Positions 1-64,000 of a stretch of DNA of 64,000 bases are shown one piece after another. A program made the position numbers and the translations under genes. Source of the DNA: Candidatus Kapaibacterium sp. Lineage in GTDB: Bacteria > Bacteroidota > Ignavibacteria > Kapaibacteriales > NICIL-2. The stretch lies in contig BPHJ01000001.1 of assembly GCA_026003475.1 (NCBI GenBank), positions 1,115,189-1,179,188 on the forward strand, given 5' to 3'. How positions within the stretch are numbered: the stretch's first letter is position 1; each line of letters begins with the position of its first letter. The notes under the pieces are model-generated. The model made no database searches, was not told the DNA's origin, and saw nothing but the letters and a program-made list of their open reading frames with translations.

Positions 1-14
1 GGCACCTACTCCAA

Positions 15-3000
15 TCATTGTTTGAAGAAACAACAGATTTCACTGCGACGGCCGTCGGCAGTTTCGAGCACAAACAGATACCAACCAGACGGCAATGTGT
101 CGGTGTCAAAAATAACAACGTACTCCCCAGTTTGCAAGAGGGCACGTTCCCCGACAAAATATTTTCTGCCGATCCCGTCGTATGCCCAAGCTCGCAGCAC
201 TTGGGTACTGAACACATCCACATCGAGCCGCACCTGGTCAGAAAATGGGTTCGGTGTAACCGACCGAATTGTTGCTCCCACAAGTTGAATGCCCCGCAAC
301 TGTTGACCACAGACGGCACTAACTGTAACCGTGGCAGAAGCCATTGCAGTATCGTAGCAATCTCCGGCGAAGACGCGTGCATGAATCGTCCCCTCGGTCT
401 CCAAGGAAAACAGAAACCGAATTGGTACTGCCAACTGCCACCAGCAGTCCGTAGCCGATGGCGGGATGCTCCAGACTGCGACATACCGATCTGCTTGAAC
501 AGCAACAGTTGCTGATTGCATCTGCGATGCTCCACCACAGCCGAACGTGACCGGCAGTGTTGCTCCACCGCGATATTCGATGAGGTTAGCTGGGACATCG
601 AGATCAAGCATCACAGAAATCGGTCGCGTACTGCCAGAATTGATGCTGCCCCGAATCGTAAGCGTAGCGGTACTATCAACGACTCCACTCATGGAGTCGA
701 GCTGAACAGTAAGAGTGTCAAACCGTGGGTCAAAGCGCAGAATGCGCTGCCGCACCAAGGTATCATTGGCAACAATCCGAACAGTCACATTGCGCTTGGC
801 TTGCGGTGGTGGAAACACAATGCGAATACGTGTTTGGTCCTTGGGTGCAAGCCAGGCCGGAAAGCGACTGAGAATATCCACTGGTTGCCCGCGGTCGAGC
901 AACTCCGCCGAGGAAAATCGAAGTGGTGCTGAGCCTGTGTTCTCCACAATCAGCGTTGCTTCTGCCTGCTCGCAGCGGTTGGGAACGGGATTGTACGTTA
1001 CGTCGAATCGAAAGTCAACGGTATCAACAATCTCCGTTGTGTCGGTCGGACCGCCACCGCTGGAGTCTTGCTCCAGTGCGATCCCGCGCAACGTTCCGGC
1101 TGAGAGCGTGCGGAGGTAGTTCGGTCGCGCATCGTTGAGTGCATAGACGGCCACTTGGTGCAACCCAACACGGCTCGGCTCGAAGGTAATCGGTATCGCG
1201 ATTGCTTGGCCGGGTGGTACAACTGCTGGCATCGCTGGCATCGCTTGAATGCGGAATGAACTGCGGTCGGGACCATCGAGCCAGAGCGAATCCACCGTGA
1301 GTGCTTCATTCCCTTCCGATCGCACAACAATCACCGTCACATCGGCACGTTGCCCGAGTTTGATTGGTCCGATTGTCGTATCCACCATCGTAATGATCGG
1401 GAGCGTTCCAGCACCCTGGATGGCAAGCTGGACCAGATCACCACCATCGGTGGAGAATTCCAGCACCGATGCAAACGACCCTACAGCGCTCGGACTAAAT
1501 CGGATTGGCAACGTAATGCTACTCTTAGCTGGAATGCGCAGCAGATCTCCCTGCGCAAGAGAATGGAGCACTGCTTGGACGTCCCCTCGTTGCTGCTGGT
1601 ATCGAACAGTCGCATCAGCAGTACCACGGTTGTGGATATGGGCAACAGTATCGAATCGCACACCCACCCGCCGCGGACCACAGTCGAGCAACTCCGCTAC
1701 AAGGTCGGCACGAATTCCTCTTCCGCGGAGTTCAAAACGTGTGGGCAACGATTTATCGTTTACCACCTCAATCTGTAGTCGGATACCCCCAGTATCTACC
1801 GGTAGAAAACACACCTCCACATGCAGTGAATCCCCGGGCAGAAGCGTCTGTGGCAGTGCTGGTTGCCGAAGGCGAAAGCTCTGGAGCGCTGAATCAGCAA
1901 GCAACTGCTCGAGACGAACAGGTTCCGTTCCCGTATTGATGATACTCACAAAGCGACAACTCGAATCCCCGACGAGCACATCGCCGAAGTCAACATCCCC
2001 CGCACTCAACTCCGGTCGCGGTGTCCGTGCCTCGATCGGGTGGTAGTATTGACGACCACACCCAAGATTCCAAATCAAGGTATCGCGACTGATACCCTCG
2101 ATTGTTGCACTGTAGCAGAGCTGAACACTCACCTGCCGGCGTGGTGGGCAGACCAATGGCAATGATCCTGCTTGGATGCTGAACACACCACTGCCACGTT
2201 GAGCAAAGTCAAGTGATTCGACCCAAAGAGTATCACGAAAGCTGAAATTCCTAATCACTGCATCCTGGCAGAGGACTTCCCCCATGCCCGTCGCTTGGAA
2301 GCGCAGTGGACGCGGCGATAGATCCACCACCGGGGCTGTGTAGCGGTACCGATACCGGATGCCATTGCCCGCCCCGTCTCGAATGATGATTGCAATGTTC
2401 CCATCGCGGTACGGATCAAGCAATGATGCGCGGAATGCAGCTCGATCATTCCCCTGGTCAACGACACGGAAGTCGTAGTTACGAGTGCTATCGGATTCAA
2501 CAGCAACAAGTGCAAGACCAGAATCGCCTTCATCCCATGCAGTGCCGATGAGCCACGAGCAGCTATCTGCCACCGCAATTCGCGGAAGCACCGTGTCACG
2601 AGCAGTTGCGCTTGTTACCCCAACGACGTGCGCATACGAATCGGTATAGCCCATACCGTAGAGCACCCCAGTAAAAACCCCACTATCGGCTTCGAGAATG
2701 TGCATTCCCGGCGTGATTGGAATCTGAGCCCAGAACATCCTACTGCTTCGGAAAGCTTGCGTCGCAAGCTCTGGAGCTATCGAATCAGCGACACGCTTGC
2801 CATCGAGCTTGAGCGAGGTTCGCGCCCGCTCATCACAGATAACGTTGAGCCAGTGGCGATCAAACTGACGCGAAAACGTTGCGTCGTTCAAATTTGCCGG
2901 CGCTTGCAAGACACAGCGCGACACGTATAGGTGCATCGGCACAGCAATGACCATTGCCGGATCGAACGTGATGGCATTGGCAACAGTTGCGGTGGTCATG

Positions 3001-4046
3001 TACTGCGCAAGGGCAAATGGTTTGTTCGCAAACCACCACGTTGGGGAATTGACGCGCGGGAGCGTCAGCGTATCACCAGCATCGGCTAAGATGAACGAGA
3101 AATCGTTCCGCTCAGTGTACACTGTAATCCGCGTATCCGGTTCGATCGCCACAGCGCGGAGGTAATCGCCGATCGGTAGGCGTGCTCCTGTCGCGAATGG
3201 CACTGTGATGTAACTCCACCCCAACAGGTTATTCGGAAGCAGCATCTCGGCAAGATGGTCCTTGCTATCGAGCGTTGGCGGTAGCCCAATGGGCAGCGAC
3301 GCTCGAACATGCCCCGATAGCACGGCAATCGGTTTATTGGCTCGAACCATCGTAGCAGTCAAATCACCGGTACCTTGTGGCGAAGGAAACGACTTGACCA
3401 GAAAGCATTCCCCACGTTGGAGCTGGACGCGATGCCAGAGATTGGCTGCGCGTCCTCCCTCTGTTGTGGCGGTCGGGCGGAATTCCACCTCCGTTTGATC
3501 GCTACTTGCGATGATCATGAACTCCGATTGCCGAATGTCAAGCGGATCCACGGGCGTACCGAGCCCATCGCCATAGGTATCGTTGGGGAGCGAAAGCACG
3601 GTGTATTCTGTTCCCCACATATCCAGCGGAAGCGCGGTGTAGCTGTCGCTGGTGGTGTACTGGCTACTCATGGCAAACACAGAAACCGGGAGCTCCGATC
3701 GAACTTCCACTGCTCGACGCAGTGGCGTCTCCGACTGGCGCAACTCGAGAGTATCCGGCAGCAACAATGGCAGGGTCTGGTAGGCACCAAGTTGGTACAG
3801 CTTCTCGCTACCGTCCGGGAATCGCACCGTTACCCGATTCGGATAGGCACTGGCGATCAGCAGCCGCAAGCGTAAGCCCGATGCCTGGATAAAATTTTCA
3901 TTTTCCATAAACCCCACCAGGAAGTGCGTGCCTTCAATTGTGCTTGGGCGTTGCACTGGTAACGTATCGAGGACCTGCGCACGGAGGACCCATCCCGGCA
4001 GTGCCAGCACGAAAAGCAGCAGTGTCATCAACCATGCCTGGCGCAT
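15..4046 (-). CDS. T9SS-secreted multidomain surface protein with choice-of-anchor D (ASPM/SPD-2/Hydin-like) repeats
   Basis: A 1343-residue predicted exported protein. Residues 1-23 form a signal peptide ending near LRAQ. Residues about 35-450 resemble the IgGFc-binding-type N-terminal beta domain (start GTHFLVGFMENEN). Residues about 680-1010 hold Ig-like ASPM/SPD-2/Hydin repeats, recognisable by phrases such as VDFGDVLVGDSS, ITFEPSRVG and IRFSPSAVG. The last 75 or so residues look like a T9SS type A sorting domain, opening with PNPFSDQVRLDV and ending in short beta strands, so the protein is probably secreted through the outer membrane and anchored or released there. Its ATG overlaps the stop of the LptA-like gene by one base (TAATG), suggesting translational coupling. 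The ligand or target is unknown. Confidence 0.85.
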   Translation of the reverse strand: MRQAWLMTLLLFVLALPGWVLRAQVLDTLPVQRPSTIEGTHFLVGFMENENFIQASGLRLRLLIASAYPNRVTVRFPDGSEKLYQLGAYQTLPLLLPDTLELRQSETPLRRAVEVRSELPVSVFAMSSQYTTSDSYTALPLDMWGTEYTVLSLPNDTYGDGLGTPVDPLDIRQSEFMIIASSDQTEVEFRPTATTEGGRAANLWHRVQLQRGECFLVKSFPSPQGTGDLTATMVRANKPIAVLSGHVRASLPIGLPPTLDSKDHLAEMLLPNNLLGWSYITVPFATGARLPIGDYLRAVAIEPDTRITVYTERNDFSFILADAGDTLTLPRVNSPTWWFANKPFALAQYMTTATVANAITFDPAMVIAVPMHLYVSRCVLQAPANLNDATFSRQFDRHWLNVICDERARTSLKLDGKRVADSIAPELATQAFRSSRMFWAQIPITPGMHILEADSGVFTGVLYGMGYTDSYAHVVGVTSATARDTVLPRIAVADSCSWLIGTAWDEGDSGLALVAVESDSTRNYDFRVVDQGNDRAAFRASLLDPYRDGNIAIIIRDGAGNGIRYRYRYTAPVVDLSPRPLRFQATGMGEVLCQDAVIRNFSFRDTLWVESLDFAQRGSGVFSIQAGSLPLVCPPRRQVSVQLCYSATIEGISRDTLIWNLGCGRQYYHPIEARTPRPELSAGDVDFGDVLVGDSSCRFVSIINTGTEPVRLEQLLADSALQSFRLRQPALPQTLLPGDSLHVEVCFLPVDTGGIRLQIEVVNDKSLPTRFELRGRGIRADLVAELLDCGPRRVGVRFDTVAHIHNRGTADATVRYQQQRGDVQAVLHSLAQGDLLRIPAKSSITLPIRFSPSAVGSFASVLEFSTDGGDLVQLAIQGAGTLPIITMVDTTIGPIKLGQRADVTVIVVRSEGNEALTVDSLWLDGPDRSSFRIQAMPAMPAVVPPGQAIAIPITFEPSRVGLHQVAVYALNDARPNYLRTLSAGTLRGIALEQDSSGGGPTDTTEIVDTVDFRFDVTYNPVPNRCEQAEATLIVENTGSAPLRFSSAELLDRGQPVDILSRFPAWLAPKDQTRIRIVFPPPQAKRNVTVRIVANDTLVRQRILRFDPRFDTLTVQLDSMSGVVDSTATLTIRGSINSGSTRPISVMLDLDVPANLIEYRGGATLPVTFGCGGASQMQSATVAVQADRYVAVWSIPPSATDCWWQLAVPIRFLFSLETEGTIHARVFAGDCYDTAMASATVTVSAVCGQQLRGIQLVGATIRSVTPNPFSDQVRLDVDVFSTQVLRAWAYDGIGRKYFVGERALLQTGEYVVIFDTDTLPSGWYLFVLETADGRRSEICCFFKQ

Positions 4047-5377
4047 TAGTCCTTGGTATCCTTGGTAGGAACAACGGTTACCTGCAGTAATTCGCCGCGT
4101 GTGGGCTTTGTTTCAGTACTCCAGCGGAAACCAAGCAAATATCGTTCCGTCGGCGTGACCAGATGCTCGGGAACGTATTCGCTGCGGATGTTACCGTACC
4201 ACGAGCTTCGGACGATCTTTCCGCCAGCGAAAGTAAGGAGGACTCTATCGCTGGCCACGCGTGTTATGCCGTCGGGTTCTCCTGTATCCGTACGGAGCTG
4301 ATAGAGCGTTCGCGCCGTGCCATGCCCGCGAACGGTACGGAGTGAATCGCGTTCAAATTCGAGTGTGATTGTATCAGCCATCAATTGGTGTGGTGCACGC
4401 GACGCTGTATCCTCGATGACGCCGAGCGTTGCATTGGGAGTTGCAGTAAGTCGCTCAATCCGTTGCTCATGGAGGGCGGCAACAATGCTCCCCTGTGATG
4501 TAAGCTGCGACGAATCGGCCCAGACGATGGGTTGTTTCCCACTGAGTACCATAGATTCACCGGCAACAAGGACAGCACTATCAGCGCGAGCGCTCATCGA
4601 ACCGCGCACCAACCGAACATGACCCACACTCTCCAACCGACGACGGCCACTACCACGGAGCGAATCGGTGACAAGATGCAAACAGTCGGATCGAAGATAG
4701 AGCGTATCGTGCGCAGTTGAGTCCCACTGGATAAGCAAGCTCTGCCCGCAAATCCAGATGCGATTATCGGCTGGCGACTGGTATGCCGAATCCCCAGAGG
4801 CACGTGCGCGCTCGCGATGGAGCTCAATCTGCACGTGCCCCCACCCTCGACGCTCACCGCTACGCCGGTTGTAGGCAAGGCTATCGCTGGTAACTGTCGT
4901 TGACGAATCGCGGAGCACAACGCCACGCCGGAAGATGGCTTGTTGCTCATTGAGCCGGTAGATGCCTTGTGGTGCGACCAACGTAGCGACACTATCGCGA
5001 ATGACAACATTTCCCTCGCCGCGCGCGACGCGTTCTGATGAACGGTACTCTCCCCTGTCCATAGTCATACGGAGGGCACCCTGGGTAATAACCACATTGC
5101 CGATGAGTTCTGCGACTCCGGTGGCAAGAAATTGGCGTGCTCGATCGCAGCGAATCTCGACCGTCCCTTGTTGGAGGACGACATTTCCCTGCAGCTCCCG
5201 AATAGGACCACTCTCGGTTTCATACCCTACCATCTGATCAGCATGGCGGATTACCAAGGGAGTGCGCTCCGTATTTTGCGCATAGCAGAATAAACTCAGC
5301 ACGAAGATAGTGCTACTCCACGTCAATAACACCAGGACATGTTGAACTATCGCATCCAGTGACCGATACCGCTTCAT
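4046..5377 (-). CDS. LptA/OstA-like periplasmic protein
   Basis: About 443 residues with a hydrophobic N-terminal export segment (residues about 10-33, ending CYAQ), followed by OstA/LptA beta-taco repeats of the type LQGNVVLQQG, IGNVVITQG and GEGNVVIRDS, in which each strand pair repeats a GNV core. LptA-family proteins form the periplasmic bridge that carries LPS from the inner membrane to LptD. The length, more than twice E. coli LptA, matches the long OstA-like proteins of the Bacteroidota group. I chose the ATG at 5377; an in-frame ATG at 5398 lies inside hflX. It is followed by the T9SS cargo gene with a one-base overlap. The partner ATPase LptB is encoded about 46 kb away. Confidence 0.8.
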   Translation of the reverse strand: MKRYRSLDAIVQHVLVLLTWSSTIFVLSLFCYAQNTERTPLVIRHADQMVGYETESGPIRELQGNVVLQQGTVEIRCDRARQFLATGVAELIGNVVITQGALRMTMDRGEYRSSERVARGEGNVVIRDSVATLVAPQGIYRLNEQQAIFRRGVVLRDSSTTVTSDSLAYNRRSGERRGWGHVQIELHRERARASGDSAYQSPADNRIWICGQSLLIQWDSTAHDTLYLRSDCLHLVTDSLRGSGRRRLESVGHVRLVRGSMSARADSAVLVAGESMVLSGKQPIVWADSSQLTSQGSIVAALHEQRIERLTATPNATLGVIEDTASRAPHQLMADTITLEFERDSLRTVRGHGTARTLYQLRTDTGEPDGITRVASDRVLLTFAGGKIVRSSWYGNIRSEYVPEHLVTPTERYLLGFRWSTETKPTRGELLQVTVVPTKDTKD

Positions 5378-6701
5378 GCAATCATTGTTGACGTTCAATC
5401 ACGTTGACCGTAGCGACGAGCAGCCGGCAGAACGGGGAATCGCTATCGCTGTCGTGCGCAAAGGTACAGACCGCAGCAGCATAGACGAGTATCTCGACGA
5501 ACTCGAACAGCTCTGCGCAACAGCGGGCGCAGAAATTGTCCTTCGTATCGTCCAAGAACGAGACCGCTTCGATCCAGCAACTTTGCTCGGCAAAGGAAAG
5601 CTCGCTGAGCTGCTGCAGTTTGTTCGCGACTATGCTGTCCAGTTTGTGATCTTCGACGAAGGTCTCAGTCCGGTGCAGGTGCGAAATCTCCAAACTGCAC
5701 TCGGCGTAAAAGTGCTCGATCGTTCGATGATCATCCTGGACATTTTTGCTAAGCACGCCCGCACCCTGGAAGCCAAAACGCAGGTTGAATTAGCACAATT
5801 ACAATACCTCTACCCCCGATTGACGCGGCTATGGACGCACCTATCACGCCAGTACGGAGGCATCGGTACCAGAGGACCAGGCGAGACACAAATTGAAACC
5901 GACCGCCGGCTCATCAAAGAACGGATCGCTCATCTCAAACAACGGCTCTTCGACATCGAACGCCAACGCGCCGTCCAACGTTCGGAGCGGAAAGACAGCT
6001 TCCGTTTTGCGCTCGTTGGTTATACCAACGCTGGAAAGTCCACCCTCTTCAACCAGCTGACGAACGCAACGGTCCGCGCCGAGGATAAGCTCTTCGCCAC
6101 GTTGGATACCACGGTTCGGCGCTGCCAACTTCCCTCTGGCAGAAAAGTCCTGCTCTCGGACACAGTCGGATTTATCCGGAAACTGCCTGCTCATCTGGTT
6201 GCTTCGTTCAAAAGCACCCTCGCCGAAGCGGTCGAGTCCGATGTTCTCCTCCATGTTGCTGATGCAACCCATCCAGCACTCGATCACCAGATCGAGACCG
6301 TCACCGAAACTTTAGCAACCCTGGGAATCGAACAGAAGCCGCATCTGCTCCTCCTTAACAAAGTGGATGCACTCAGCGATCGCGATGCACGCCATCAGCT
6401 TGCCTATCGCTACCCGAACGCACTTCTGATTTCAGCGCGAACCTGCTACAACATCCATTCCTTGCTTTTGCGGATGGAGGAATACTTGCTATCTGCATGC
6501 ATGCGGATGCGCGTCCATGTGCCCTACCACGCCATGAGGGAGCTGGCGTATATTTACGCCAACGCTACCGTCGAGCATCGGACTGATGCCGATGAGGGCA
6601 TCACCATCGAATTTCTTGTGCCACGTGCACAGGCAGGACAACTTCTCTCTCTGGTCGAACCGTTCGCACCGTCGGTTGAATATTCACTGGAGCAATCATG
6701 A
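5376..6701 (+). CDS. hflX: GTPase HflX, ribosome-associated
   Basis: A 441-residue P-loop GTPase of the OBG-HflX family, which binds and splits stalled or heat-damaged 70S ribosomes. The HflX N-terminal domain contains the glycine-rich loop LLGKGKLAEL and the linker GGIGTRGPGETQ. The G domain starts near residue 213 with the G1 loop GYTNAGKST, followed by the G3 motif DTVGF and the G4 motif NKVD. A C-terminal extension contains the segment EGITIEFLVP. The ATG lies head to head with the LptA-like gene: the two start codons share the palindrome CATG, so there is no intergenic space. The stop overlaps the ATG of the next small gene (ATGA). Confidence 0.95.
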   Translation: MQSLLTFNHVDRSDEQPAERGIAIAVVRKGTDRSSIDEYLDELEQLCATAGAEIVLRIVQERDRFDPATLLGKGKLAELLQFVRDYAVQFVIFDEGLSPVQVRNLQTALGVKVLDRSMIILDIFAKHARTLEAKTQVELAQLQYLYPRLTRLWTHLSRQYGGIGTRGPGETQIETDRRLIKERIAHLKQRLFDIERQRAVQRSERKDSFRFALVGYTNAGKSTLFNQLTNATVRAEDKLFATLDTTVRRCQLPSGRKVLLSDTVGFIRKLPAHLVASFKSTLAEAVESDVLLHVADATHPALDHQIETVTETLATLGIEQKPHLLLLNKVDALSDRDARHQLAYRYPNALLISARTCYNIHSLLLRMEEYLLSACMRMRVHVPYHAMRELAYIYANATVEHRTDADEGITIEFLVPRAQAGQLLSLVEPFAPSVEYSLEQS

Positions 6702-6865
6702 AAACTCTGCTTGCGTTTGTTCTTCTGGCAGCGGCTGTATTCATCTGCACGATCGCCCTTGTCGTCATCGGACAGGAGGTGAGTGTCCTCCTGGCACTCG
6801 TGCTGTTTGTTGGCTTGGTGTACGTCAGTATCCGCTACGGTATCGGACGGTTGACACGGCTGTAA
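6698..6865 (+). CDS. small two-helix membrane protein (55 aa)
   Basis: A 55-residue open frame whose ATG overlaps the hflX stop (ATGA), so it is probably translationally coupled. It consists almost entirely of two hydrophobic helices (residues about 3-25 and 29-45) joined by a short GQEV turn and followed by a basic tail (RYGIGRLTRL). This predicts an inner-membrane hairpin with the tail in the cytoplasm. I do not recognise a family. Stacking directly on hflX and a convergent universal stress gene 8 bp beyond its stop support its being a real gene, but there is no functional clue. Confidence 0.6.
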   Translation: MKTLLAFVLLAAAVFICTIALVVIGQEVSVLLALVLFVGLVYVSIRYGIGRLTRL

Positions 6866-6873
6866 GCTAACTT

Positions 6874-7329
6874 TCACTGCTTGGTTGCGCGAACCACGAA
6901 GACCGGACACGGTGCCCGGCGGACAACTCGCTCGGTGGTGCTGCCCAATATCAGGTGACTGAACCCGCGCCGCCCGTGTGTAGCGATGCAAATCAGCGAA
7001 ATATTCTCCTGCTGCGCATACTCGACAATCACTTCCGATGCACGCCCTTCCCGGACAGCCGTCGTCACCCGAATTCCCTCGCTGCTCAACTGCGTCGCGA
7101 TTTGCGCAAGACGCTCTTCTGCTGATGCCCGCAAATCTTTCAGCACGTCGAAGTAGATACTTTGCTCGACGCCATTAATCGTTGCAAACGTGTCAATGGG
7201 CTCAACGGCATACAGGTAGTGGACCGCTGCGCCAAACGTGAGAGCCAGCTCGATGCCATAGTGTTCGGCTACCTGCGCACAGTCGGAAAAATCCGTCGGA
7301 ATCAGAATTGTCGGGAATGTGATCATCAT
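6874..7329 (-). CDS. universal stress protein (UspA family)
   Basis: A 151-residue cytosolic protein with the UspA fold. The start ILIPTDFSD provides the conserved Asp of the nucleotide-binding pocket. The C-terminal ATP-binding signature G-x2-G-x9-G-S/T is present as GRRGFSHLILGST, followed by RRAPCPVFVV. ATP-binding Usp proteins of this kind appear during starvation and stress. A TTG codon at 7332 is in frame, but the adjacent ATG at 7329 is the better start. It is a single gene, convergent with the small membrane gene downstream. Two hairpins and the tRNA-Gly gene lie upstream. Confidence 0.92.
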   Translation of the reverse strand: MMITFPTILIPTDFSDCAQVAEHYGIELALTFGAAVHYLYAVEPIDTFATINGVEQSIYFDVLKDLRASAEERLAQIATQLSSEGIRVTTAVREGRASEVIVEYAQQENISLICIATHGRRGFSHLILGSTTERVVRRAPCPVFVVRATKQ

Positions 7330-7372
7330 CAATGGCTGAGAGTGGCTACCGATGCAAAATACAACATCGCTT

Positions 7373-7415
7373 CAAAACAAAATGCCCGACAGTCTGGGGG
7401 GAAGGTGACTGCCGG
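7373..7415 (-). terminator. possible second terminator or leader hairpin upstream of the usp gene
   Basis: On the minus strand an imperfect 9-bp stem (arms at 7407-7415 and 7386-7394, one mismatch) with a C-rich loop is followed by a TTTTGTTTT tract. It lies beyond the tRNA-Gly terminator and about 45 nt before the usp start. It could be a back-up terminator for the tRNA or a leader structure of usp. Confidence 0.45.
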
Positions 7416-7435
7416 ACATGCAGCATAAGGGGAGA

Positions 7436-7461
7436 TAAAACCGGAGGCTGTCTCCAGCCTC
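7436..7461 (-). terminator. Rho-independent terminator of tRNA-Gly
   Basis: Immediately 3' of the tRNA on the minus strand, a perfect 7-bp stem GAGGCTG/CAGCCTC closes a GAGA tetraloop and is followed by CGG and a TTTT run. Spacing and polarity fit an intrinsic terminator for the single tRNA transcript. Confidence 0.75.
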
Positions 7462-7462
7462 G

Positions 7463-7535
7463 AGCGGGAAACGGGACTCGAACCCGCGACCCCAACCTTG
7501 GCAAGGTTGTGCTCTACCAACTGAGCTATTCCCGC
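7463..7535 (-). tRNA. tRNA-Gly (anticodon GCC)
   Basis: A 73-nt cloverleaf on the minus strand. The acceptor stem GCGGGAA/TTCCCGC is perfect with discriminator T. The D arm contains AGCTCAGTTGGTAGAGC, the anticodon loop reads TTGCCAA (GCC, glycine), and the T arm has the invariant GGTTCGAGTC. The 3' CCA is not encoded. Confidence 0.97.
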
Positions 7536-7547
7536 GACGACGTGGCG

Positions 7548-7578
7548 CAAAAATACAGCGCCGACAATATTTCTGCAA
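7548..7578 (-). promoter_or_regulatory. promoter of tRNA-Gly (Bacteroidota-type)
   Basis: On the minus strand, TTG at 7578-7576 is followed after 20 nt by TATTTTTG (7555-7548), an exact match to the TAnnTTTG -7 consensus. The tRNA 5' end is about 13 nt further on. Match and spacing are seen directly; activity is inferred. Confidence 0.65.
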
Positions 7579-7583
7579 TCACA

Positions 7584-8213
7584 TCAGCCAAAGTTGGAAC
7601 AGAACACGTCCTCGACTGCCGTGGCGACCTGTTCAAGTGCAACTGGCGTGCCAAGTTCACGCTCCATCGAGGTTACCTCGCGATCGGCTATACCGCAGGG
7701 AACAATGCACTCGAATTCACGAAGATCGTTGGCAACGTTGAGCGCAAATCCATGCATCGTAACCCACCGCGAACACCGTATCCCGATTGCGCAAATTTTC
7801 CGCTGTCCTCCGACCCACACTCCCGTCAGCCCAGGAACCTGCTGACCAACAATTCCCCACCGTCCGATTGCTTCGATAATGCAATGCTCGATCTGCCGCA
7901 CAAACCAATGCAAGTCCATCCGAAATTCTGCAAGATTGAAAATCGGATAACCCACAAGCTGCCCCGGATTGTGAAGCGTAACGTCCCCGCCGCGATCGGT
8001 CTCAACCAAATCAATTCCTCGCTGGGAGAGTTCCTCCAGGCTGCAAAGGACATGCGCAGTTGTTCCTGCCCGGCCAACGGTAATCACCGACGGGTGTTCG
8101 CACAGAACCAGCACACTTCCCCGCTGCCCGGCGTGGATTTGCTGCACATATTCGCGCTGCCGCGCCCACGCTTGCCGGTACTCGATCAATCCCCACCGCT
8201 CACAGGTGATCAT
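7584..8213 (-). CDS. lipB: octanoyl-[acyl-carrier-protein]:protein octanoyltransferase (lipoyl synthesis)
   Basis: A 209-residue LipB, which moves octanoyl groups from acyl carrier protein to lipoyl domains before LipA inserts sulfur. The signature RGGDVTLHNPGQLVGYPIF is present. The catalytic lysine is in GGQRKICAIGI, and the acyl-accepting cysteine is in the IVPCGI motif near the C-terminus. The ATG at 8213 overlaps the uvrA stop (ATGA) and is preceded, inside uvrA, by GGAGGAGG, a strong ribosome binding site, so it is translationally coupled to uvrA. An in-frame upstream extension lies wholly inside uvrA and is rejected. No lipA is seen in the window. Confidence 0.95.
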   Translation of the reverse strand: MITCERWGLIEYRQAWARQREYVQQIHAGQRGSVLVLCEHPSVITVGRAGTTAHVLCSLEELSQRGIDLVETDRGGDVTLHNPGQLVGYPIFNLAEFRMDLHWFVRQIEHCIIEAIGRWGIVGQQVPGLTGVWVGGQRKICAIGIRCSRWVTMHGFALNVANDLREFECIVPCGIADREVTSMERELGTPVALEQVATAVEDVFCSNFG

Positions 8214-11026
8214 CGTTTCCTCCTCCGTCGGGTGGGTTTGGATTGCTTGATCTGCGCGAAGAATTCCCTGAGCGCTTTCCCAGTCCACGACTCCTCACAG
8301 GCAGCAACGTCCTCGGGTGTTCCGGTGCACACAACTTTACCCCCGCCGTCTCCTCCTTCTGGGCCGAGGTCAATAATCCAATCGGCTGCTGCAATGACGT
8401 GGAGGTTGTGCTCAATGACAACCACACTCTGCCCCTGCTCAATGAGTCGCTCAAAACAGCCGATCAAGGTTGCCACATCGTGGAGATGTAAACCGGTTGT
8501 TGGCTCGTCGAAGAGGTAGAGCACATGTCCCTTCGCAGCGGTATCGAGGAAGGAGGCAAGCTTGAGTCGTTGTGCCTCTCCGCCACTGAGCGTGACACTC
8601 GATTGACCGAGTCGCAGATATCCAAGCCCTACTTCCTGCAGCAGGCGCAATCGCTGGAGTACTTTCGGCTTCCCCCTGAAAAACGTCGCTGCCTCGTCCA
8701 CGGTCATTGCCAGCACGTCAATGATAGACTTGCCGTTGTAGCGGATGGAGCGTGCTTGCCGCTTGTAGCGCGTTCCACCGCAAGCTTCGCACGGGATTTC
8801 GATGTCCGGAAGAAATTGCATCTCGACCAAAATGCTTCCCGCTCCTTCACACACATCACACCGCCCACCTGGTACGTTGAACGAAAAATGGCTGCTCGTC
8901 CATCCATGCTCCCGTGCATCGGGCGTATCAGCGAACACTTCTCGAATGGCGTCGAACGCTTTCGTATAGGTTGCTGGTGTCGAACGCGATGAACGTCCGA
9001 CCGGTGTCTGATCGACAAGCTCGATGTCATCGAGATGCTCCAACCCCCGTATTTCCTGACAGTGTCCCGCTGGTAGCGACGCGCCACCGAAGTGTTTCTT
9101 GGCATTGGCATAGAGCACCTGTTCAACAAGTGTGCTTTTTCCCGAACCACTGACGCCAGTCACCACGACAAAGCAGTGCAATGGTATCTCGAGCGCTTCG
9201 ATGCGCAGGTTATTCTCCCGCGCTCCAACAATTGTAAGCTTCTGCGTGCACGGCTTACGACGCTTGTGTTCGGACGACACGTATAACCTGTTCGATAGAT
9301 ATGCCCCCGTTAGCGATGTCGGGTGTTTGGCGATTTGTTCAACTGTTCCAGCAGCAACGACCTGTCCGCCTGCCTCGCCCGCGCCCGGACCCATGTCCAC
9401 GATGTAGTCAGCTGCTCGGATAATGTCGGGATCATGCTCGACGACAACAACGGTATTCCCCAGCGATCGAAGCCGTTGCAGCATGGCGATGAGACGATTT
9501 GTGTCGCGCCAGTGGAGACCGATGCTGGGTTCGTCAAGCACGTAGAGCGTGCCGACCAACGTTGAGCCAAGCGATGTTGCAATGCTGAGCCGCTGGGCTT
9601 CCCCACCGCTGAGAGTGTGTGAGACGCGATCGAGTGTCAGATACCCAACGCCGATCTCGCAGAGCAACTGCAATCGCCAGCGAATCTCACGGAGAACATG
9701 CTCAACGATCGCCAACTCAGCAGGCTCAAGCTCCAGGTGATCGAAAAAAAATCGTGCCTGCTCAATCGTCATCGCCAACAGTGTTGGTAAATTGACTCCT
9801 CCAACGAACACCTGCCGCGCCGATCGGCGCAAGCGCGATCCTTGACAACTTGGGCACCGTGTGTACCCGCGATACCGGGCGAGCTGAATCCGATTCTGAA
9901 CCTTGTAGGCGTTGTCCTCGAGATACCTGAAGTAACCCTTGATGCCGATGAAGTGGTCGTCTCCCTCCCAGAGCCACCGATACTGCTCTGGTGTTAGCGT
10001 AGCAATAGGCACATTGACCGGTATCCCCTTTTTGCGTGCTGCGGCGAGCATTTCAGCTTGGATGGGATAATTGCGAAAGGGATGAATCGCACCTGCCGAC
10101 AGCGAGCGCTGACGTTCAGGAATGACCAAGTCCTCATCAATCCCGATTGTTCGTCCAAATCCTTCACACGTCGGACACGCACCGGCTGGACTATTGAACG
10201 AAAACAGCCGTGGTTCGGGCTCAAGGAATCGAATGCCACAGTAGCTGCATTCATAGCGAGGCGAGTAGTAGTATGCCGTCTGTCGAGCAACGCACGCGAC
10301 AAGCACTTTTTCGCCAAGCCGGAATGCAGTCTCGACCGCATCGGTGAGCCGCGTGCGAAACTCGGGATCGTCCCGACGCACTGCCAGCCGATCCACAACA
10401 ACAGCAACAGACGATGGCGCAGGCAGCGAGTTACCGTCACTATCGAGGTGAAGTACTTCCCATGTGTCGAGATTCATGACACGAACAAACCCTGCTGCAA
10501 GCAACGCTTCCCGATCGAAGGCATCAGCACTGAGGGTAAAACCAACGATGATCCGCTCATCACTTTCCCAGGTGAGAACATCGGCAACCACCTGCTGTGG
10601 CGAATCCTTCCGAACCTGCCGTTGGCACTGATGGCAGTACGTTTTTCCGACATGCCCGAAAAGCAGCCGGAGGTAATCGTACACTTCCGTCGTCGTGGCA
10701 ACAATCGAGCGCGGATTTCGTGCAAGCGGCTTTTGCTCCAGGGCGATCGCCGGCGGAAGACCAGTTACTTGCTCGACAGCAGGACGCCCTTTTCGCTCCA
10801 GAAACTGACGTGCATAGGCCGACAGCGATTCCACAAAACGCCGCTGACCTTCGGCATAGAGTGTGTCGAATGCAAGGGACGACTTCCCGGATCCGCTGAC
10901 GCCGGTAATCACGGTCAGCCGATTTCGCGGAATGCTGAGGGAAATATTCTTCAGATTGTTGACCTGAGCACCAACAACTTCGATAGTAGCGGTCGTTCGG
11001 TGCTGGCTGGGTGTCTTGACAGGCAT
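8210..11026 (-). CDS. uvrA: excinuclease ABC subunit A
   Basis: A 938-residue UvrA, the damage-recognition ATPase of nucleotide excision repair. It has the usual tandem ABC arrangement: Walker A GVSGSGKSS near the N-terminus and GVSGSGKST in the second half, two LSGGEAQRL signatures, two DEP Walker B motifs (LDEPSIGLH and FDEPTTGLH), and zinc-binding cysteine pairs (CHQC, CSYC and CPTC, then CDVC and CEAC). The ATG at 11026 gives normal family length. An in-frame GTG at 11092 would start inside the upstream receptor gene and upstream of a good promoter at 11068-11099, so it is disfavoured. lipB follows with a 4-base overlap. Confidence 0.97.
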   Translation of the reverse strand: MPVKTPSQHRTTATIEVVGAQVNNLKNISLSIPRNRLTVITGVSGSGKSSLAFDTLYAEGQRRFVESLSAYARQFLERKGRPAVEQVTGLPPAIALEQKPLARNPRSIVATTTEVYDYLRLLFGHVGKTYCHQCQRQVRKDSPQQVVADVLTWESDERIIVGFTLSADAFDREALLAAGFVRVMNLDTWEVLHLDSDGNSLPAPSSVAVVVDRLAVRRDDPEFRTRLTDAVETAFRLGEKVLVACVARQTAYYYSPRYECSYCGIRFLEPEPRLFSFNSPAGACPTCEGFGRTIGIDEDLVIPERQRSLSAGAIHPFRNYPIQAEMLAAARKKGIPVNVPIATLTPEQYRWLWEGDDHFIGIKGYFRYLEDNAYKVQNRIQLARYRGYTRCPSCQGSRLRRSARQVFVGGVNLPTLLAMTIEQARFFFDHLELEPAELAIVEHVLREIRWRLQLLCEIGVGYLTLDRVSHTLSGGEAQRLSIATSLGSTLVGTLYVLDEPSIGLHWRDTNRLIAMLQRLRSLGNTVVVVEHDPDIIRAADYIVDMGPGAGEAGGQVVAAGTVEQIAKHPTSLTGAYLSNRLYVSSEHKRRKPCTQKLTIVGARENNLRIEALEIPLHCFVVVTGVSGSGKSTLVEQVLYANAKKHFGGASLPAGHCQEIRGLEHLDDIELVDQTPVGRSSRSTPATYTKAFDAIREVFADTPDAREHGWTSSHFSFNVPGGRCDVCEGAGSILVEMQFLPDIEIPCEACGGTRYKRQARSIRYNGKSIIDVLAMTVDEAATFFRGKPKVLQRLRLLQEVGLGYLRLGQSSVTLSGGEAQRLKLASFLDTAAKGHVLYLFDEPTTGLHLHDVATLIGCFERLIEQGQSVVVIEHNLHVIAAADWIIDLGPEGGDGGGKVVCTGTPEDVAACEESWTGKALREFFAQIKQSKPTRRRRKR

Positions 11027-11067
11027 AAGCAGTTGTATGCTCGGAGCAGTCTGTATCAAACAGAATG

Positions 11068-11099
11068 CAAAACTACTGGCGCTTATCTCCACCGTGCAA
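11068..11099 (-). promoter_or_regulatory. uvrA promoter (Bacteroidota-type)
   Basis: On the minus strand, TTG (11099-11097) is followed after 21 nt by TAGTTTTG (11075-11068), an exact TAnnTTTG -7 box. The uvrA ATG is about 42 nt further on. The -33 half lies in the end of the receptor gene. It gives uvrA a transcription start independent of the cobalamin riboswitch. Confidence 0.6.
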
Positions 11100-13002
11100 G
11101 AAGGCGTATTCGCCAGCTTCGTCCTGGCATTGGGTAATTGCTGATGATGGCATAGGTAGCATCGAATAAATTGAGGAGCTCACCGCGAAGCTCCACTTCT
11201 ACAGGCCACTCAAGCAGAAGAGCGCGAAGGGATGCATCCACGGTCAGCACTGCCTCCAACGCTGACGATGGTGCATTGTCGGTCTGGCTGTAGCGAGTAC
11301 CCAGGTACGTTGCTTGCACGAGTGCAGCAATACCTCTCCAGAACACACGTTCAGCGCGCACCATCCCGAGAAGCGATGGCGTATAGATCACCTGTTTGCC
11401 GTAGGTGAACGTTGTAGGGTCATCGTAGGTGACCTGTTGATACGTGCCCGATAAGTTCAGATTCCACCCCCCGTCTGCGTACGCTGCCAATAGTTCAACC
11501 CCACGCGAGAGAACGCGACCAGCATTCTGAACCGACCAGGTGAGCGCACTGCGTGGAACGGCAATGATTTGATCACGCACCCAAAGCACGAAGGCATCAG
11601 CTTGAAGGGAGCATGCACCAAGAGTAGCAACTGCTCCACCGCTAACGGTGACGCCGCGTTCTGGCCGAATGGATGTCGAACCAAAATTTTGGTAGTACAG
11701 CTCGTTGAATGATGGGGGGCGGTAGCTCGTTCCTACGCTCAGTCGGAGGGCAAGCGGCACCGATGCACTAATCCATCGCAGATCTACCGAGCCACTGAGT
11801 GCACTCGGGACATCGCTGTAGGCATCGGCACGCAGTGCAGCGCCAAGGCCAAGCACGTACGCTGTAGTTGTGTGGAGCGTTGCACCTGCTTGAGCGGCCA
11901 CGCCCAATTGCACTCGTCGCACAAAGGAGCCTGCTCCACTTCGGTACAGGTTACCGCGCAAGGTGTTTGCGTACAACTCAGCCGCTGGTGCGACGTACCA
12001 GTTGTTGCCATCAATCCGTGACATCTCGAGGACCAGAGCGCCATCGTAGGCGGTGAATTGATCGTCAGCGCCGCTCGGCCCGCGGAAGCGAGCCAGGGAA
12101 TCGCGATAGTGTTGCTGGAACCATCGCACAGCTGCACGCAGCGTCCAGGAAGACTCTTGCCCAAATTGCATCGAACTGATTGTCAGCACTTCACGTTCAT
12201 CCAACCGTGCGGCAGTGTTTTCGATGGCTCCTTGCAAGACTGCGCCTGGTGCCCCGCGTTGACTCGATCGTGCGATGACAGCGACCGATCCGCTCTGCGC
12301 CACGCCAGCAATACGCCATAGCAGCGCACCGCTTGCTAAGAGTGCATCGCCGTTGGTCCGTTCCAGACGACGTCTGACACCGAATTGATCAATGCGGAAA
12401 GGATAGTTCCCTTGCGAGTATTGAACGTCCGCCAGTGCTGTGATCGTGTGGTTGCCGGGGTGGATTGTCGCTTGGAGCGTGCCGCATCGTTCCCCAAATG
12501 CTCCGAGTGCTCCACTTGCGATAACTCCGCTGGACTGCTGCCGGAGAGACAGGAGCACCGTTCCTCCGACCGCATGGGCGCCCCATCGTGCACTTTGGCT
12601 TCCACGTTCGATGGTCAGGTTCTCAAGCAGCGCCAGCGGTATTTGCCCTAAGTCCACCAAACCATTGGCAATCGAATTGAGTCGAATACCATCGAGCACA
12701 ACTGCCGTCTGCGCTGCGGTTGCGCCACGAATCGAAATCGTCTTGAGTCCACCCAATCCTCCATAGTTCCGTACAAAAACACCCGGCAGTCCTTGCGCAG
12801 CATCAGCAACGGTTGTGGCGGGCAATTGATCCAATCTCGCACGCGGCAGCTCCACACGAGGAATTGCAACAACGACGGGAGCTCCAAGCGAATCTTCCAC
12901 GAGAACAGGCCGAAAGACAACGCGAGCAGAGTCCTCGCGTTGTGCAATGAGCTGCACAGTTGCAACCGCTACGACGAGGACCTGTCCGCACCAACGATAC
13001 AT
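11083..13002 (-). CDS. TonB-dependent outer-membrane receptor, probably for cobalamin (BtuB-like)
   Basis: 639 residues with a signal peptide (ending LIAQ), an N-terminal plug domain containing GLPGVFVRNYGGLGG and SIRGATAAQTAVVLDG, and a long C-terminal beta-barrel with alternating aromatic strands (for example SVGTSYRPPSFNELYYQNFG). This is the BtuB/CirA-like receptor class, powered by TonB. The immediately upstream gene encodes a BtuG-like propeller lipoprotein and the pair lies behind a cobalamin riboswitch, so cobalamin or a corrinoid is the likely substrate; the sequence alone does not prove it. The ATG at 13002 is 10 bp past the upstream stop; an earlier frame opening overlaps that gene. 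Confidence 0.85.
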   Translation of the reverse strand: MYRWCGQVLVVAVATVQLIAQREDSARVVFRPVLVEDSLGAPVVVAIPRVELPRARLDQLPATTVADAAQGLPGVFVRNYGGLGGLKTISIRGATAAQTAVVLDGIRLNSIANGLVDLGQIPLALLENLTIERGSQSARWGAHAVGGTVLLSLRQQSSGVIASGALGAFGERCGTLQATIHPGNHTITALADVQYSQGNYPFRIDQFGVRRRLERTNGDALLASGALLWRIAGVAQSGSVAVIARSSQRGAPGAVLQGAIENTAARLDEREVLTISSMQFGQESSWTLRAAVRWFQQHYRDSLARFRGPSGADDQFTAYDGALVLEMSRIDGNNWYVAPAAELYANTLRGNLYRSGAGSFVRRVQLGVAAQAGATLHTTTAYVLGLGAALRADAYSDVPSALSGSVDLRWISASVPLALRLSVGTSYRPPSFNELYYQNFGSTSIRPERGVTVSGGAVATLGACSLQADAFVLWVRDQIIAVPRSALTWSVQNAGRVLSRGVELLAAYADGGWNLNLSGTYQQVTYDDPTTFTYGKQVIYTPSLLGMVRAERVFWRGIAALVQATYLGTRYSQTDNAPSSALEAVLTVDASLRALLLEWPVEVELRGELLNLFDATYAIISNYPMPGRSWRIRLLARWR

Positions 13003-13012
13003 TGCGATCACG

Positions 13013-14107
13013 TCAGAAGACCACTGCTCGCACCGGCGCAACTCCACAATTGTACTCGCGCACGCGTTGCCCGTTTGGATTGAGCACGATCACCCGCCCA
13101 TTGCTTTGGTAGTCCCGGGCATCGAAGAGCAGAAACGTCCCATCGAGCCGATTGATAGCGAATCCGTTTGCTGTGACATCGGAAGGAAGGGGTATGGATA
13201 TTGGACTGCTCGATGGTTGCGATAGATCAAAGCGCAAGATGTTTTTCGCACCGTAAGTCTGTGGGTCGTAGTCGAGGGCATAGAGAGCATTCCCGTAATA
13301 CTGAAGCGACCCACCACACCGCAAGCGCCACCGGCGTACTTCTTGGAAGGTGGTCGCATCGTACTCAATGATTCCTTGCAGTGAGTCAGGTTGGCTAAAC
13401 AGGTGTTGGTAGAATGCATAGAGCCGCCGCCCATCGGTAGAGGCAACAACTTCCCGAACATTCGGTCCAGCAGCAAGGTAGCGTTCCACCTGCTTTTTTT
13501 CAAGGTTCACCACAGCAATTGTCCCTGCATGCGGTTCGCCCTGTCGCAGATCGCCATAACCACTATTGGCGACGAAAGCGTAGTTGCCGATAACTGCCAC
13601 ACCCTCGGTAGCCGGTCCCGTGGTAATGGTCGCCGTTAGCGTGAGTGTGGTCGGATTGAAAAGTGCAATACCATCGCCGTTGGTTGTGCTCACCACCCCA
13701 AGCGACGGCGACACGAGCGTAATGCGCCACGGCTCGCTGGAGCCAGTCAGTTGAATTCGCCCAACGGATCGCCCCGTGCGAATGTTGATCGCTTCGATTG
13801 TTTTGGAGGTTGTCACCGTTACGAAGGCAGTGTCCCCCTTGAGGGCAATATCATTGGCTGTTGCACCGAGTTTTTGCCCGTTGTTTGCAGCAGCGAACCA
13901 ATCCTGCACGACTTGGCCTGTGCGAAAGTCAATGCGTGTAAGGCTTGCGTTGTCTTGTCCGAAGGTCCCTTGGTTGACGATGATCGCCACACTATCAGGA
14001 GGTGTTGCTGTGACGGGTGGCTCTGTTGGCGTGTTTGACTGGCACGCCCACAACAAGCAGAGGAGGCAAATTGCCGCACGATGCAGCATGGAGACATAGT
14101 TCCGCAT
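13013..14107 (-). CDS. BtuG-like beta-propeller surface lipoprotein (predicted cobalamin binder)
   Basis: 364 residues. A short export signal ends in LLCLLWAC, a probable lipobox (Trp at -2 is unusual), followed by a Thr/Pro-rich linker. The rest consists of repeating propeller blades of the YncE/DUF5074 kind, each with a segment such as TIEAINIRTGRSVGRI, GIALFNPTTLTLTATI or TIAVVNLEKKQVERYL. Surface propeller lipoproteins next to BtuB in Bacteroidota (BtuG) capture cobalamin with very high affinity. Here the gene is first in an operon with the receptor and directly follows a cobalamin riboswitch, which supports that role. GGAG 5 nt upstream supports the ATG at 14107; an ATG at 14089 is possible. 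Function by analogy only. Confidence 0.75.
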   Translation of the reverse strand: MRNYVSMLHRAAICLLCLLWACQSNTPTEPPVTATPPDSVAIIVNQGTFGQDNASLTRIDFRTGQVVQDWFAAANNGQKLGATANDIALKGDTAFVTVTTSKTIEAINIRTGRSVGRIQLTGSSEPWRITLVSPSLGVVSTTNGDGIALFNPTTLTLTATITTGPATEGVAVIGNYAFVANSGYGDLRQGEPHAGTIAVVNLEKKQVERYLAAGPNVREVVASTDGRRLYAFYQHLFSQPDSLQGIIEYDATTFQEVRRWRLRCGGSLQYYGNALYALDYDPQTYGAKNILRFDLSQPSSSPISIPLPSDVTANGFAINRLDGTFLLFDARDYQSNGRVIVLNPNGQRVREYNCGVAPVRAVVF

Positions 14108-14112
14108 GGGTA

Positions 14113-14153
14113 CTCCGAAAATGGTTGAACATCCCACTTGCGCCAACAAGTGG
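14113..14153 (-). promoter_or_regulatory. hairpin near the ribosome binding site of the btuG-like gene (candidate P13/L13)
   Basis: On the minus strand, CCACTTG/CAAGTGG (14153-14147 and 14140-14134) closes the loop TTGGCG. The Shine-Dalgarno GGAG (14116-14113) follows 17 nt later and the ATG 5 nt after that. The loop region GGCGCAA is complementary to TTGCGCC in the riboswitch L5 region (14374-14368). This is the expected position of the L13 partner that lets ligand binding block translation. Confidence 0.6.
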
Positions 14154-14218
14154 CATTGGAAAAGAAACACGGAGAGAACTCCAGCGGACACAACAGTAGG
14201 ATGCTCGCGGGAGCGTCT

Positions 14219-14262
14219 CTCATCGCGCTGTTGGCGCAGCGCTGTACAGGCGTACTGATGAG
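14219..14262 (-). promoter_or_regulatory. intermediate hairpin of the riboswitch expression platform
   Basis: On the minus strand an outer stem CTCATC/GATGAG and an inner stem GCGCTG/CAGCGC enclose the loop CGCCAA. The stretch TGCGCCAACA across this loop is exactly complementary over 10 nt to TGTTGGCGCA in the downstream hairpin, so the two loops can pair. It begins 1 nt after the P1 3' arm of the riboswitch. No U-run follows, which argues for translational rather than transcriptional control. Confidence 0.5.
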
Positions 14263-14263
14263 C

Positions 14264-14439
14264 ATTGCAGGCAGGTCTTCCGGCTTCGGGGTCATCCTCG
14301 GCGTTCGCCTTCCCACAGCAACGATGGCTGCAGTGGCATCTGTGAACGCGTTGTCACCCGTAACGGCGGCGCAACCGCGCAGGATTTGCACCTGCTTCCC
14401 TATTCTCCTGCATCCGCACGCGGAGCAGGCACCTGCAAT
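14264..14439 (-). promoter_or_regulatory. cobalamin (AdoCbl-type) riboswitch aptamer
   Basis: About 176 nt on the minus strand. A perfect 8-bp P1 stem is formed by ATTGCAGG (14439-14432) and CCTGCAAT (14271-14264). Class signatures follow in order: GGTGCC just after P1, then GGGAAGCAGGTGCAAATCC, GCGG...CCGCC forming P5/L5, GCCACTG, GGGAAGGCG, and finally the B12 box AGCCGGAAGACCTGCC at 14285-14270. These are the conserved elements of the cobalamin riboswitch (Rfam family 'Cobalamin'). It lies in the leader of the BtuG-like/BtuB-like operon, which it should repress when cobalamin is abundant. Confidence 0.95.
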
Positions 14440-14449
14440 GAACGCAACG

Positions 14450-14457
14450 CAAAAATA
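14450..14457 (-). promoter_or_regulatory. -7 box of the cobalamin operon promoter
   Basis: TATTTTTG on the minus strand, an exact TAnnTTTG match, 11 nt before the riboswitch P1 stem, placing the transcription start just ahead of the aptamer. No clear TTG -33 element is seen at 18-21 nt. Confidence 0.55.
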
Positions 14458-14475
14458 CTGCGCCAAAACCACCAG

Positions 14476-14483
14476 TAGTTTTG
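14476..14483 (+). promoter_or_regulatory. -7 box of the glycosyltransferase operon promoter
   Basis: TAGTTTTG, an exact TAnnTTTG match, 27 nt before the ATG at 14511. It is divergent from the -7 box at 14450-14457 on the other strand, with only 18 bp between them. No convincing -33 element is visible. Confidence 0.5.
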
Positions 14484-14510
14484 CATCCACGATTACAACT
14501 GCTTGACCCC

Positions 14511-15398
14511 ATGCCAACGCTCTCGGGCATTAGCTTCATCCGAAACGGCATCGAACGCGGCTACCCGTTCATGGAAGCTATCCAAACCTTGTCCGTGTTG
14601 TGCGACGAGGTGATTGTTGCCGTTGGCGACTCGACCGACGGAACTCGCCAAGCCCTGGTCGAGGCTGGATTGCCCAACCTGCGCATCGTTGAAACGCAGT
14701 GGGACGATAACAACCGTGTCGGTGGAACAGAACTTGCGCGGCAAACCAACATCGCCCTTCGCCATGCCCGCGGAGAATGGTGTCTTTACCTGCAAGGTGA
14801 TGAACTCATCCACGAGGACGACTTTGCTCTCCTCCGTGATGAAATAGCCCGTGCCGATCGTGACCCACGTATCGAAGCGCTCTTGTTCACGTGGCTGCAT
14901 TTCTACGGCAGCTACGATTACATCGGCGTCGGCAGGCAGTGGTACCGTCGCGAAATCCGAGCGTTTCGAAACACCGGTCGCGTCCTTTCCTGGCGCGATG
15001 CGCAGGGATTCCGTACGCGCGACGATCGGGGACGGATTCGCAAGCTCTACGCTCGGCAGACCGCCGTTCGCATCTTCCACTACGGTTGGGTGCGGCATCC
15101 ACACGCAATGCAGGCAAAGCAGCACGCTTTCCAGCGCCTCTACCACGATGATGCCTGGCTGGTTGCGCATTTACCCCAAAGCGCTGACTTTCCCGCTACG
15201 TGCTACGAACTTGCCCGCTACACCGGAACTCATCCAGCAATCATGCGCCTGCGAATTGAACGCGATCGGCAGTGGACTGTGATGTTCGATCCGAACAAGC
15301 GTTCCCGTAAACCACTCCTGGTTGCCATCAGCGATTGGATCGAGCGACGGACAGGTTGGCGCATTGGTGAATACCGCAATTTCATCGAGCGTCGTTGA
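14511..15398 (+). CDS. family 2 glycosyltransferase
   Basis: 295 residues with a GT-A type glycosyltransferase domain: ISFIRNGIERGYPFMEAI at the N-terminus, then the nucleotide-binding VAVGDSTDGT and the acceptor-side YLQGDELIHEDD. This organisation resembles the short GT2 enzymes that add sugars to LPS core or surface glycans. The donor and acceptor are not predictable. It is followed by a GT9 heptosyltransferase-like gene, suggesting lipopolysaccharide or surface-glycan assembly. The ATG at 14511 is chosen because the conserved domain starts at once and an exact -7 box lies 27 nt upstream; an in-frame ATG at 14481 would follow that -7 box too closely. Confidence 0.88.
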   Translation: MPTLSGISFIRNGIERGYPFMEAIQTLSVLCDEVIVAVGDSTDGTRQALVEAGLPNLRIVETQWDDNNRVGGTELARQTNIALRHARGEWCLYLQGDELIHEDDFALLRDEIARADRDPRIEALLFTWLHFYGSYDYIGVGRQWYRREIRAFRNTGRVLSWRDAQGFRTRDDRGRIRKLYARQTAVRIFHYGWVRHPHAMQAKQHAFQRLYHDDAWLVAHLPQSADFPATCYELARYTGTHPAIMRLRIERDRQWTVMFDPNKRSRKPLLVAISDWIERRTGWRIGEYRNFIERR

Positions 15399-15433
15399 GC
15401 AGGGCACCTCATGTTGAACCTCACCTTCTGGCC

Positions 15434-16570
15434 ATGATCAGGCAGCAGCTCAAGCAACTGGAACTTCGTCTTCGGCGATTCTACCTGCGGCGGAGCGAAC
15501 GACCCTTCCGTGGGCAACTGGTGGTCTCGCCCCGCTGTGTTGTTGATACCGATAATCCACGCATTCTCCTGCTGCGGCAAGATCGAATTGGCGATGTGAT
15601 TTGTTCAACGCCTGTTCTGCGTGCACTTCGCACTCGATTCCCGCAGGCATGCATTGACATTCTGCTCAGTCGTAATAACGCTGCACTTGCCCCCATGCTC
15701 CACACCTGGTGCAATCGCTGGTGGCGGTACGATAAAACGCTCCGATCATACCTCCAGCTTCGACGGCAGTTGCGCTCGGCGCGCTACGACGTGGTCGTGG
15801 ACCTGATGGACAACCCCTCGACGACCTCAACGCTCTTCCTCCAAGCAACCAATGCACCCATCAGGATCGGTGTGTACAAACAGAATGCATGGGTTTACAC
15901 CCACTGCGTGCCGCTGCTTGATCGGTCGCAGTACCATTACGTCGAGCGAATTGCTCAATTGTTACTCCCGTTCGGCATTGATCCAGCCGCAGAGCCTCTG
16001 GATCTGCTCTTTCCTCTAAGCCAAGCAGCACGCGATCACGCCCGCGCACTCATTGAACTGGATCAACACCCCGAACGGAATGGTCACGTGCTCATTCACC
16101 TCAGCTCGCGCCACCAGACACACCAGTGGGACGACCAATCCTTTGCACACACCATCGAGCAACTCCGCACGCGCTTCCCTTCCATTGCGATTGGCATTGG
16201 TGTGGCGCCAGAGGATCGCCACCGCGCCCACAAGCTGGCGCAGCAGACGGGCACATTCGTCATACCGCCATGCTCGTTCGAGGAATATGCAGCAGTGCTC
16301 TCTCATGCCCGACTGCTCATCACACCCGACACTGCCGTCGTTCACGTAGCAGCAGCATTCAAGCTACCAGCCGTTGTGCTTTACCATCAGCACGATCCCG
16401 AGCTGCTCCCGTGGTATCCCTACCGCTCACCGTATCGAGCGCTCGTCGCACGCTGTACCGGTACAATCAACACCATTCCACCGCAAGCTGTCCTCGATGC
16501 CGCAATTGAGCTGCTCTTGGGAACAGGTCCCACGCAAGCAGAGCGTATCTTTGCCCCTGCAGTCGAGTAA
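15434..16570 (+). CDS. family 9 glycosyltransferase (heptosyltransferase-like)
   Basis: 378 residues of the GT-B ADP-heptose:LPS heptosyltransferase family. The N-terminal signature ILLLRQDRIGDVICSTPVL and the C-terminal donor-binding stretch TPDTAVVHVAAAFKLPAVVLY are both present. Such enzymes build the inner core of LPS in the cytoplasm. The reading frame opens at a TTG overlapping the upstream stop (15395), but the first ATG at 15434 leaves the conserved domain intact and is preferred. aspS follows 17 bp downstream, probably in the same transcript. Confidence 0.88.
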   Translation: MIRQQLKQLELRLRRFYLRRSERPFRGQLVVSPRCVVDTDNPRILLLRQDRIGDVICSTPVLRALRTRFPQACIDILLSRNNAALAPMLHTWCNRWWRYDKTLRSYLQLRRQLRSARYDVVVDLMDNPSTTSTLFLQATNAPIRIGVYKQNAWVYTHCVPLLDRSQYHYVERIAQLLLPFGIDPAAEPLDLLFPLSQAARDHARALIELDQHPERNGHVLIHLSSRHQTHQWDDQSFAHTIEQLRTRFPSIAIGIGVAPEDRHRAHKLAQQTGTFVIPPCSFEEYAAVLSHARLLITPDTAVVHVAAAFKLPAVVLYHQHDPELLPWYPYRSPYRALVARCTGTINTIPPQAVLDAAIELLLGTGPTQAERIFAPAVE

Positions 16571-16587
16571 CCGATCCCAAACATTCC

Positions 16588-18378
16588 ATGCAATTCCTCA
16601 AACGAACGCATTCGTGCGGCGAGCTTCGCCCATCGCACGTTGGAGAACGTGTTGTCTTGAACGGTTGGGTTCATGCCCTCCGAACATTTGGTGGAGTAAC
16701 CTTTTTCGACCTTCGCGACCGCACGGGTATCACGCAGATTCTGGTCAACGACTCTTCGCCGGACACAGTACGCCAACTGGTACGCCAGCTCCGCGCTGAA
16801 TTCGTGCTTGCTGTCGAGGGCACGGTTCGCTTGCGAGAAAATCCCAATCCCCGCCGTGAGACTGGACTCATCGAAGTGCTTGCCCAGCAGATCACCATTC
16901 TTGCCGAGTCGGAGATTCCTCCATTCGAAATCCTCGAACATGACGAAAAGCCACTTGCCAGCGAGGAACTCCGCTTGCGCTACCGGTACTTGGACCTGCG
17001 CCGTCCGTCGCTCCAGAGGAAATTCCTGGTGCGCAACACTCTCTATCAGCTTGCCCATCGCTACTTTGCCGACCATGGATTCATCGAGGTCGAAACGCCC
17101 ATTTTGATGAAGTCCACACCAGAAGGAGCGCGGGATTTTCTCGTACCAAGCCGCTTGCACAAAGGGAAGTTCTACGCCCTGCCGCAATCGCCCCAACTCT
17201 ACAAGCAAATTTTGATGATCGCCGGCTTCGATCGCTACATGCAGATCGCCAAATGTTTTCGCGATGAAGACCTCCGCGCCGACCGCCAACCCGAGTTTAC
17301 GCAGATTGACGTGGAAATGTCGTTCATAACGCGGGAGGACATTTTCGACCTCATCGAAGGCTTCACTGCAACTGTCTGGCAAGAGGTACTAGGCATCGAA
17401 TTGGAGCGTCCATTCCCACGCCTTCAATGGCGGGAAGCACTCGAACGCTATGGCAGTGATAAACCCGACCTTCGTTTCGGGCTGGAGTTGTGCGACCTGA
17501 CCTGGCTCGGCACAGCCAGCCAACTTGATGCATTTCGTTCAGTGGTTGCCGAATATCCTGATGGAACAGTTGCGGGACTCCGAGCGCCGGGCTGCGCTTC
17601 CTACTCACGCAAGCAGTTCGATGAGTTAGGAGAACTGGCAAAAAAACATGGTGCCCACGGCATGGCATGGATCAAGTGGTCTGACGGTGGTGCCGTCAAT
17701 TCGCCCATCGCAAAGCACCTCGGCGACGGCGTGCTCGAGCAGATTCGGAGCAGTACCGGTGCACGCGATGGCGATGCGGTGCTCATCGTTGCGGATCGGT
17801 GGGAACGATGCTTGACCGTTCTCGGTGCGCTCCGAAGCGAGCTGGGGCGCCGGCTGAGCCTTGCACAAAGCGACACCTATCGCTTCGCATGGATCGTGGA
17901 TTTTCCCCTGCTCGAATGGGATGATACCGAACAGCGCTACGTTGCTCGCCACCATCCCTTCACCGCACCAGCCGAGGAGGATATTCCATTGCTCCAGAGC
18001 GACCCTCTGCGTGTCCGTGCACAAGCCTACGACTTGGTGTGCAATGGATACGAAATCGGTGGCGGCAGCATTCGGATTCACCGTCCGGACTTGCAAGAGC
18101 GCATGCTGAAGTTGCTGGGTTTTTCGTCAGAGGAAGCACACCGCCGCTTTGGATTTCTACTGGAAGCGCTTCGCTACGGTGCACCACCGCATGGTGGTAT
18201 CGCGCTGGGTTTCGATCGGTGGATCATGATCCTGGCTGGTACCGACAACATTCGTGATGTCATTGCGTTCCCCAAGACTACAAGCGGACTCTCGCTCATG
18301 GATGGTGCGCCTTCGGAAGTTTCTCCCGACCAGCTCCGCGAGTTGGGGCTGATCATCAACGATGAGCATTCATCCTGA
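16588..18378 (+). CDS. aspS: aspartyl-tRNA synthetase
   Basis: A 596-residue bacterial-type class IIb AspRS. It contains the N-terminal OB-fold anticodon-binding domain (GWVHALRTFGGVTFFDLRDRTG begins this stretch, residues 21 onward), motif 2 FRDEDLRADRQPEFTQID, the bacterial GAD insertion in the middle, the GGGSIRIH loop and motif 3 IALGFDRW. The position that in well-studied enzymes is Leu (Asp-specific) or His (non-discriminating) is Phe here, followed by Gly-Gly, so whether it also charges tRNA-Asn cannot be told. No gatCAB genes are in the window. Confidence 0.97.
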   Translation: MQFLKRTHSCGELRPSHVGERVVLNGWVHALRTFGGVTFFDLRDRTGITQILVNDSSPDTVRQLVRQLRAEFVLAVEGTVRLRENPNPRRETGLIEVLAQQITILAESEIPPFEILEHDEKPLASEELRLRYRYLDLRRPSLQRKFLVRNTLYQLAHRYFADHGFIEVETPILMKSTPEGARDFLVPSRLHKGKFYALPQSPQLYKQILMIAGFDRYMQIAKCFRDEDLRADRQPEFTQIDVEMSFITREDIFDLIEGFTATVWQEVLGIELERPFPRLQWREALERYGSDKPDLRFGLELCDLTWLGTASQLDAFRSVVAEYPDGTVAGLRAPGCASYSRKQFDELGELAKKHGAHGMAWIKWSDGGAVNSPIAKHLGDGVLEQIRSSTGARDGDAVLIVADRWERCLTVLGALRSELGRRLSLAQSDTYRFAWIVDFPLLEWDDTEQRYVARHHPFTAPAEEDIPLLQSDPLRVRAQAYDLVCNGYEIGGGSIRIHRPDLQERMLKLLGFSSEEAHRRFGFLLEALRYGAPPHGGIALGFDRWIMILAGTDNIRDVIAFPKTTSGLSLMDGAPSEVSPDQLRELGLIINDEHSS

Positions 18379-18435
18379 CAACCCCAACACCCTTCGAATG
18401 CGCACCATCGGCACCAGCAACGCCAAAGTGTGTCG

Positions 18436-18443
18436 TAGTTTTG
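18436..18443 (+). promoter_or_regulatory. -7 box of the Nif3-like gene promoter
   Basis: TAGTTTTG, an exact TAnnTTTG match, 31 nt before the ATG at 18475, within the 96-bp gap after aspS. No clear TTG -33 element is seen at the usual spacing. Confidence 0.5.
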
Positions 18444-18474
18444 CAGTGCACCGTCAGCACCGGCTCCAACACGC

Positions 18475-19332
18475 ATGACCGTCGAGAAACTCTACGCACT
18501 CTTGCAGACCGAACTTCCTGTTGCAGAAGCGATGGTGGGCGATCGGCTTGGTATTCAAGTTGAGCCGCCAGACCATCGCATCGAACGAGTGTTGACTGCA
18601 TTGGAAGTCACCGACACAGTACTCGACGAAGCATGTCAGCGCGGATGCAACTGCATTGTCACGTTTCATCCTCTCATCTTTGAACCCCTGCAAGCATTGC
18701 GCCCCGCTGATCGTGTTGGCCGGTGTGTCATGCGAGCAATCGTTAAGGGAATTGCGATCGTGAGCATTCACACAACGCTCGATGCACATCCAGCGGGCAC
18801 CAATGCAACACTGGCACAGATGCTGGGCATAGAATGTGAGCGCCCGTTGCTTCCCTCTGCCGAGCGAGCAGGGTACGGGATGGGTGTCGTCGGACGGCTT
18901 CGCGAGCCATGCAGCCCCAGTCAATTAGCGCGTCGTGTGGCAGACATGCTGGGGACAACTGTTCGGTACTGCACCGGTGCATCCAGCCAGATCGAGCGCG
19001 TTGCCTTGGTAGCTGGAAGCGGCTCTTCGTTGCTTGCTGCTGCACTTGAGAGCGGTGTGGATGCATTTATCACTGCCGACGTCAAATACCACACGTTCCA
19101 CCGTGCCAGTGGCCAGCTTACGCTTATTGATGCTGGTCATTTCGAGATGGAGCAACACGTCCCCGTGATACTGGCTGGCATACTCCAGCAAATCCTTGCG
19201 CACAATGGTTGCTCACTAGACGTTCTCCCGAGCACAACACGTACCTCGCCCGTGCGAACGGAAATTTCCATTACCATTGACATTGACAGTTCCACCATCG
19301 CTGTTTCAGAGACCGATGCCCACCAACGTTGA
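18475..19332 (+). CDS. Nif3-like dinuclear metal centre protein
   Basis: A 285-residue member of the Nif3/YbgI/YqfO family, short form without the PII-like insert. These proteins form hexameric rings with a two-metal site; their biochemical role is not settled (GTP cyclohydrolase-like activity has been proposed). Visible ligands are the His of FHPLIF, the Asp of HTTLDAHPAGTN, and the His and Glu of IDAGHFEMEQ. The usual AHHPL motif reads TFHPL here, so the first of the paired histidines is Phe. The downstream zinc-ribbon gene overlaps by 17 bp; this gene pair recurs in many bacteria. Confidence 0.9.
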   Translation: MTVEKLYALLQTELPVAEAMVGDRLGIQVEPPDHRIERVLTALEVTDTVLDEACQRGCNCIVTFHPLIFEPLQALRPADRVGRCVMRAIVKGIAIVSIHTTLDAHPAGTNATLAQMLGIECERPLLPSAERAGYGMGVVGRLREPCSPSQLARRVADMLGTTVRYCTGASSQIERVALVAGSGSSLLAAALESGVDAFITADVKYHTFHRASGQLTLIDAGHFEMEQHVPVILAGILQQILAHNGCSLDVLPSTTRTSPVRTEISITIDIDSSTIAVSETDAHQR

Positions 19333-20053
19333 ACTTATCGCGCGACTTGCGCACATTGACGAGAAACTCGACGACATGCACGAAGAGCTTGGCGAGCTTC
19401 CCAAACAAGTCAAGAAGTTGGAAGACAAACTCCGCCAGCGTCGTCGCTTAGTGGAGGAAACGCAGAAAGCGCTCGAGGAAATCGAGCACTACCGTACAAC
19501 GATGCGTCTCCGGCTGCAAGAATTCGCCGACAAAGAATCCAAGCTCCAGCAGGTGCAGTTCAGCGGCCAAGTTCGAAACAACCGGGAATTCGACGCTATC
19601 ACGAAGGAGATCGAGTTCATTCGCAGCGAACGGACGCGCATCGAACAGGAGTTAGCGCAGAGCGAGATCAAGAAGGAAAACTTGCATGGCTTGCTGGAGC
19701 GCCAGATGTCGGACTTCGAGGAAGCACGCGCCGAGCTACAGCAACGAGAGGATGAGCTGAGCAGTCTTTCGTCGGAGCAAGATAACGAGTTTCGCGCCCT
19801 CCAATCCGAGCGCAAAGCGATCATCGAGCAACTTGCTGCCGATTGGTATGCTGAGTACGAGCGGATTCGCACCTACCATGCCGATGCAGCAGTCTATGTT
19901 CACAAAGGTAGCTGCAGCGGTTGTTTCAGCGCAATTCCACCACAAGTGCAAGTCGAAATGCGGAATCAACCCGACCGGATGTTCGTCTGTGAACACTGCG
20001 GACGCATCCTCTATCCGGAGCATTATCGAATCGAGGAAGAAGAGTTGATGTAG
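19316..20053 (+). CDS. coiled-coil protein with C-terminal C4 zinc ribbon (CT398-like)
   Basis: 245 residues. Residues about 10-180 form one long alpha-helical coiled coil rich in Glu, Lys, Arg and Gln. The C-terminal 50 residues contain two CxxC pairs, CSGC and CEHC, making a zinc ribbon. This is the architecture of the CT398/zf-RING_7 family, commonly encoded beside nif3 and suggested to bind nucleic acids or secretion/flagellar partners; its function is not established. The ATG at 19316 overlaps the nif3-like gene. The stop codon is immediately followed by the 5' end of RNase P RNA. Confidence 0.85.
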   Translation: MPTNVELIARLAHIDEKLDDMHEELGELPKQVKKLEDKLRQRRRLVEETQKALEEIEHYRTTMRLRLQEFADKESKLQQVQFSGQVRNNREFDAITKEIEFIRSERTRIEQELAQSEIKKENLHGLLERQMSDFEEARAELQQREDELSSLSSEQDNEFRALQSERKAIIEQLAADWYAEYERIRTYHADAAVYVHKGSCSGCFSAIPPQVQVEMRNQPDRMFVCEHCGRILYPEHYRIEEEELM

Positions 20054-20489
20054 GAACGGGCGGGAAGTCCGTGCAGCCGCGCTGGTTCTTTCGAGCCAGT
20101 GAGGAAAGTCCGGACACCACCACGCAGCGTGCTCGATAACGTCGAGGCGGCAATGCAATCGCCCCGTCGCGATGCAAAGCCGACGGATAGTGCCACAGAA
20201 ACAATACCGCCCCGACCGCATGTCGGTTGGGGTAAGGGTGAAATGGTGCGGTAAGAGCGCACCGCACACGTGGTGACACGTGTGGCAGGGAAAACCCCAC
20301 GCGGTGCAAGACCGAGCAGATGCGTTTGTCCTGCGGCGTGGCAGGCGCTTCCTTCTGGGAAGCACGCATCGGGTAGGTCGCACAGGAGCGGCGCAGCAAT
20401 GCACCCGCCAAGGTTCATGGCTGCAGGCGTGTCCTCACCCCGAGGGGGACCGTCACAGAATCCGGCTTACAGGACTTTTCGCCCGTTCG
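20053..20489 (+). ncRNA. rnpB: RNase P RNA (bacterial type A)
   Basis: The catalytic RNA of RNase P, which trims tRNA 5' leaders. P1 is a perfect 9-bp helix from GAACGGGCG (20054-20062) and CGCCCGTTC (20480-20488). The P4 strands are visible as GAGGAAAGTCCGGAC (20101-20115) and ACAGAATCCGGCTTAC (20455-20470). Other conserved blocks include GGTAAGGGTGAAA and AGGGAAAACCCC. A T-run (20490-20495) right after P1 should end the transcript. The RNA starts at the stop codon of the zinc-ribbon gene, with no recognisable promoter between them, so it may be processed from that mRNA or use a promoter inside the gene. Confidence 0.96.
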
Positions 20490-20516
20490 TTTTTTCAACC
20501 ATCAACGCCTGGAGCG

Positions 20517-20852
20517 ATGCAATTACCCGACGACCCCATCTTGCGCGAACTTGTCCCGGAGTTTATCATCTCCTGGCGTGCTGATCTAAGCACGACTCTC
20601 CCCGCGCTTGTCGCCACACAGGATAGCAACGAACTCTACCGCTTCGGACACACGCTCAAAGGCTCGGCCCGTCAATTCGGCTTTGCGGAACTTGCCGACT
20701 GCGGCGCTGAAATTATGGAACTTGCCCGCAGCACCCAGTGGGATGCGCTCGACGAGATCACGCAGCGCATTTCGCAGTATCTTGCCGACATCGAACAGCT
20801 TGCTCGAAGCCACAATCTGCCCCTACCCCAAAGTAGTGCCACCAACATGTGA
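20517..20852 (+). CDS. histidine phosphotransfer (HPt) domain protein
   Basis: 111 residues forming a stand-alone four-helix HPt domain. The phospho-accepting histidine is in the motif RFGHTLKGSARQFGF, followed by the helix FAELADCGAEIMELAR; both are diagnostic. HPt proteins relay phosphate from a hybrid kinase to a response regulator. No kinase or regulator is adjacent; the histidine kinase fragment at the right edge is 43 kb away. The ATG at 20517 is 27 nt after rnpB, and the frame extended upstream would run through the RNA gene. It is followed 7 bp later by a secreted TolB-like gene. Confidence 0.88.
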   Translation: MQLPDDPILRELVPEFIISWRADLSTTLPALVATQDSNELYRFGHTLKGSARQFGFAELADCGAEIMELARSTQWDALDEITQRISQYLADIEQLARSHNLPLPQSSATNM

Positions 20853-20859
20853 GGTCATC

Positions 20860-21330
20860 ATGCGTGTTGCTGTCATTGTTGTGTCTGTGTGTTCGCTGAT
20901 GGCGCAGGTGCGTGTGGCAGTTTTACCCATCAAAAACCTCGATGGAAATATGCAACTGCTCACGTACAGCTATGCTATTGCCGATAGTCTCCGTGCGTTG
21001 CTTATGCGACACCCTGACCACGGCACGAAGTTCGTCGTCATCCCTGCAGATACAATGGAACAAGCGCTGGCAGAATTCAACCTCGATCCCAGTTCTCCAC
21101 AGTTTGAGTCTGACCTCTGGAGAGGGATAGCCAAGCTCAACTGTCAGTATGCCATCACTGGTTCGTTTGAAATCACCGGCGGTCGGATGGTGCTCAACCT
21201 TTATGCATACGATGTTGCGACCAAACTTGCCGACCAAACGAACACAGCGCGCAATCTGTTCAAAGCGCCAGAAAACATTTTCGACGTGCTACCGGCAGCA
21301 GTCAGGAAACTTGTTCCGGCGTTGAAGTAG
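20860..21330 (+). CDS. small secreted protein with TolB N-terminal/CsgG-like fold
   Basis: 156 residues. A signal peptide (residues 1-16, ending SLMAQ) precedes VRVAVLPIKNLDGN. A pattern of short strands and helices follows: a segment ADSLRALLM, then AITGSFEITGGRMVLNLYAYD. This is the arrangement of the TolB N-terminal/CsgG/LpoB-like alpha-beta fold found in periplasmic proteins. Family assignment is tentative. It lies 7 bp after the HPt gene, presumably in the same transcript, and its 3' end overlaps the convergent TerC-family gene by 29 bp. Confidence 0.6.
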   Translation: MRVAVIVVSVCSLMAQVRVAVLPIKNLDGNMQLLTYSYAIADSLRALLMRHPDHGTKFVVIPADTMEQALAEFNLDPSSPQFESDLWRGIAKLNCQYAITGSFEITGGRMVLNLYAYDVATKLADQTNTARNLFKAPENIFDVLPAAVRKLVPALK

Positions 21331-22042
21331 TCTGCCGCCGCTTCCGTAGTGCTTCCTGACGACGCATGTTGAGGAATTCAACACCGACGGAGAATGCCAT
21401 CGCGGTGTACACGTAGCCTCGACTGACCTCGACGCCAACGCCATCGAGCACTAGTACAAACCCGACCAAGATCAGGAACGCCAGAGCCAGCATCACCAGC
21501 GTTGGATGCCGATTCAAGAAGGTGGCAATCGCAGCACTGCTTGCCACCATCACCACCATTGCAGCGACATTGGCGCTAATCATCACAGCAAGGTGTTGCG
21601 ACAGTCCCACCGCCGTAATGACCGAGTCGAGCGAGAACACCAAATCCAGCAGCACAATCTGGACTATGACTCCCCCGAAGGACGCAGCCGGACGCTGTTG
21701 TTCGCCAAGGACATCAAGCCCTTCAACACGGTGGTGAATTTCCCGTGTCGCTTTCGCAAGCAGGAACAATCCACCCGCCAACAGAACCAGGTCTCTCCCA
21801 CTGACATCGTGCCCAGCAATGGTGACCAATGGTGCGGTCAGACCGGCTATCCACGCAATGCTCAGGAGCAGTCCAATCCGGAAGATCAGCGCCAACGCCA
21901 GTCCCAACGTTCGCGCGCTCTGCCGACGCTCTGCGGGCAATCGCTCGGTGACAATGCTGATGAAGATGATGTTGTCAATGCCAAGGACAATCTCCAACGC
22001 CGTTAGGGTAAGGAAACCAATCAGGTGTTCCAGTGTGAACAT
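21302..22042 (-). CDS. TerC-family integral membrane protein
   Basis: 246 residues with about seven hydrophobic helices. The N-terminus FTLEHLIGFLTLTALEIVLG continues into IDNIIFISIV, the hallmark of TerC/Alx/YkoY-type proteins with a conserved Asp-Asn pair in the membrane. A second conserved acidic site is in LLDLVFSLDSVITAVG. Members export metal ions such as manganese or take part in metal loading of exported enzymes. Any role in tellurite resistance should not be assumed from the name. The ATG at 22042 is chosen because the family N-terminus starts there. It is a single gene, convergent with the TolB-like gene. Confidence 0.9.
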   Translation of the reverse strand: MFTLEHLIGFLTLTALEIVLGIDNIIFISIVTERLPAERRQSARTLGLALALIFRIGLLLSIAWIAGLTAPLVTIAGHDVSGRDLVLLAGGLFLLAKATREIHHRVEGLDVLGEQQRPAASFGGVIVQIVLLDLVFSLDSVITAVGLSQHLAVMISANVAAMVVMVASSAAIATFLNRHPTLVMLALAFLILVGFVLVLDGVGVEVSRGYVYTAMAFSVGVEFLNMRRQEALRKRRQTTSTPEQVS

Positions 22043-22088
22043 TTCGCACAATCCATTATCAGTGAACCAATGCCAGAAACGATAGGCG

Positions 22089-22096
22089 TATTTTCG
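22089..22096 (+). promoter_or_regulatory. possible -7 box of the agmatinase-family gene
   Basis: TATTTTCG, a one-mismatch TAnnTTTG match, 29 nt before the ATG at 22126 in the 83-bp divergent gap with the TerC gene. The weak match and lack of a clear -33 keep confidence low. Confidence 0.35.
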
Positions 22097-22125
22097 CGCC
22101 GCAAATTGCCGATTCAACGAACAAT

Positions 22126-23082
22126 ATGCTCCTATATTTGCCTCAAGACGAGAACTTTCTTGGCCTCGAAGCCGCGCACAGCGATGCAACAGCAGGGATC
22201 GTCATTCAACCGCTCCCGTTTGAGCGAACAACCAGCTACGGCAAAGGCACTGCCGATGGACCGCGCGAACTGCTCAAAGCCAGTCACTACGTCGAATTCT
22301 ACGACGACGAATTCGAGCGAGAGCTGTGTTTTGAGTGCGGCATCGCTACACTGGACCCCCTTCCTCTGAAAAAGCTTTCCATTCCGGAAGCATTGACGCT
22401 CATCCACACACGTGCCAGTGCCATCATTGCTGCCAATCGCTTTTGTGTTGGGATTGGCGGAGAACACACCATCAGCGCTCCGCTGATCCGAGCCCATGCT
22501 GAGCGTTATGCTGAGCTGAGCGTCCTTCAGTTCGATGCACATGCAGACCTCCGGAATGAATACGACGGAACCCCCTTGTCGCATGCATGCGTGATGGCAC
22601 GTGTGGCTGAGTTCCTTCCACCAACGCGTATTGTCCAGGTCGGAATTCGTGCATTGTGTCGGGAGGAAGCTGCCTTCATCAAGCGTCACCAAATGGCAAC
22701 GTTCTTCGCCAGCGGCATTCGGCAAGACAGGTATGGCCAGGATTGGATCAAGCGTCTGGTTGAGTCCCTCACCGGTGAGGTCTATCTGACGTTCGATGTT
22801 GATGCACTCGATCCAAGCATTATGCCCGCAACGGGCACACCTGAACCAGAAGGCTTGAGCTATTCGGAATGCATCCGCATTGCTCGCGCAATCGTCGAGA
22901 GCGGACGCCGAATTGTTGGCCTCGATGTTGTCGAGCTCGCCCCCATCAAGAAGTTGCACCATCCGAATTTGACTGCTGCACGGTTGGTGTACAAGTTGTT
23001 GAACATTGCTTTTTCTCATGCACAACGCCGTACTGCACGACAATCTGCGGGCAACGGTCGAAAACCTCGCCGGACACGCTGA
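22126..23082 (+). CDS. agmatinase/arginase-family ureohydrolase
   Basis: 318 residues. The dinuclear manganese site is complete: GGEHTI, DAHADLR, SHACVMAR (Cys at a variable position) and FDVDALDPS, with the substrate-loop motif GTPEPEGL. Agmatinases (SpeB) cleave agmatine to putrescine and urea. The sequence class is agmatinase-like, but the exact substrate (agmatine, guanidinobutyrate or another) cannot be told without comparison. A basic tail (residues about 300-318) overlaps the start of dapD by 65 bp in another frame, an unusually long overlap. Confidence 0.85.
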   Translation: MLLYLPQDENFLGLEAAHSDATAGIVIQPLPFERTTSYGKGTADGPRELLKASHYVEFYDDEFERELCFECGIATLDPLPLKKLSIPEALTLIHTRASAIIAANRFCVGIGGEHTISAPLIRAHAERYAELSVLQFDAHADLRNEYDGTPLSHACVMARVAEFLPPTRIVQVGIRALCREEAAFIKRHQMATFFASGIRQDRYGQDWIKRLVESLTGEVYLTFDVDALDPSIMPATGTPEPEGLSYSECIRIARAIVESGRRIVGLDVVELAPIKKLHHPNLTAARLVYKLLNIAFSHAQRRTARQSAGNGRKPRRTR

Positions 23083-23869
23083 GCTTTCACCGTCGGTGGT
23101 GGATGATTTTGCGGACGCATTCTTGACCGCCCTCGAACAGGGTGCTATTCGGGCTGCCGAACCCAGAAGTGATGGCACCTGGCACGTCAATCAATGGGTC
23201 AAGCAAGGTATCCTGCTGCTGTTCCGTGCTGGACGACTCCGTTCGATGCCACCACCCTACGAGCATTTTTTCGACAAACACACTCTTCCAGTGCGTATGC
23301 TCTCGGCTGAAGATGGCGTGCGACTGGTTCCCGGTGGTTCTGCCATTCGACGTGGCGCATACGTTGCTGCTGGAGTGATTTGCATGCCACCTATGTACAT
23401 CAACATCGGCGCCTACGTGGACGAAGGAACGATGGTTGATTCGCATGCTCTCGTAGGCACCTGCGCACAAATTGGAAAACGAGTTCACATCAGTGCAGCC
23501 GCTCAGATCGGCGGTGTACTCGAACCGGCAAGTGCTCTCCCGGTGATTGTTGAAGACGAGGCCTTCATTGGCGGTAATGCTGGTGTGTACGAAGGTGTCC
23601 GAGTGCGTTCGCGTGCGGTGATTGCTGCTGGAGTGGTTCTGACCGCATCAGTGCCTGTATACGATCTGGTTCACGAGCGAATTCTCCGCGGCAGTAGCGA
23701 CCACCCGCTCGAAATTCCAGCTGGTGCAGTTGTCATCGCTGGCACAAGAACGCTTGCCAGTTCGTCTTTTGCCCGCGAGCACGGTCTGGCAGCATCGTGT
23801 GCGCTCATTGTCAAGTACCGCGACGATCGCACCGACGCACGCACCGCGCTGGAAGAAGCTCTTCGGTAG
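23018..23869 (+). CDS. dapD: 2,3,4,5-tetrahydropyridine-2,6-dicarboxylate N-succinyltransferase
   Basis: 283 residues. DapD adds succinyl to tetrahydrodipicolinate in the succinylase branch of lysine and diaminopimelate synthesis. The N-terminal helical domain ends in HVNQWVKQGILLLFR. The left-handed beta-helix contains YINIGAYVDEGTMVDSHA, CAQIGKRVHIS and IGGVLEP, and the segment EDEAFIGGNAGVYEGV follows. The N-terminal residues encoded inside the agmatinase gene match the E. coli DapD N-terminus (TVENLAGHAELSPSVVDDF region), so the overlap is required. The ATG is at 23018; a TTG at 23006 is in frame. Confidence 0.93.
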   Translation: MHNAVLHDNLRATVENLAGHAELSPSVVDDFADAFLTALEQGAIRAAEPRSDGTWHVNQWVKQGILLLFRAGRLRSMPPPYEHFFDKHTLPVRMLSAEDGVRLVPGGSAIRRGAYVAAGVICMPPMYINIGAYVDEGTMVDSHALVGTCAQIGKRVHISAAAQIGGVLEPASALPVIVEDEAFIGGNAGVYEGVRVRSRAVIAAGVVLTASVPVYDLVHERILRGSSDHPLEIPAGAVVIAGTRTLASSSFAREHGLAASCALIVKYRDDRTDARTALEEALR

Positions 23870-23893
23870 TGTTCGCACAACACGTAGTGCCCT

Positions 23894-24106
23894 ATGTCCA
23901 TCCACAGTAACATCGCCAAAGTTCGACGCTATGTCCCGCTTGCCCACTACGCGACGGCGGTTGTTATGCTAGCAGCAGCATTTATCAGTGGTGATGGGTT
24001 CGAGATGTGGTTTGCTGTTGCCGCACTCTTGTCGGTCATCGCAGGAGTTGGGTTCTATCTGTTCATGCGGCACATCGAGCGCAAACTCGATCCCTATCGG
24101 CGATGA
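23894..24106 (+). CDS. small two-helix membrane protein (70 aa)
   Basis: 70 residues with two hydrophobic helices (about 17-34 and 39-57) and a basic C-terminal tail RHIERKLDPYRR. It resembles other two-pass inner-membrane proteins of unknown function; no family is recognised. Its stop overlaps the ATG of the MEMO1-family gene (ATGA), so the two are probably made together. Confidence 0.65.
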   Translation: MSIHSNIAKVRRYVPLAHYATAVVMLAAAFISGDGFEMWFAVAALLSVIAGVGFYLFMRHIERKLDPYRR

Positions 24107-25296
24107 AACGACCGCTTTTCCCAAAGCTTCGCGCAGAGCTTTCTATCATTTACCACGCTGATCGTGGCACCATCAGCTTCGAAGACCCGCTTGGGTACGT
24201 TCGTCCGGACCTGGAATTTGAGCACACGTTTGCGGCCCTCTTCGAAATGTTCGATGGCTCGCATCGCATTGATCAGCTTCTCGACCGTATTGACCATCCA
24301 ACCGATAGCAATCAAGCATTGCAGCACCTGTCTGCGTTAGTGCAAATGCTCGATGAAGAGCTGATCCTGGACTCACCTTCCTTTGCTCGTGCCCGCCAGT
24401 TCCTCGAGCGTGATTGCATCGAACCGGTCTGCGCAGGCAAAGTGTACCCGGACAACCCAACCGAACTACATGCATTCATCGAGCGCATTCTGGCTTCCTC
24501 TCCAGCACGTGCCTACCCACAGTCTGCATGGGCTGCATTCATCCCTCACATTGACTACCGTGTTGCAGCCGAACACTATGCTTACCCGTTCAATGCGATT
24601 CGAGAATCCACCTTCGACGTAGTTGTTCACATCGGCACGTCACACTACGGGTGGCAGGACCGCTTTCTGCTGACGACGAAAGACTTCCAAACGCCACTGG
24701 GACGGCTCCGCACCGACACGGAACTGGTCGAGGCACTCCGCAAGGAAGTCGGGCTGCCACTTGTCCGAAACGATATTGCCTACCAACACGAACATGCCTT
24801 GGAACTTCATCACGTGTTCCTTCAGCATTTGTTCCCGGAACGGAAATACACAGTATTGCCCGTGCTGGTCACATCCTTCCACGATCTGGTGCTCAGCCAG
24901 TCGCACCCACGCACGGACGCAAAGTTTGCAGCATTCACCGCAGCGCTCCGGCAGGTGGTTGAACAGAGCGGACGCACGCCGATCGTGCTCGTCAGTGGGG
25001 ACCTTGCGCACATCGGACGCCGATTCGGTGACCAGTGGGATGCAGCACCAATGCTGGATCAGCTTCGTGGCGAGGACTACCAGGTGCTCGATGCAATCGC
25101 CCGGGGTAAGAGTGACGCGCTCTTCCAGACCATTGCTGCAACAAGCGATTGCCGCCGTATCTGTGGGTTTCCGCCTGCGATGACATTTCTGGAAGCATTT
25201 CGCCCCGGAACGGGCATTGCTCTCGACTACGGGCAGTGGAACGATCTGCCCACCAAGTCTGCCGTTAGTTTTGGGAGCGTTGCTTGGTACCGCTGA
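24103..25296 (+). CDS. MEMO1-family protein (AmmeMemoRadiSam system protein B)
   Basis: 397 residues. The first 105 or so form a small domain (RGTISFEDPLGYVRPDL, then LFEMFDGSH and LVQMLDEELILDS) seen in longer members of this family. The rest is a MEMO1 domain with the metal or dioxygenase-like site residues in AAFIPHIDYRVAAEHYA, HIGTSHYG, the YQHEHALELH motif and SGDLAHIGRRFG. MEMO1 proteins occur with AMMECR1 and a radical SAM enzyme in an undefined modification system; neither partner is in this window. ATGA overlap with the preceding small membrane gene. Confidence 0.88.
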   Translation: MKRPLFPKLRAELSIIYHADRGTISFEDPLGYVRPDLEFEHTFAALFEMFDGSHRIDQLLDRIDHPTDSNQALQHLSALVQMLDEELILDSPSFARARQFLERDCIEPVCAGKVYPDNPTELHAFIERILASSPARAYPQSAWAAFIPHIDYRVAAEHYAYPFNAIRESTFDVVVHIGTSHYGWQDRFLLTTKDFQTPLGRLRTDTELVEALRKEVGLPLVRNDIAYQHEHALELHHVFLQHLFPERKYTVLPVLVTSFHDLVLSQSHPRTDAKFAAFTAALRQVVEQSGRTPIVLVSGDLAHIGRRFGDQWDAAPMLDQLRGEDYQVLDAIARGKSDALFQTIAATSDCRRICGFPPAMTFLEAFRPGTGIALDYGQWNDLPTKSAVSFGSVAWYR

Positions 25297-25297
25297 G

Positions 25298-26782
25298 CTA
25301 CTCTTCCTCTTCCTCGCGAAAGCGCCCCCCTCGCAGGAGCGTCCCTAGCATGCCGGTGAAATGAGCCGTGCCTGTTCCTTCTTCTTTGGCGATCTTGGAG
25401 CAGTTGTGGAGCGCTTCGAGGATGAATTCCATCGCCACCGCTCGAACAGCGCGATCGTCGGTATCGGATGCTAAGTATGTCGCTGCAAGCTCTTCCAACG
25501 CAGGGACCGCAGCCAAGCGCGCGTAATATTCCACGAGCGGTTGTTCATCGCCAATCTCGACGGTATTTCCCTGTTCGAAGTACGCAACAATTGGTGCATA
25601 GACATCGCGTTCCCCTTGACGGACTTTTGCCAGTGGATCGGGCGCATACCGAAGGAGGAGTTCGCGCACGGCACGACCGACGAGTGCTTTCGCCACCTTC
25701 ACCATTCCCTCTTGCTCTCCTTCGAAGACTAATTCAATCTTGCCGGTAATCGCCGGCAGGGCGCGCTGCAGGTCGAGAATTCGGACCGCGATGGTTTCCT
25801 CACCAGTGAGAATTGCTCGTCGTTCAGCGTTCGAGACGACCAGCTCCATGAGTGCAATAGTCATGCGTGCCGATACACCGGAGGACTGGTCAACATACTC
25901 ACTCTGGCGCGCCACAAAACCAACCATCTCGATCAGTTCTCGGACAAAGCGTGGAACAACAACCCGCTCTGCGTGCACAATCTGAGCATTCTCCCGCGTG
26001 ATTGCGATTGCATCGTCGAGTGTGCGCGGGTAGTGGGTCAGGATTTGGGACTCGATGCGGTCCTTGAGTGGCGTCACAATTCGACCGCGACTGGTGTAGT
26101 CCTCCGGATTGGCGGTGAACACCATGAGCACATCGAGCGGAAGACGCACCGAAAAGCCTCGAATCTGAATGTCTCGCTCTTGGAGGATGTTGAATAGGGC
26201 AACTTGGATGCGTGGCTGCAAATCGGGAAGCTCGTTGATAACGAAGATGCCGCGGTTTGTCCGTGGGATGATCCCAAAGTGCATGGCACCTTCGTCCGAA
26301 TAGGATAGTCGTCGGACGGCGGCTTTGATCGGATCAATGTCGCCGATCAAATCCGCAACCGTTACATCGGGCGTTGCGAGTTTTTCGCCATAGCGTTCCG
26401 AGCGATGCACCCATTCGATCGGCGTAGCATCGCCATCAGCAGCGAGACGCTCGCGTGCATAGCGCGATAACGGTTGGAACGGATCGTCGTTGATTTCCGA
26501 TCCAGCGACGATGGGGATGTATTCGTCGAGCAGATTGACCAATTGCCGGGCCAGTCGCGTCTTTGCTTGCCCGCGGAGTCCCAGCAAGAGAATATCGTGT
26601 CGCGCAAGGAGAGCATTGATCAACTCAGGGAGGACCGTCTCGTCGAACCCGATGATACCGGGGAACAGTTGCTCATGTCGTTGGATCTTGGTAATTAGGT
26701 TTTGGCGGATTTCATCTTTGACCGAGCGTGGTCGGTAGCCCGATGCTTTCAATTGTCCGAGGGTAGTTGCTGTTGGCTTCAT
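25298..26782 (-). CDS. MoxR/Mg-chelatase-type AAA+ ATPase
   Basis: 494 residues. The AAA+ core begins near residue 65 with Walker A GLRGQAKT, continues with the helix-2 insert region and GIFVINELPDLQPRIQ as the Walker B area, then LMVFTANPEDYTSRG as sensor 1. In place of the usual Asp-Glu, Walker B reads Asn-Glu. The phrase NILQERDIQIRGF is typical of the chelatase-I/MoxR clade, which usually works with a von Willebrand factor A partner to remodel or load cofactors into proteins. No VWA gene is adjacent. The ATG at 26782 lies 9 bp after murB. Confidence 0.8.
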   Translation of the reverse strand: MKPTATTLGQLKASGYRPRSVKDEIRQNLITKIQRHEQLFPGIIGFDETVLPELINALLARHDILLLGLRGQAKTRLARQLVNLLDEYIPIVAGSEINDDPFQPLSRYARERLAADGDATPIEWVHRSERYGEKLATPDVTVADLIGDIDPIKAAVRRLSYSDEGAMHFGIIPRTNRGIFVINELPDLQPRIQVALFNILQERDIQIRGFSVRLPLDVLMVFTANPEDYTSRGRIVTPLKDRIESQILTHYPRTLDDAIAITRENAQIVHAERVVVPRFVRELIEMVGFVARQSEYVDQSSGVSARMTIALMELVVSNAERRAILTGEETIAVRILDLQRALPAITGKIELVFEGEQEGMVKVAKALVGRAVRELLLRYAPDPLAKVRQGERDVYAPIVAYFEQGNTVEIGDEQPLVEYYARLAAVPALEELAATYLASDTDDRAVRAVAMEFILEALHNCSKIAKEEGTGTAHFTGMLGTLLRGGRFREEEEE

Positions 26783-26790
26783 GGATGGAT

Positions 26791-27795
26791 TCACACTATG
26801 ACGACTTCTTCTTCCAATTCGACGCCGAATTGCTTCCACACGGCAGCTTTGATCTCAGTTGCCAGCGCGAGGATTTCGGCTGCATCCGCATTGCCATAGT
26901 TGACTAACACCAGTGCATGGCGCTCATAGACCCCCGCATCGCCGCGGCGGATTCCTTTGAACCCGCACTGCTCAATGAGCCAACCTGCCGAAAGTTTGAC
27001 CGCACCGTTTTGAGGATACTGCGGCATTGTCGGATGCTCGGCACGAAGCAGCGCTGCATGCTGCGAAGACACGATGGGATTTTTGAAGAAACTGCCCGCA
27101 CTTCCGATGGTATCCGGCGGAAGCTTTGCTCGCCGAATGGCTACGACGCTGGCAAAGACCTCTTCGATCGTCGGAGCGGTCCGATTGCCAAGAGCGCGAG
27201 CAAGCTCTGCGTACGTAACCGTAGCGGTCGGCCGTTTGTGCAGGGTTAGCCCGATGCTGGTGATCAAAAACCGTCTTTGTAGCTGGCGTTTGAAGATGGA
27301 ATCGCGGTAATCGAATTGGCACTGCTGGCGATCGAGGCGACGAATTTGCCCGCTAGGGATTTCGACGCCTTCGACCCAGGCACACACATCGGATAACTGC
27401 TGCCCATACGCACCTATGTTCTGGATTGGAGCAGCACCCACCGTACCTGGGATAAGCGCCATTGCCTCGATGCCTGCCCAACCGTTGGCTACCGCCCACT
27501 GCACGCACTCATGCCAGACATTCCCCGCACCGAGTTCTATGGTGACCGTGTCGGCGCTTTCTACAACGATGCGCCGATCGCGTAGCTCAAGCCGGATAAC
27601 GTGCTCGATCGGACGCGTCAGGAGTAAATTGCTTCCTCCACCAAGCACAAACCAATCCACCGAATCGGCAAGAACTGTCGCGGCAATTTCGACTACATCA
27701 TCGAGGTGTTCGGCCTGGTACAAGTACTGCGCACGAGCACCACGTGTACGGAAAGTTGTTAGCGGTTGCAGATCAACATCTGTTCGGACAATCAT
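26791..27795 (-). CDS. murB: UDP-N-acetylenolpyruvoylglucosamine reductase
   Basis: 334 residues, type I MurB. The flavin-binding FAD_binding_4 domain carries VLGGGSNLLLT and GLEALALIPGTVG-like GIEAMALIPGTVGAAPIQNIGAYG. The catalytic region has YRDSIFK and GSAGSFFKNP, with the serine proton donor, and LIEQCGFKG follows. MurB makes UDP-MurNAc, the second committed step of peptidoglycan synthesis. Its ATG overlaps the stop of the M50 protease gene (ATGA), and the AAA+ ATPase gene follows after 8 bp, so lysS, M50, murB and ATPase form one compact unit. Confidence 0.96.
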   Translation of the reverse strand: MIVRTDVDLQPLTTFRTRGARAQYLYQAEHLDDVVEIAATVLADSVDWFVLGGGSNLLLTRPIEHVIRLELRDRRIVVESADTVTIELGAGNVWHECVQWAVANGWAGIEAMALIPGTVGAAPIQNIGAYGQQLSDVCAWVEGVEIPSGQIRRLDRQQCQFDYRDSIFKRQLQRRFLITSIGLTLHKRPTATVTYAELARALGNRTAPTIEEVFASVVAIRRAKLPPDTIGSAGSFFKNPIVSSQHAALLRAEHPTMPQYPQNGAVKLSAGWLIEQCGFKGIRRGDAGVYERHALVLVNYGNADAAEILALATEIKAAVWKQFGVELEEEVVIV

Positions 27796-28898
27796 GGATG
27801 AAGCGCTTTCAAGCCAAGGATGGTGGCGTCATCAAGACGGGGAACCTCGTAGATTCCTGCTGGCGCAATAGAGCAAACAAAGATGACCATCGCCAGAATT
27901 CCAATCGCCATGCGCTTGCGGTCGAGCGGTTCAGGATCGGCGATCGGTGGATGCTCGATGCCAAACAAAAATCGCGCAAGGATTGCCCACATGAGCCATC
28001 CAGACCACCCACTGTATGCCCATGGCGCAACACGTGCGATAGCATCGAGTCCCGGCAGCAACACTTGCTGCAGGATCATCACCACACGATCTGGATGGTC
28101 TGCGTGCAAAAAGTCGCGGAGTGCTCCCAACAGCGGACCGACACCGACGATAGCCATGACGATAACAACACCTCGCGCTACTGCGCGCTGGTGCTGACCA
28201 ATCATTGCGTAGAGCATATGTCCGCCATCGAGCTGACCAATCGGCAACAAATTCAGCGCAGTCACAAAAAGACCGAACCATCCCACACACAGCAGCGGAT
28301 AGTGGTAGATTTCGTTCATCGGCGGTACAAAAACGCCCTCGGGAACAAGATGCGTCCGCAGGAATGCAAACAGGAGCGTATCGCCGAAGGTCAACCCGTA
28401 GGTCGGAATTGCTGGAAGCTGCCGGTACTCTGGATGGATCGTGAAAAGGTATTCCTTCGGTGGAAGTGTCCAAAACCCGACCACAAGCATAATCAAGCAG
28501 ACGACAAAGCCGGCCAATGGTCCAGCAACGCCAATGTCGAACAGCGCCGCACGTGTTCGGATAGGAGAACGTGTCCGAATAACCGCACCGAGCGTACCAA
28601 ATGGCATCAGCCAAGGAAGTGGCATTGGGATGTAGTAAGGGAGCGTTGCGGCCACGCCATGCATTCGTGCAGCGATGTAATGTCCGAACTCATGCGCCGA
28701 AATGAAGGCAAGCAGCACCACTGCGTAGGTCGTGCCGGCTCCCCAATTTTCGACAGCTGTAAAGTCTCGCCCTGCCCAGGCAGTTCCTGCCATGAGCGCG
28801 GAAAAGAACGTCAAGACAAAGAGCACCGCATGCAGAACGTACCGCTGCCGAAATGGTGGGGCTGTTACATCGGATGGTGCAAGGCGCGTATAACCCAT
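27792..28898 (-). CDS. M50-family intramembrane metalloprotease
   Basis: 368 residues with about six membrane helices. The zinc site is HEFGH in FISAHEFGHYIAARMHG, and the third ligand is the Asp in NLLPIGQLDGGHMLYA. These are the site-2 protease signatures. Unlike E. coli RseP there is no obvious PDZ domain between the motifs. The substrate is unknown; such proteases release transcription or signalling factors from the membrane. The ATG overlaps the lysS stop by one base (TAATG), and the stop overlaps murB. Confidence 0.9.
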   Translation of the reverse strand: MGYTRLAPSDVTAPPFRQRYVLHAVLFVLTFFSALMAGTAWAGRDFTAVENWGAGTTYAVVLLAFISAHEFGHYIAARMHGVAATLPYYIPMPLPWLMPFGTLGAVIRTRSPIRTRAALFDIGVAGPLAGFVVCLIMLVVGFWTLPPKEYLFTIHPEYRQLPAIPTYGLTFGDTLLFAFLRTHLVPEGVFVPPMNEIYHYPLLCVGWFGLFVTALNLLPIGQLDGGHMLYAMIGQHQRAVARGVVIVMAIVGVGPLLGALRDFLHADHPDRVVMILQQVLLPGLDAIARVAPWAYSGWSGWLMWAILARFLFGIEHPPIADPEPLDRKRMAIGILAMVIFVCSIAPAGIYEVPRLDDATILGLKALHP

Positions 28899-30430
28899 TA
28901 GCAGTGCTGAGAAGGTGTGTGGGTTGGTTCTGGTCGCATCAAGGGGAACAGAATCACATCGCGAATCGAGGCAGCACCGGTCATTAGCATTGCAAGTCGG
29001 TCAATGCCGATACCAAGGCCCGCTGTTGGTGGCATGCCAATCTCGAGTGCTGTCAGGAAATCTTCATCAAGCACCATTGCTTCATCGTCTCCACCAGCGC
29101 GCAGACGGGCTTGCTCCTCGAAGCGAGCACGCTGATCGCGCGGATCGTTGAGTTCGCTGAACGCATTGGCAATCTCCATTCCACCAAGGTAGAGTTCAAA
29201 GCGCTCGACCAGCGTTGGATCGGTACGATGCCGCTTGGCCAAGGGCGACATCTCAACAGGATAGTCCACCACGAAAGTCGGCTCGATCAGCCGAGGTTGT
29301 ACCAGCGTGCTAAACAGCTCATCAATCAGTTTGGCTCGGGATGCCGAGGGCGCCACATCCACCGAATGCCGCTTGCAAATACTGAGCAGTTCTTGTTGCG
29401 TTTTCTCCGCGACTGGTTCACCAACGGCCTGGCTGATTGCCTCGAGCAGACGAATGCGAGGAAAGGGCTTCCGCAGTGGGATCTGGGTGCCATCAGCTTG
29501 CACCAGCGATGCCTGACCGCGCACTTGCTCGGTTACTGTTATCAGCAAATCTTCGACCATATCCATAAGCCAATGGTAGTCCCGATAGGCAACGTAGATC
29601 TCCAGAGCAGTAAACTCTGGGTTGTGCATACGGTCAATTCCCTCGTTCCGGAAATTTTTCGAAATTTCATACACCCCTTCGAAGCCACCGACGATGAGAC
29701 GCTTGAGGTAGAGTTCGTCTGCAATTCGGAGGTAGAGCGGCATATCCAGGGCGTTGTGATGTGTCACGAAGGGTCGGGCTGATGCACCACCGTAGATCGG
29801 CTGGAGGACGGGAGTTTCGACTTCCAGCCACCCTCGCTCATCGAAGTAACGGCGGAGAGCGGTAATCATCCGACTGCGTGTGATGAACACCTGCCGCACA
29901 TGGGGATTGACGATCAGGTCAATGTACCGGCGGCGGTACCGTTGTTCTTTGTCGCTGAAAGCATCGTGGACAATGATATTTCCCTGTTCATCGCGCTCTT
30001 CTTTGACCACGGGTAGCGGGCGCAACGATTTGCAGAGCAGCACCAGCGCGCGCGCATGGACGGTCACCTCACCCGTTCGCGTGCGGAAGACAAACCCTCG
30101 AACGCCAACAATATCGCCGATATCGAGCAACCGCAGCATTTCGTATTGCTGGGGAAGCTCATCAGCTTTGATGTAGCACTGAATCTTCCCTTGAGCATCT
30201 TGGATGTGAAAAAATGTAGCTTTCCCCATCCGACGCAGCGCCATGATCCGTCCGGCAACAGCCACATCGGCCAGTCCACCGGCGTCGTCATCGCGAAAGG
30301 TATCGAGAATTTGCCGGGACTGGTGCGTGCGGTCGAAGGTGTAGGGATATGGTTCGACGCCGCGCTTGATAAGCTCCTCGAGCTCTTCGTAGCGGCGTTG
30401 TATTTGGTCGTTCTCGAAATCGGTACTCAT
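28898..30430 (-). CDS. lysS: lysyl-tRNA synthetase (class II)
   Basis: 510 residues. The N-terminal OB fold runs from [21 protein letters not shown]. Motif 2 is [18 protein letters not shown] and motif 3 is [15 protein letters not shown], followed by [11 protein letters not shown]. This is the standard LysU/LysS arrangement. It is first in the minus-strand unit with M50, murB and the ATPase, and an exact -7 box lies 36 nt upstream of the ATG. Confidence 0.97.
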
Positions 30431-30465
30431 AGTGCTTGGAAAATAGTCCGCATCGTGGATGCGTG

Positions 30466-30473
30466 CAAATATA
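30466..30473 (-). promoter_or_regulatory. -7 box of the lysS operon promoter
   Basis: TATATTTG on the minus strand, an exact TAnnTTTG match, in the 132-bp divergent gap with trmD and 35 nt upstream of the lysS ATG. The best TTG upstream is at 23 nt, slightly too far. Confidence 0.5.
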
Positions 30474-30562
30474 CCAGCAACTTTTCAGCGTCCCGTCAAT
30501 GCTCCAGAAGCTCGTTCGTCCTTCGACGGCGGGTATTACCTTCGAGTTGTTTCGTTATCTCC

Positions 30563-31261
30563 ATGCGAATTGACGTTGTCTGTCCAATCCCCCATGTCAT
30601 CACCTCGTGCCTGGAAACCGGTATCGTCGGACGAGCGCGTGAGCGCGGACTTGTCCAGATCGCACTGCACAACTTGCACGACTATGCCGATAATCGCTTC
30701 GGCCATATTGATGATGAACCATACGGTGGTGGTGCAGGGATGGTCATTCGCTGCGAGCCGGTGTTTGCATGTATTGAGCGCCTGCTTGCCGAACGTCGCT
30801 ACGACGAGGTGATATACCTGACAGCAGACGGCGAACAATTCACCCAAGCCATTGCCAACAAGCTGTCGCTTGCTGAGTCGTTGATTCTGCTTGCCGGGCG
30901 CTACAAGGGCGTTGACCAACGCATTCGCGATGCGCTGGTAACCCGCGAGCTATCCATCGGTGACTATGTTCTCAGTGGCGGCGAATTAGCAGCGGCAGTC
31001 GTCATTGATGCAGTGGTGCGATTGCTTCCTGGCGCAATGAGCGACGCCGAAAGTGCGCTCGACGATTCCTTCCAAGATGGCTTGCTTGCAGCACCGGTTT
31101 ATACACGGCCGGCCGTGTTCCGTGGGATGGAAGTACCCGCAGTTCTCCGCAGCGGCGATCACGATGCAATCCGCAGGTGGCGATTGGAACAAGCACTCCA
31201 GCGCACTCGCAGCCGGCGACCAGACCTCCTGTCCCGAACAGATACAGGAAAAGCACCATGA
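30563..31261 (+). CDS. trmD: tRNA (guanine-37-N1) methyltransferase
   Basis: 232 residues. TrmD methylates G37 of tRNAs that read CNN codons, preventing frameshifts. The SAM-binding trefoil knot shows [29 protein letters not shown] and [14 protein letters not shown]; the catalytic Asp region and [11 protein letters not shown], ending in [16 protein letters not shown], follow. The N-terminus [11 protein letters not shown] replaces the commoner FP. The ATG at 30563 is chosen because the conserved sequence starts there; the frame is open further upstream into the lysS promoter region. The stop overlaps queC (ATGA). Confidence 0.96.
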
Positions 31262-31944
31262 CTCCGTACGCTGTTGTATTGCTATCGGGTGGAATGGATT
31301 CCTTGGTAACCCTTGCACTGACGCACGCAATGGGGTACCGCCTGGCGGCACTCCATCTCAACTACGGGCAGCGCACCGAGCAGCGCGAGCTTGCTGCCTT
31401 CCATGCCATTTGTGACCACTACCAGATCAGCGACCGCTTAGTCGTGGACGTCGCACACTTGGCAGCGATCGGATCGAGCAGTCTGACCGATCCGAGCATC
31501 GCTGTCGAACGAGCAAATCTCCATCGCCAGGGCATTCCAAGCAGCTATGTCCCCTTCCGCAACGCGAACATACTCGCTATTGCGACAAGTTGGGCGGAAG
31601 TGCTCAGTGCTCGTGCCATCGCAATCGGTGCAGTCGAAGAGGATTCCAGCGGTTATCCTGATTGCCGCGAAGAGTTCTTCCGAGCCTTCGAACGCGTCAT
31701 TGAACTCGGAACGAAGCCCGACACCCAGATTGCACTCCTGACGCCGGTAATCCATCTTCGCAAAGACGAGATTGTGCGTCGTGGGGCTGAATTGAACGCC
31801 CCGTTTCACCTCAGTTGGAGCTGCTATACACGCAACGACATCGCCTGTGGAGAGTGTGATTCTTGCGCACTCCGCTTGCGTGGCTTCCAACGTGCTGGGA
31901 TCGAAGACCCGCTTCCCTACGCGGTCAAGCCACAGTATGCATAG
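31258..31944 (+). CDS. queC: 7-cyano-7-deazaguanine synthase
   Basis: 228 residues. QueC converts 7-carboxy-7-deazaguanine to preQ0 with ATP and ammonia, on the path to queuosine in tRNA. The PP-loop SGGMDS is near the N-terminus, and the zinc site CysX(n)CxxCxxC is seen in [18 protein letters not shown]. It is coupled to trmD by ATGA, so two tRNA-modification genes form one unit. QueD, QueE and QueF are not in the window. Confidence 0.96.
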
Positions 31945-32069
31945 GTCTTCTGCTCCCACTTTTCCCGACCATACCCAGCACGAGCAGACACTCCACATAG
32001 GTTTTCCCTCACTGCTCTACTAGCGCCATTCGGCACTCAACGCATACCAAACCCATACGAAAGGGTGAG

Positions 32070-32077
32070 TATTTTTG
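32070..32077 (+). promoter_or_regulatory. -7 box of the SBBP/OmpA operon promoter
   Basis: TATTTTTG, an exact TAnnTTTG match, 19 nt before the ATG at 32097, in the 152-bp gap after queC. No clear TTG -33 element. Nothing else is seen in that gap. Confidence 0.5.
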
Positions 32078-32096
32078 CGCCATCGCTACGCTGGAT

Positions 32097-35000
32097 ATGT
32101 TCATGCCACCCAAAGCACTTCTTCTGGCTCTAGCCACCATCCATCTGTGGGTGGTGGCAGTGGTAGGTCTGCCAACGGGTTTCATCGAGAATGCTGGTCA
32201 ATTCCCCCGGCATATTCGTTACTATGCGATCCGGTCAAACGGGATGTTCTACGTTACTGCCCGAGGGTATGGCTACGTGCTGTGGGACACTGCTGGTCGC
32301 CAACGGAGTGCTGCATGCCGGCTTGAGATGCGTGCTCTAAGCCGCACGCACGCGAGCCTCGAACCGGATGGAGTTCTTCCGACCGTCCTCAATTTTTACC
32401 ACGCTCACCACCGCATCGAGGGTGTGCGAATGGTTCTGAGCATCCGTCTTCGTGGGCTTTTCCCCGGTGTTGACGCAATCATTCGCTACACGCCCAGCGG
32501 ACGAATCAAGTGCGATTACATCCTTTCCCCGGGCGTTGACGCCAGTTGTATCGCATTTCGGATTTCAGGTGCCGTGACTACTATCACCCCCGACGGACGC
32601 CTCCAGCACACAACGCCTGTCGGGACAATCACCGAAGCAGCACCGATTGCTTTTCAAGGCACAACCGCGATCCCTGCACGCTACCAGAGTGATGGGCAGA
32701 TTCTCCGTTTCACCATCGAGGGACCCTACGACCGCAACCGAACGCTCACAATCGATCCCGAAATCGAGTGGTCAACTTTTGCCGGTGGTGGACTTACCGA
32801 TCAAATTGCCCATGTGCAAACCGACCCTGCTCGAAACATCATCATCCTTGGGCGAACGCAGTCGGCGAATTTCCCTACCAAGTTGGGATATTCCTCGATC
32901 CACCGCGGCGACTTTGATGCATGTGTTGCCAAGTATAGCGCCAGTGGCACGCTTCAGTGGGCTACCTACTACGGCGGTTCTCGACGTGAGATTCATAACC
33001 TGGACCACTGCGACCTCGTCGTTGATCGCACCGGTTCGATCACGATCACTGGTTGCACCCAAAGCGACGACTTACCCTTGACACCCACCGCATTTCAACG
33101 AGCCAAAGGATCGAGCATGCCGACCGGCTATGATCTGTTTCTGGCAAGCTTTAGTCCCAGTGGGCAATTGCTCTGGGCATCCTACTGCGGCGGCAATGAC
33201 AACGAAGATGCCTTTGGGTTGAGCCTCGATCCATCTGGCAATGTCTATGTTGTCGGCCATACCTCCTCAAGCAACTTTCCAGCCTCGTCCCCTTCGCCAG
33301 CAGTGGTCGCCCCCAAGCCAACGACGTCGCAAGATGTCTTTGTGCTCAAGCTTACCGCGCAGCATCAACCGGTGTGGGTGTTCTTTCTGGGCGGCAATGA
33401 TCTCGAGTATGCCACCGATGTTGTTTGCGATCGAAGTGGCGGGATTTACGTTTGCGGCTACACCCAAAGCGAGAACTTTCCAACGCGGGGAGATCAGATT
33501 TACCAACGCATCAAGACCCCCAAGAACGATGGCTACATTTTCAAGCTCGATGGATTAGGGCGGCTGCAATGGTCCACGCTTCTTGGTGGCAACGGGGAAG
33601 ACTACTGCGCCACAATTGCGATAGACTCCTCCTTCGACCGTCGCATCATCGTCGGTGGCATGACCAGCAGTTCCGATTTATGGTTTCTCGGACGAGAAGG
33701 CCGAACACTGGGGGGAAGTAACGATGGATTCATTGCAGCACTCGACATACGAACCGGTGCAGCCGATTGGGTGCAGTACCACGGCGGCACAAGCTACGAT
33801 GAGCTGACCGCCCTCGCTGTTGACCCGGACAACAATATCATTGCCGTTGGTCGCTCGCTGGGAGGCTATCCGACGCGGAGCGCGCAGCAGCCAACCTACA
33901 ACGGTGGCGGCGGTGACATGTTCATCGCAAAACTCGGCGCCGACGGCATCACGCAGTGGGCAACGTATGCGGGCGGTTCTGCCCTCGATCGCGCATCCGA
34001 CGTTGCAATTGATGGGAACACCAACTTCGTCGTCGTTGGATACAGCGCAAGCTCCGATTTTCCGATCATCGGTGATGCCGAGCAACCGACGCTGGGTAAT
34101 CTGGCAGGTACCGACGATGGCGTCATCATCAAGTTCTGCAACATTGCGATTCCGACCGCCTTTGTATCGGCAACACCTGAATACTGCCAGGGCGAAACCC
34201 GGACACTGAGTGCGCTCAACCGTGGTTCGAGCGTGCAGTATGATTCGTACCAATGGGAACTCAACGGTACACCCATCGAAGGTGCTACCAATGCCACGTA
34301 CGTGATCCCACCCTCGCAGGATTCGGGAACGTATCGCTTCGTTTGCCGTGTGACCAACACTGCCCGCTGCCCGGCCGTGACCGACACGATTATTGTCCGC
34401 ATCTACGCGCCCCCTCGGATAGCAGCCCGACAATTTGCAGTGTGCACCGGCGACCCCATTCGACTGGATTCAATCACCATCGAAGGGACACCACCTTTTC
34501 GCTACCAATGGTCTGGCGATCCGCCACCGGATGATCCAACTGCACCCGCACCCATTGTTCATCCACAACAGACAACCACTTACACACTCCACGTCACCGA
34601 TGCACATGGATGCAGTGCCGAACGCACATTTCCCGTGGTCGTGCTGCCTATATCGCAACTTGCAGTCACAGTCTTCGGTGAGCGCACCTTCTGCGAGGGT
34701 GACTCCGTCGTACTCGAACTGCCCGGCAATATCGGCACGATCGAATGGAACACTGGCGAGCGCAGCCCCCGCATCACTGTCCGCACGACGGGTTTGTACC
34801 ATGCCCACATTCGCTTACCAAGCGGCTGCGAAGGATACAGCGACACCATTCCAGTGGTCGTTCGCCCCCATCCGCAACCAACAATCACCTTCGACGGCAT
34901 ATTTCTTGCCACGAGCAGCTCGTACGATCGCTACCAATGGTATCTCGATGGTAACCTGCTCCCCGGCGCAACCACGCAGGCGATCGAGCCTCCACGCATC

Positions 35001-35756
35001 GGCACTTACTGGGTCGAGGTTGATTCACTCGGGTGCAGTGCGACGTCCAACCCGCTCGACATTGCCCTCTCTGCCCAAACGCACATCAGCATCGGCTCGG
35101 CAACAGCAGCCATAGGTGAACGCATCGGCATTCCCATCCAATTCACCACGACCCATAGACTCGATCGCTTGGGTGTCAGCCGGCTTCTTCTCCGCATTGG
35201 CTACAATGCAACGGTGTTGCAATTACTTCCAACACCTGCGACGGGCATAGAATACACCGGAGTCGAACTCCACGCTGACCGTACAGCAACGGTCACGCTA
35301 TCCATTTCCTTGCTGGATCGCGATACACTGGCAGTGCTAAATTTTCTGGCTGTCTGGGGCAATGCCGAATCATCGGAGATCGTTGTTGAAGCCGTCGAAT
35401 GGGGATCTCCTTTGGTTTCCACAACGTGGACTGATGGTCGGGTTCAGCTCCTTGGCTTCTGTCGCGCTGGTGCAACACGGCTATTTGAGGACACGGGAGA
35501 ATTTGGGATTCGCTCGATTGTGCCACAACCAGCGTCGGAGGGAGCAACCGTCATCATTGGCGCTATCGAGGATGCCGAACACGCACTGGTGCTGCGCAGC
35601 ATGGATGGTCGCACGCAAACATTGTTCCGGGAGCCACTCAGAGCCGGTACGTACGCTGTAGCGCTCGATCTGTCGGCAGTATCACCAGGGTACTACGTGC
35701 TCGAGCTTGGTTCGCTCACGCTCCGGACCTGGACATCCCTTGTGATTGTGCGATGA
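32097..35756 (+). CDS. T9SS-secreted SBBP-repeat protein with Ig-like domains
   Basis: 1219 residues. After a signal peptide (ending VVGLPTG) comes a conserved domain starting FIENAGQFPRHIRYYAI, typical of SBBP proteins. Residues about 220-680 hold successive SBBP (seven-bladed propeller) repeats with phrases like WATYYGGS, WASYCGGNDNED and TYAGGSALDRASDVAID. PKD/Ig-like domains with paired cysteines follow (about 690-1000), then a cohesin/dockerin-like beta segment. The last 80 residues form a sorting domain beginning SIVPQPASEGATVII. It is probably exported by T9SS and surface-bound. The stop overlaps the OmpA-family gene (ATGA). The role is unknown. Confidence 0.85.
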   Translation: MFMPPKALLLALATIHLWVVAVVGLPTGFIENAGQFPRHIRYYAIRSNGMFYVTARGYGYVLWDTAGRQRSAACRLEMRALSRTHASLEPDGVLPTVLNFYHAHHRIEGVRMVLSIRLRGLFPGVDAIIRYTPSGRIKCDYILSPGVDASCIAFRISGAVTTITPDGRLQHTTPVGTITEAAPIAFQGTTAIPARYQSDGQILRFTIEGPYDRNRTLTIDPEIEWSTFAGGGLTDQIAHVQTDPARNIIILGRTQSANFPTKLGYSSIHRGDFDACVAKYSASGTLQWATYYGGSRREIHNLDHCDLVVDRTGSITITGCTQSDDLPLTPTAFQRAKGSSMPTGYDLFLASFSPSGQLLWASYCGGNDNEDAFGLSLDPSGNVYVVGHTSSSNFPASSPSPAVVAPKPTTSQDVFVLKLTAQHQPVWVFFLGGNDLEYATDVVCDRSGGIYVCGYTQSENFPTRGDQIYQRIKTPKNDGYIFKLDGLGRLQWSTLLGGNGEDYCATIAIDSSFDRRIIVGGMTSSSDLWFLGREGRTLGGSNDGFIAALDIRTGAADWVQYHGGTSYDELTALAVDPDNNIIAVGRSLGGYPTRSAQQPTYNGGGGDMFIAKLGADGITQWATYAGGSALDRASDVAIDGNTNFVVVGYSASSDFPIIGDAEQPTLGNLAGTDDGVIIKFCNIAIPTAFVSATPEYCQGETRTLSALNRGSSVQYDSYQWELNGTPIEGATNATYVIPPSQDSGTYRFVCRVTNTARCPAVTDTIIVRIYAPPRIAARQFAVCTGDPIRLDSITIEGTPPFRYQWSGDPPPDDPTAPAPIVHPQQTTTYTLHVTDAHGCSAERTFPVVVLPISQLAVTVFGERTFCEGDSVVLELPGNIGTIEWNTGERSPRITVRTTGLYHAHIRLPSGCEGYSDTIPVVVRPHPQPTITFDGIFLATSSSYDRYQWYLDGNLLPGATTQAIEPPRIGTYWVEVDSLGCSATSNPLDIALSAQTHISIGSATAAIGERIGIPIQFTTTHRLDRLGVSRLLLRIGYNATVLQLLPTPATGIEYTGVELHADRTATVTLSISLLDRDTLAVLNFLAVWGNAESSEIVVEAVEWGSPLVSTTWTDGRVQLLGFCRAGATRLFEDTGEFGIRSIVPQPASEGATVIIGAIEDAEHALVLRSMDGRTQTLFREPLRAGTYAVALDLSAVSPGYYVLELGSLTLRTWTSLVIVR

Positions 35757-37750
35757 AAGCTGCTGCGCTTGTGTTGTGTCTGTTGTCGGTTGCGGTATCA
35801 AACGCAACAGCGCAACGATTGCGTCTTGGTGCATTCGTCGAAGGTGGATGCGATGTTCATAGCACTGCATTCCAATCGCTGCCGGGTACATTTAGCTGTT
35901 CACCAGGATTTGGCACAAGTGTTGGCAGCGGTTTCGGGCTCGGTGCAGTCGCAAGTTTCCAAAGTTGGGCATTTGGATCCACTCGGTTGTTCCGACAGAG
36001 TCATCCCGTGGTGCGCATCGGTTATTGGAGCACCGGTGCATCATTTGTTGCAACGGAGCACCAACCTATCCTGCTCGATACGCAGCGTGCGACGGCGACG
36101 CTCGAACATCGTGCCGTGGTGGTAATGCCTTCGGCTCGAGTCAATGTTGGTTTGGGAACGCTCGTGGGGGATCTCCCGCTCTACGTTGAACCCACCGTGT
36201 GGGCATCCTTTGCATTGCCTGCCCGGTTCGAGCAGGGCGAATACCTTGTCGAACCCGCAAACCGCGGACGCTTCCCTGAAACAGGCACCCGCATGCGCAA
36301 CACCAGTAGTGGGCGCTTGCAGAGCGTCGAGCCCGTCCAATTCGGTCTTGGCCTTACCAGTGGATGGGAGCTTTCGCTTTCGCCCACGTTCACCCTGCGC
36401 CCCGAAGTTGGGATTTCGGTATCGTTGACGAGCGCACTCTCGAGCAACGATTGGCGGATTTTCTCCCTTCGTGCTGGGTTGAGTCTGCATCGGACAATTG
36501 TTGCACCAGAATCGGAGCCATCGCAACCAGAACCACCGGCACCAGAGCCAACCCCACCACCGACACTGCCTACACCAGCGGCTAAGCCGACACTCACGCT
36601 TCTAGTGCGCTTTGTCACGCGTGACAGTAGCGGGATGCTCATTCCCGTTGAGCGTGTCACGCTGGAAACCTACTACCGCCGCCACATTCGCCCGCTGCTA
36701 CCCTACGTGTTCTTCGACGAAGGGAGCGCTACCATCCCATCGCGGTACGTCCTGCTCGATTCCATCGGCGTTGCGACGTTCGACGAAGCCGAAATCGCTT
36801 CGCTTTCGACGCTTGAGGCATACTACCACCTGCTCAACATCGTTGCAGCCCGACTCCGGAGTCGACCGAATGCCGAACTGACGATCACAGGATGCACCAA
36901 TAACACGGGTGTTGAAAGTAATCGTCTCGACCTTGCGCGTCAACGAGCAGAACGGGTCCGCACCTACTTACACAAACGGTGGGGCATTGACACGGGACGA
37001 CTGCACATTGTCGTGCGGAGCTTGCCCGAGCATCCATCGCCGGTCGGTCATCCCGACGGCAACGCCGAAAATGCTCGAGTCGAACTTTCCAGCAATGATG
37101 CAGCAATCCTGGATGCAATTGTTGGCATCGAACAGCAGAGCAGAGTGATACCGCCGCGCCTCTATGCTCAGATCGAGGCCGCGCCATCTCAACTGAGTCA
37201 CTGGGAATGGACGCTGGCTAACAGCGACACAGTGCTGACGCGTCAGAGCGGGAGCGGAGCCATTCCAACGCTCATACCAGTCGCGGTGCAATGGAATCGT
37301 CTTGGCAGCACGCGGATCCGTGGTGAGATTGATGGCAGTCTCGAGCGCTACGGCAGCAACGCCCTTACAGCACGCCACCACCAGGACATTGTCGTTGCGT
37401 TGCGAAGCGACAGTATCAGCCCACAACGAGAGGTGTTCAGTTTGATCCTGTTCGACTTCGACGACGCAACGATCACACCAGCTCATCAATCGGTGCTTGA
37501 ACATATCGGTAAGCGCATCCGACCATCGAGCAGGATTACCATCTCTGGCTACACCGATCAACTGGGCGACGCGCTGCACAACCGACGCCTTGCCGAGCGG
37601 CGTGCAGTAGCCGTTGCTCGAGCACTCGGAATAACTGATCGCGCCCAAATCCAGGCGATAGGCTCGCAAGTGTTGCTCTATGACAACGCGACACCCGAAG
37701 GGCGGTTCTACAGTCGGACGATCGAAGTGGAACTTGAGCATCCACAATGA
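35753..37750 (+). CDS. OmpA-family protein with two peptidoglycan-binding domains
   Basis: 665 residues. Signal peptide ends NATAQ. Residues 22-245 look like an eight-strand OmpA-type barrel. A Pro/Glu-rich linker (residues about 248-280) follows. A first OmpA-C-like domain (about 320-460) has VFFDEGSATIP and LRSRPNAELTITGCTNN. A second (about 560-660) carries the complete motif LILFDFDDATITP, GYTDQLGDALHNRRLAERRA and the invariant Arg. The first domain is degenerate in the second half. The ATG overlaps the upstream SBBP gene, and the stop overlaps the next membrane gene, so all three are coupled. Confidence 0.85.
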   Translation: MKAAALVLCLLSVAVSNATAQRLRLGAFVEGGCDVHSTAFQSLPGTFSCSPGFGTSVGSGFGLGAVASFQSWAFGSTRLFRQSHPVVRIGYWSTGASFVATEHQPILLDTQRATATLEHRAVVVMPSARVNVGLGTLVGDLPLYVEPTVWASFALPARFEQGEYLVEPANRGRFPETGTRMRNTSSGRLQSVEPVQFGLGLTSGWELSLSPTFTLRPEVGISVSLTSALSSNDWRIFSLRAGLSLHRTIVAPESEPSQPEPPAPEPTPPPTLPTPAAKPTLTLLVRFVTRDSSGMLIPVERVTLETYYRRHIRPLLPYVFFDEGSATIPSRYVLLDSIGVATFDEAEIASLSTLEAYYHLLNIVAARLRSRPNAELTITGCTNNTGVESNRLDLARQRAERVRTYLHKRWGIDTGRLHIVVRSLPEHPSPVGHPDGNAENARVELSSNDAAILDAIVGIEQQSRVIPPRLYAQIEAAPSQLSHWEWTLANSDTVLTRQSGSGAIPTLIPVAVQWNRLGSTRIRGEIDGSLERYGSNALTARHHQDIVVALRSDSISPQREVFSLILFDFDDATITPAHQSVLEHIGKRIRPSSRITISGYTDQLGDALHNRRLAERRAVAVARALGITDRAQIQAIGSQVLLYDNATPEGRFYSRTIEVELEHPQ

Positions 37751-39060
37751 TGGAACTCCACCTTCGACCATGGACAATTGCGCGCCTGTGGCTGCCGCTG
37801 GCACTGACATGGGCAATGATGGCTGCCGAAGGTCTGATCCTCCAGAGCGTACTCTCGCGTTTGCCAGCAGCAGCAGCGAACCTTGCCGCATTCGGGGTTG
37901 CCATTGGAATTGCGTTTATCGTCGAGTCGCCGATCATCATGCTCTTGAGCGCCAGCACTGCCTACGTCAAAGGTGCTGCTAGCTACCGGGTCGTTCGGCG
38001 ATTCGCCTTCGGTTTATCGGCAGGTGTAACAGCGGTCATGCTCCTGCTGATGCTACCACCGGTGTACGACGTGCTCGCCGAGAGCGTGCTCGCACTTCCG
38101 TCGCATGTTTCAACGACTGTCTATTGGTGCATTGTTGCACTGCTTCCGTGGCCGGGATTGATTGGAGTCCGCCGATTTTACCAAGGGGTAATTATCCGCG
38201 CACGCCTGAACACGTACATCGCTGCAGGGACGCTCTTCCGACTGTTCACGATCGTCATCGGTGCATTCGCGATGTACTCTCTGCTTCCGCCCCATTCCAA
38301 TAGTGCCATTGCAGCGTGTGGGGTGCTTACCTGTGCCGTTGCGCTCGAAACAATTGCCACGCGATGGATGGCACAAACCGCACTCCGTCGCACTCTCGAT
38401 GAAAACGATCCCAGTAGCTACCGACTTACTACTTCGCAACTGGCACGACTCTACATTCCGCTGGCACTGACCTCGATCGTCGCAATGGGTATTGGACCTG
38501 TTCTGACAGCATTCATGACCCGATTCCCCAACGCGATCGAATCATTGGCAGTGTATCCAGTTGTTGATGGTTTTGTGTTTCAGTTCCGAAGCCCACTGTT
38601 TGCATACCAAGAAGTGGCGATTTCGCTCTTTGCGGTCTATGGATTTACCGAACGCATGATCAAGCATGTCGGATACTGCATTGCAGCCATTTCGACGGGT
38701 GTACTGGCTACTGTTGTGGCTACTCCGCTGGCAGCGATTGTGTATGGTGTGTTCCCGTACCAACTAAGCACGTCGTTGGAACTCTACGCAGTCTATGCAA
38801 CCGCAATTCTTCTACCGCTACCATTTGCCAGTGCCGTGTACTCGATCGAACGGGCGGTGTTGATTGTCGCAGATCACTCGAAGCTGGTTGCGTATTCGAC
38901 GTTCATCGAGGCAGGAGTTACGGTTGCGTTCTTGAGTGTTTTGGCACTGATGGAAGTTCGGTTGGCTGGTGTTTTTGCCACCACGTTTGCGATTTCGATA
39001 GGCAAGATTGCAGCAGCTACCTACCTTTTGCGAAGCGCTCGGCATTATGGACGTGGCTGA
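37747..39060 (+). CDS. polytopic membrane protein, MATE/flippase-like fold
   Basis: 437 residues with about 12 hydrophobic helices in two similar halves. Each half opens with a comparable segment: RLWLPLALTWAMMAAEG and RLYIPLALTSIVAMGIG. The inverted-repeat layout and length match the MOP superfamily (MATE transporters, Wzx-type flippases), with some similarity to ANKH-like proteins. The substrate is unknown. It is coupled (ATGA) to the OmpA-family gene, so its product may work with that envelope unit. The 3' end overlaps the convergent TPR gene by 16 bp. Confidence 0.6.
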   Translation: MMELHLRPWTIARLWLPLALTWAMMAAEGLILQSVLSRLPAAAANLAAFGVAIGIAFIVESPIIMLLSASTAYVKGAASYRVVRRFAFGLSAGVTAVMLLLMLPPVYDVLAESVLALPSHVSTTVYWCIVALLPWPGLIGVRRFYQGVIIRARLNTYIAAGTLFRLFTIVIGAFAMYSLLPPHSNSAIAACGVLTCAVALETIATRWMAQTALRRTLDENDPSSYRLTTSQLARLYIPLALTSIVAMGIGPVLTAFMTRFPNAIESLAVYPVVDGFVFQFRSPLFAYQEVAISLFAVYGFTERMIKHVGYCIAAISTGVLATVVATPLAAIVYGVFPYQLSTSLELYAVYATAILLPLPFASAVYSIERAVLIVADHSKLVAYSTFIEAGVTVAFLSVLALMEVRLAGVFATTFAISIGKIAAATYLLRSARHYGRG

Positions 39061-40961
39061 CGCATTGCTTGGAGCATCGCAGCAAGCACGTCTCGCAAGG
39101 TGGTCGCGCGGATAGGATCGAGCGCAGAAAGCTCCTCAATCTGCCGATTGCAAATATGGAAGGCACCCGATTTGAGCGCAGCTACTCCACAGCGAAATCG
39201 TAACTCGGATGAGTTGGGGAAATAGAGCAATCCATCTTCGTAGAGATCGAGTGCCTGATTGAACAGATTCCGTCTTTCGAGCGATGTCCCCAGCGTCAAG
39301 TACAGTTCTTCCCCCTTCTCCGGATGCAGGTGGAGAATTCGAGCAATGTGCTGTTTGGCAGCACTGACGCGTCCAATCGCCAACTGCGTTTCTGCCATGG
39401 CACTGAGTGCAGCCACGTCGTCTGGTGCTTCAGCCAGTACTTGTTTGAGCGCATAAATCGCTTGGGCATAGTCCCCACGCGATCGCCAGAGCTGGCTACT
39501 CAGAACCCAGGCATCGAACAAGTGTTGGTCCCGCTGAAGTGCAAGCGTCAAGCTTTCCAGTGCCCCCTGTTGATCGCCAACCTCCAACAGGCAGCGTGCA
39601 CGGAGATAGTAGAGTTGCCCGATCTCAGGAGATGCTGCGATCGCTGTTTCGATGTCGTCGAGTGCTCCCTGGACCTGTTTCAATTGAATCCGCAACTGGC
39701 AGCGTTCACTGAGCGCAGCAATGTTGGTGGGGTCGAGTTCAATGACACGGGAATATGCCTCGAGAGCTTGGCTGGGATTGTCCATTGCTCGATAGACCCG
39801 TGCAAGAGTGAGCCATACCTCTTGGCGAGAGACAACCTGCGTAACAGCTTCGAGCGCACGGGATGCTTCGGCATAGCGAGCGTTTTGATACGCAATGTAT
39901 CCGCACAAGTAGAGCAACGCAACGTTGTTCGGTTGCTCCTTGAGCGCCTCCACCAGATGCGTTTCCAATGTGGGGAAGGAGGCTCCTTCGGTGAGTGCTG
40001 TGACAAGCATCCCGACATCATCCCAGGTCGGCCGAGCACGGAACAGCAATGGTATCAAGCCATGTGCATCGTCCCATTGTTTGGTGGCGACGTACACCGC
40101 GAGCAGTTCGCGCACGATCTCGGTTGAATCGGGATTCTGCTCGAGTGCACGGCGCAAGTGCTGGCCCGCCGCCTGGAATTGACCGGCACGGCGTTCCAAG
40201 CAGCCAAGTCGGAAATGGGATTCGCCTCGGTCTGGCTGAATGCTCAACGCTTCGCGGTACTGCTGGCGCGCACGCGTGATCTGGCCCAACGCTTCAAAGC
40301 AATTCCCCAGCAGGTGGTACACATCGGCGTTCCGTGGTTGGGTTTGCAATCGCAACTCCAGCAATCCGCGAGCTGTGTCCGCATCACCACTGGCGAGGAG
40401 AGCTTTCGCAGCATGAATGTGTCCATACGGAAAGTCAGCGTGGATACCGTAGAGCGTGCGGAATGTATCCGCTGCAGCGTTCCATTGCTGCGTTGCATAA
40501 GAAACTTCAGCACGTGCGAACAGAACATACGCATCGTTCGTGTATTGTTCTGCGAACTTTCCTACAAGGATTCGAGCATCGCTTTCGCGTCCACTCTGTG
40601 CGAGGGCAACAGCCTGCAATACAGCCAAGGGCATTGTGTTTGCTAAGTCACGCGGTATTCGGTCGAACATGTGCTTAAGCTGCTGACTTCGCTCTGCTTC
40701 AATCGCATAAACGATAGCGATCTCGTTGGCAGTTGGTGAATCGGGAGCGATGCGCAGTGCAGCTTCTGCTTGCTCGATTGCTTTGTCGAGTTCCCCCCGA
40801 CGCCAATGATATGCTGCACGGTCGAGAATGTGTGCAACCTTTTCTTTTATTTCGTCGGATGCATTCCAGACAAAGTACACACTCCCATCGTCGGCGCGAC
40901 GGAAGAAGCGGTCCAAGAGTTTGTGACGCGCAGCCATGCTCGGTAGAGTTCGTGCATCCAT
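39045..40961 (-). CDS. cytosolic tetratricopeptide-repeat protein
   Basis: 638 residues, almost entirely TPR repeats, for example WRRGELDKAIEQAEAALRIAP, QITRARQQYREALSIQPD and NPSQALEAYSRVIELDPTN. No signal peptide or lipobox is seen, so it is probably cytoplasmic. TPRs act as protein-binding scaffolds; the partner is unknown. The ATG at 40961 is chosen; an ATG at 40937 is also possible and the frame is open further upstream. It is divergent from murD, with a 122-bp gap containing the murD promoter. Confidence 0.75.
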   Translation of the reverse strand: MDARTLPSMAARHKLLDRFFRRADDGSVYFVWNASDEIKEKVAHILDRAAYHWRRGELDKAIEQAEAALRIAPDSPTANEIAIVYAIEAERSQQLKHMFDRIPRDLANTMPLAVLQAVALAQSGRESDARILVGKFAEQYTNDAYVLFARAEVSYATQQWNAAADTFRTLYGIHADFPYGHIHAAKALLASGDADTARGLLELRLQTQPRNADVYHLLGNCFEALGQITRARQQYREALSIQPDRGESHFRLGCLERRAGQFQAAGQHLRRALEQNPDSTEIVRELLAVYVATKQWDDAHGLIPLLFRARPTWDDVGMLVTALTEGASFPTLETHLVEALKEQPNNVALLYLCGYIAYQNARYAEASRALEAVTQVVSRQEVWLTLARVYRAMDNPSQALEAYSRVIELDPTNIAALSERCQLRIQLKQVQGALDDIETAIAASPEIGQLYYLRARCLLEVGDQQGALESLTLALQRDQHLFDAWVLSSQLWRSRGDYAQAIYALKQVLAEAPDDVAALSAMAETQLAIGRVSAAKQHIARILHLHPEKGEELYLTLGTSLERRNLFNQALDLYEDGLLYFPNSSELRFRCGVAALKSGAFHICNRQIEELSALDPIRATTLRDVLAAMLQAMRQPRP

Positions 40962-40996
40962 TGGAACCAATCTCTGGCAAATTATCGGCAGGCAAC

Positions 40997-41025
40997 TTGC
41001 TGCACTTGAACCTGGTGTAGTTTTG
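40997..41025 (+). promoter_or_regulatory. murD operon promoter (Bacteroidota-type)
   Basis: TTG at 40997-40999 is followed after 18 nt by TAGTTTTG (41018-41025), an exact TAnnTTTG -7 box, 58 nt before the murD ATG. Both elements and the spacing agree with the consensus. Confidence 0.65.
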
Positions 41026-41083
41026 CTGCGCCGATTCTGAAGCGGCAGCAACTGATTTCCCGATAGACGATAACGTTCTCACC

Positions 41084-42439
41084 ATGCATTGTACAATTGT
41101 TGGCGCTCGGCGAAGTGGGACTGCGGCCGCAATCCTGGCGCAAAAGCTTGGTTTCTCGGTCTTCGTTACCGAATCTGGGCCAGCAGAGTCCTGCCCCGAG
41201 GCGATCATTCTTATCAAGAGCGGTATCGATGTCGAATTTGGCGGGCACTCACTCAAGCGTGCGCTCGATACCGATTTGATGATCAGCTCGCCGGGTGTGC
41301 CCCCATCGTCGCCAGTGCTCAGCGCAGCACGCCAAGCAGGAATCCCGCTCATCAGCGAATTAGAATTTGCCAGTCGGTATGCCACAGCACCGATTGTCGC
41401 TATTACAGGCACAAACGGGAAAACCACAACCACAGCGCTTACGGCTCATCTGCTCCGAGCAGGTGGCTTTGATGCCATTGCCTGCGGTAATATTGGCGTC
41501 CCACTTGCCCAGCTTGTCGCAGACGATCTGGACAGACCAGCCTCCGACCGCCGCGTGTACGTGGCTGAAGCAAGTTCCTATCAGCTCGCTCTCTGCGAAA
41601 CATTCCATCCCCGTGTTGCTGCAATCTTGAACATTACCCCGGACCATCTGCAATACCACGGAACATTCGATGAGTATGTCCGTGCAAAATGGAAGATTTT
41701 TCAGCAGCAGACACCATCGGATGTGCTAATTTTGTGCGCCGACGATCCTTATGCAGCAGAGGCATCGCGGCATGCTCGGTCTCGGATTGAATGGTTTAGT
41801 GTGCATCCCGTTGCAGCAGGGATGTATGCACGTGCCGACGACCGAAGCATCATCGTTGTCAGCAGCAACACGGAGGTAAAACTGATGTCCTACACCGAGC
41901 TCCCCTTGCGCGGTGTGCATAACGTGTACAATTCGATGGCAGCAGCGCTTGCCGCCCGCGCGTTCGAAGTCACCAATGAAAATCTCCGCGACAGCCTGCT
42001 ATCGTTCACCGGTGTTGAACATCGCCTTGAGCACGTGCGCATCGTCCGCGGTGCCGAATACATCAACGATTCGAAAGCAACCAACATCAACGCCACCTGG
42101 TACGCACTCCAAGCCTTCGAACAACCGATCGTGCTGATCCTCGGTGGGCAAGCTGATCAGAACAACTACGCAATGCTCGACGACCTGGTTCGCCAGCGGT
42201 GTCGGTGCATCATCTGTTTCGGTGAAGAAGCAGAGACCATCTTCAACCATTTCTGCACGAGCGTCCGCTGTTACCGAACCGCGACGCTGTCAGAAGCTGT
42301 CGAGTGCGCTTGGTCGGTCGCTTGTGAAGGCGATATCGTGCTGTTTTCACCTGCCTGCAAGTCGTTTGATCAATTCATGAACTTTGAGCACCGCGGGCAA
42401 GTGTTCAAAGAGCTGGTTCATCAGTTACCAGAATGCTAA
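41084..42439 (+). CDS. murD: UDP-N-acetylmuramoylalanine-D-glutamate ligase
   Basis: 451 residues. MurD adds D-glutamate to UDP-MurNAc-L-Ala. The N-terminal Rossmann-like start IVGARRSGTAAA, the P-loop ITGTNGKTTTTAL, the Mur motif NITPDHLQYHGTFDEYVRAK and the C-terminal EHRLEHVRIVRGAEYINDSKATN are present. The invariant residues of the Mur ligase family can be seen. It is first in a plus-strand cluster continuing into ftsW and the envelope genes to 51628; the last codons overlap ftsW. Confidence 0.96.
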   Translation: MHCTIVGARRSGTAAAILAQKLGFSVFVTESGPAESCPEAIILIKSGIDVEFGGHSLKRALDTDLMISSPGVPPSSPVLSAARQAGIPLISELEFASRYATAPIVAITGTNGKTTTTALTAHLLRAGGFDAIACGNIGVPLAQLVADDLDRPASDRRVYVAEASSYQLALCETFHPRVAAILNITPDHLQYHGTFDEYVRAKWKIFQQQTPSDVLILCADDPYAAEASRHARSRIEWFSVHPVAAGMYARADDRSIIVVSSNTEVKLMSYTELPLRGVHNVYNSMAAALAARAFEVTNENLRDSLLSFTGVEHRLEHVRIVRGAEYINDSKATNINATWYALQAFEQPIVLILGGQADQNNYAMLDDLVRQRCRCIICFGEEAETIFNHFCTSVRCYRTATLSEAVECAWSVACEGDIVLFSPACKSFDQFMNFEHRGQVFKELVHQLPEC

Positions 42440-43545
42440 TGCCGCGCGCTCACGGACATAGCGACCGTCCGACGTTAGCGGTAGCAGTGTTGCTGCTTCT
42501 GGCAGGGATTACATTTGTCTATTCAGCGAGTGCAGAATTTGCCACCGTCCGTCTGGGCAGCCCCGAACAACTGCTCATCAATCACGCAATCCGAGTCGTC
42601 GTTTCGCTTGCGGTAATGCTCATTGTCAGCCGCGTAGATTACCACATCCTTCAACAGCTCAGTCGTCCCTTCCTGGTGCTGAGTGTGGTTTTGCTCCTCT
42701 TTGTTCTGGTACAGGGAACGCAAATCAAGGGTGCAATCCGGTGGCTGGATATTGCCGGGTTAAGTTTTCAGCCATCCGAGCTGGCAAAATTTGCGTTACT
42801 CTTCCACCTGGCCGTCCGCATGGACCAACTCGACGTCGAGCTCTGGGATTGGAAGAGAGGGTTACTGCCACTGCTGGGTTGGACTGCCGTTGTCTGCGCA
42901 CCGATCGCGCTCCAGCCAAATATGTCCACTGCACTGTTGGTGTTTATGGTAGCGATGATGCTTTTATTTGTCGGCGGTGCACGGGTTGGTCAACTTGCAA
43001 TCATCGGTACGGCTGGACTTGTTATCGCCAGTATCTACGCCGTTGGTGCAGAGTATCGCCTCCAGCGTCTTACCGCATACCTTGGGCGCAGCGGCAATAC
43101 AGCGGAATCTTACCAACTCCAACAAGCACTCATTGGCTACGCACAAGGCGGTATTGTCGGCGTTGGACCTGGGCAGAGCCGTCAACGCGATTTGTTCTTA
43201 CCTGAATCGTATGGGGACTTCATCGCAGCAATCGTTGGCGAAGAATATGGGTTGATCGGTGTATTGCTCCTCCTGGGGTGTTACGGAACGCTGGTTGTCC
43301 GTGGAACAATGATTGCGCGACGAGCTCCTGACAGGTTGGGGTACCTGCTTGCGTGGGCAGTGACCCTGATTGTGGGTTGGTATGCATTGGTCAACATCGC
43401 GGTTAGCTGCGGGCTACTCCCGACGACAGGGATTCCCCTTCCCTTGGTCAGCTACGGTGGTAGCAGTATTGTCTTCACCGCAGCTGCGCTTGGGATTCTT
43501 CTCAACATCAGCAGACACGGAGGACAGGCGAATGCATCTGCGTAG
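42433..43545 (+). CDS. ftsW: SEDS peptidoglycan polymerase, probably FtsW
   Basis: 370 residues with ten hydrophobic helices of the RodA/FtsW/SpoVE family. Diagnostic segments are IKGAIRWLDIAGLSFQPSE, including the conserved acidic site, ESYQLQQALIGYAQGG, and the C-terminal LPTTGIPLPLVSYGGSS. SEDS proteins polymerise lipid II glycan strands with a class B penicillin-binding protein. Location behind murD favours FtsW over RodA, though no ftsI or murG is adjacent. Two starts are possible, ATG at 42433 and ATG at 42439 (TAATG with the murD stop). Confidence 0.9.
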   Translation: MLMPRAHGHSDRPTLAVAVLLLLAGITFVYSASAEFATVRLGSPEQLLINHAIRVVVSLAVMLIVSRVDYHILQQLSRPFLVLSVVLLLFVLVQGTQIKGAIRWLDIAGLSFQPSELAKFALLFHLAVRMDQLDVELWDWKRGLLPLLGWTAVVCAPIALQPNMSTALLVFMVAMMLLFVGGARVGQLAIIGTAGLVIASIYAVGAEYRLQRLTAYLGRSGNTAESYQLQQALIGYAQGGIVGVGPGQSRQRDLFLPESYGDFIAAIVGEEYGLIGVLLLLGCYGTLVVRGTMIARRAPDRLGYLLAWAVTLIVGWYALVNIAVSCGLLPTTGIPLPLVSYGGSSIVFTAAALGILLNISRHGGQANASA

Positions 43546-46500
43546 ATTCATCACTACCATCGCTGCACGTGCAAGTGCCCTCCTCATCATCGTAGCCGGA
43601 ATTCTGCCAGCTCAGCAGCACGTCACGACACCCTCGGCTTGGGAAACCTCAGCGTTGCACCATACGCGGGAGATAACCGACCATGCAGACCACGTTCACC
43701 AATTGCTCCGTGCTACGCTTCTGGAGCAGACTCGCCAGCAGCTACGCGCCACCTACCAGCTCGGCGAACTTGTTCCCGGCTCGATTGCATCCTTGCTGGA
43801 AGCTGTCCCCCAATTGCACGCTGCGCATCTGGACATTGCCCATGGCCGCTACGACATAGCCCATGCACGCCTTGCAGACTATATCGCCCATCGTCCACTG
43901 CTCCCTTACCGTGCTCAGGCGTATTACCTGCGTGGCGTGGCATACTTTGAGCAGGAACGGTACCTGTCGTCGGCACAGTCGTTCGACACCGCAGCCACGC
44001 TGGCCCGTAGCCAAACCGATTCAGTCACAAGTCGCCAACTCCGACTGCGTGCTACCTACTGGAAAGCTGTCGCCTACGTGCATCACTCGTCGTACGAGCT
44101 TGCTGCATCAACGTTCCGTGACTTGATCGCCGATAGCTCCAGCATTGACGATGCCTACTTGGGATTAGGAACAATCGCGGAATTGATCGGGGACTATAGC
44201 CAAGCGCTCCGTTACTATGATAGCGTCCTGGTCTGGTCTCCCAGTGGAAAGCATGCTGCAATCGCGCATGTTCGCGCTGCTCAGCAACTCATCGTGCTGC
44301 GGAAGCCTGCACATGCACTGCGCCGACTTGCTGCTGCGCGCGAGCTGTTTGCTGCTACCGCTGATTCAACCCAAACGCCAACGCGAGCACTCATTGAACT
44401 CCTCAGCGCCGAAGCACTCAACCAGCTCGGACAGTTTTCCGCTGCTGCCGAGCAGTATCGGGCTCTGCTCACACAACCCTCGCTGACGACAGGCCTGTTG
44501 CGGTGGCAAGCCATACTTGGGCTTGGCTGGGCAGAACTCAACCAAGCACATTTCAGTGCCGCCATTGCTGCATACCAAACAGTCATTGACTCAGTCGGGG
44601 ATGCGCTCTCACCACACCGTGCTCAAGCGCTTCTGTTCCGCGCGATCGCTACCAAACGCAGCGGCGATATTCTTGCTGCCATCGAGTCGCTCGACGCGTT
44701 GATTGCCGAGGAATCATTCCCGCTCCGCGCGCAAGCATTGCTGGAACGCGGACAAATCGAATACGAACGTGCCCAGTACGCTACCGCTGCATCGCTGTTC
44801 GAACGCGCCTACCGGGCGGCAGCCGATCCTGCAACCATGCTTCGAGCACTTGTCCTTCAGGCTGGATCGCAACTGGCGCAACACCAGTGGGCAGCAACAA
44901 TCCGCACCTGTACCGACGTGCTCACCTATGCCCATCGCATCAGTCCGACAACCGTCCCGAACATCAACCGCCTAAGTGCCGAGGCATTACTGCTCCGTGG
45001 CATCGCGTATGGCAATGAAGCGCGCTATGCCGAATCTATTGCCGATTTGGGAAAGTTTATCGAACAGCAACCACAGCATCCCCGTCGGGACGAAGCACTG
45101 CTTTGGCTTGCTGAAAGCTACGAACGTGCGAACATGGTTGACAATGCTGTTGCAGCGCTGGAACAGTTGCTCAACCAGTATCCGAACTCCCCTCGTCGGG
45201 AGGATGCACTCTACAATCAGGGGTGGGCGCTGTTCCGACTCCGCCGCTTCGACCAAGCGACAACAATCTTCGATCGCTTGCTCAGCGAATTCCCGCGTTC
45301 TCGCTTTGCCCTGGATGTAACGCTTCGCAAAGCGGACATGTTCTACCTGACCAAAAAGTACGCCGATGCTGCCCGACTCTATCGCCAGGTCCTCAAGACG
45401 ACTCCCACCAGCGACGACGGTGAATATGCGCACTACCAAATTGGTCAATCGCTTTACCGGCTCGGCGACTACAACAACGCAGCCGAGCAATTCCGTCTCT
45501 TCGTGCGCAATTTTCCCGAATCAGCCATCGCTGATGATGCTCTCTACAACATCGCCTGGATTCGGATGCTCCAGGGACGCTGGAATGATGCAATCACGAT
45601 GTTCGAAACGTTGCTCAAAAGCTATCGCAATAGCGAGCTTGCACCACAGGCACGCTTCTACATTGCTCAGTGTACCTACAACAGCGGCCAATACGTCCGC
45701 GCCATAGACCTGTACCGGCAGTTTCTTGCCGACTATCCTTCGAGCGGCTTGGCAGGTCAAGCAATTGAAGCGATTCAAGATGCCTACATCAGCTTAGGAC
45801 AAGATTCGCTCGCTGTCGAAGTTGCCCGGGAATTCATCGAACACAACCCCGCATCGGAACAAAGTGCCCAAGTCATGCTCCGGACGACTGACATCTTCGT
45901 TCGCAACCGGGACTTTGCGGCTGCCGTACGCGAGTATGAGCGTTTCCTCGAGCAGTATCCCGACAGCCGCCATACGCCGGAAGCACTCTACGGCTTGCTC
46001 AAGAGTCTTCTTGCGCTCGGTAAACACGACCAAGCACGCGCCGTGCTGGAGCGGCTCGAGCGGAAATATCCCGCAAGCGAGTTCACCGAACTTGCGACCA
46101 TTGATCTTGCTGTTCTGCTGGCACAACAAGCCTATACCCAGCAAGCAGACTCGCTCTTTGCCGCAATTATGCAGCGCTACCCATCAACGCAAAGCTTTGC
46201 TCGTGCTGCTTTCGAGCGTGCACGTATTGCGCTCAGTCGTGGCGACACAGGTGCAGCACTTGCGCTCTGGCGCACAGCGACCACCGGCACTGGGGAGTAT
46301 GCTTTTCAGTCGTTCTATCGCCTAGGAATGTGGTATCGCCAACGCAATGCTGCCGATAGTGCCCGTGCGATGTTCCGTCCCTTGGTCACCTATGCGGACA
46401 ATGCCCCACTGGCAGCAGAAGCCGCCTACCGGATTGCCGAACTTTGGCAGCGAGAGGGTAACTGCACCGCCGCACAGGATACCTTTGCAATTGTGCTCGA

Positions 46501-46684
46501 TCGCTACGAGGGCGTTGAAGATTGGTACACCCTCTCTCTGCTCGGTCTTGCCGAGTGTGCCGAATCCTTGGGCAACATCACCAAAGCACGCGAACTTTAC
46601 CAAACGCTCATGATACTGCGGCCTGACGATGATTTTGGCCGCACTGCTGCAGCTCGACGACGACGATTGGAGAAAATGCGATGA
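43532..46684 (+). CDS. large periplasmic TPR protein
   Basis: 1050 residues. Signal peptide about residues 1-29, ending LPAQQ. The rest is tandem TPR repeats. The middle and C-terminal ones are of the CpoB/YbgF/BamD kind, with phrases such as YNQGWALFRLRRFDQATTIFDRLLSEFP (opening part), YQIGQSLYRLGDYNNAAEQF and YIAQCTYNSGQYVRAIDLYRQFL. These typically bind envelope complexes such as TolA/Pal or Bam. Overlaps the ftsW stop by 14 bp and the barrel gene by 4 bp (ATGA). Family function in this lineage is unknown. Confidence 0.8.
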   Translation: MHLRRFITTIAARASALLIIVAGILPAQQHVTTPSAWETSALHHTREITDHADHVHQLLRATLLEQTRQQLRATYQLGELVPGSIASLLEAVPQLHAAHLDIAHGRYDIAHARLADYIAHRPLLPYRAQAYYLRGVAYFEQERYLSSAQSFDTAATLARSQTDSVTSRQLRLRATYWKAVAYVHHSSYELAASTFRDLIADSSSIDDAYLGLGTIAELIGDYSQALRYYDSVLVWSPSGKHAAIAHVRAAQQLIVLRKPAHALRRLAAARELFAATADSTQTPTRALIELLSAEALNQLGQFSAAAEQYRALLTQPSLTTGLLRWQAILGLGWAELNQAHFSAAIAAYQTVIDSVGDALSPHRAQALLFRAIATKRSGDILAAIESLDALIAEESFPLRAQALLERGQIEYERAQYATAASLFERAYRAAADPATMLRALVLQAGSQLAQHQWAATIRTCTDVLTYAHRISPTTVPNINRLSAEALLLRGIAYGNEARYAESIADLGKFIEQQPQHPRRDEALLWLAESYERANMVDNAVAALEQLLNQYPNSPRREDALYNQGWALFRLRRFDQATTIFDRLLSEFPRSRFALDVTLRKADMFYLTKKYADAARLYRQVLKTTPTSDDGEYAHYQIGQSLYRLGDYNNAAEQFRLFVRNFPESAIADDALYNIAWIRMLQGRWNDAITMFETLLKSYRNSELAPQARFYIAQCTYNSGQYVRAIDLYRQFLADYPSSGLAGQAIEAIQDAYISLGQDSLAVEVAREFIEHNPASEQSAQVMLRTTDIFVRNRDFAAAVREYERFLEQYPDSRHTPEALYGLLKSLLALGKHDQARAVLERLERKYPASEFTELATIDLAVLLAQQAYTQQADSLFAAIMQRYPSTQSFARAAFERARIALSRGDTGAALALWRTATTGTGEYAFQSFYRLGMWYRQRNAADSARAMFRPLVTYADNAPLAAEAAYRIAELWQREGNCTAAQDTFAIVLDRYEGVEDWYTLSLLGLAECAESLGNITKARELYQTLMILRPDDDFGRTAAARRRRLEKMR

Positions 46685-48270
46685 AACCTGCTGTGCTCCT
46701 TTTCGCTCTTGTGCCTACGCTGCTGCTTGCGCAACAAGGCACGCAGCCGCAACCAGGCGAACCAATTGACTTCATGACCATTGTCATTGAGGGGAAGGAA
46801 ACGCTCAACTTGCCGAAGAGTCTCCTCAAAGTTGCACCGCAGTTACCAGCTCCGTACGACAGTGTCGCGCTCGATAGCATCAACCCGCTGGAAAAGGTGC
46901 CACTGTTTCGGAGCTCACCACCGGAACAACCCCGACACATTGTGCTGCAATCAAACGACAAACTAACGCTGGAGGCAAGCGCAGGACTGTATGGTTTTGC
47001 AACCATTGCTGGACACCTGCAAACGCCTGTTGCACACTACACGCTCGACCTGGATGCCCTGCTCGATCGGGGTGGCGACTACGTTCCCAATGCAGACTAC
47101 CTTCGCACGCGATTGCATGCAATCACGCGTACCGCGTATCAAACTTCTGCTGATCAGCCATACACGGTCAACAGCGGCGAATTCTTGTTCGACCACCATC
47201 GTTACCAACTCTTCGCACAAGCGACGGCACCGCAACGATCGCTGCGCAGGCTCTCCCTTGCAATCGCTCAACAGGGCACACTGGGGGAGCGCAGTTTCAA
47301 CGCAACGCTTGGCATCCGTAATACACACCTGACTCACACCGATTCGATAAGCACCGACGAAAGTGAGCTGGGCGGAACAGTGCGCGTTGATGCCCTCCAC
47401 CTTGATGAGCAACGTATCGAAGCAATGGCGGACCTTAGCTATCGTAACTACCGCGGTACAGCGCTCCATTTCCACACCATCGGCCTGATCGGACACCGCG
47501 ACGATAGCACGCTAGCTCTCCGTGCAACCTTGGCAGCACAGATCGCGACCACCTCGTGGCGCTCGACCGAATTTTCACCGCGCGTCGAAATCGGTGCAAC
47601 CTGGAGAACCTTCGAATCACTCTGGCTTGATGCCTCGCTCAGCACTGGCATGGAAGTGGTCCGGTTCGCCGAACTTTCGGCCGAGTCCCTGTACATTACC
47701 GACACTGCTGCAATCGGTGTTCGTCGAGCATCGTACCGAGTCGGCATTACGGCTACTTACGCTCCAACGGACGCATTCATGGTCGAGCTATCGGCAGCCA
47801 TGGCATCGTTCGCTGATGCTCCTTTTCTCGAAACGCTACCGGATGCAACAATGGCACCGTTCTACGCTGCTCAACTGGTTCGATCGGCGGATTTGCGTTT
47901 TCAATACATCCCAGCTTCGAGCAACCATATTGCCGCCACCGTCCATCTTCGGGATGCTCAGTTCAGCGATGGGTCGCGCGTTCCATACCAACCAATTCTT
48001 CGAGCAACGGTCGAGTACGGACGCGCCATTAGTGATCGGCTCATTGGGAGCGTGCAATGCGGGTATGTTTCTACTCGGTTGCCCGCGCGGAGCAGTACAA
48101 GTTCTCTCGGTGGCTTTTTCCTCCTCGGCGCCCACGTCGAGTATCAACTCAGTCCCATGATCGCAATCACGGCAACGTTCGATAATCTTCTCGGGAGCAT
48201 CTATGAACGATGGCTTGGGTATCGCGAACGTGGTAGTTTTGTCGGGATTGGTGCCATAGTCCGCCTATAG
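46681..48270 (+). CDS. outer-membrane beta-barrel protein
   Basis: 529 residues. Signal peptide ends LLLAQQ. A short periplasmic N-terminal segment (residues 18-110) precedes many amphipathic strands with alternating polar and hydrophobic residues, such as ASAGLYGFATIAGHL, FNATLGIRNTHLTHTD and VEYGRAISDRLIGSVQCGYVS. It resembles a TonB-receptor-like barrel but shows no plug domain. The C-terminus SFVGIGAIVRL is strand-like. Coupled to the TPR gene and followed after 12 bp by the SPOR gene. Substrate unknown. Confidence 0.7.
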   Translation: MKPAVLLFALVPTLLLAQQGTQPQPGEPIDFMTIVIEGKETLNLPKSLLKVAPQLPAPYDSVALDSINPLEKVPLFRSSPPEQPRHIVLQSNDKLTLEASAGLYGFATIAGHLQTPVAHYTLDLDALLDRGGDYVPNADYLRTRLHAITRTAYQTSADQPYTVNSGEFLFDHHRYQLFAQATAPQRSLRRLSLAIAQQGTLGERSFNATLGIRNTHLTHTDSISTDESELGGTVRVDALHLDEQRIEAMADLSYRNYRGTALHFHTIGLIGHRDDSTLALRATLAAQIATTSWRSTEFSPRVEIGATWRTFESLWLDASLSTGMEVVRFAELSAESLYITDTAAIGVRRASYRVGITATYAPTDAFMVELSAAMASFADAPFLETLPDATMAPFYAAQLVRSADLRFQYIPASSNHIAATVHLRDAQFSDGSRVPYQPILRATVEYGRAISDRLIGSVQCGYVSTRLPARSSTSSLGGFFLLGAHVEYQLSPMIAITATFDNLLGSIYERWLGYRERGSFVGIGAIVRL

Positions 48271-48282
48271 CCGACTGCAACC

Positions 48283-49332
48283 ATGGACGAGCGCACACAA
48301 GAACATTTGCTCACGCTGGCTGCCGAGTATGGAATCCCCGGCACTGATTCGACGCACTTTGCGCTCGACACTCTCGATCGGTATCCCGGCCCACTCCCAT
48401 TCGATCTGGCACCTGTATCGAATAACCCAGCTGACGCTTCCACTCATCTCGATCCAGACCTTGTTGCAGCAATCGTCAGCGATCTGGAGCGAGCACGTAC
48501 TGCACCTTCCGCAGATGATTCCTTAGAGCGTTTGGCGCAGCAGCTCGATTCGCTCAGCATTCCACCGCCATCTGCGAGCACACCACTTACACCAGAAGAA
48601 CCTGGCAGTGCAATTCCTCCGTCGAGCGATGAACCAATCGAGCCGGAACCAGAGCATGCTGAAGCATCATCCGATAGCGAACCAGAGCCGCCGCCAGTGC
48701 GTCGCCGCTCGGTTGGACGTCTGGTGGTATTGATCGTGCTTTGCCTGCTTGTGGTCACTGGTGCGGTGCTGTTTTTCATGTCCCGATCGTCTCATCACTC
48801 ACCGGCAACATTCCGGGCTGATACAACAACAGCAGGAATTCAGCCAACACCCGAGCCAGCAGCACAAACGACGCCCCCACCAGCATCGCTGGATACGCTC
48901 TCTGGCCCCGAACAAATTGTAGCCGTTGAGCATGAGTCCACAACCGTTCGTGAACGCTCAGTACCAGCGACACCGTCCGACACGACCGCGCGTCTTGAGC
49001 GACCGAGTCGCCGAGCAGCAGCGGCACGCTCGCGTGAACCTCGTGAACCTGATGTGACTATTGTATCGCCCCCATCTCTCCCGCCGCCCCCTTCCACGGG
49101 CACATTTACCATCCAAGTATGTTCTTCGCCATCGTATGCGGAGGCAATGCGCTGGAAGACTTTCATTGAGGAACGGGGCAACCATACGGCTACCATCGTA
49201 CGCTATCGCATGCGTGAACAGACGTACTACCGCGTACGCGTAGGCACCTTTCACACTGCTGACCAAGCACGCGAAGCTGCTATGGAGCTTGGGCTCAACC
49301 CGGCTGCAGTCTGGATCGTCCGGATTGAATAG
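48283..49332 (+). CDS. single-pass membrane protein with C-terminal SPOR domain
   Basis: 349 residues. The cytoplasmic N-terminal region (1-145) is low-complexity, rich in Ser, Glu and Pro. One transmembrane helix lies at about 147-166 (RLVVLIVLCLLVVTGAV). A disordered Thr/Pro/Ser linker follows, then a SPOR domain in the last 75 residues (TFTIQVCSSPSYAEAMRWKT start, YRVRVGTF core). SPOR domains bind denuded peptidoglycan at the division septum. Location in the ftsW cluster fits a septal role; direct evidence is lacking. Confidence 0.85.
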   Translation: MDERTQEHLLTLAAEYGIPGTDSTHFALDTLDRYPGPLPFDLAPVSNNPADASTHLDPDLVAAIVSDLERARTAPSADDSLERLAQQLDSLSIPPPSASTPLTPEEPGSAIPPSSDEPIEPEPEHAEASSDSEPEPPPVRRRSVGRLVVLIVLCLLVVTGAVLFFMSRSSHHSPATFRADTTTAGIQPTPEPAAQTTPPPASLDTLSGPEQIVAVEHESTTVRERSVPATPSDTTARLERPSRRAAAARSREPREPDVTIVSPPSLPPPPSTGTFTIQVCSSPSYAEAMRWKTFIEERGNHTATIVRYRMREQTYYRVRVGTFHTADQAREAAMELGLNPAAVWIVRIE

Positions 49333-49370
49333 GCGCAATATTTTTTCTGCAGGAGCGTACTCAAGTGCCG

Positions 49371-50171
49371 ATGAAACGGTCATACCACCCACCATCTGGA
49401 TTCGAACTGCGGCTGCGTATTCCGTGGGATTCGAATACTGCCAAAGGCTTTGCTGCTGCACTGCTTCTCTTGGTACTCTTGGCGTTGCTAGTGGATATGC
49501 TCCCTGCGCCGTCACCCCAGCCGTCGACGCTTCCCTACGACGTACTCGCAACCATCACACTTGGTCCTGGCGACGGTAGCGGGCAGAGTAAAGGCAATCT
49601 CACACTCGAAGGCGCCCGACTCCGCGCACCCCGCGTCGCACAGCCCCTTGCGGATGCAGAGCGGGCATCCGTCCGGTCACACATGCCCCGCACGACCAAA
49701 CAACGATCGAACACCGAGGGCGGCAAGTTCGTCCCCGTCACCAGTGATCGTCGTCGCGAGCGCTCCACGCCACGCGATACTGCATCTGCTCGGGACCATT
49801 CGACTGGTTCTGCGACACAAACCAGCGGCGATCGCGATGGCACAATAAGTGGTAGCGGACGCGGCACTAAAGGCAGTGGCAGTGGTGCTGGTCTTGGCTA
49901 TGGCGATATCGAATGGGGTGGTGGTGGAAGCGCCATTGTCGTTCGGAAGGTAATCCCAAGTGCTCCCGATGGTCTTTTGCGCTCTACCATTGTCAAGCTG
50001 CGATTTGTTGTCTCACCCGACGGCGATGTCATAGACGTCCGCCCACTGGTTCGAGGCGTTCCCGAAGCTGAAAGTGCAGCCATCCGCGCATTGCGGCAAT
50101 GGCGTTTCCGACCACTCAGGACGGACAGTCCTGTGGTGGGCATCATTACCTTCCGCTTCGACGTCAACTGA
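49371..50171 (+). CDS. TonB-type energy transducer
   Basis: 266 residues with an N-terminal membrane anchor (about 25-43), a Gly/Ser/Arg-rich extended region and a C-terminal TonB fold: VRKVIPSAPDGLLRSTIVKLRF (start part), VSPDGDVIDVRPLVRGVPE and ALRQWRFRPLR. TonB couples the ExbBD proton-driven motor to outer-membrane receptors. No exbB or exbD is adjacent. The frame opens at a GTG (49365), but the ATG at 49371 is preferred. The stop overlaps the flippase ATG by one base (TGATG). Confidence 0.85.
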   Translation: MKRSYHPPSGFELRLRIPWDSNTAKGFAAALLLLVLLALLVDMLPAPSPQPSTLPYDVLATITLGPGDGSGQSKGNLTLEGARLRAPRVAQPLADAERASVRSHMPRTTKQRSNTEGGKFVPVTSDRRRERSTPRDTASARDHSTGSATQTSGDRDGTISGSGRGTKGSGSGAGLGYGDIEWGGGGSAIVVRKVIPSAPDGLLRSTIVKLRFVVSPDGDVIDVRPLVRGVPEAESAAIRALRQWRFRPLRTDSPVVGIITFRFDVN

Positions 50172-51628
50172 TGGGAGCCCATCCTTCGCGCGTCCGTCAG
50201 TACGCCTCCATGAGCATGACGCTCCTGCTCGGGCAGCTCATTTACTACGCCGTGTACTTCTGGGGCATACGCATCATATTGAGCACACTGCCGAAGGAAG
50301 AAAACGGGATCGTAACACTAGTCCAGCAGTGGTCAATGACAGTGTTCTCGATCCTACTCATGACCGGATACAACACTTTCCTTGTCCACCAACTTCGCAC
50401 CGAACACACCCAGCGTCAACTCTATTCGACGGTCGTCTGGTTGCGTGCAGGACTTGGTATTCTTGGTGCATTGGGTCTTTCAGTCGCCTTGACCGTCCTT
50501 GCTGGGATTCATCCAGCAGTAACATTGATCGGTGCGACGGCAGTACTGCTCTTGGCAAGCAGCAATACCCTCCGCACGACGCTGGAACTGCATCTCCAAG
50601 CACAAATGCGCTTTGCAACAATTGTGCTGCTCAGTATCCTCGATAGCATCCTGATTGTGCTGTTGCTATGGTGGAATCAGTCCTGCTTGAACGCATTGAC
50701 AATTTTCGCCATTCAAGCCCTCGGTACATTGCCCAGCTTTATCACACTCCTTGTGATTGCATGGCGGCAGAATGCGCTCAAGCTCTCCTTCGATCGAAGT
50801 GCGCTGGACATCCTCTTCCGCCATGCAACACCATTGAGCTTAGTGACCGTTTTCATCTACACGCACACTATTGTTGACATTACGCTCTTGGCGTTTCTCA
50901 GCGGCAAAGCATCGGTTGGGATACTTGGTGCCACAAACTATGCAACCGTTCCACTCTCGGTCCTGCAGGGGGTGCTCTGGACACCATTGATTCCACTGCT
51001 AAGTCAAGCAATCGGTGAGAATCTGCATGCTGCACGCCCACTGTTGGTGCGTGCCGTTCGCCTGGTGCCTTTCTTGATCGGATTCGTCGGAAGCATCCTT
51101 GCTGCTGCTGCTCCGCTGGTCATTACCTTGCTCACACGGGGAACCTATCGCGACCACACGGTCGAATTTCTGCTGCAACTCTGGGTGTTTGGATTTGCGG
51201 CAATTCTGTTTGCCGTCCAGCACTATGGAATCCTGTTGTCCCAGTACCGCATCGCACTTGCTGCAACGAGCGGTTTAGTCATTGGATCGTTCCTGTTCGA
51301 TTGGTGGCTTATTGGAGCATGGGCAACGGTGGGATTGTTGCTGGCGAAACTGCTGTCGCATATCCTGGCATGCATAATTGCGGCGGTGATGTTCGTTCGC
51401 AGTGAATTTCCCGAGATTGGTCGAGAAATCGGGCGGCTTCTTCTGTGGATGAGTGCGGGGGGCGCTGTCGTTGGCGGTGCCTATGGTTTGCTTCCGACCG
51501 CGATGTTGGGACGCGGCTTCGCGATTAGCGTGGGTATCCTCGGGATGGCAGTAGCAATTAGGGTTGTCGATTGGGACGATCGAGCGCTTGTGCTGCGAAT
51601 ACTGCGCCGTCAGGCTTCGTCGCCGTAG
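50171..51628 (+). CDS. polysaccharide flippase-like membrane protein (Wzx/MATE type)
   Basis: 485 residues with about 14 hydrophobic helices. The N-terminus resembles O-antigen flippases ([21 protein letters not shown]), with later blocks [19 protein letters not shown] and [18 protein letters not shown]. The order of helices fits the MOP superfamily polysaccharide transporter class. It may move lipid-linked sugars across the inner membrane; the substrate is not predictable, and a peptidoglycan-type flippase role is possible from its neighbours. The ATG at 50171 follows the tonB-like stop. The 3' end overlaps convergent lptB by 19 bp. Confidence 0.78.
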
Positions 51629-52362
51629 CGCTCAAGCGAGAAGTGCTGTCCTAAGTAGAGCCGACGCACGTCGGGATTGGATGCGATTTCTTCTGGGGTC
51701 CCTGCGCAGAATACTCTCCCTTCGATGAGGATGTACGCACGGTCAGTGATGGAGAGGGTCTCGTGGACGTTGTGGTCGGTGATGAGGACGCCGATGTTCC
51801 GCTCTTTGAGTCGCTCAACCATGCCCATGATGTCCTCGACGGCAATAGGATCAATGCCAGCGAAGGGTTCATCGAGCAACACAAAGCGAGGATTCGCGGC
51901 AAGAGCGCGAGCAATTTCGGTGCGTCGCCGTTCACCACCGGAGAGCATATAACCCTTGCTTTTGCGGATATGTGCGATGCCGAATTCCTCCAAAAGCTGC
52001 TCGAGCCGCTGGTGTCGTTCCTGGCGGCTCAGCGGTTGGAGTTGCAGAACTGCAAGAATATTTTGCTCCACTGTCAGACGCCGGAAGATCGAGGCTTCCT
52101 GAGGCAGGTATGCAATGCCCATGCGAGCACGCTTGTACATTGGGGCATGGGTAATGTCTTGCCCATCGAGGAGGACGCGCCCTCCATCAGGACGCACCAT
52201 GCCAACGATCATGTAGAACGATGTCGTTTTTCCTGCGCCGTTGGGTCCGAGTAAGCCGACGCATTCCCCCTGTCGGACTGCATAACTTGCCCCGTGTACC
52301 ACTCTCCGTTTTTTGTACACCTTCACCAGATCGTGCGCCTCGAGGATACTGCGTGTTTCCAT
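51610..52362 (-). CDS. lptB: LPS export ABC transporter ATP-binding protein
   Basis: 250 residues. Walker A is [16 protein letters not shown], the Q-loop is [17 protein letters not shown], the signature [15 protein letters not shown] and Walker [18 protein letters not shown], with [10 protein letters not shown] as the H-loop. These are specific LptB features ([10 protein letters not shown] and DHNVRETL-like). LptB drives LPS extraction by LptFG. It follows the HtrA gene by 6 bp on the same strand. Its LptA-type partner lies at the other end of the window. Confidence 0.95.
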
Positions 52363-52368
52363 CGGCGA

Positions 52369-53574
52369 TTACCGGCGTCGCTCAAGCGTCAGCGTTTTCG
52401 TCAAGAGTTTCCCATCGCGCTCGATGACGACACGGAGCGACTGACCAACAACGCCATCATTGATTGCCACGTCGAGATCGTCCCGCGAATGAATCAGTGT
52501 GCCGTCAATCTCGACGAGAATATCGCCAGGTTCAATGCCAGCTTTCTCGGCTGGAGACCGGCGCTCCACCTGCGTAACGATGATCCCATCTTCACGATCG
52601 GTGCGGTAGGCGCGGCGGTAATCTTCGTTCAAAAAGTCCACAGTCAAGCCGGTGTAGAAATTCCGGTCAAGCGTTTTTCCGTCGCGGAGAAGATTGACAA
52701 TGCGCTTGACACGGTTGATAGGAATGGCAAAACCAATACCTATCGAGCCTGCTCCTTGGTAGGAAGTTGCAGTCGAAAAAATGATCGTGTTGACACCGAT
52801 GACATCCCCATCCGCATTGAGCAGTGGACCACCAGAATTTCCAGAACTGATCGCCGCGTCGGTCTGGATCATACCGCGATAAATACGCTTCCCGTTCGGG
52901 ACATACGATGCTGGCTCGACAAGGTTCACACCAACATTGCTCACAACGCCCACCGTAAGCGTTGGTTTTGCATTCCGGTCGAAAAGACCAAACGGATTCC
53001 CAAATGCAATCGCCCATTCGCCCACCATGACATCATCGGAATTACCCAGGCGAAGGTAAGGTAAATTCTTTCCCTCGATTTTGAGTAACGCCACGTCAGT
53101 GACTGGATCGCTGCCGATAATCTCGGCGTTGTACTTTTTGCCTCCAGCGGTAGTAACAACAATCTTGGTTGCTCGACCAGCAACGTGATCGTTGGTGATA
53201 ATGTAACCATCGGGTGAAATCAAGAAGCCCGAACCCAAGGACCGAATCTGCTGCCGCTGGCGAAACTGGGGGAAACCGCGGAAGAAGTAGCGGAAGAACG
53301 GATCATCCATGAACATGTCTCCGAACGGGTTTGCCACGACTTCGCGCTCTTCGATGACGTTGATACCCACGATTGCCGGCGAGCATCGTTTGGCAACCTC
53401 GGTGATGACCGTCTGCCGCGATCCTGTGATAGCGGTGTTTGCAGCCGCGGTCGTACTTTTCGATTGTGTTTCTTCGTAGATCGGACGCTCACTCGACCGA
53501 TGCGCATTGCAACTGCTGATGATCGCAAATGCAAGGCTAATTGCGAGTGCAGCAGTGAGAGCAATTTTTCGCAT
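52369..53574 (-). CDS. HtrA/Deg-type periplasmic serine protease, predicted lipoprotein
   Basis: 401 residues. The export signal ends in AIISSC, matching a lipobox. The trypsin-like domain has the triad His (TNDHV), Asp (PVTDVALLK) and Ser (SSGNSGGPLL). One PDZ domain follows (IIVTQVERRSPAEKAGIEPG, DILVEIDG). One PDZ is DegS/HtrA-type rather than DegP, which has two. It probably removes misfolded envelope proteins or senses stress. The ATG at 53574 is preferred over an in-frame GTG at 53604. It precedes lptB. Confidence 0.93.
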   Translation of the reverse strand: MRKIALTAALAISLAFAIISSCNAHRSSERPIYEETQSKSTTAAANTAITGSRQTVITEVAKRCSPAIVGINVIEEREVVANPFGDMFMDDPFFRYFFRGFPQFRQRQQIRSLGSGFLISPDGYIITNDHVAGRATKIVVTTAGGKKYNAEIIGSDPVTDVALLKIEGKNLPYLRLGNSDDVMVGEWAIAFGNPFGLFDRNAKPTLTVGVVSNVGVNLVEPASYVPNGKRIYRGMIQTDAAISSGNSGGPLLNADGDVIGVNTIIFSTATSYQGAGSIGIGFAIPINRVKRIVNLLRDGKTLDRNFYTGLTVDFLNEDYRRAYRTDREDGIIVTQVERRSPAEKAGIEPGDILVEIDGTLIHSRDDLDVAINDGVVGQSLRVVIERDGKLLTKTLTLERRR

Positions 53575-53628
53575 ACAGGAACTCCGTGTACCAGTGGCAC
53601 TCAAACGAACGGGCTTGCAAGTTTATTG

Positions 53629-54708
53629 TCATTGGCACCGCTCGGTGATCCATTGCCCGATGCGTGACGTTACACTATCGGGAATCCAATGTTCACCATC
53701 AAACTCGAACAATGTGTAGTTGACACCGGCACGCCGATAGAGTTCGGCAATCAACCACCCTGTTTGGATCGGTACAATGGGATCCTGGCGACCGTGGACA
53801 TGGAGCACTTCGATCCCATACCGGCGGAGATTCTCCAAGCGCTCGGTAATACCACCCCACGCGTAATAGCTCGGCGCCAGGAGAACTGCCGCACGGATCC
53901 GATCGGGATAGCGCGTTGCTAACACCTGGGCGTAGAATCCACCCTGTGAGAATCCGACCACGATCGGAAGTGATCCTTTTACAATCGGCAAGGTGCGTTC
54001 TGCATCGTCGAGCACTGTGCGGTACCACTGCGCCGATAGCTCAACAATGGTAGGATTCATCGAATCGGGCGCTGGGAGGTCCTCACCCGCGGCTGACAGG
54101 CGCAAGCGTCCCTGTGCGATTGTTTCCGCCACCTTGACGTATGGCGCTTCCGGGCACACGATAATTGCGCGTTGGAGGTCCAGCGCCTTTGCCCAACGAA
54201 GCATCATAAGCGGTTCGTTTCCGTTGCCATGGAGTAGCAGCACCAGATGGTAGCGCTGGAGAGGATCGTAACCTGGAGGAAACAACACGCGATAGCGTCC
54301 GATGCGCTCTTGACGTGCATAGCGAATCGGATAGGATGCCAGTTCGGTTGCATTGCGCTCGATCCGGAGGCGGATCAAGCGACCCTGCGGAGTGCGGAGG
54401 ATGGACGCCAGGAGGGTGTCTTGTTCAATAGCGGCGAGACTGCTCAACCCAGCAGATGCAGCGCTCGAGAGCGTTTCCTGTGCGTCGGACCATGCGCCAC
54501 GACTGGCAAGAAGCCGAGCCAGTGAAACCAATGCCGTTGTATCACGTGGATTGGCAGCCGTCCAAAGGCGGTAGTATGCCACTGCCGAATCGGCATTCCC
54601 CTGTTTGAGGAAGTAATCGGCACGCTCACGAGCAGTGCTGGTCGAAACAAGCGGCTGCGGTATGCGCTGAGCCTGTTGCGCTGCCAACGGGCAGAACAAG
54701 ATCAGCAT
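53629..54708 (-). CDS. secreted alpha/beta-hydrolase (esterase type) with N-terminal TPR-like region
   Basis: 359 residues. A short hydrophobic start (ending LAAQQ) suggests export. Residues about 25-95 contain two TPR-like units (RADYFLKQGNADSAVAYYRL). The hydrolase domain carries LVLLLHGNGNEP, the nucleophile elbow GFSQGGF, the acidic residue in GRQDPIVP and the His of GEHWIP, as in carboxylesterase/phospholipase (PF02230) enzymes. The reading frame runs on through both tRNA genes, which cannot be coding. The ATG at 54708 is only 6 nt after the tRNA-Leu 3' end, with no ribosome binding site. Confidence 0.8.
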   Translation of the reverse strand: MLILFCPLAAQQAQRIPQPLVSTSTARERADYFLKQGNADSAVAYYRLWTAANPRDTTALVSLARLLASRGAWSDAQETLSSAASAGLSSLAAIEQDTLLASILRTPQGRLIRLRIERNATELASYPIRYARQERIGRYRVLFPPGYDPLQRYHLVLLLHGNGNEPLMMLRWAKALDLQRAIIVCPEAPYVKVAETIAQGRLRLSAAGEDLPAPDSMNPTIVELSAQWYRTVLDDAERTLPIVKGSLPIVVGFSQGGFYAQVLATRYPDRIRAAVLLAPSYYAWGGITERLENLRRYGIEVLHVHGRQDPIVPIQTGWLIAELYRRAGVNYTLFEFDGEHWIPDSVTSRIGQWITERCQ

Positions 54709-54714
54709 ACCCAG

Positions 54715-54798
54715 TGCCCGGAACAGGAGTCGAACCTGCACGTCCTTACGGACACTACACCCTGAATGTAGCGCGTCTGCCAATTCCGCCATCCGGGC
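54715..54798 (-). tRNA. tRNA-Leu (anticodon CAG)
   Basis: An 84-nt class II tRNA on the minus strand. The acceptor GCCCGGA/TCCGGGC is perfect with discriminator A. The anticodon stem CTACA/TGTAG holds loop TTCAGGG (CAG, leucine). The variable arm TGTCCGTAAGGACG and T-loop GGTTCGACTC are present. The 3' CCA is not encoded. Confidence 0.96.
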
Positions 54799-54808
54799 AA
54801 CCATCATG

Positions 54809-54897
<89 letters not shown>

Positions 54898-54906
54898 ACT
54901 GCGATG

Positions 54907-54914
54907 CAAAAATA
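54907..54914 (-). promoter_or_regulatory. -7 box of the tRNA-Ser/tRNA-Leu/hydrolase transcript
   Basis: TATTTTTG on the minus strand, an exact TAnnTTTG match, 9 nt before the tRNA-Ser 5' end and just past the stop of the SurA-like gene. No clear TTG -33 is seen. Confidence 0.6.
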
Positions 54915-54932
54915 CGAGCCACCCGACCACCA

Positions 54933-56225
54933 TCAGTGCAGTATCTCCCAATGCAGTTGACGCCGAAGCGTTGCAACCAAGCGTTCGTAGAGTTGCTGCT
55001 GCTTGATCGAGATGGCAAAATTTTCCAGTTCCTTGTAGTCGTTGTCGAGCGTTGGCTTATGGGGTGGGATGGTTCGCTTTTTCCACAGAATGTGGAAGCC
55101 CTGCTTGGTCGGATTTGTCGAGTACGGGAGCGGTTGGGTAATCTGCCCATCTGCTAAGCTATCGAGCAGTTGCGCCAGGCTCGGTTCTAAGGTTGATGCT
55201 GCAAGTCTGCCCAATGCACCACCAAAGCCGCGCGTGTCCTGCTCGTCGGAGTACTGCCGCGCCGCTTCTTCGAAGGAAAGCTCGCCAGTGAGTATGCGCG
55301 CGCGGAGGTTTTCCAACTCGGTTCGAACGCGCTCTTGGTCGCTCTCCTGACGCGGTATGCTGATGAGGATGTGACGAACATGAATCTGGTCAACGGTGCG
55401 CTCGATCATCTGCACAATGTGATAGCCGAATGGTGTTTCGATCGGCATAGAAATTTCACCGTTCTGCAGCTTCTTGCATGCAGAACAGAACTCCGGCACA
55501 AAGTCGTTACAGTTGCGCATGCCTAAGTCGCCACACGATGAGCGTGTGTTCGGATCTTCGGAAGTCCGAGCAGCAACGACGCAGAAATCCTCACCGCGCA
55601 GGATTGAATCGCGAATGGCTCTGGCCCGTGTGGCAGCAGCTTGACGAGCATCCTGCGTCGGTGTTACGTAGCGCACAATATGGTAGAGCTCGTATTGCTT
55701 ACTGATAACCGGCAACGAGTCCCGATACAGTTGGTAAAATTCTTCGACTTCGCGCGGAGTGACCTTGACATCCCCAAGTTTGAGCATACGATACCGTTCG
55801 GTGAGCAAGCGTTTGCGAATCTCTTCCCGCCCATCCCGCCGAATCTTCCACATCGGCATTTGATAGATGTTTTCCAGCCGCTCTTCAGACCCGACTTGGC
55901 GAATGAGCTGCTGGATCGTTGCCTCCAGTTGTAGGTTGACTTCTTCATCGCTCACCGTGATGCTATCCAACTGTGCTTGGACGTACATAAGCCGGTCGTT
56001 GATGAGTGCATCGAGCACACGTTGTCGGATCGCTGGATCGGTTGGTTTGACCGTGGGATTCTGTTGAGCAAGAAGCAGCAGTTGCGCATCCACTTCGCTT
56101 TTGAGGATTGGCTCGCCCCCAGCAATAGCTTCGACGCGATCGAGGACGTCCCCTTCGCGAATCGACGGTTGCTGTGCTGCGGCCAGCACCGACAAAGCCA
56201 CTAATGATGCCAACAATCGCATCAC
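54933..56225 (-). CDS. SurA-like periplasmic peptidyl-prolyl isomerase with two parvulin domains
   Basis: 430 residues. Signal peptide ends LAAAQQ. An N-terminal SurA-type helical region (about 25-170, VEAIAGGEPILKSEVDAQL start) precedes two parvulin domains (about 180-290 and 295-395), recognised by HIVRY...GGDLG-like SSCGDLG...FGYHIVQ and VRHILIS...GFGGALG...GFHILWKKR. SurA delivers unfolded outer-membrane proteins to the Bam complex. The first parvulin domain contains an unusual group of cysteines. The ATG overlaps the upstream PpiD-like gene by 4 bp. Confidence 0.9.
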   Translation of the reverse strand: MMRLLASLVALSVLAAAQQPSIREGDVLDRVEAIAGGEPILKSEVDAQLLLLAQQNPTVKPTDPAIRQRVLDALINDRLMYVQAQLDSITVSDEEVNLQLEATIQQLIRQVGSEERLENIYQMPMWKIRRDGREEIRKRLLTERYRMLKLGDVKVTPREVEEFYQLYRDSLPVISKQYELYHIVRYVTPTQDARQAAATRARAIRDSILRGEDFCVVAARTSEDPNTRSSCGDLGMRNCNDFVPEFCSACKKLQNGEISMPIETPFGYHIVQMIERTVDQIHVRHILISIPRQESDQERVRTELENLRARILTGELSFEEAARQYSDEQDTRGFGGALGRLAASTLEPSLAQLLDSLADGQITQPLPYSTNPTKQGFHILWKKRTIPPHKPTLDNDYKELENFAISIKQQQLYERLVATLRRQLHWEILH

Positions 56226-58291
56226 TTGCGGAAGAGCTTGTTGATCGTCGCCATCCGATACTCAACAGGGAATCGCTTACGTAATTGTCCGAGCCACTGT
56301 TCGGTGAGTATGCGCTGCTTGATTTCCTGTACTGCTGCGGCAAGGTCGGGTATGGCTTCCTCGAAGGTTTTCTGTCGCGGTGGAAAGACTGCATTGACCC
56401 GGATGATGCTGTATCCGTTTTCGAACTTGAGCGGACCGAGTACTTGTCCCGCATGAGGACTCGACTGTTCTACCAATGCTGCAATTTTCGACGTGCGAGG
56501 CGTCACCTTCCCCCAGTGTCCATTTTTCTCACGGTAACCGGCACGTTGCGTGAACTCAGCAGCAAGTTTTTCGAACTCCTCTTGAGTTGTCGTCTGATCG
56601 GCACGTTTTCGAAGCTCGGTTGCCATGCTATCGTTGAGCACAAAAATTTCGCTCAGGTCGTAGGTAAGCTCAGTACGATAGCGTGTTTGGGTTGTGTCCC
56701 AATACACACGCGCCAGTGTGGTATCGAACTTGAGTTTGGACCACACTTCTTGGTCTTCGACCTTGAACAGCAGAATGCCATCGCGAAACTCGCGGACAAG
56801 GCGCGCAAAGTCAGGATACTCGCGGTCCAGGTGTGCGGTCAAGCGCGTAATGATCATCGGATCAGTGATTTTGTTGAGCGCGGTGGTCAATCCCTGGTGG
56901 TTGAGTGTGTAGGGTTCACGGCGAGCCTTGAGCGAATCAATGAAGGCCCCGACCGTCAATCCATCATGTGTGCCGAGTGAGTAGAGGACCTCTGCCCGCA
57001 GCGACGCACTCACCGATGCATCCCAGGCACTATCACGTGTGGTACGGGATGGATTGACCACAGTGCGCAACGCTGCCAGTACCGATTCGCGGAGCATCCA
57101 CCCAGCACGCTGCTTTTCGGCATCGAGGAAGGCGCGCTTGTCGTCCTCGAAATTGTAGCGCCGATAGAGCCGGCGAACGGCTTCCCGCTCTTCGTTTGGA
57201 TTGTAGCTCTTGGTCGAGTCCCGCCGAATCAAATGCACTCCATAGACGGTGCGCGCAATGCCCACTTGTCCATCACGGAGCGAAAAGAGCACCTCCTCAA
57301 ACTGTGGCAGCAAGCGACGATTATCCGATTCAAAGCCAAGCGAGCGGCAATAGTAGCTCCCGCCACCGAGCACGCCGCCATTGTTCGCAGAGGACTTATC
57401 GCTGGAGAAGCGGCGTGCAGCCTCGGCAAATTGCTCAGCGGCGCCATGCTCAAGTGCCTTGAGCAAACTATCGGCACGACGCTCGACGGCAAGTGAATCG
57501 AATTCCTCGGTCGGTGTAAGGAGAATATGCCGCACACGGACCATCTCCCGCGGTCTTTTGTCCAAAAGCTTCGCAAGAATGTACACAAAGCGGGTCCGAA
57601 TTGGGTGCGGATAAACTTCACCCGGCTTCAAGGAGAACACAGCATCTTCGAGCGGGCGAACCACACCCGACAACGCTGTAATGTACGGCAGCACTCCGCC
57701 GTTGCGGCCGGTTTCCTTATCGTCGGAGGAATCTTTGGCAACCTGCTCGAATTGTGTTCCCGATTGTACCAACCGCAAACAGGCCTGTGCTTTTGCGTAG
57801 GCAGCAGTCGTATCGGCATTTTCCCCCTGCGGAATGGTCACCACAATAACGGCAGGCTTGACTTCGTATGCGCGGCGCTCCAATGCACGCTCGACGTTGG
57901 GTTCGATGATGCGTTTTTCGTAGAGGTACGTTTCTGCCACCAATCGGCGATTAGCAGCGACCTCCGCCAAAATGCTGGAGTCTTTGTCGTAGCCACGGCT
58001 AATAGCATCGAGCACCTTGAGGCGGTAGTTCGTGTACAATCGCAAAAATTCCAGCACCGTATCCCGCGGCAGCGATACCAGTGAGCGAGTTCCCCGATTC
58101 GAATTGCGCAAGTAAGTTGCTTCGATGTCCTCGTAGGTTACCACTTCCGGACCGACCCGCGCAAGAATTGTCGTCGGTGCTGGAGCAGATGGTGTTGGTG
58201 CGGGACCGCGAGCTTTCGCTCGTGATGGTTGAGCGTAAACGACACCTATCGAGAGGATAACGGCAAGAGTAGCGATTGCATGTGCACGCAT
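56222..58291 (-). CDS. PpiD/SurA-like periplasmic chaperone with tandem parvulin modules
   Basis: 689 residues. Signal peptide ends VVYAQ. A SurA-like N-terminal helical part (about 45-145) is followed by parvulin-like modules near 150-255 (VVTIPQGENAD start, GGVLPY, VRPLEDAVFSLKPGEV), 257-365 (VRHILLTPTEEFD, NGGVLGGG, YGVHLIRRD) and a more degenerate one near 560-665 (LSEIFVLNDS, NGHWGKV, NGYSIIRVNAVF). The second module is the most complete. It probably assists outer-membrane protein folding with its neighbour. The ATG at 58291 is preferred over an in-frame TTG at 58306. Confidence 0.85.
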   Translation of the reverse strand: MRAHAIATLAVILSIGVVYAQPSRAKARGPAPTPSAPAPTTILARVGPEVVTYEDIEATYLRNSNRGTRSLVSLPRDTVLEFLRLYTNYRLKVLDAISRGYDKDSSILAEVAANRRLVAETYLYEKRIIEPNVERALERRAYEVKPAVIVVTIPQGENADTTAAYAKAQACLRLVQSGTQFEQVAKDSSDDKETGRNGGVLPYITALSGVVRPLEDAVFSLKPGEVYPHPIRTRFVYILAKLLDKRPREMVRVRHILLTPTEEFDSLAVERRADSLLKALEHGAAEQFAEAARRFSSDKSSANNGGVLGGGSYYCRSLGFESDNRRLLPQFEEVLFSLRDGQVGIARTVYGVHLIRRDSTKSYNPNEEREAVRRLYRRYNFEDDKRAFLDAEKQRAGWMLRESVLAALRTVVNPSRTTRDSAWDASVSASLRAEVLYSLGTHDGLTVGAFIDSLKARREPYTLNHQGLTTALNKITDPMIITRLTAHLDREYPDFARLVREFRDGILLFKVEDQEVWSKLKFDTTLARVYWDTTQTRYRTELTYDLSEIFVLNDSMATELRKRADQTTTQEEFEKLAAEFTQRAGYREKNGHWGKVTPRTSKIAALVEQSSPHAGQVLGPLKFENGYSIIRVNAVFPPRQKTFEEAIPDLAAAVQEIKQRILTEQWLGQLRKRFPVEYRMATINKLFRK

Positions 58292-58332
58292 GATGCAATG
58301 ACGCAATGGTAAAAAATTCGCCGAACAAAACG

Positions 58333-58340
58333 CAAAATTA
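58333..58340 (-). promoter_or_regulatory. -7 box of the PpiD/SurA-like operon
   Basis: TAATTTTG on the minus strand, an exact TAnnTTTG match, overlapping the end of murC and 41 nt before the ATG at 58291. No clear -33 element. Confidence 0.5.
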
Positions 58341-59720
58341 GCGGGAACCAGCAGTATCGGCTGCCTGCTGCTCGATTAGGTCGTGTGCTAGACGCACAAT
58401 ATCACCGGCCCCCATTGTGATAAGCACATCTCCCGGACGCAGCACCTGGTCGAGCAAACGGCAGACATCGGCGCGGGTTGGCGCAAAAAATGCCCTTGAA
58501 TGCCGATGCTGCAATCGCACAAGGATTGTTTCTCCACTGATGCCGTCGAGCGGGGCTTCGCGTGCTGCGTAAACGTCAGTGACAATCGCAAGATCCGCCT
58601 GCGCCAATTCATCAGCAAATGCATCTGCAAAATCGCGCGTTCGTGTGTAGGTGTGTGGTTGGAAAACGACGATGATTCGCCTTCCCGGAAAGCGTTCCCG
58701 TGCTGTTCGAAGCGTTGCACGAACTTCCGTTGGATGGTGTGCATAATCGTCAACAACGGTTGCGCCTCGGTACTGACCCAGAATTTGGAAACGGCGAATG
58801 ACTCCACGAAAGGTCTTCAGGGCTTGGTGGATTGTCGCATAGGGCACGTCCAATTCCAACCCCACCGCAACTGCTGCCAGGGCGTTAGCGACATTATGAG
58901 CACCGGGTATATGCATGGTCAGCGGTCCGAGGGTATTTCCGTGCCAGAGAACGGTAGCAACGACGCCTGTGTCGGTGTATCGAAGATCGGTCGCGCGCAA
59001 CATGCAACCTTGGCCGAAACCATAGGTGACCACTCGATGCGGCACGCGTGCTGCAAGACGCATGCAACCGGGATCATCACCACAGATGATCAGCGCACCG
59101 AGTAGCGAAACTCGCTGTGCAAACTCGAAGAATGCGTGCTCGACTGCATCGAATGAGCCGTAGATGTCCAGGTGCTCAGCTTCGATGTTGGTGATGACTG
59201 CAATCGTTGGTGTTAGCTGCAGGAAAGAGCGGTCGTACTCGTCGGCTTCGACGACGAACCATTGACCAGCTCCGACACGCGCATTCGATCCGCCGAAATC
59301 ACGAAGCCGACCGCCGACAATCACCGTCGGATCGAACCCGGCTTCGATCAGGACGCGACCGCAGAGCGAAGTAGTTGTTGTTTTGCCGTGGGTTCCAGCA
59401 ATTGCAAGGGATTTGCCCAGCCGTGTAACGTGTGCCAGCAACTCGGCGCGGCGCACCAAGGGAATACCGCGTCGCAGTGCCTCGAGTGTTTCTGGGTTTG
59501 TTCCAGGGTTGATTGCACTGGAGTACACCACCAGATCAGCTCCATCAACGTGGCTGGCAGCATGACCAATTGCAACCGATATTCCACGAACGCAGAGAAG
59601 GCGGGTATTGTCCGACTCAGCAGTATCCGAGCCGCTCACCTCGAATCCACGAGCACGGACCACTTCTGCAAGCCCGCTCATGCCAATTCCACCAATGCCA
59701 ACAAAGTGTATGCGCTTCAC
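58338..59720 (-). CDS. murC: UDP-N-acetylmuramate-L-alanine ligase
   Basis: 460 residues. MurC adds L-alanine to UDP-MurNAc, starting the peptide stem. The N-terminal nucleotide-binding FVGIGGIGMSGLAEV, the P-loop AIAGTHGKTTTTSL, DEYDRSFLQLTP, the metal-binding ITNIEAEHLDIYG, and the C-terminal VVDDYAHHPTEVRATL are all present. The GTG at 59720, 11 nt after the mutL stop, is chosen because the conserved VKRIHFVGIGG begins there; the frame stays open further upstream inside mutL. Murein genes murB and murD are elsewhere in this window. Confidence 0.95.
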   Translation of the reverse strand: MKRIHFVGIGGIGMSGLAEVVRARGFEVSGSDTAESDNTRLLCVRGISVAIGHAASHVDGADLVVYSSAINPGTNPETLEALRRGIPLVRRAELLAHVTRLGKSLAIAGTHGKTTTTSLCGRVLIEAGFDPTVIVGGRLRDFGGSNARVGAGQWFVVEADEYDRSFLQLTPTIAVITNIEAEHLDIYGSFDAVEHAFFEFAQRVSLLGALIICGDDPGCMRLAARVPHRVVTYGFGQGCMLRATDLRYTDTGVVATVLWHGNTLGPLTMHIPGAHNVANALAAVAVGLELDVPYATIHQALKTFRGVIRRFQILGQYRGATVVDDYAHHPTEVRATLRTARERFPGRRIIVVFQPHTYTRTRDFADAFADELAQADLAIVTDVYAAREAPLDGISGETILVRLQHRHSRAFFAPTRADVCRLLDQVLRPGDVLITMGAGDIVRLAHDLIEQQAADTAGSR

Positions 59721-59731
59721 TGCTCGAATGC

Positions 59732-61579
59732 CTATGAGGTTCGACCGAAACGGCGATCGAGTTCGCGAAGCGCAAAGTGGATCATGACCGGACGCCCGTG
59801 CGGACACACTTCCGGCGTTCGGCAGCGGAACAGGTCCTCGACTAATCGCCGCATTTCAGCGACGCTGAGCGGATCACCTGCTTTGATTGCCGCGCGACAT
59901 CCGTAGGATGCTGCAAGGTTATCTCGCGCTGATGCTGGTCGGATCGTTTGATACTCTGCGTATTGCTCCAGCACCTCGCGCAGTGATGTGGCTTCCTCTC
60001 CTGGACGAATCTCGGTTGGCACTGCGCGAATCTCGACGGTGGCACGATCTTCATGCAAGCAGCAATCGTATCCAAGCCGCTGTAGGTCTTCAGCAAGTTC
60101 ACGGAAGATGGCAATCTCGCGGGCATTGAGGGGGAGTTCCACTGGAAACATCAACCGCTGAGAACGATCGGCGCTGGCATGCTCGAGCGCATCGAGTGCA
60201 CGCTCGTAGAGTATGCGTTCGTGAGCGATGTGCTGATCAATGATCATGATTCCATCGTCGGTTTGAACGAAAATGTACTTATTGTGCATCTGCCACATGC
60301 GTGGCTGTTCGGGGAAGGTCTCCCTCTCCACTGCCGACGACGATGCGGGCGCAAGGATGCTCGCCAACTGCTGGCTTGTTGCTGGCTGCCACTGCGGCTG
60401 CTCGGTTCGAAGCTGGTAGCTTGAGCTCCTTGGTCGTCCCGGAGACGACGGCAGGGTTGGTGGCGATTGAAGCGGGATCACCTCACCGGTGAGGCGATTG
60501 ACAACCAGCGGCGCGCCCCCACTGTTGGGCACAGCGATCAACGGCGCGCTCGATTCGACCTGTTTGACCCGAAGCTGGGGAATAAGCTCGTGCTGACGCA
60601 TGCTCTGGAGTACTGCTTCGAGCACCGCATGGTACATGGCCCGTTCGTCGTCGAACTTGACTTCATGTTTTTGCGGGTGCACGTTGACGTCCACACGTTC
60701 CGGATCGAGCCAGATGAACAGCACAAAAAATGGATGTTCGGATTTTTCGAGCATGTGCTCGTAGCCCTGGTAGATCGCATGTGCCAGCGCACGATTGGTA
60801 ATGGGACGGTGGTTGAGAAACAGGTACTGTGATGCTTTCGTTGTCCGCGCAATTGAGGGTAAACCCAAGAATCCTTCGATACGAACAAGGTCGGTCTGAT
60901 GGTCCACAGGGATCAGTGATCCAGCAATGTCGGCATGGAAGAGCGCGCCAATACGTTCGAGCAAGGGTTGAGGCTGAAGCTGAAAAACCATCCCTCTGCC
61001 GTCGTGGAATGTCCACGAGCGATCAGGGTAGCTCAAACCGTAGCGGATCATTGTTTCGCTGATGTAGCGCAGCTCGGTTGTATCACTGCGAAGGAATTTT
61101 CGGCGAGCAGGAACGTTAAAAAACAGATTCCGCACGATGACTTGCGTACCGGCGGGGCAATCGGTTGGTTCAATCCGTTGTGGCTTGAGAGGCTGGCACA
61201 CTAACTTCCATCCATGCTCATCGCCAGCCTGGCGGGTAATGATTTCAAGATCAGCGACTGATGCAATGGAAGCAAGCGCTTCTCCCCGAAAACCTAGCGT
61301 CGCCAGCCGTTGCAGATCCTCGAGTGATCGAATCTTCGATGTTGCGTGGCGCACGGTGGCAAGCTCTAAATCCTCCCGATGCATACCGCAACCATCGTCG
61401 AGGACATGGATGAGCGACTTTCCACCATCGCGCACAAAGACTGCAATCTCACGTGCACCTGCATCGAGGGCGTTTTCGATCAACTCCTTGACAACCGATT
61501 CTGGTCGCTGGACAACCTCACCGGCAGCGATTTGATTGGCGATATGGTCGGGGAGAATTGTGATGCGAGGGTGTTCCAT
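59732..61579 (-). CDS. mutL: DNA mismatch repair protein MutL
   Basis: 615 residues. The GHKL ATPase domain has IAAGEVVQRPESVVKELIENALDAG opening with its Mg-binding Asn, DDGCGMHREDL, TSKIRSLEDL and the GFRGEAL motif. The C-terminal dimerisation domain carries DQHIAHERILYE, one residue off the DQHA(X)2E(X)4E metal-dependent endonuclease motif, and CPHGRPVMI as the zinc-related motif, so it is probably the nicking type found in organisms without MutH. The ATG at 61579 is at the family start. It is followed by murC. Confidence 0.95.
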   Translation of the reverse strand: MEHPRITILPDHIANQIAAGEVVQRPESVVKELIENALDAGAREIAVFVRDGGKSLIHVLDDGCGMHREDLELATVRHATSKIRSLEDLQRLATLGFRGEALASIASVADLEIITRQAGDEHGWKLVCQPLKPQRIEPTDCPAGTQVIVRNLFFNVPARRKFLRSDTTELRYISETMIRYGLSYPDRSWTFHDGRGMVFQLQPQPLLERIGALFHADIAGSLIPVDHQTDLVRIEGFLGLPSIARTTKASQYLFLNHRPITNRALAHAIYQGYEHMLEKSEHPFFVLFIWLDPERVDVNVHPQKHEVKFDDERAMYHAVLEAVLQSMRQHELIPQLRVKQVESSAPLIAVPNSGGAPLVVNRLTGEVIPLQSPPTLPSSPGRPRSSSYQLRTEQPQWQPATSQQLASILAPASSSAVERETFPEQPRMWQMHNKYIFVQTDDGIMIIDQHIAHERILYERALDALEHASADRSQRLMFPVELPLNAREIAIFRELAEDLQRLGYDCCLHEDRATVEIRAVPTEIRPGEEATSLREVLEQYAEYQTIRPASARDNLAASYGCRAAIKAGDPLSVAEMRRLVEDLFRCRTPEVCPHGRPVMIHFALRELDRRFGRTS

Positions 61580-61607
61580 TGCAACGTGCGTGGGATGCGT
61601 AGCTTTG
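61579..61607 (+). promoter_or_regulatory. promoter of the small Cys-rich membrane protein gene
   Basis: TTG (61579-61581) is followed after 18 nt by TAGCTTTG (61600-61607), an exact TAnnTTTG -7 box, 47 nt before the ATG at 61655. It is divergent from the mutL promoter and overlaps the mutL start codon. Confidence 0.6.
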
Positions 61608-61626
61608 AAGTGCAAACTGCTCGCAG

Positions 61627-61655
61627 CGAAAATACACCGTCTTACACCAAGGCAA
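61627..61655 (-). promoter_or_regulatory. probable mutL promoter
   Basis: On the minus strand, TTG (61655-61653) is followed after 18 nt by TATTTTCG (61634-61627), one mismatch from TAnnTTTG. The mutL ATG is 47 nt further on. Confidence 0.45.
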
Positions 61656-62038
61656 TGCTTGATTTTTTTGTTGACCACCTTCTCCTCCGGAGGGGTTTCT
61701 ACGACGACCGCGGCAGCCCACGCTTAGCCACAGGAGCTGTGGTTTTCGGTGCACTGCTGCGATCGTTGCTGGTGATTATCGCTGGATTTGTGCTGTGGCA
61801 GTATGCAGGCATCGAGGTGTCCATTCCGGCCTCCCTGCTATTGCTCTGGGGATATGCAGTGTATCCCGCGTACCGTCAACTGGTGGTCTACAGCGAGCAG
61901 AGCCAACAGATCGAGGAGGAGTTGCTCTGCAGTTCGTGTATCCACTTCAACCGCAGCGGACACTATTGCCAACTCTACGACGAGCACGTTCGCCCCGATT
62001 ACATCCCCTGTGGTGGCAGTGATTGGGAGCCATCATAG
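61655..62038 (+). CDS. small membrane protein with C-terminal cysteine cluster (127 aa)
   Basis: 127 residues. Two membrane helices (about 29-49 and 53-70), then a charged helix, and a tail with CSSCIHFNRSGHYC and a final Cys in YIPCGG. The four cysteines (CxxC, then C, then C) look like a metal site or disulfides. The short motif YDEHVRPDYIPCGGSDWEP suggests a conserved family, but I cannot name it. It has its own consensus promoter, divergent from mutL, and a 6-bp convergent overlap with the GWxTD gene. Confidence 0.72.
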   Translation: MLDFFVDHLLLRRGFYDDRGSPRLATGAVVFGALLRSLLVIIAGFVLWQYAGIEVSIPASLLLLWGYAVYPAYRQLVVYSEQSQQIEEELLCSSCIHFNRSGHYCQLYDEHVRPDYIPCGGSDWEPS

Positions 62039-63370
62039 CGCATCCACTTTGACCAAGCGGTAACGTCCTTGGTCGGTAACCTCGAAGGTAAACCGCTTGC
62101 GCACAGCGTTGGTGTATTGCCAGACTTCAACGCCAGGTTTGTCTGGTTCAAGCGATGTTTCAATGCGACTCGGCTCCCCGAAAAGAATGAATACTTTTCC
62201 GCGTTCGCTAAGGGCGCCATCTGGTTCTTGCGCTGTTGCAAGTTTCGTTCGAGCCGCAAAGGCGCGCCGGAAGTACTCCACCATTGCTTCGTTGTACCGT
62301 GTAGCTGGTGTCGGATCGTGCTGCGTCCACCATCGGATGATTGCCGCAGTGCGATTGGAATCGGGCGTGTCGAGCAAGGCGGTGTACTCCTGATCGGTCA
62401 ACACGTAGCGCATCACCTCGACTGCATAGCGAGACACGAACAGATGTGGCGGCGGTGCGAACCATTGCACTCGGAACGGAATTTCGAGTGTATCGCTCGT
62501 TGCTGGACGAATGAGCAGTAACTCATAATCACCCGGGATGGCACGCCGAAGGTCCAGCTCCATCAAAACCAGCCGATGCTGCTCAGTTAGTAGTTGGTGC
62601 ATGCATAACGTGCGCAGTGCTCCTCCACTTTGAACCGACCACACAGGCACAGCGAAGATCGCTCGAGGATCAATGGTCACCAAAATTGTTGCTACAGTGT
62701 CGTCCCCGCGGTAAAACGGAAAGTACTGCTCTCGCAGACGGCAGGCAGCAACCAGCTTGTCTCGACCGGACCACTGACGCGGTACAACTAACAGAGCTGC
62801 ACTGCGTCGCGTGCCGAAGGGAATAGTTTGTCCCCACAACTGAGCACAGGCGGTATCGCCCCGATCTGCTTGGTCGAGAAACATTAGTGAAGCTGCGGCA
62901 ACAGACTGCGGCGAAGGACCAAGGGTGATCGTTGAGTGCCACACCAGTCGCTGCTGCTGCTGTTGGGAGACATCAATACTCACGGTGTATTGCCCATTGG
63001 CAAGTGTTGCAATCTCGACGTTTGCAACAGGAGCACGCACCGTCGGCGGTGGAGGCTGGTCAAGCACCACGCTATCGCGAAACACCGTTGCATACCGGAC
63101 TACGCCGATTGTGTCGCGCATTTCTACCGTCACTACGAAGAGTGCCACATACGTAGGTGGCGACTGCCTCCGCTGGAAGAAGACCAGATCGCCAGCGTTG
63201 AGTTGATATCCCACTATGCAGATGCTCGAATCAGCACCAGCGCGCGGATAGGCGTGGACAATACCAACCAAACTCGAACGGGCAATCGCCCCTGACGGTG
63301 CACGGCGGCTATAGGGCTGCGCACCAAGACTCAGTGCCGCAAGGAGCAAAACGACGGCACTCATCCTCAT
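62033..63370 (-). CDS. GWxTD-domain protein
   Basis: 445 residues. Signal peptide about residues 1-20 (LGAQPYS). The C-terminal 130 or so residues (YVLTDQEYTALLDTPDSNR, then AMVEYFRRAFAARTKL, GKVFILFGEPSRIETS and VWQYTNAVRKRFTFEV) match the GWxTD domain, found only in the Bacteroidota/Chlorobiota/Acidobacteriota type of genome and often exported. Its function is unknown; it may act in envelope or motility complexes. The ATG overlaps the stop of the YqgF-like gene by 4 bp. Confidence 0.82.
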   Translation of the reverse strand: MRMSAVVLLLAALSLGAQPYSRRAPSGAIARSSLVGIVHAYPRAGADSSICIVGYQLNAGDLVFFQRRQSPPTYVALFVVTVEMRDTIGVVRYATVFRDSVVLDQPPPPTVRAPVANVEIATLANGQYTVSIDVSQQQQQRLVWHSTITLGPSPQSVAAASLMFLDQADRGDTACAQLWGQTIPFGTRRSAALLVVPRQWSGRDKLVAACRLREQYFPFYRGDDTVATILVTIDPRAIFAVPVWSVQSGGALRTLCMHQLLTEQHRLVLMELDLRRAIPGDYELLLIRPATSDTLEIPFRVQWFAPPPHLFVSRYAVEVMRYVLTDQEYTALLDTPDSNRTAAIIRWWTQHDPTPATRYNEAMVEYFRRAFAARTKLATAQEPDGALSERGKVFILFGEPSRIETSLEPDKPGVEVWQYTNAVRKRFTFEVTDQGRYRLVKVDAL

Positions 63371-63831
63371 CCGACATCTTCGAGGAAATCGCGCAGGATC
63401 AGTGCGGCAGCAATCTCATCGGTTCGACCACGGCGACGGCGTTCCTGTCGGCGAACACCGATTTCCACCATCGTTGCTACTGCACGCCGCGATGTGTACG
63501 ACTCGTCCACAAGAATCACAGGCAACCCGGAGTAGTCTTCCAGTTGGCGTGCAAAATTGGCAATCTCGAACATCAACGGAGAGACCATCCCATCATCCCG
63601 CAACGGGAGCCCGACCAAGCAAAAGCGAACGCGTTCTTGCTCGAGTGCCTCGAGAATATCCGTCCACAGCGTCGGCGATTGGCGCTGGAAGGTTCCTTTC
63701 GGCGTAATGGTTACGTGATACTCATCGCAGACAGCCCAGCCGATTCGCTTGCGACCGTAGTCGAATGCAGCACCGCGGCATTGCTGGACAATGTCGCGGA
63801 GGGAGCGAGGATCAACGCTGGTGTCGTACAT
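63367..63831 (-). CDS. ruvX: YqgF/RuvX-family putative pre-16S rRNA nuclease
   Basis: 154 residues with the RNase H-like fold of YqgF. The first catalytic Asp is in AAFDYGRKRIGWAV, the glutamate region appears in VDESYTSRRAV, and the third acidic site is in GRTDEIAAALILRDFLE. Family members mature the 5' end of 16S rRNA and were first called Holliday junction resolvase-like. The ATG at 63831 lies 20 bp inside the histidine kinase gene; the 3' end overlaps the GWxTD gene. Confidence 0.9.
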   Translation of the reverse strand: MYDTSVDPRSLRDIVQQCRGAAFDYGRKRIGWAVCDEYHVTITPKGTFQRQSPTLWTDILEALEQERVRFCLVGLPLRDDGMVSPLMFEIANFARQLEDYSGLPVILVDESYTSRRAVATMVEIGVRRQERRRRGRTDEIAAALILRDFLEDVG

Positions 63832-64000
63832 AGAGCGTTCCTGGGAGATGAAACAAGATGGTCGTTCCTTTGCCCGGTTCCGAGCGGACCTCGATACGAC
63901 CGCCATGGAGTTCGATCATTCGCTGCATGATCATCGAGCCAAAGCCGTGTCCTTTTGGATTTGTGGTGTACAGGGGCTGCAGGAAACGGGCACGCGTCTC
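63812..64000 (-). CDS. histidine kinase, C-terminal fragment (continues beyond the window)
   Basis: The last 62 codons of a reading frame that is open at the right edge of the window. The sequence includes FLQPLYTTNPKGHGFGSMIM and HGGRIEVRSEPGKGTTILFH, the G1/G2 boxes of the HATPase_c domain. This is therefore the ATP-binding end of a sensor histidine kinase; its sensor and phospho-histidine domains lie outside the window. The stop is 20 bp inside the YqgF-like gene start. Confidence 0.88.
   Translation of the reverse strand, partial: ETRARFLQPLYTTNPKGHGFGSMIMQRMIELHGGRIEVRSEPGKGTTILFHLPGTLYVRHQR

Follow-up and report, generated by a model that had tools for sequence, protein, structure and literature searches.

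The lid-and-pore device for vitamin B12 was described from gut Bacteroides, where it has been discussed as a trait for competition in the gut. In the part of the structural study considered here (PMC10404256), BtuG2 is credited with 13 hydrogen bonds, and the contacts named are Trp194, Trp272, Tyr316, Tyr335, and Tyr239. Tyr335 hydrogen-bonds the adenosyl group, and Trp194, Trp272, and Tyr316 belong to the upper-ligand pocket. The same part of that study gives BtuG2 a charge of -18, describes its long-range electrostatic capture, and credits the extracellular Tyr538 loop of BtuB3 with dislodging B12. Among gut strains, BtuG was found only in Bacteroidetes (Wexler et al., PMC6143338). With regard to the inner membrane, BtuB is present and BtuCDF absent in many cobalamin-auxotrophic Gram-negative bacteria (PMC6072759).

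Here, we analyzed a window of 64,000 nucleotides from Candidatus Kapaibacterium sp. We computed riboswitch identity, gene order, homology to BtuG and BtuB, fold, conservation of the unit, and the presence of B12-dependent enzymes. The locus is very probably a B12-repressed btuG-btuB operon of a cobalamin auxotroph belonging to the Kapabacteria (Bacteroidota). When B12 is scarce, the riboswitch would permit expression of a propeller lipoprotein together with its receptor. Once exposed at the cell surface, the BtuG-type lipoprotein would form a lid on the BtuB-type receptor, capture corrinoids in the funnel of its propeller, and hand them to BtuB, a TonB-dependent receptor that would import them across the outer membrane.

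Organization of the locus

The unit lies on the minus strand of the window and consists of the following features:

14451..14253, minus strand: cobalamin riboswitch aptamer (RF00174), a full-length cmscan match
14095..14252, minus strand: probable expression platform, predicted from sequence, genus alignment, and folds
14107..13013, minus strand: btuG-like gene for a 364-aa beta-propeller lipoprotein, from DUF5074, BtuG matches, and an AlphaFold model
13002..11083, minus strand: btuB-like gene for a 639-aa TonB-dependent outer-membrane receptor with plug and barrel, from PF07715, PF00593, and PDB matches

Read 5' to 3' on the minus strand, the aptamer is separated from the propeller open reading frame (364 codons) by 145 nt. 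After a gap of 10 nt, the receptor frame (639 codons) runs from ATG 13002 to 11083. An initial annotation of this DNA had described a cobalamin riboswitch in the leader, followed by a beta-propeller lipoprotein adjoining a TonB receptor, and had read the two genes as a BtuG-like and BtuB-like pair. These features were all recovered, and the covariance model, the sequence matches, and the fold matches support that reading. The interval it had assigned, 13013-14457, spans the riboswitch and the propeller and leaves out the receptor.

Downstream and likewise on the minus strand, uvrA (window 8210-11026, likely ATG at 11026) begins 57 nt past the stop codon of btuB. A terminator-like site was looked for in the interval between btuB and uvrA, and none was found. 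Among 59 related loci, a UvrA homologue is close to btuG/btuB in 12. Elsewhere in the window, a bacterial class A RNase P RNA is found at 20061-20485 on the plus strand (262.8 bits).

Riboswitch and leader

The aptamer matched RF00174 over model positions 1-189 of 189 at window 14253-14451 on the minus strand, with a score of 108.8 bits (gathering threshold, 31.5 bits) and an E value of 2.6e-26. It was the only cobalamin riboswitch that the Rfam Cobalamin model found in the 2.16-Mb single-contig genome.

The leader plausibly exerts translational control of btuG. Its platform comprises an L13-type hairpin (GCGCUG-CGCCAA-CAGCGC), a second hairpin (CCACUUG-UUGGCG-CAAGUGG), and then a Shine-Dalgarno-like CGGAG and the AUG. 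Within the loop region of the second hairpin, just upstream of the Shine-Dalgarno-like site of btuG, a 10-nt stretch (TGTTGGCGCA) is perfectly complementary to the L13 region (TGCGCCAACA). When the downstream sequence was shuffled 20,000 times, a complement at least this long arose in 24 cases. In the genus alignment, the complement is identical in two members, diverged in one, and absent in one. The lowest-energy fold pairs an upstream strand with CGGAG and the AUG, and an alternative fold contains the 10-bp pairing. Since these folds are nearly equal in energy (-56.2 and -55.8 kcal/mol) and differ little in how the start region is paired, the energies leave the direction of switching unsettled. 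A factor-independent terminator was also considered as the expression platform; its single weak match was no better than those in shuffled sequence.

The propeller and its putative corrinoid pocket

The propeller has an N-terminal signal peptide followed by a lipobox, starting MRNYVSMLHRAAICLLCLLWAC and then Q, with the junction between LLWA and CQSNTP. No lysine/acidic export motif was found after the lipid cysteine in CQSNTPTEP, and this Bacteroidetes signal may not apply to the class. Pfam assigns the protein to DUF5074 (PF16819; 31 bits, cutoff 27.2). As a single phmmer query against the PDB, it matched BtuG1 (8ptf, E = 8e-21; 8blw_B, E = 7e-20). With a profile of 26 propeller homologues, the match to BtuG1 reached 1e-51 and those to BtuG2 and BtuG3 about 1e-38; the best non-BtuG match, an archaeal surface-layer propeller, stood at 8e-16.

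The initial annotation had proposed comparing a predicted structure with BtuG, and the outcome favors its reading. With an AlphaFold model built from the 26-sequence alignment (pLDDT 90, pTM 0.84), BtuG entries took places 1-16 in Foldseek. They also took ranks 1-11 in VIA, with Z scores of 36.2-40.2; the next structure scored 33.9. Many unrelated propellers score near 30 against the model. Because propellers resemble one another, the argument does not rest on Z by itself but on the drop below the BtuG entries and on sequence and fold pointing the same way. Among the BtuGs, the nearest solved relative is BtuG1. Taken together, the sequence matches and the modeled fold support the identification of the propeller as a BtuG homologue and, with it, the function proposed. 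The suggestion that its blades diverge from the gut versions holds in degree, at 25-28% identity to BtuG1, BtuG2, and BtuG3, but BtuG1 and BtuG2 are themselves only 23% identical.

We examined the pocket by aligning the homologues from the order (26 rows) with BtuG1-3 sequences taken from the rows of the PDB-match alignment. Of the BtuG2 contacts named in the part of the study considered above, Tyr335 corresponds to Tyr333 and Tyr239 to Tyr233. Trp194 is replaced by Ser182, as by Ser in BtuG1; Trp272 falls in a gap shared with BtuG1; and Tyr316 aligns with Asn314, where BtuG1 has Phe. Glu180 of BtuG2 aligns with Glu168, and Glu is retained at this position throughout BtuG1-3 and in 26/26 homologues from the order. 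Asn62 of BtuG2 (Asn53 in the window's propeller) and several glycines are shared in the same way. For the contacts so named, the alignment leans toward a BtuG1-like pocket. The mature propeller has a net charge of -1, compared to -18 for BtuG2 and -11 for BtuG1, computed from the aligned rows. Long-range electrostatic capture of the BtuG2 kind is not predicted for a protein so close to neutral.

The receptor

The receptor contains a plug (PF07715) and a barrel (PF00593). All ten of its PDB matches with E < 1e-20 are BtuB, led by BtuB1 (8blw_A, E = 1.3e-36) and followed by BtuB3 and Escherichia coli BtuB. The first non-BtuB receptor, a PQQ transporter, appears at 1.5e-8. For the product of the btuB-like gene, the best NCBIfam model is TIGR01779 (TonB-B12), at 121.6 bits against an unreached cutoff of 599.7 that may not admit BtuB of the Bacteroidota type. 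In the extracellular loop, this protein has a Trp that aligns with Tyr538 of BtuB3, as numbered in the structural account considered above, and with Trp in BtuB1; the corresponding loop of E. coli BtuB aligns with three fewer residues. Since TonB receptors often carry aromatic residues ahead of the NxG motif, the loop Trp adds weak support for BtuB. Overall, these matches support a BtuB-type receptor.

Conservation and taxonomy

A propeller homologue was found in 79 of the 80 relatives searched and a cobalamin riboswitch in 68. In each of the five other genus loci that we examined, and in two further genera of the family, the propeller is followed by the receptor. Upstream of btuG, the riboswitch occurs in four members of the genus and in a sister genus, such that the riboswitch-btuG-btuB unit recurs in both. 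In more distant relatives, the order is often receptor, a protein of about 300 aa, and propeller. Longer operons (loci L058, L060, L076, and similar) carry a T9SS-tailed protein of about 450 aa and the uncharacterized 300-aa protein beside btuB/btuG.

The pair had been thought to extend the BtuG strategy to another phylum. That part of the initial annotation does not stand. Among named relatives, the closest are Candidatus Kapabacteria/Kapaibacterium and metagenome-assembled genomes (MAGs) titled "Chlorobiota bacterium," and NCBI taxonomy places Kapaibacterium in the phylum Bacteroidota, class Eximiradiia. NCBI treats "Chlorobiota," the name used in some of the MAG titles, as a phylum of its own, and the assignment therefore varies from record to record. 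The unit joins the known BtuG-BtuB system within the same broad phylum and is not a jump to a new one. Of 296 genomes sampled across this phylum, 152 contain propeller homologues, although some of those homologues may not be BtuG. At the level of phylum, BtuG in an environmental class of Bacteroidota agrees with the survey of Wexler et al. (PMC6143338). Among the papers searched, none reported BtuG in Kapabacteria or Ignavibacteria.

B12 demand and the inner membrane

The genome check for B12-dependent enzymes, also proposed in the initial annotation, turned up three PF02310 matches above its cutoff. One is a methylmalonyl-CoA mutase (1116 bits, cutoff 876). A second protein (L092:1129-2907), of MetH type, covers only TIGR02082 positions 611-1182, the cobalamin-binding and activation half of MetH, which appears from sequence to be split in this genome. 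The third (L093:421-1854, minus strand) corresponds only to the N-terminal half of IcmF, with the B12-binding and GTPase portions of fused isobutyryl-CoA mutase. MetE (PF01717) had no match in the genome. Only two TP_methylase proteins were found, fewer than the pathway would be expected to need to build the corrin ring de novo.

In the same genome, estimated to be 95.3% complete, FecCD (BtuC-type), Peripla_BP_2 (BtuF-type), CbiQ, and SbmA_BacA had no match, and FecCD was not found in five other genus members searched. Across the 59 related loci, no inner-membrane importer gene recurs near btuG/btuB; the EamA permease seen upstream of btuB is confined to one subgroup. The lack of a BtuCDF match marks a concrete gap in the passage of B12 across the inner membrane, and it follows the known pattern of BtuB without BtuCDF (PMC6072759). 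We tentatively suggest that this lineage may pair BtuB-BtuG with an importer other than BtuCDF, an ECF module, or SbmA/BacA. Candidates are a BtuM-like solitary carrier, none of which is reported in the lineage, or an undescribed transporter.

Alternative explanations and implications

It could be argued that the propeller belongs to the DUF5074/YncE-type lipoproteins and has some other function, related for example to heme, a metal, or a quinone, and that it merely shares a B12-regulated operon with BtuB. Pfam names only DUF5074, propellers are alike enough for many unrelated ones to score near 30, and three of the pocket aromatics named for BtuG2 in the partial account are absent. Nevertheless, BtuG accounts for all the top matches in sequence and in fold, Z falls clearly after the BtuG entries, and the order of riboswitch, btuG, and btuB is conserved in the genus and a sister genus, making this reading improbable. 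Even less probable is a siderophore or heme receptor behind a remnant riboswitch. While the TonB-B12 score is under its curated cutoff, that family is still the receptor's best, every PDB match with E < 1e-20 is BtuB, and the riboswitch is full length and conserved in relatives.

The cargo is a separate matter. A BtuG-BtuB operon whose preferred cargo is cobinamide or a cobamide other than cobalamin would refine our explanation and is compatible with it. The part of the structural study considered here reports that BtuG2 binds several corrinoids, including cobinamide (PMC10404256), and the sequence contains nothing that would specify the lower ligand. We encountered no counterevidence; the riboswitch family takes its name from cobalamin, but its selectivity in this organism may differ. 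We regard another preferred cargo as possible, albeit unlikely. The B12-repressed btuG-btuB operon remains our preferred explanation. Given that the device is present in an environmental class, where nearly every relative sampled has a propeller homologue, an origin in the gut becomes less likely. The unit also offers a minimal two-gene version of BtuG-BtuB for study.

Comparison with known systems

BtuB1-BtuG1 of Bacteroides thetaiotaomicron (PDB 8blw, 8ptd, 8ptf) is the best match for both proteins in the window. Both systems have an adjoining TonB receptor and propeller lipoprotein, the propellers being about 28% identical. They have in common an NSG motif, in place of which BtuG2 and BtuG3 have CWS, and the aligned Trp of the receptor loop. 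Unlike BtuB1-BtuG1, the window unit has no C-terminal BtuH domain, places btuG before btuB, has a near-neutral lid, and includes no further accessory gene between the riboswitch and uvrA. Compared to BtuG2 (BT1954; PDB 8bai, 8bmy, 8bmz) and BtuG3 (8okv, 8p97), the fold is the same (Z 36-38), whereas the MKWD-type export signal is missing. Among the BtuG2 contacts named in the partial account, only the two tyrosines, 335 and 239, have retained equivalents, and the net charge of -1 contrasts with -18. Finally, the longer riboswitch-associated operons in Kapabacteria/Ignavibacteria MAGs encode a 450-aa T9SS-tailed protein, BtuB, a protein of about 300 aa, and BtuG. As in the window, their BtuG and BtuB homologues lie side by side or one gene apart. 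Relative to those operons, the genus represented here has the two-gene version, with the order reversed.
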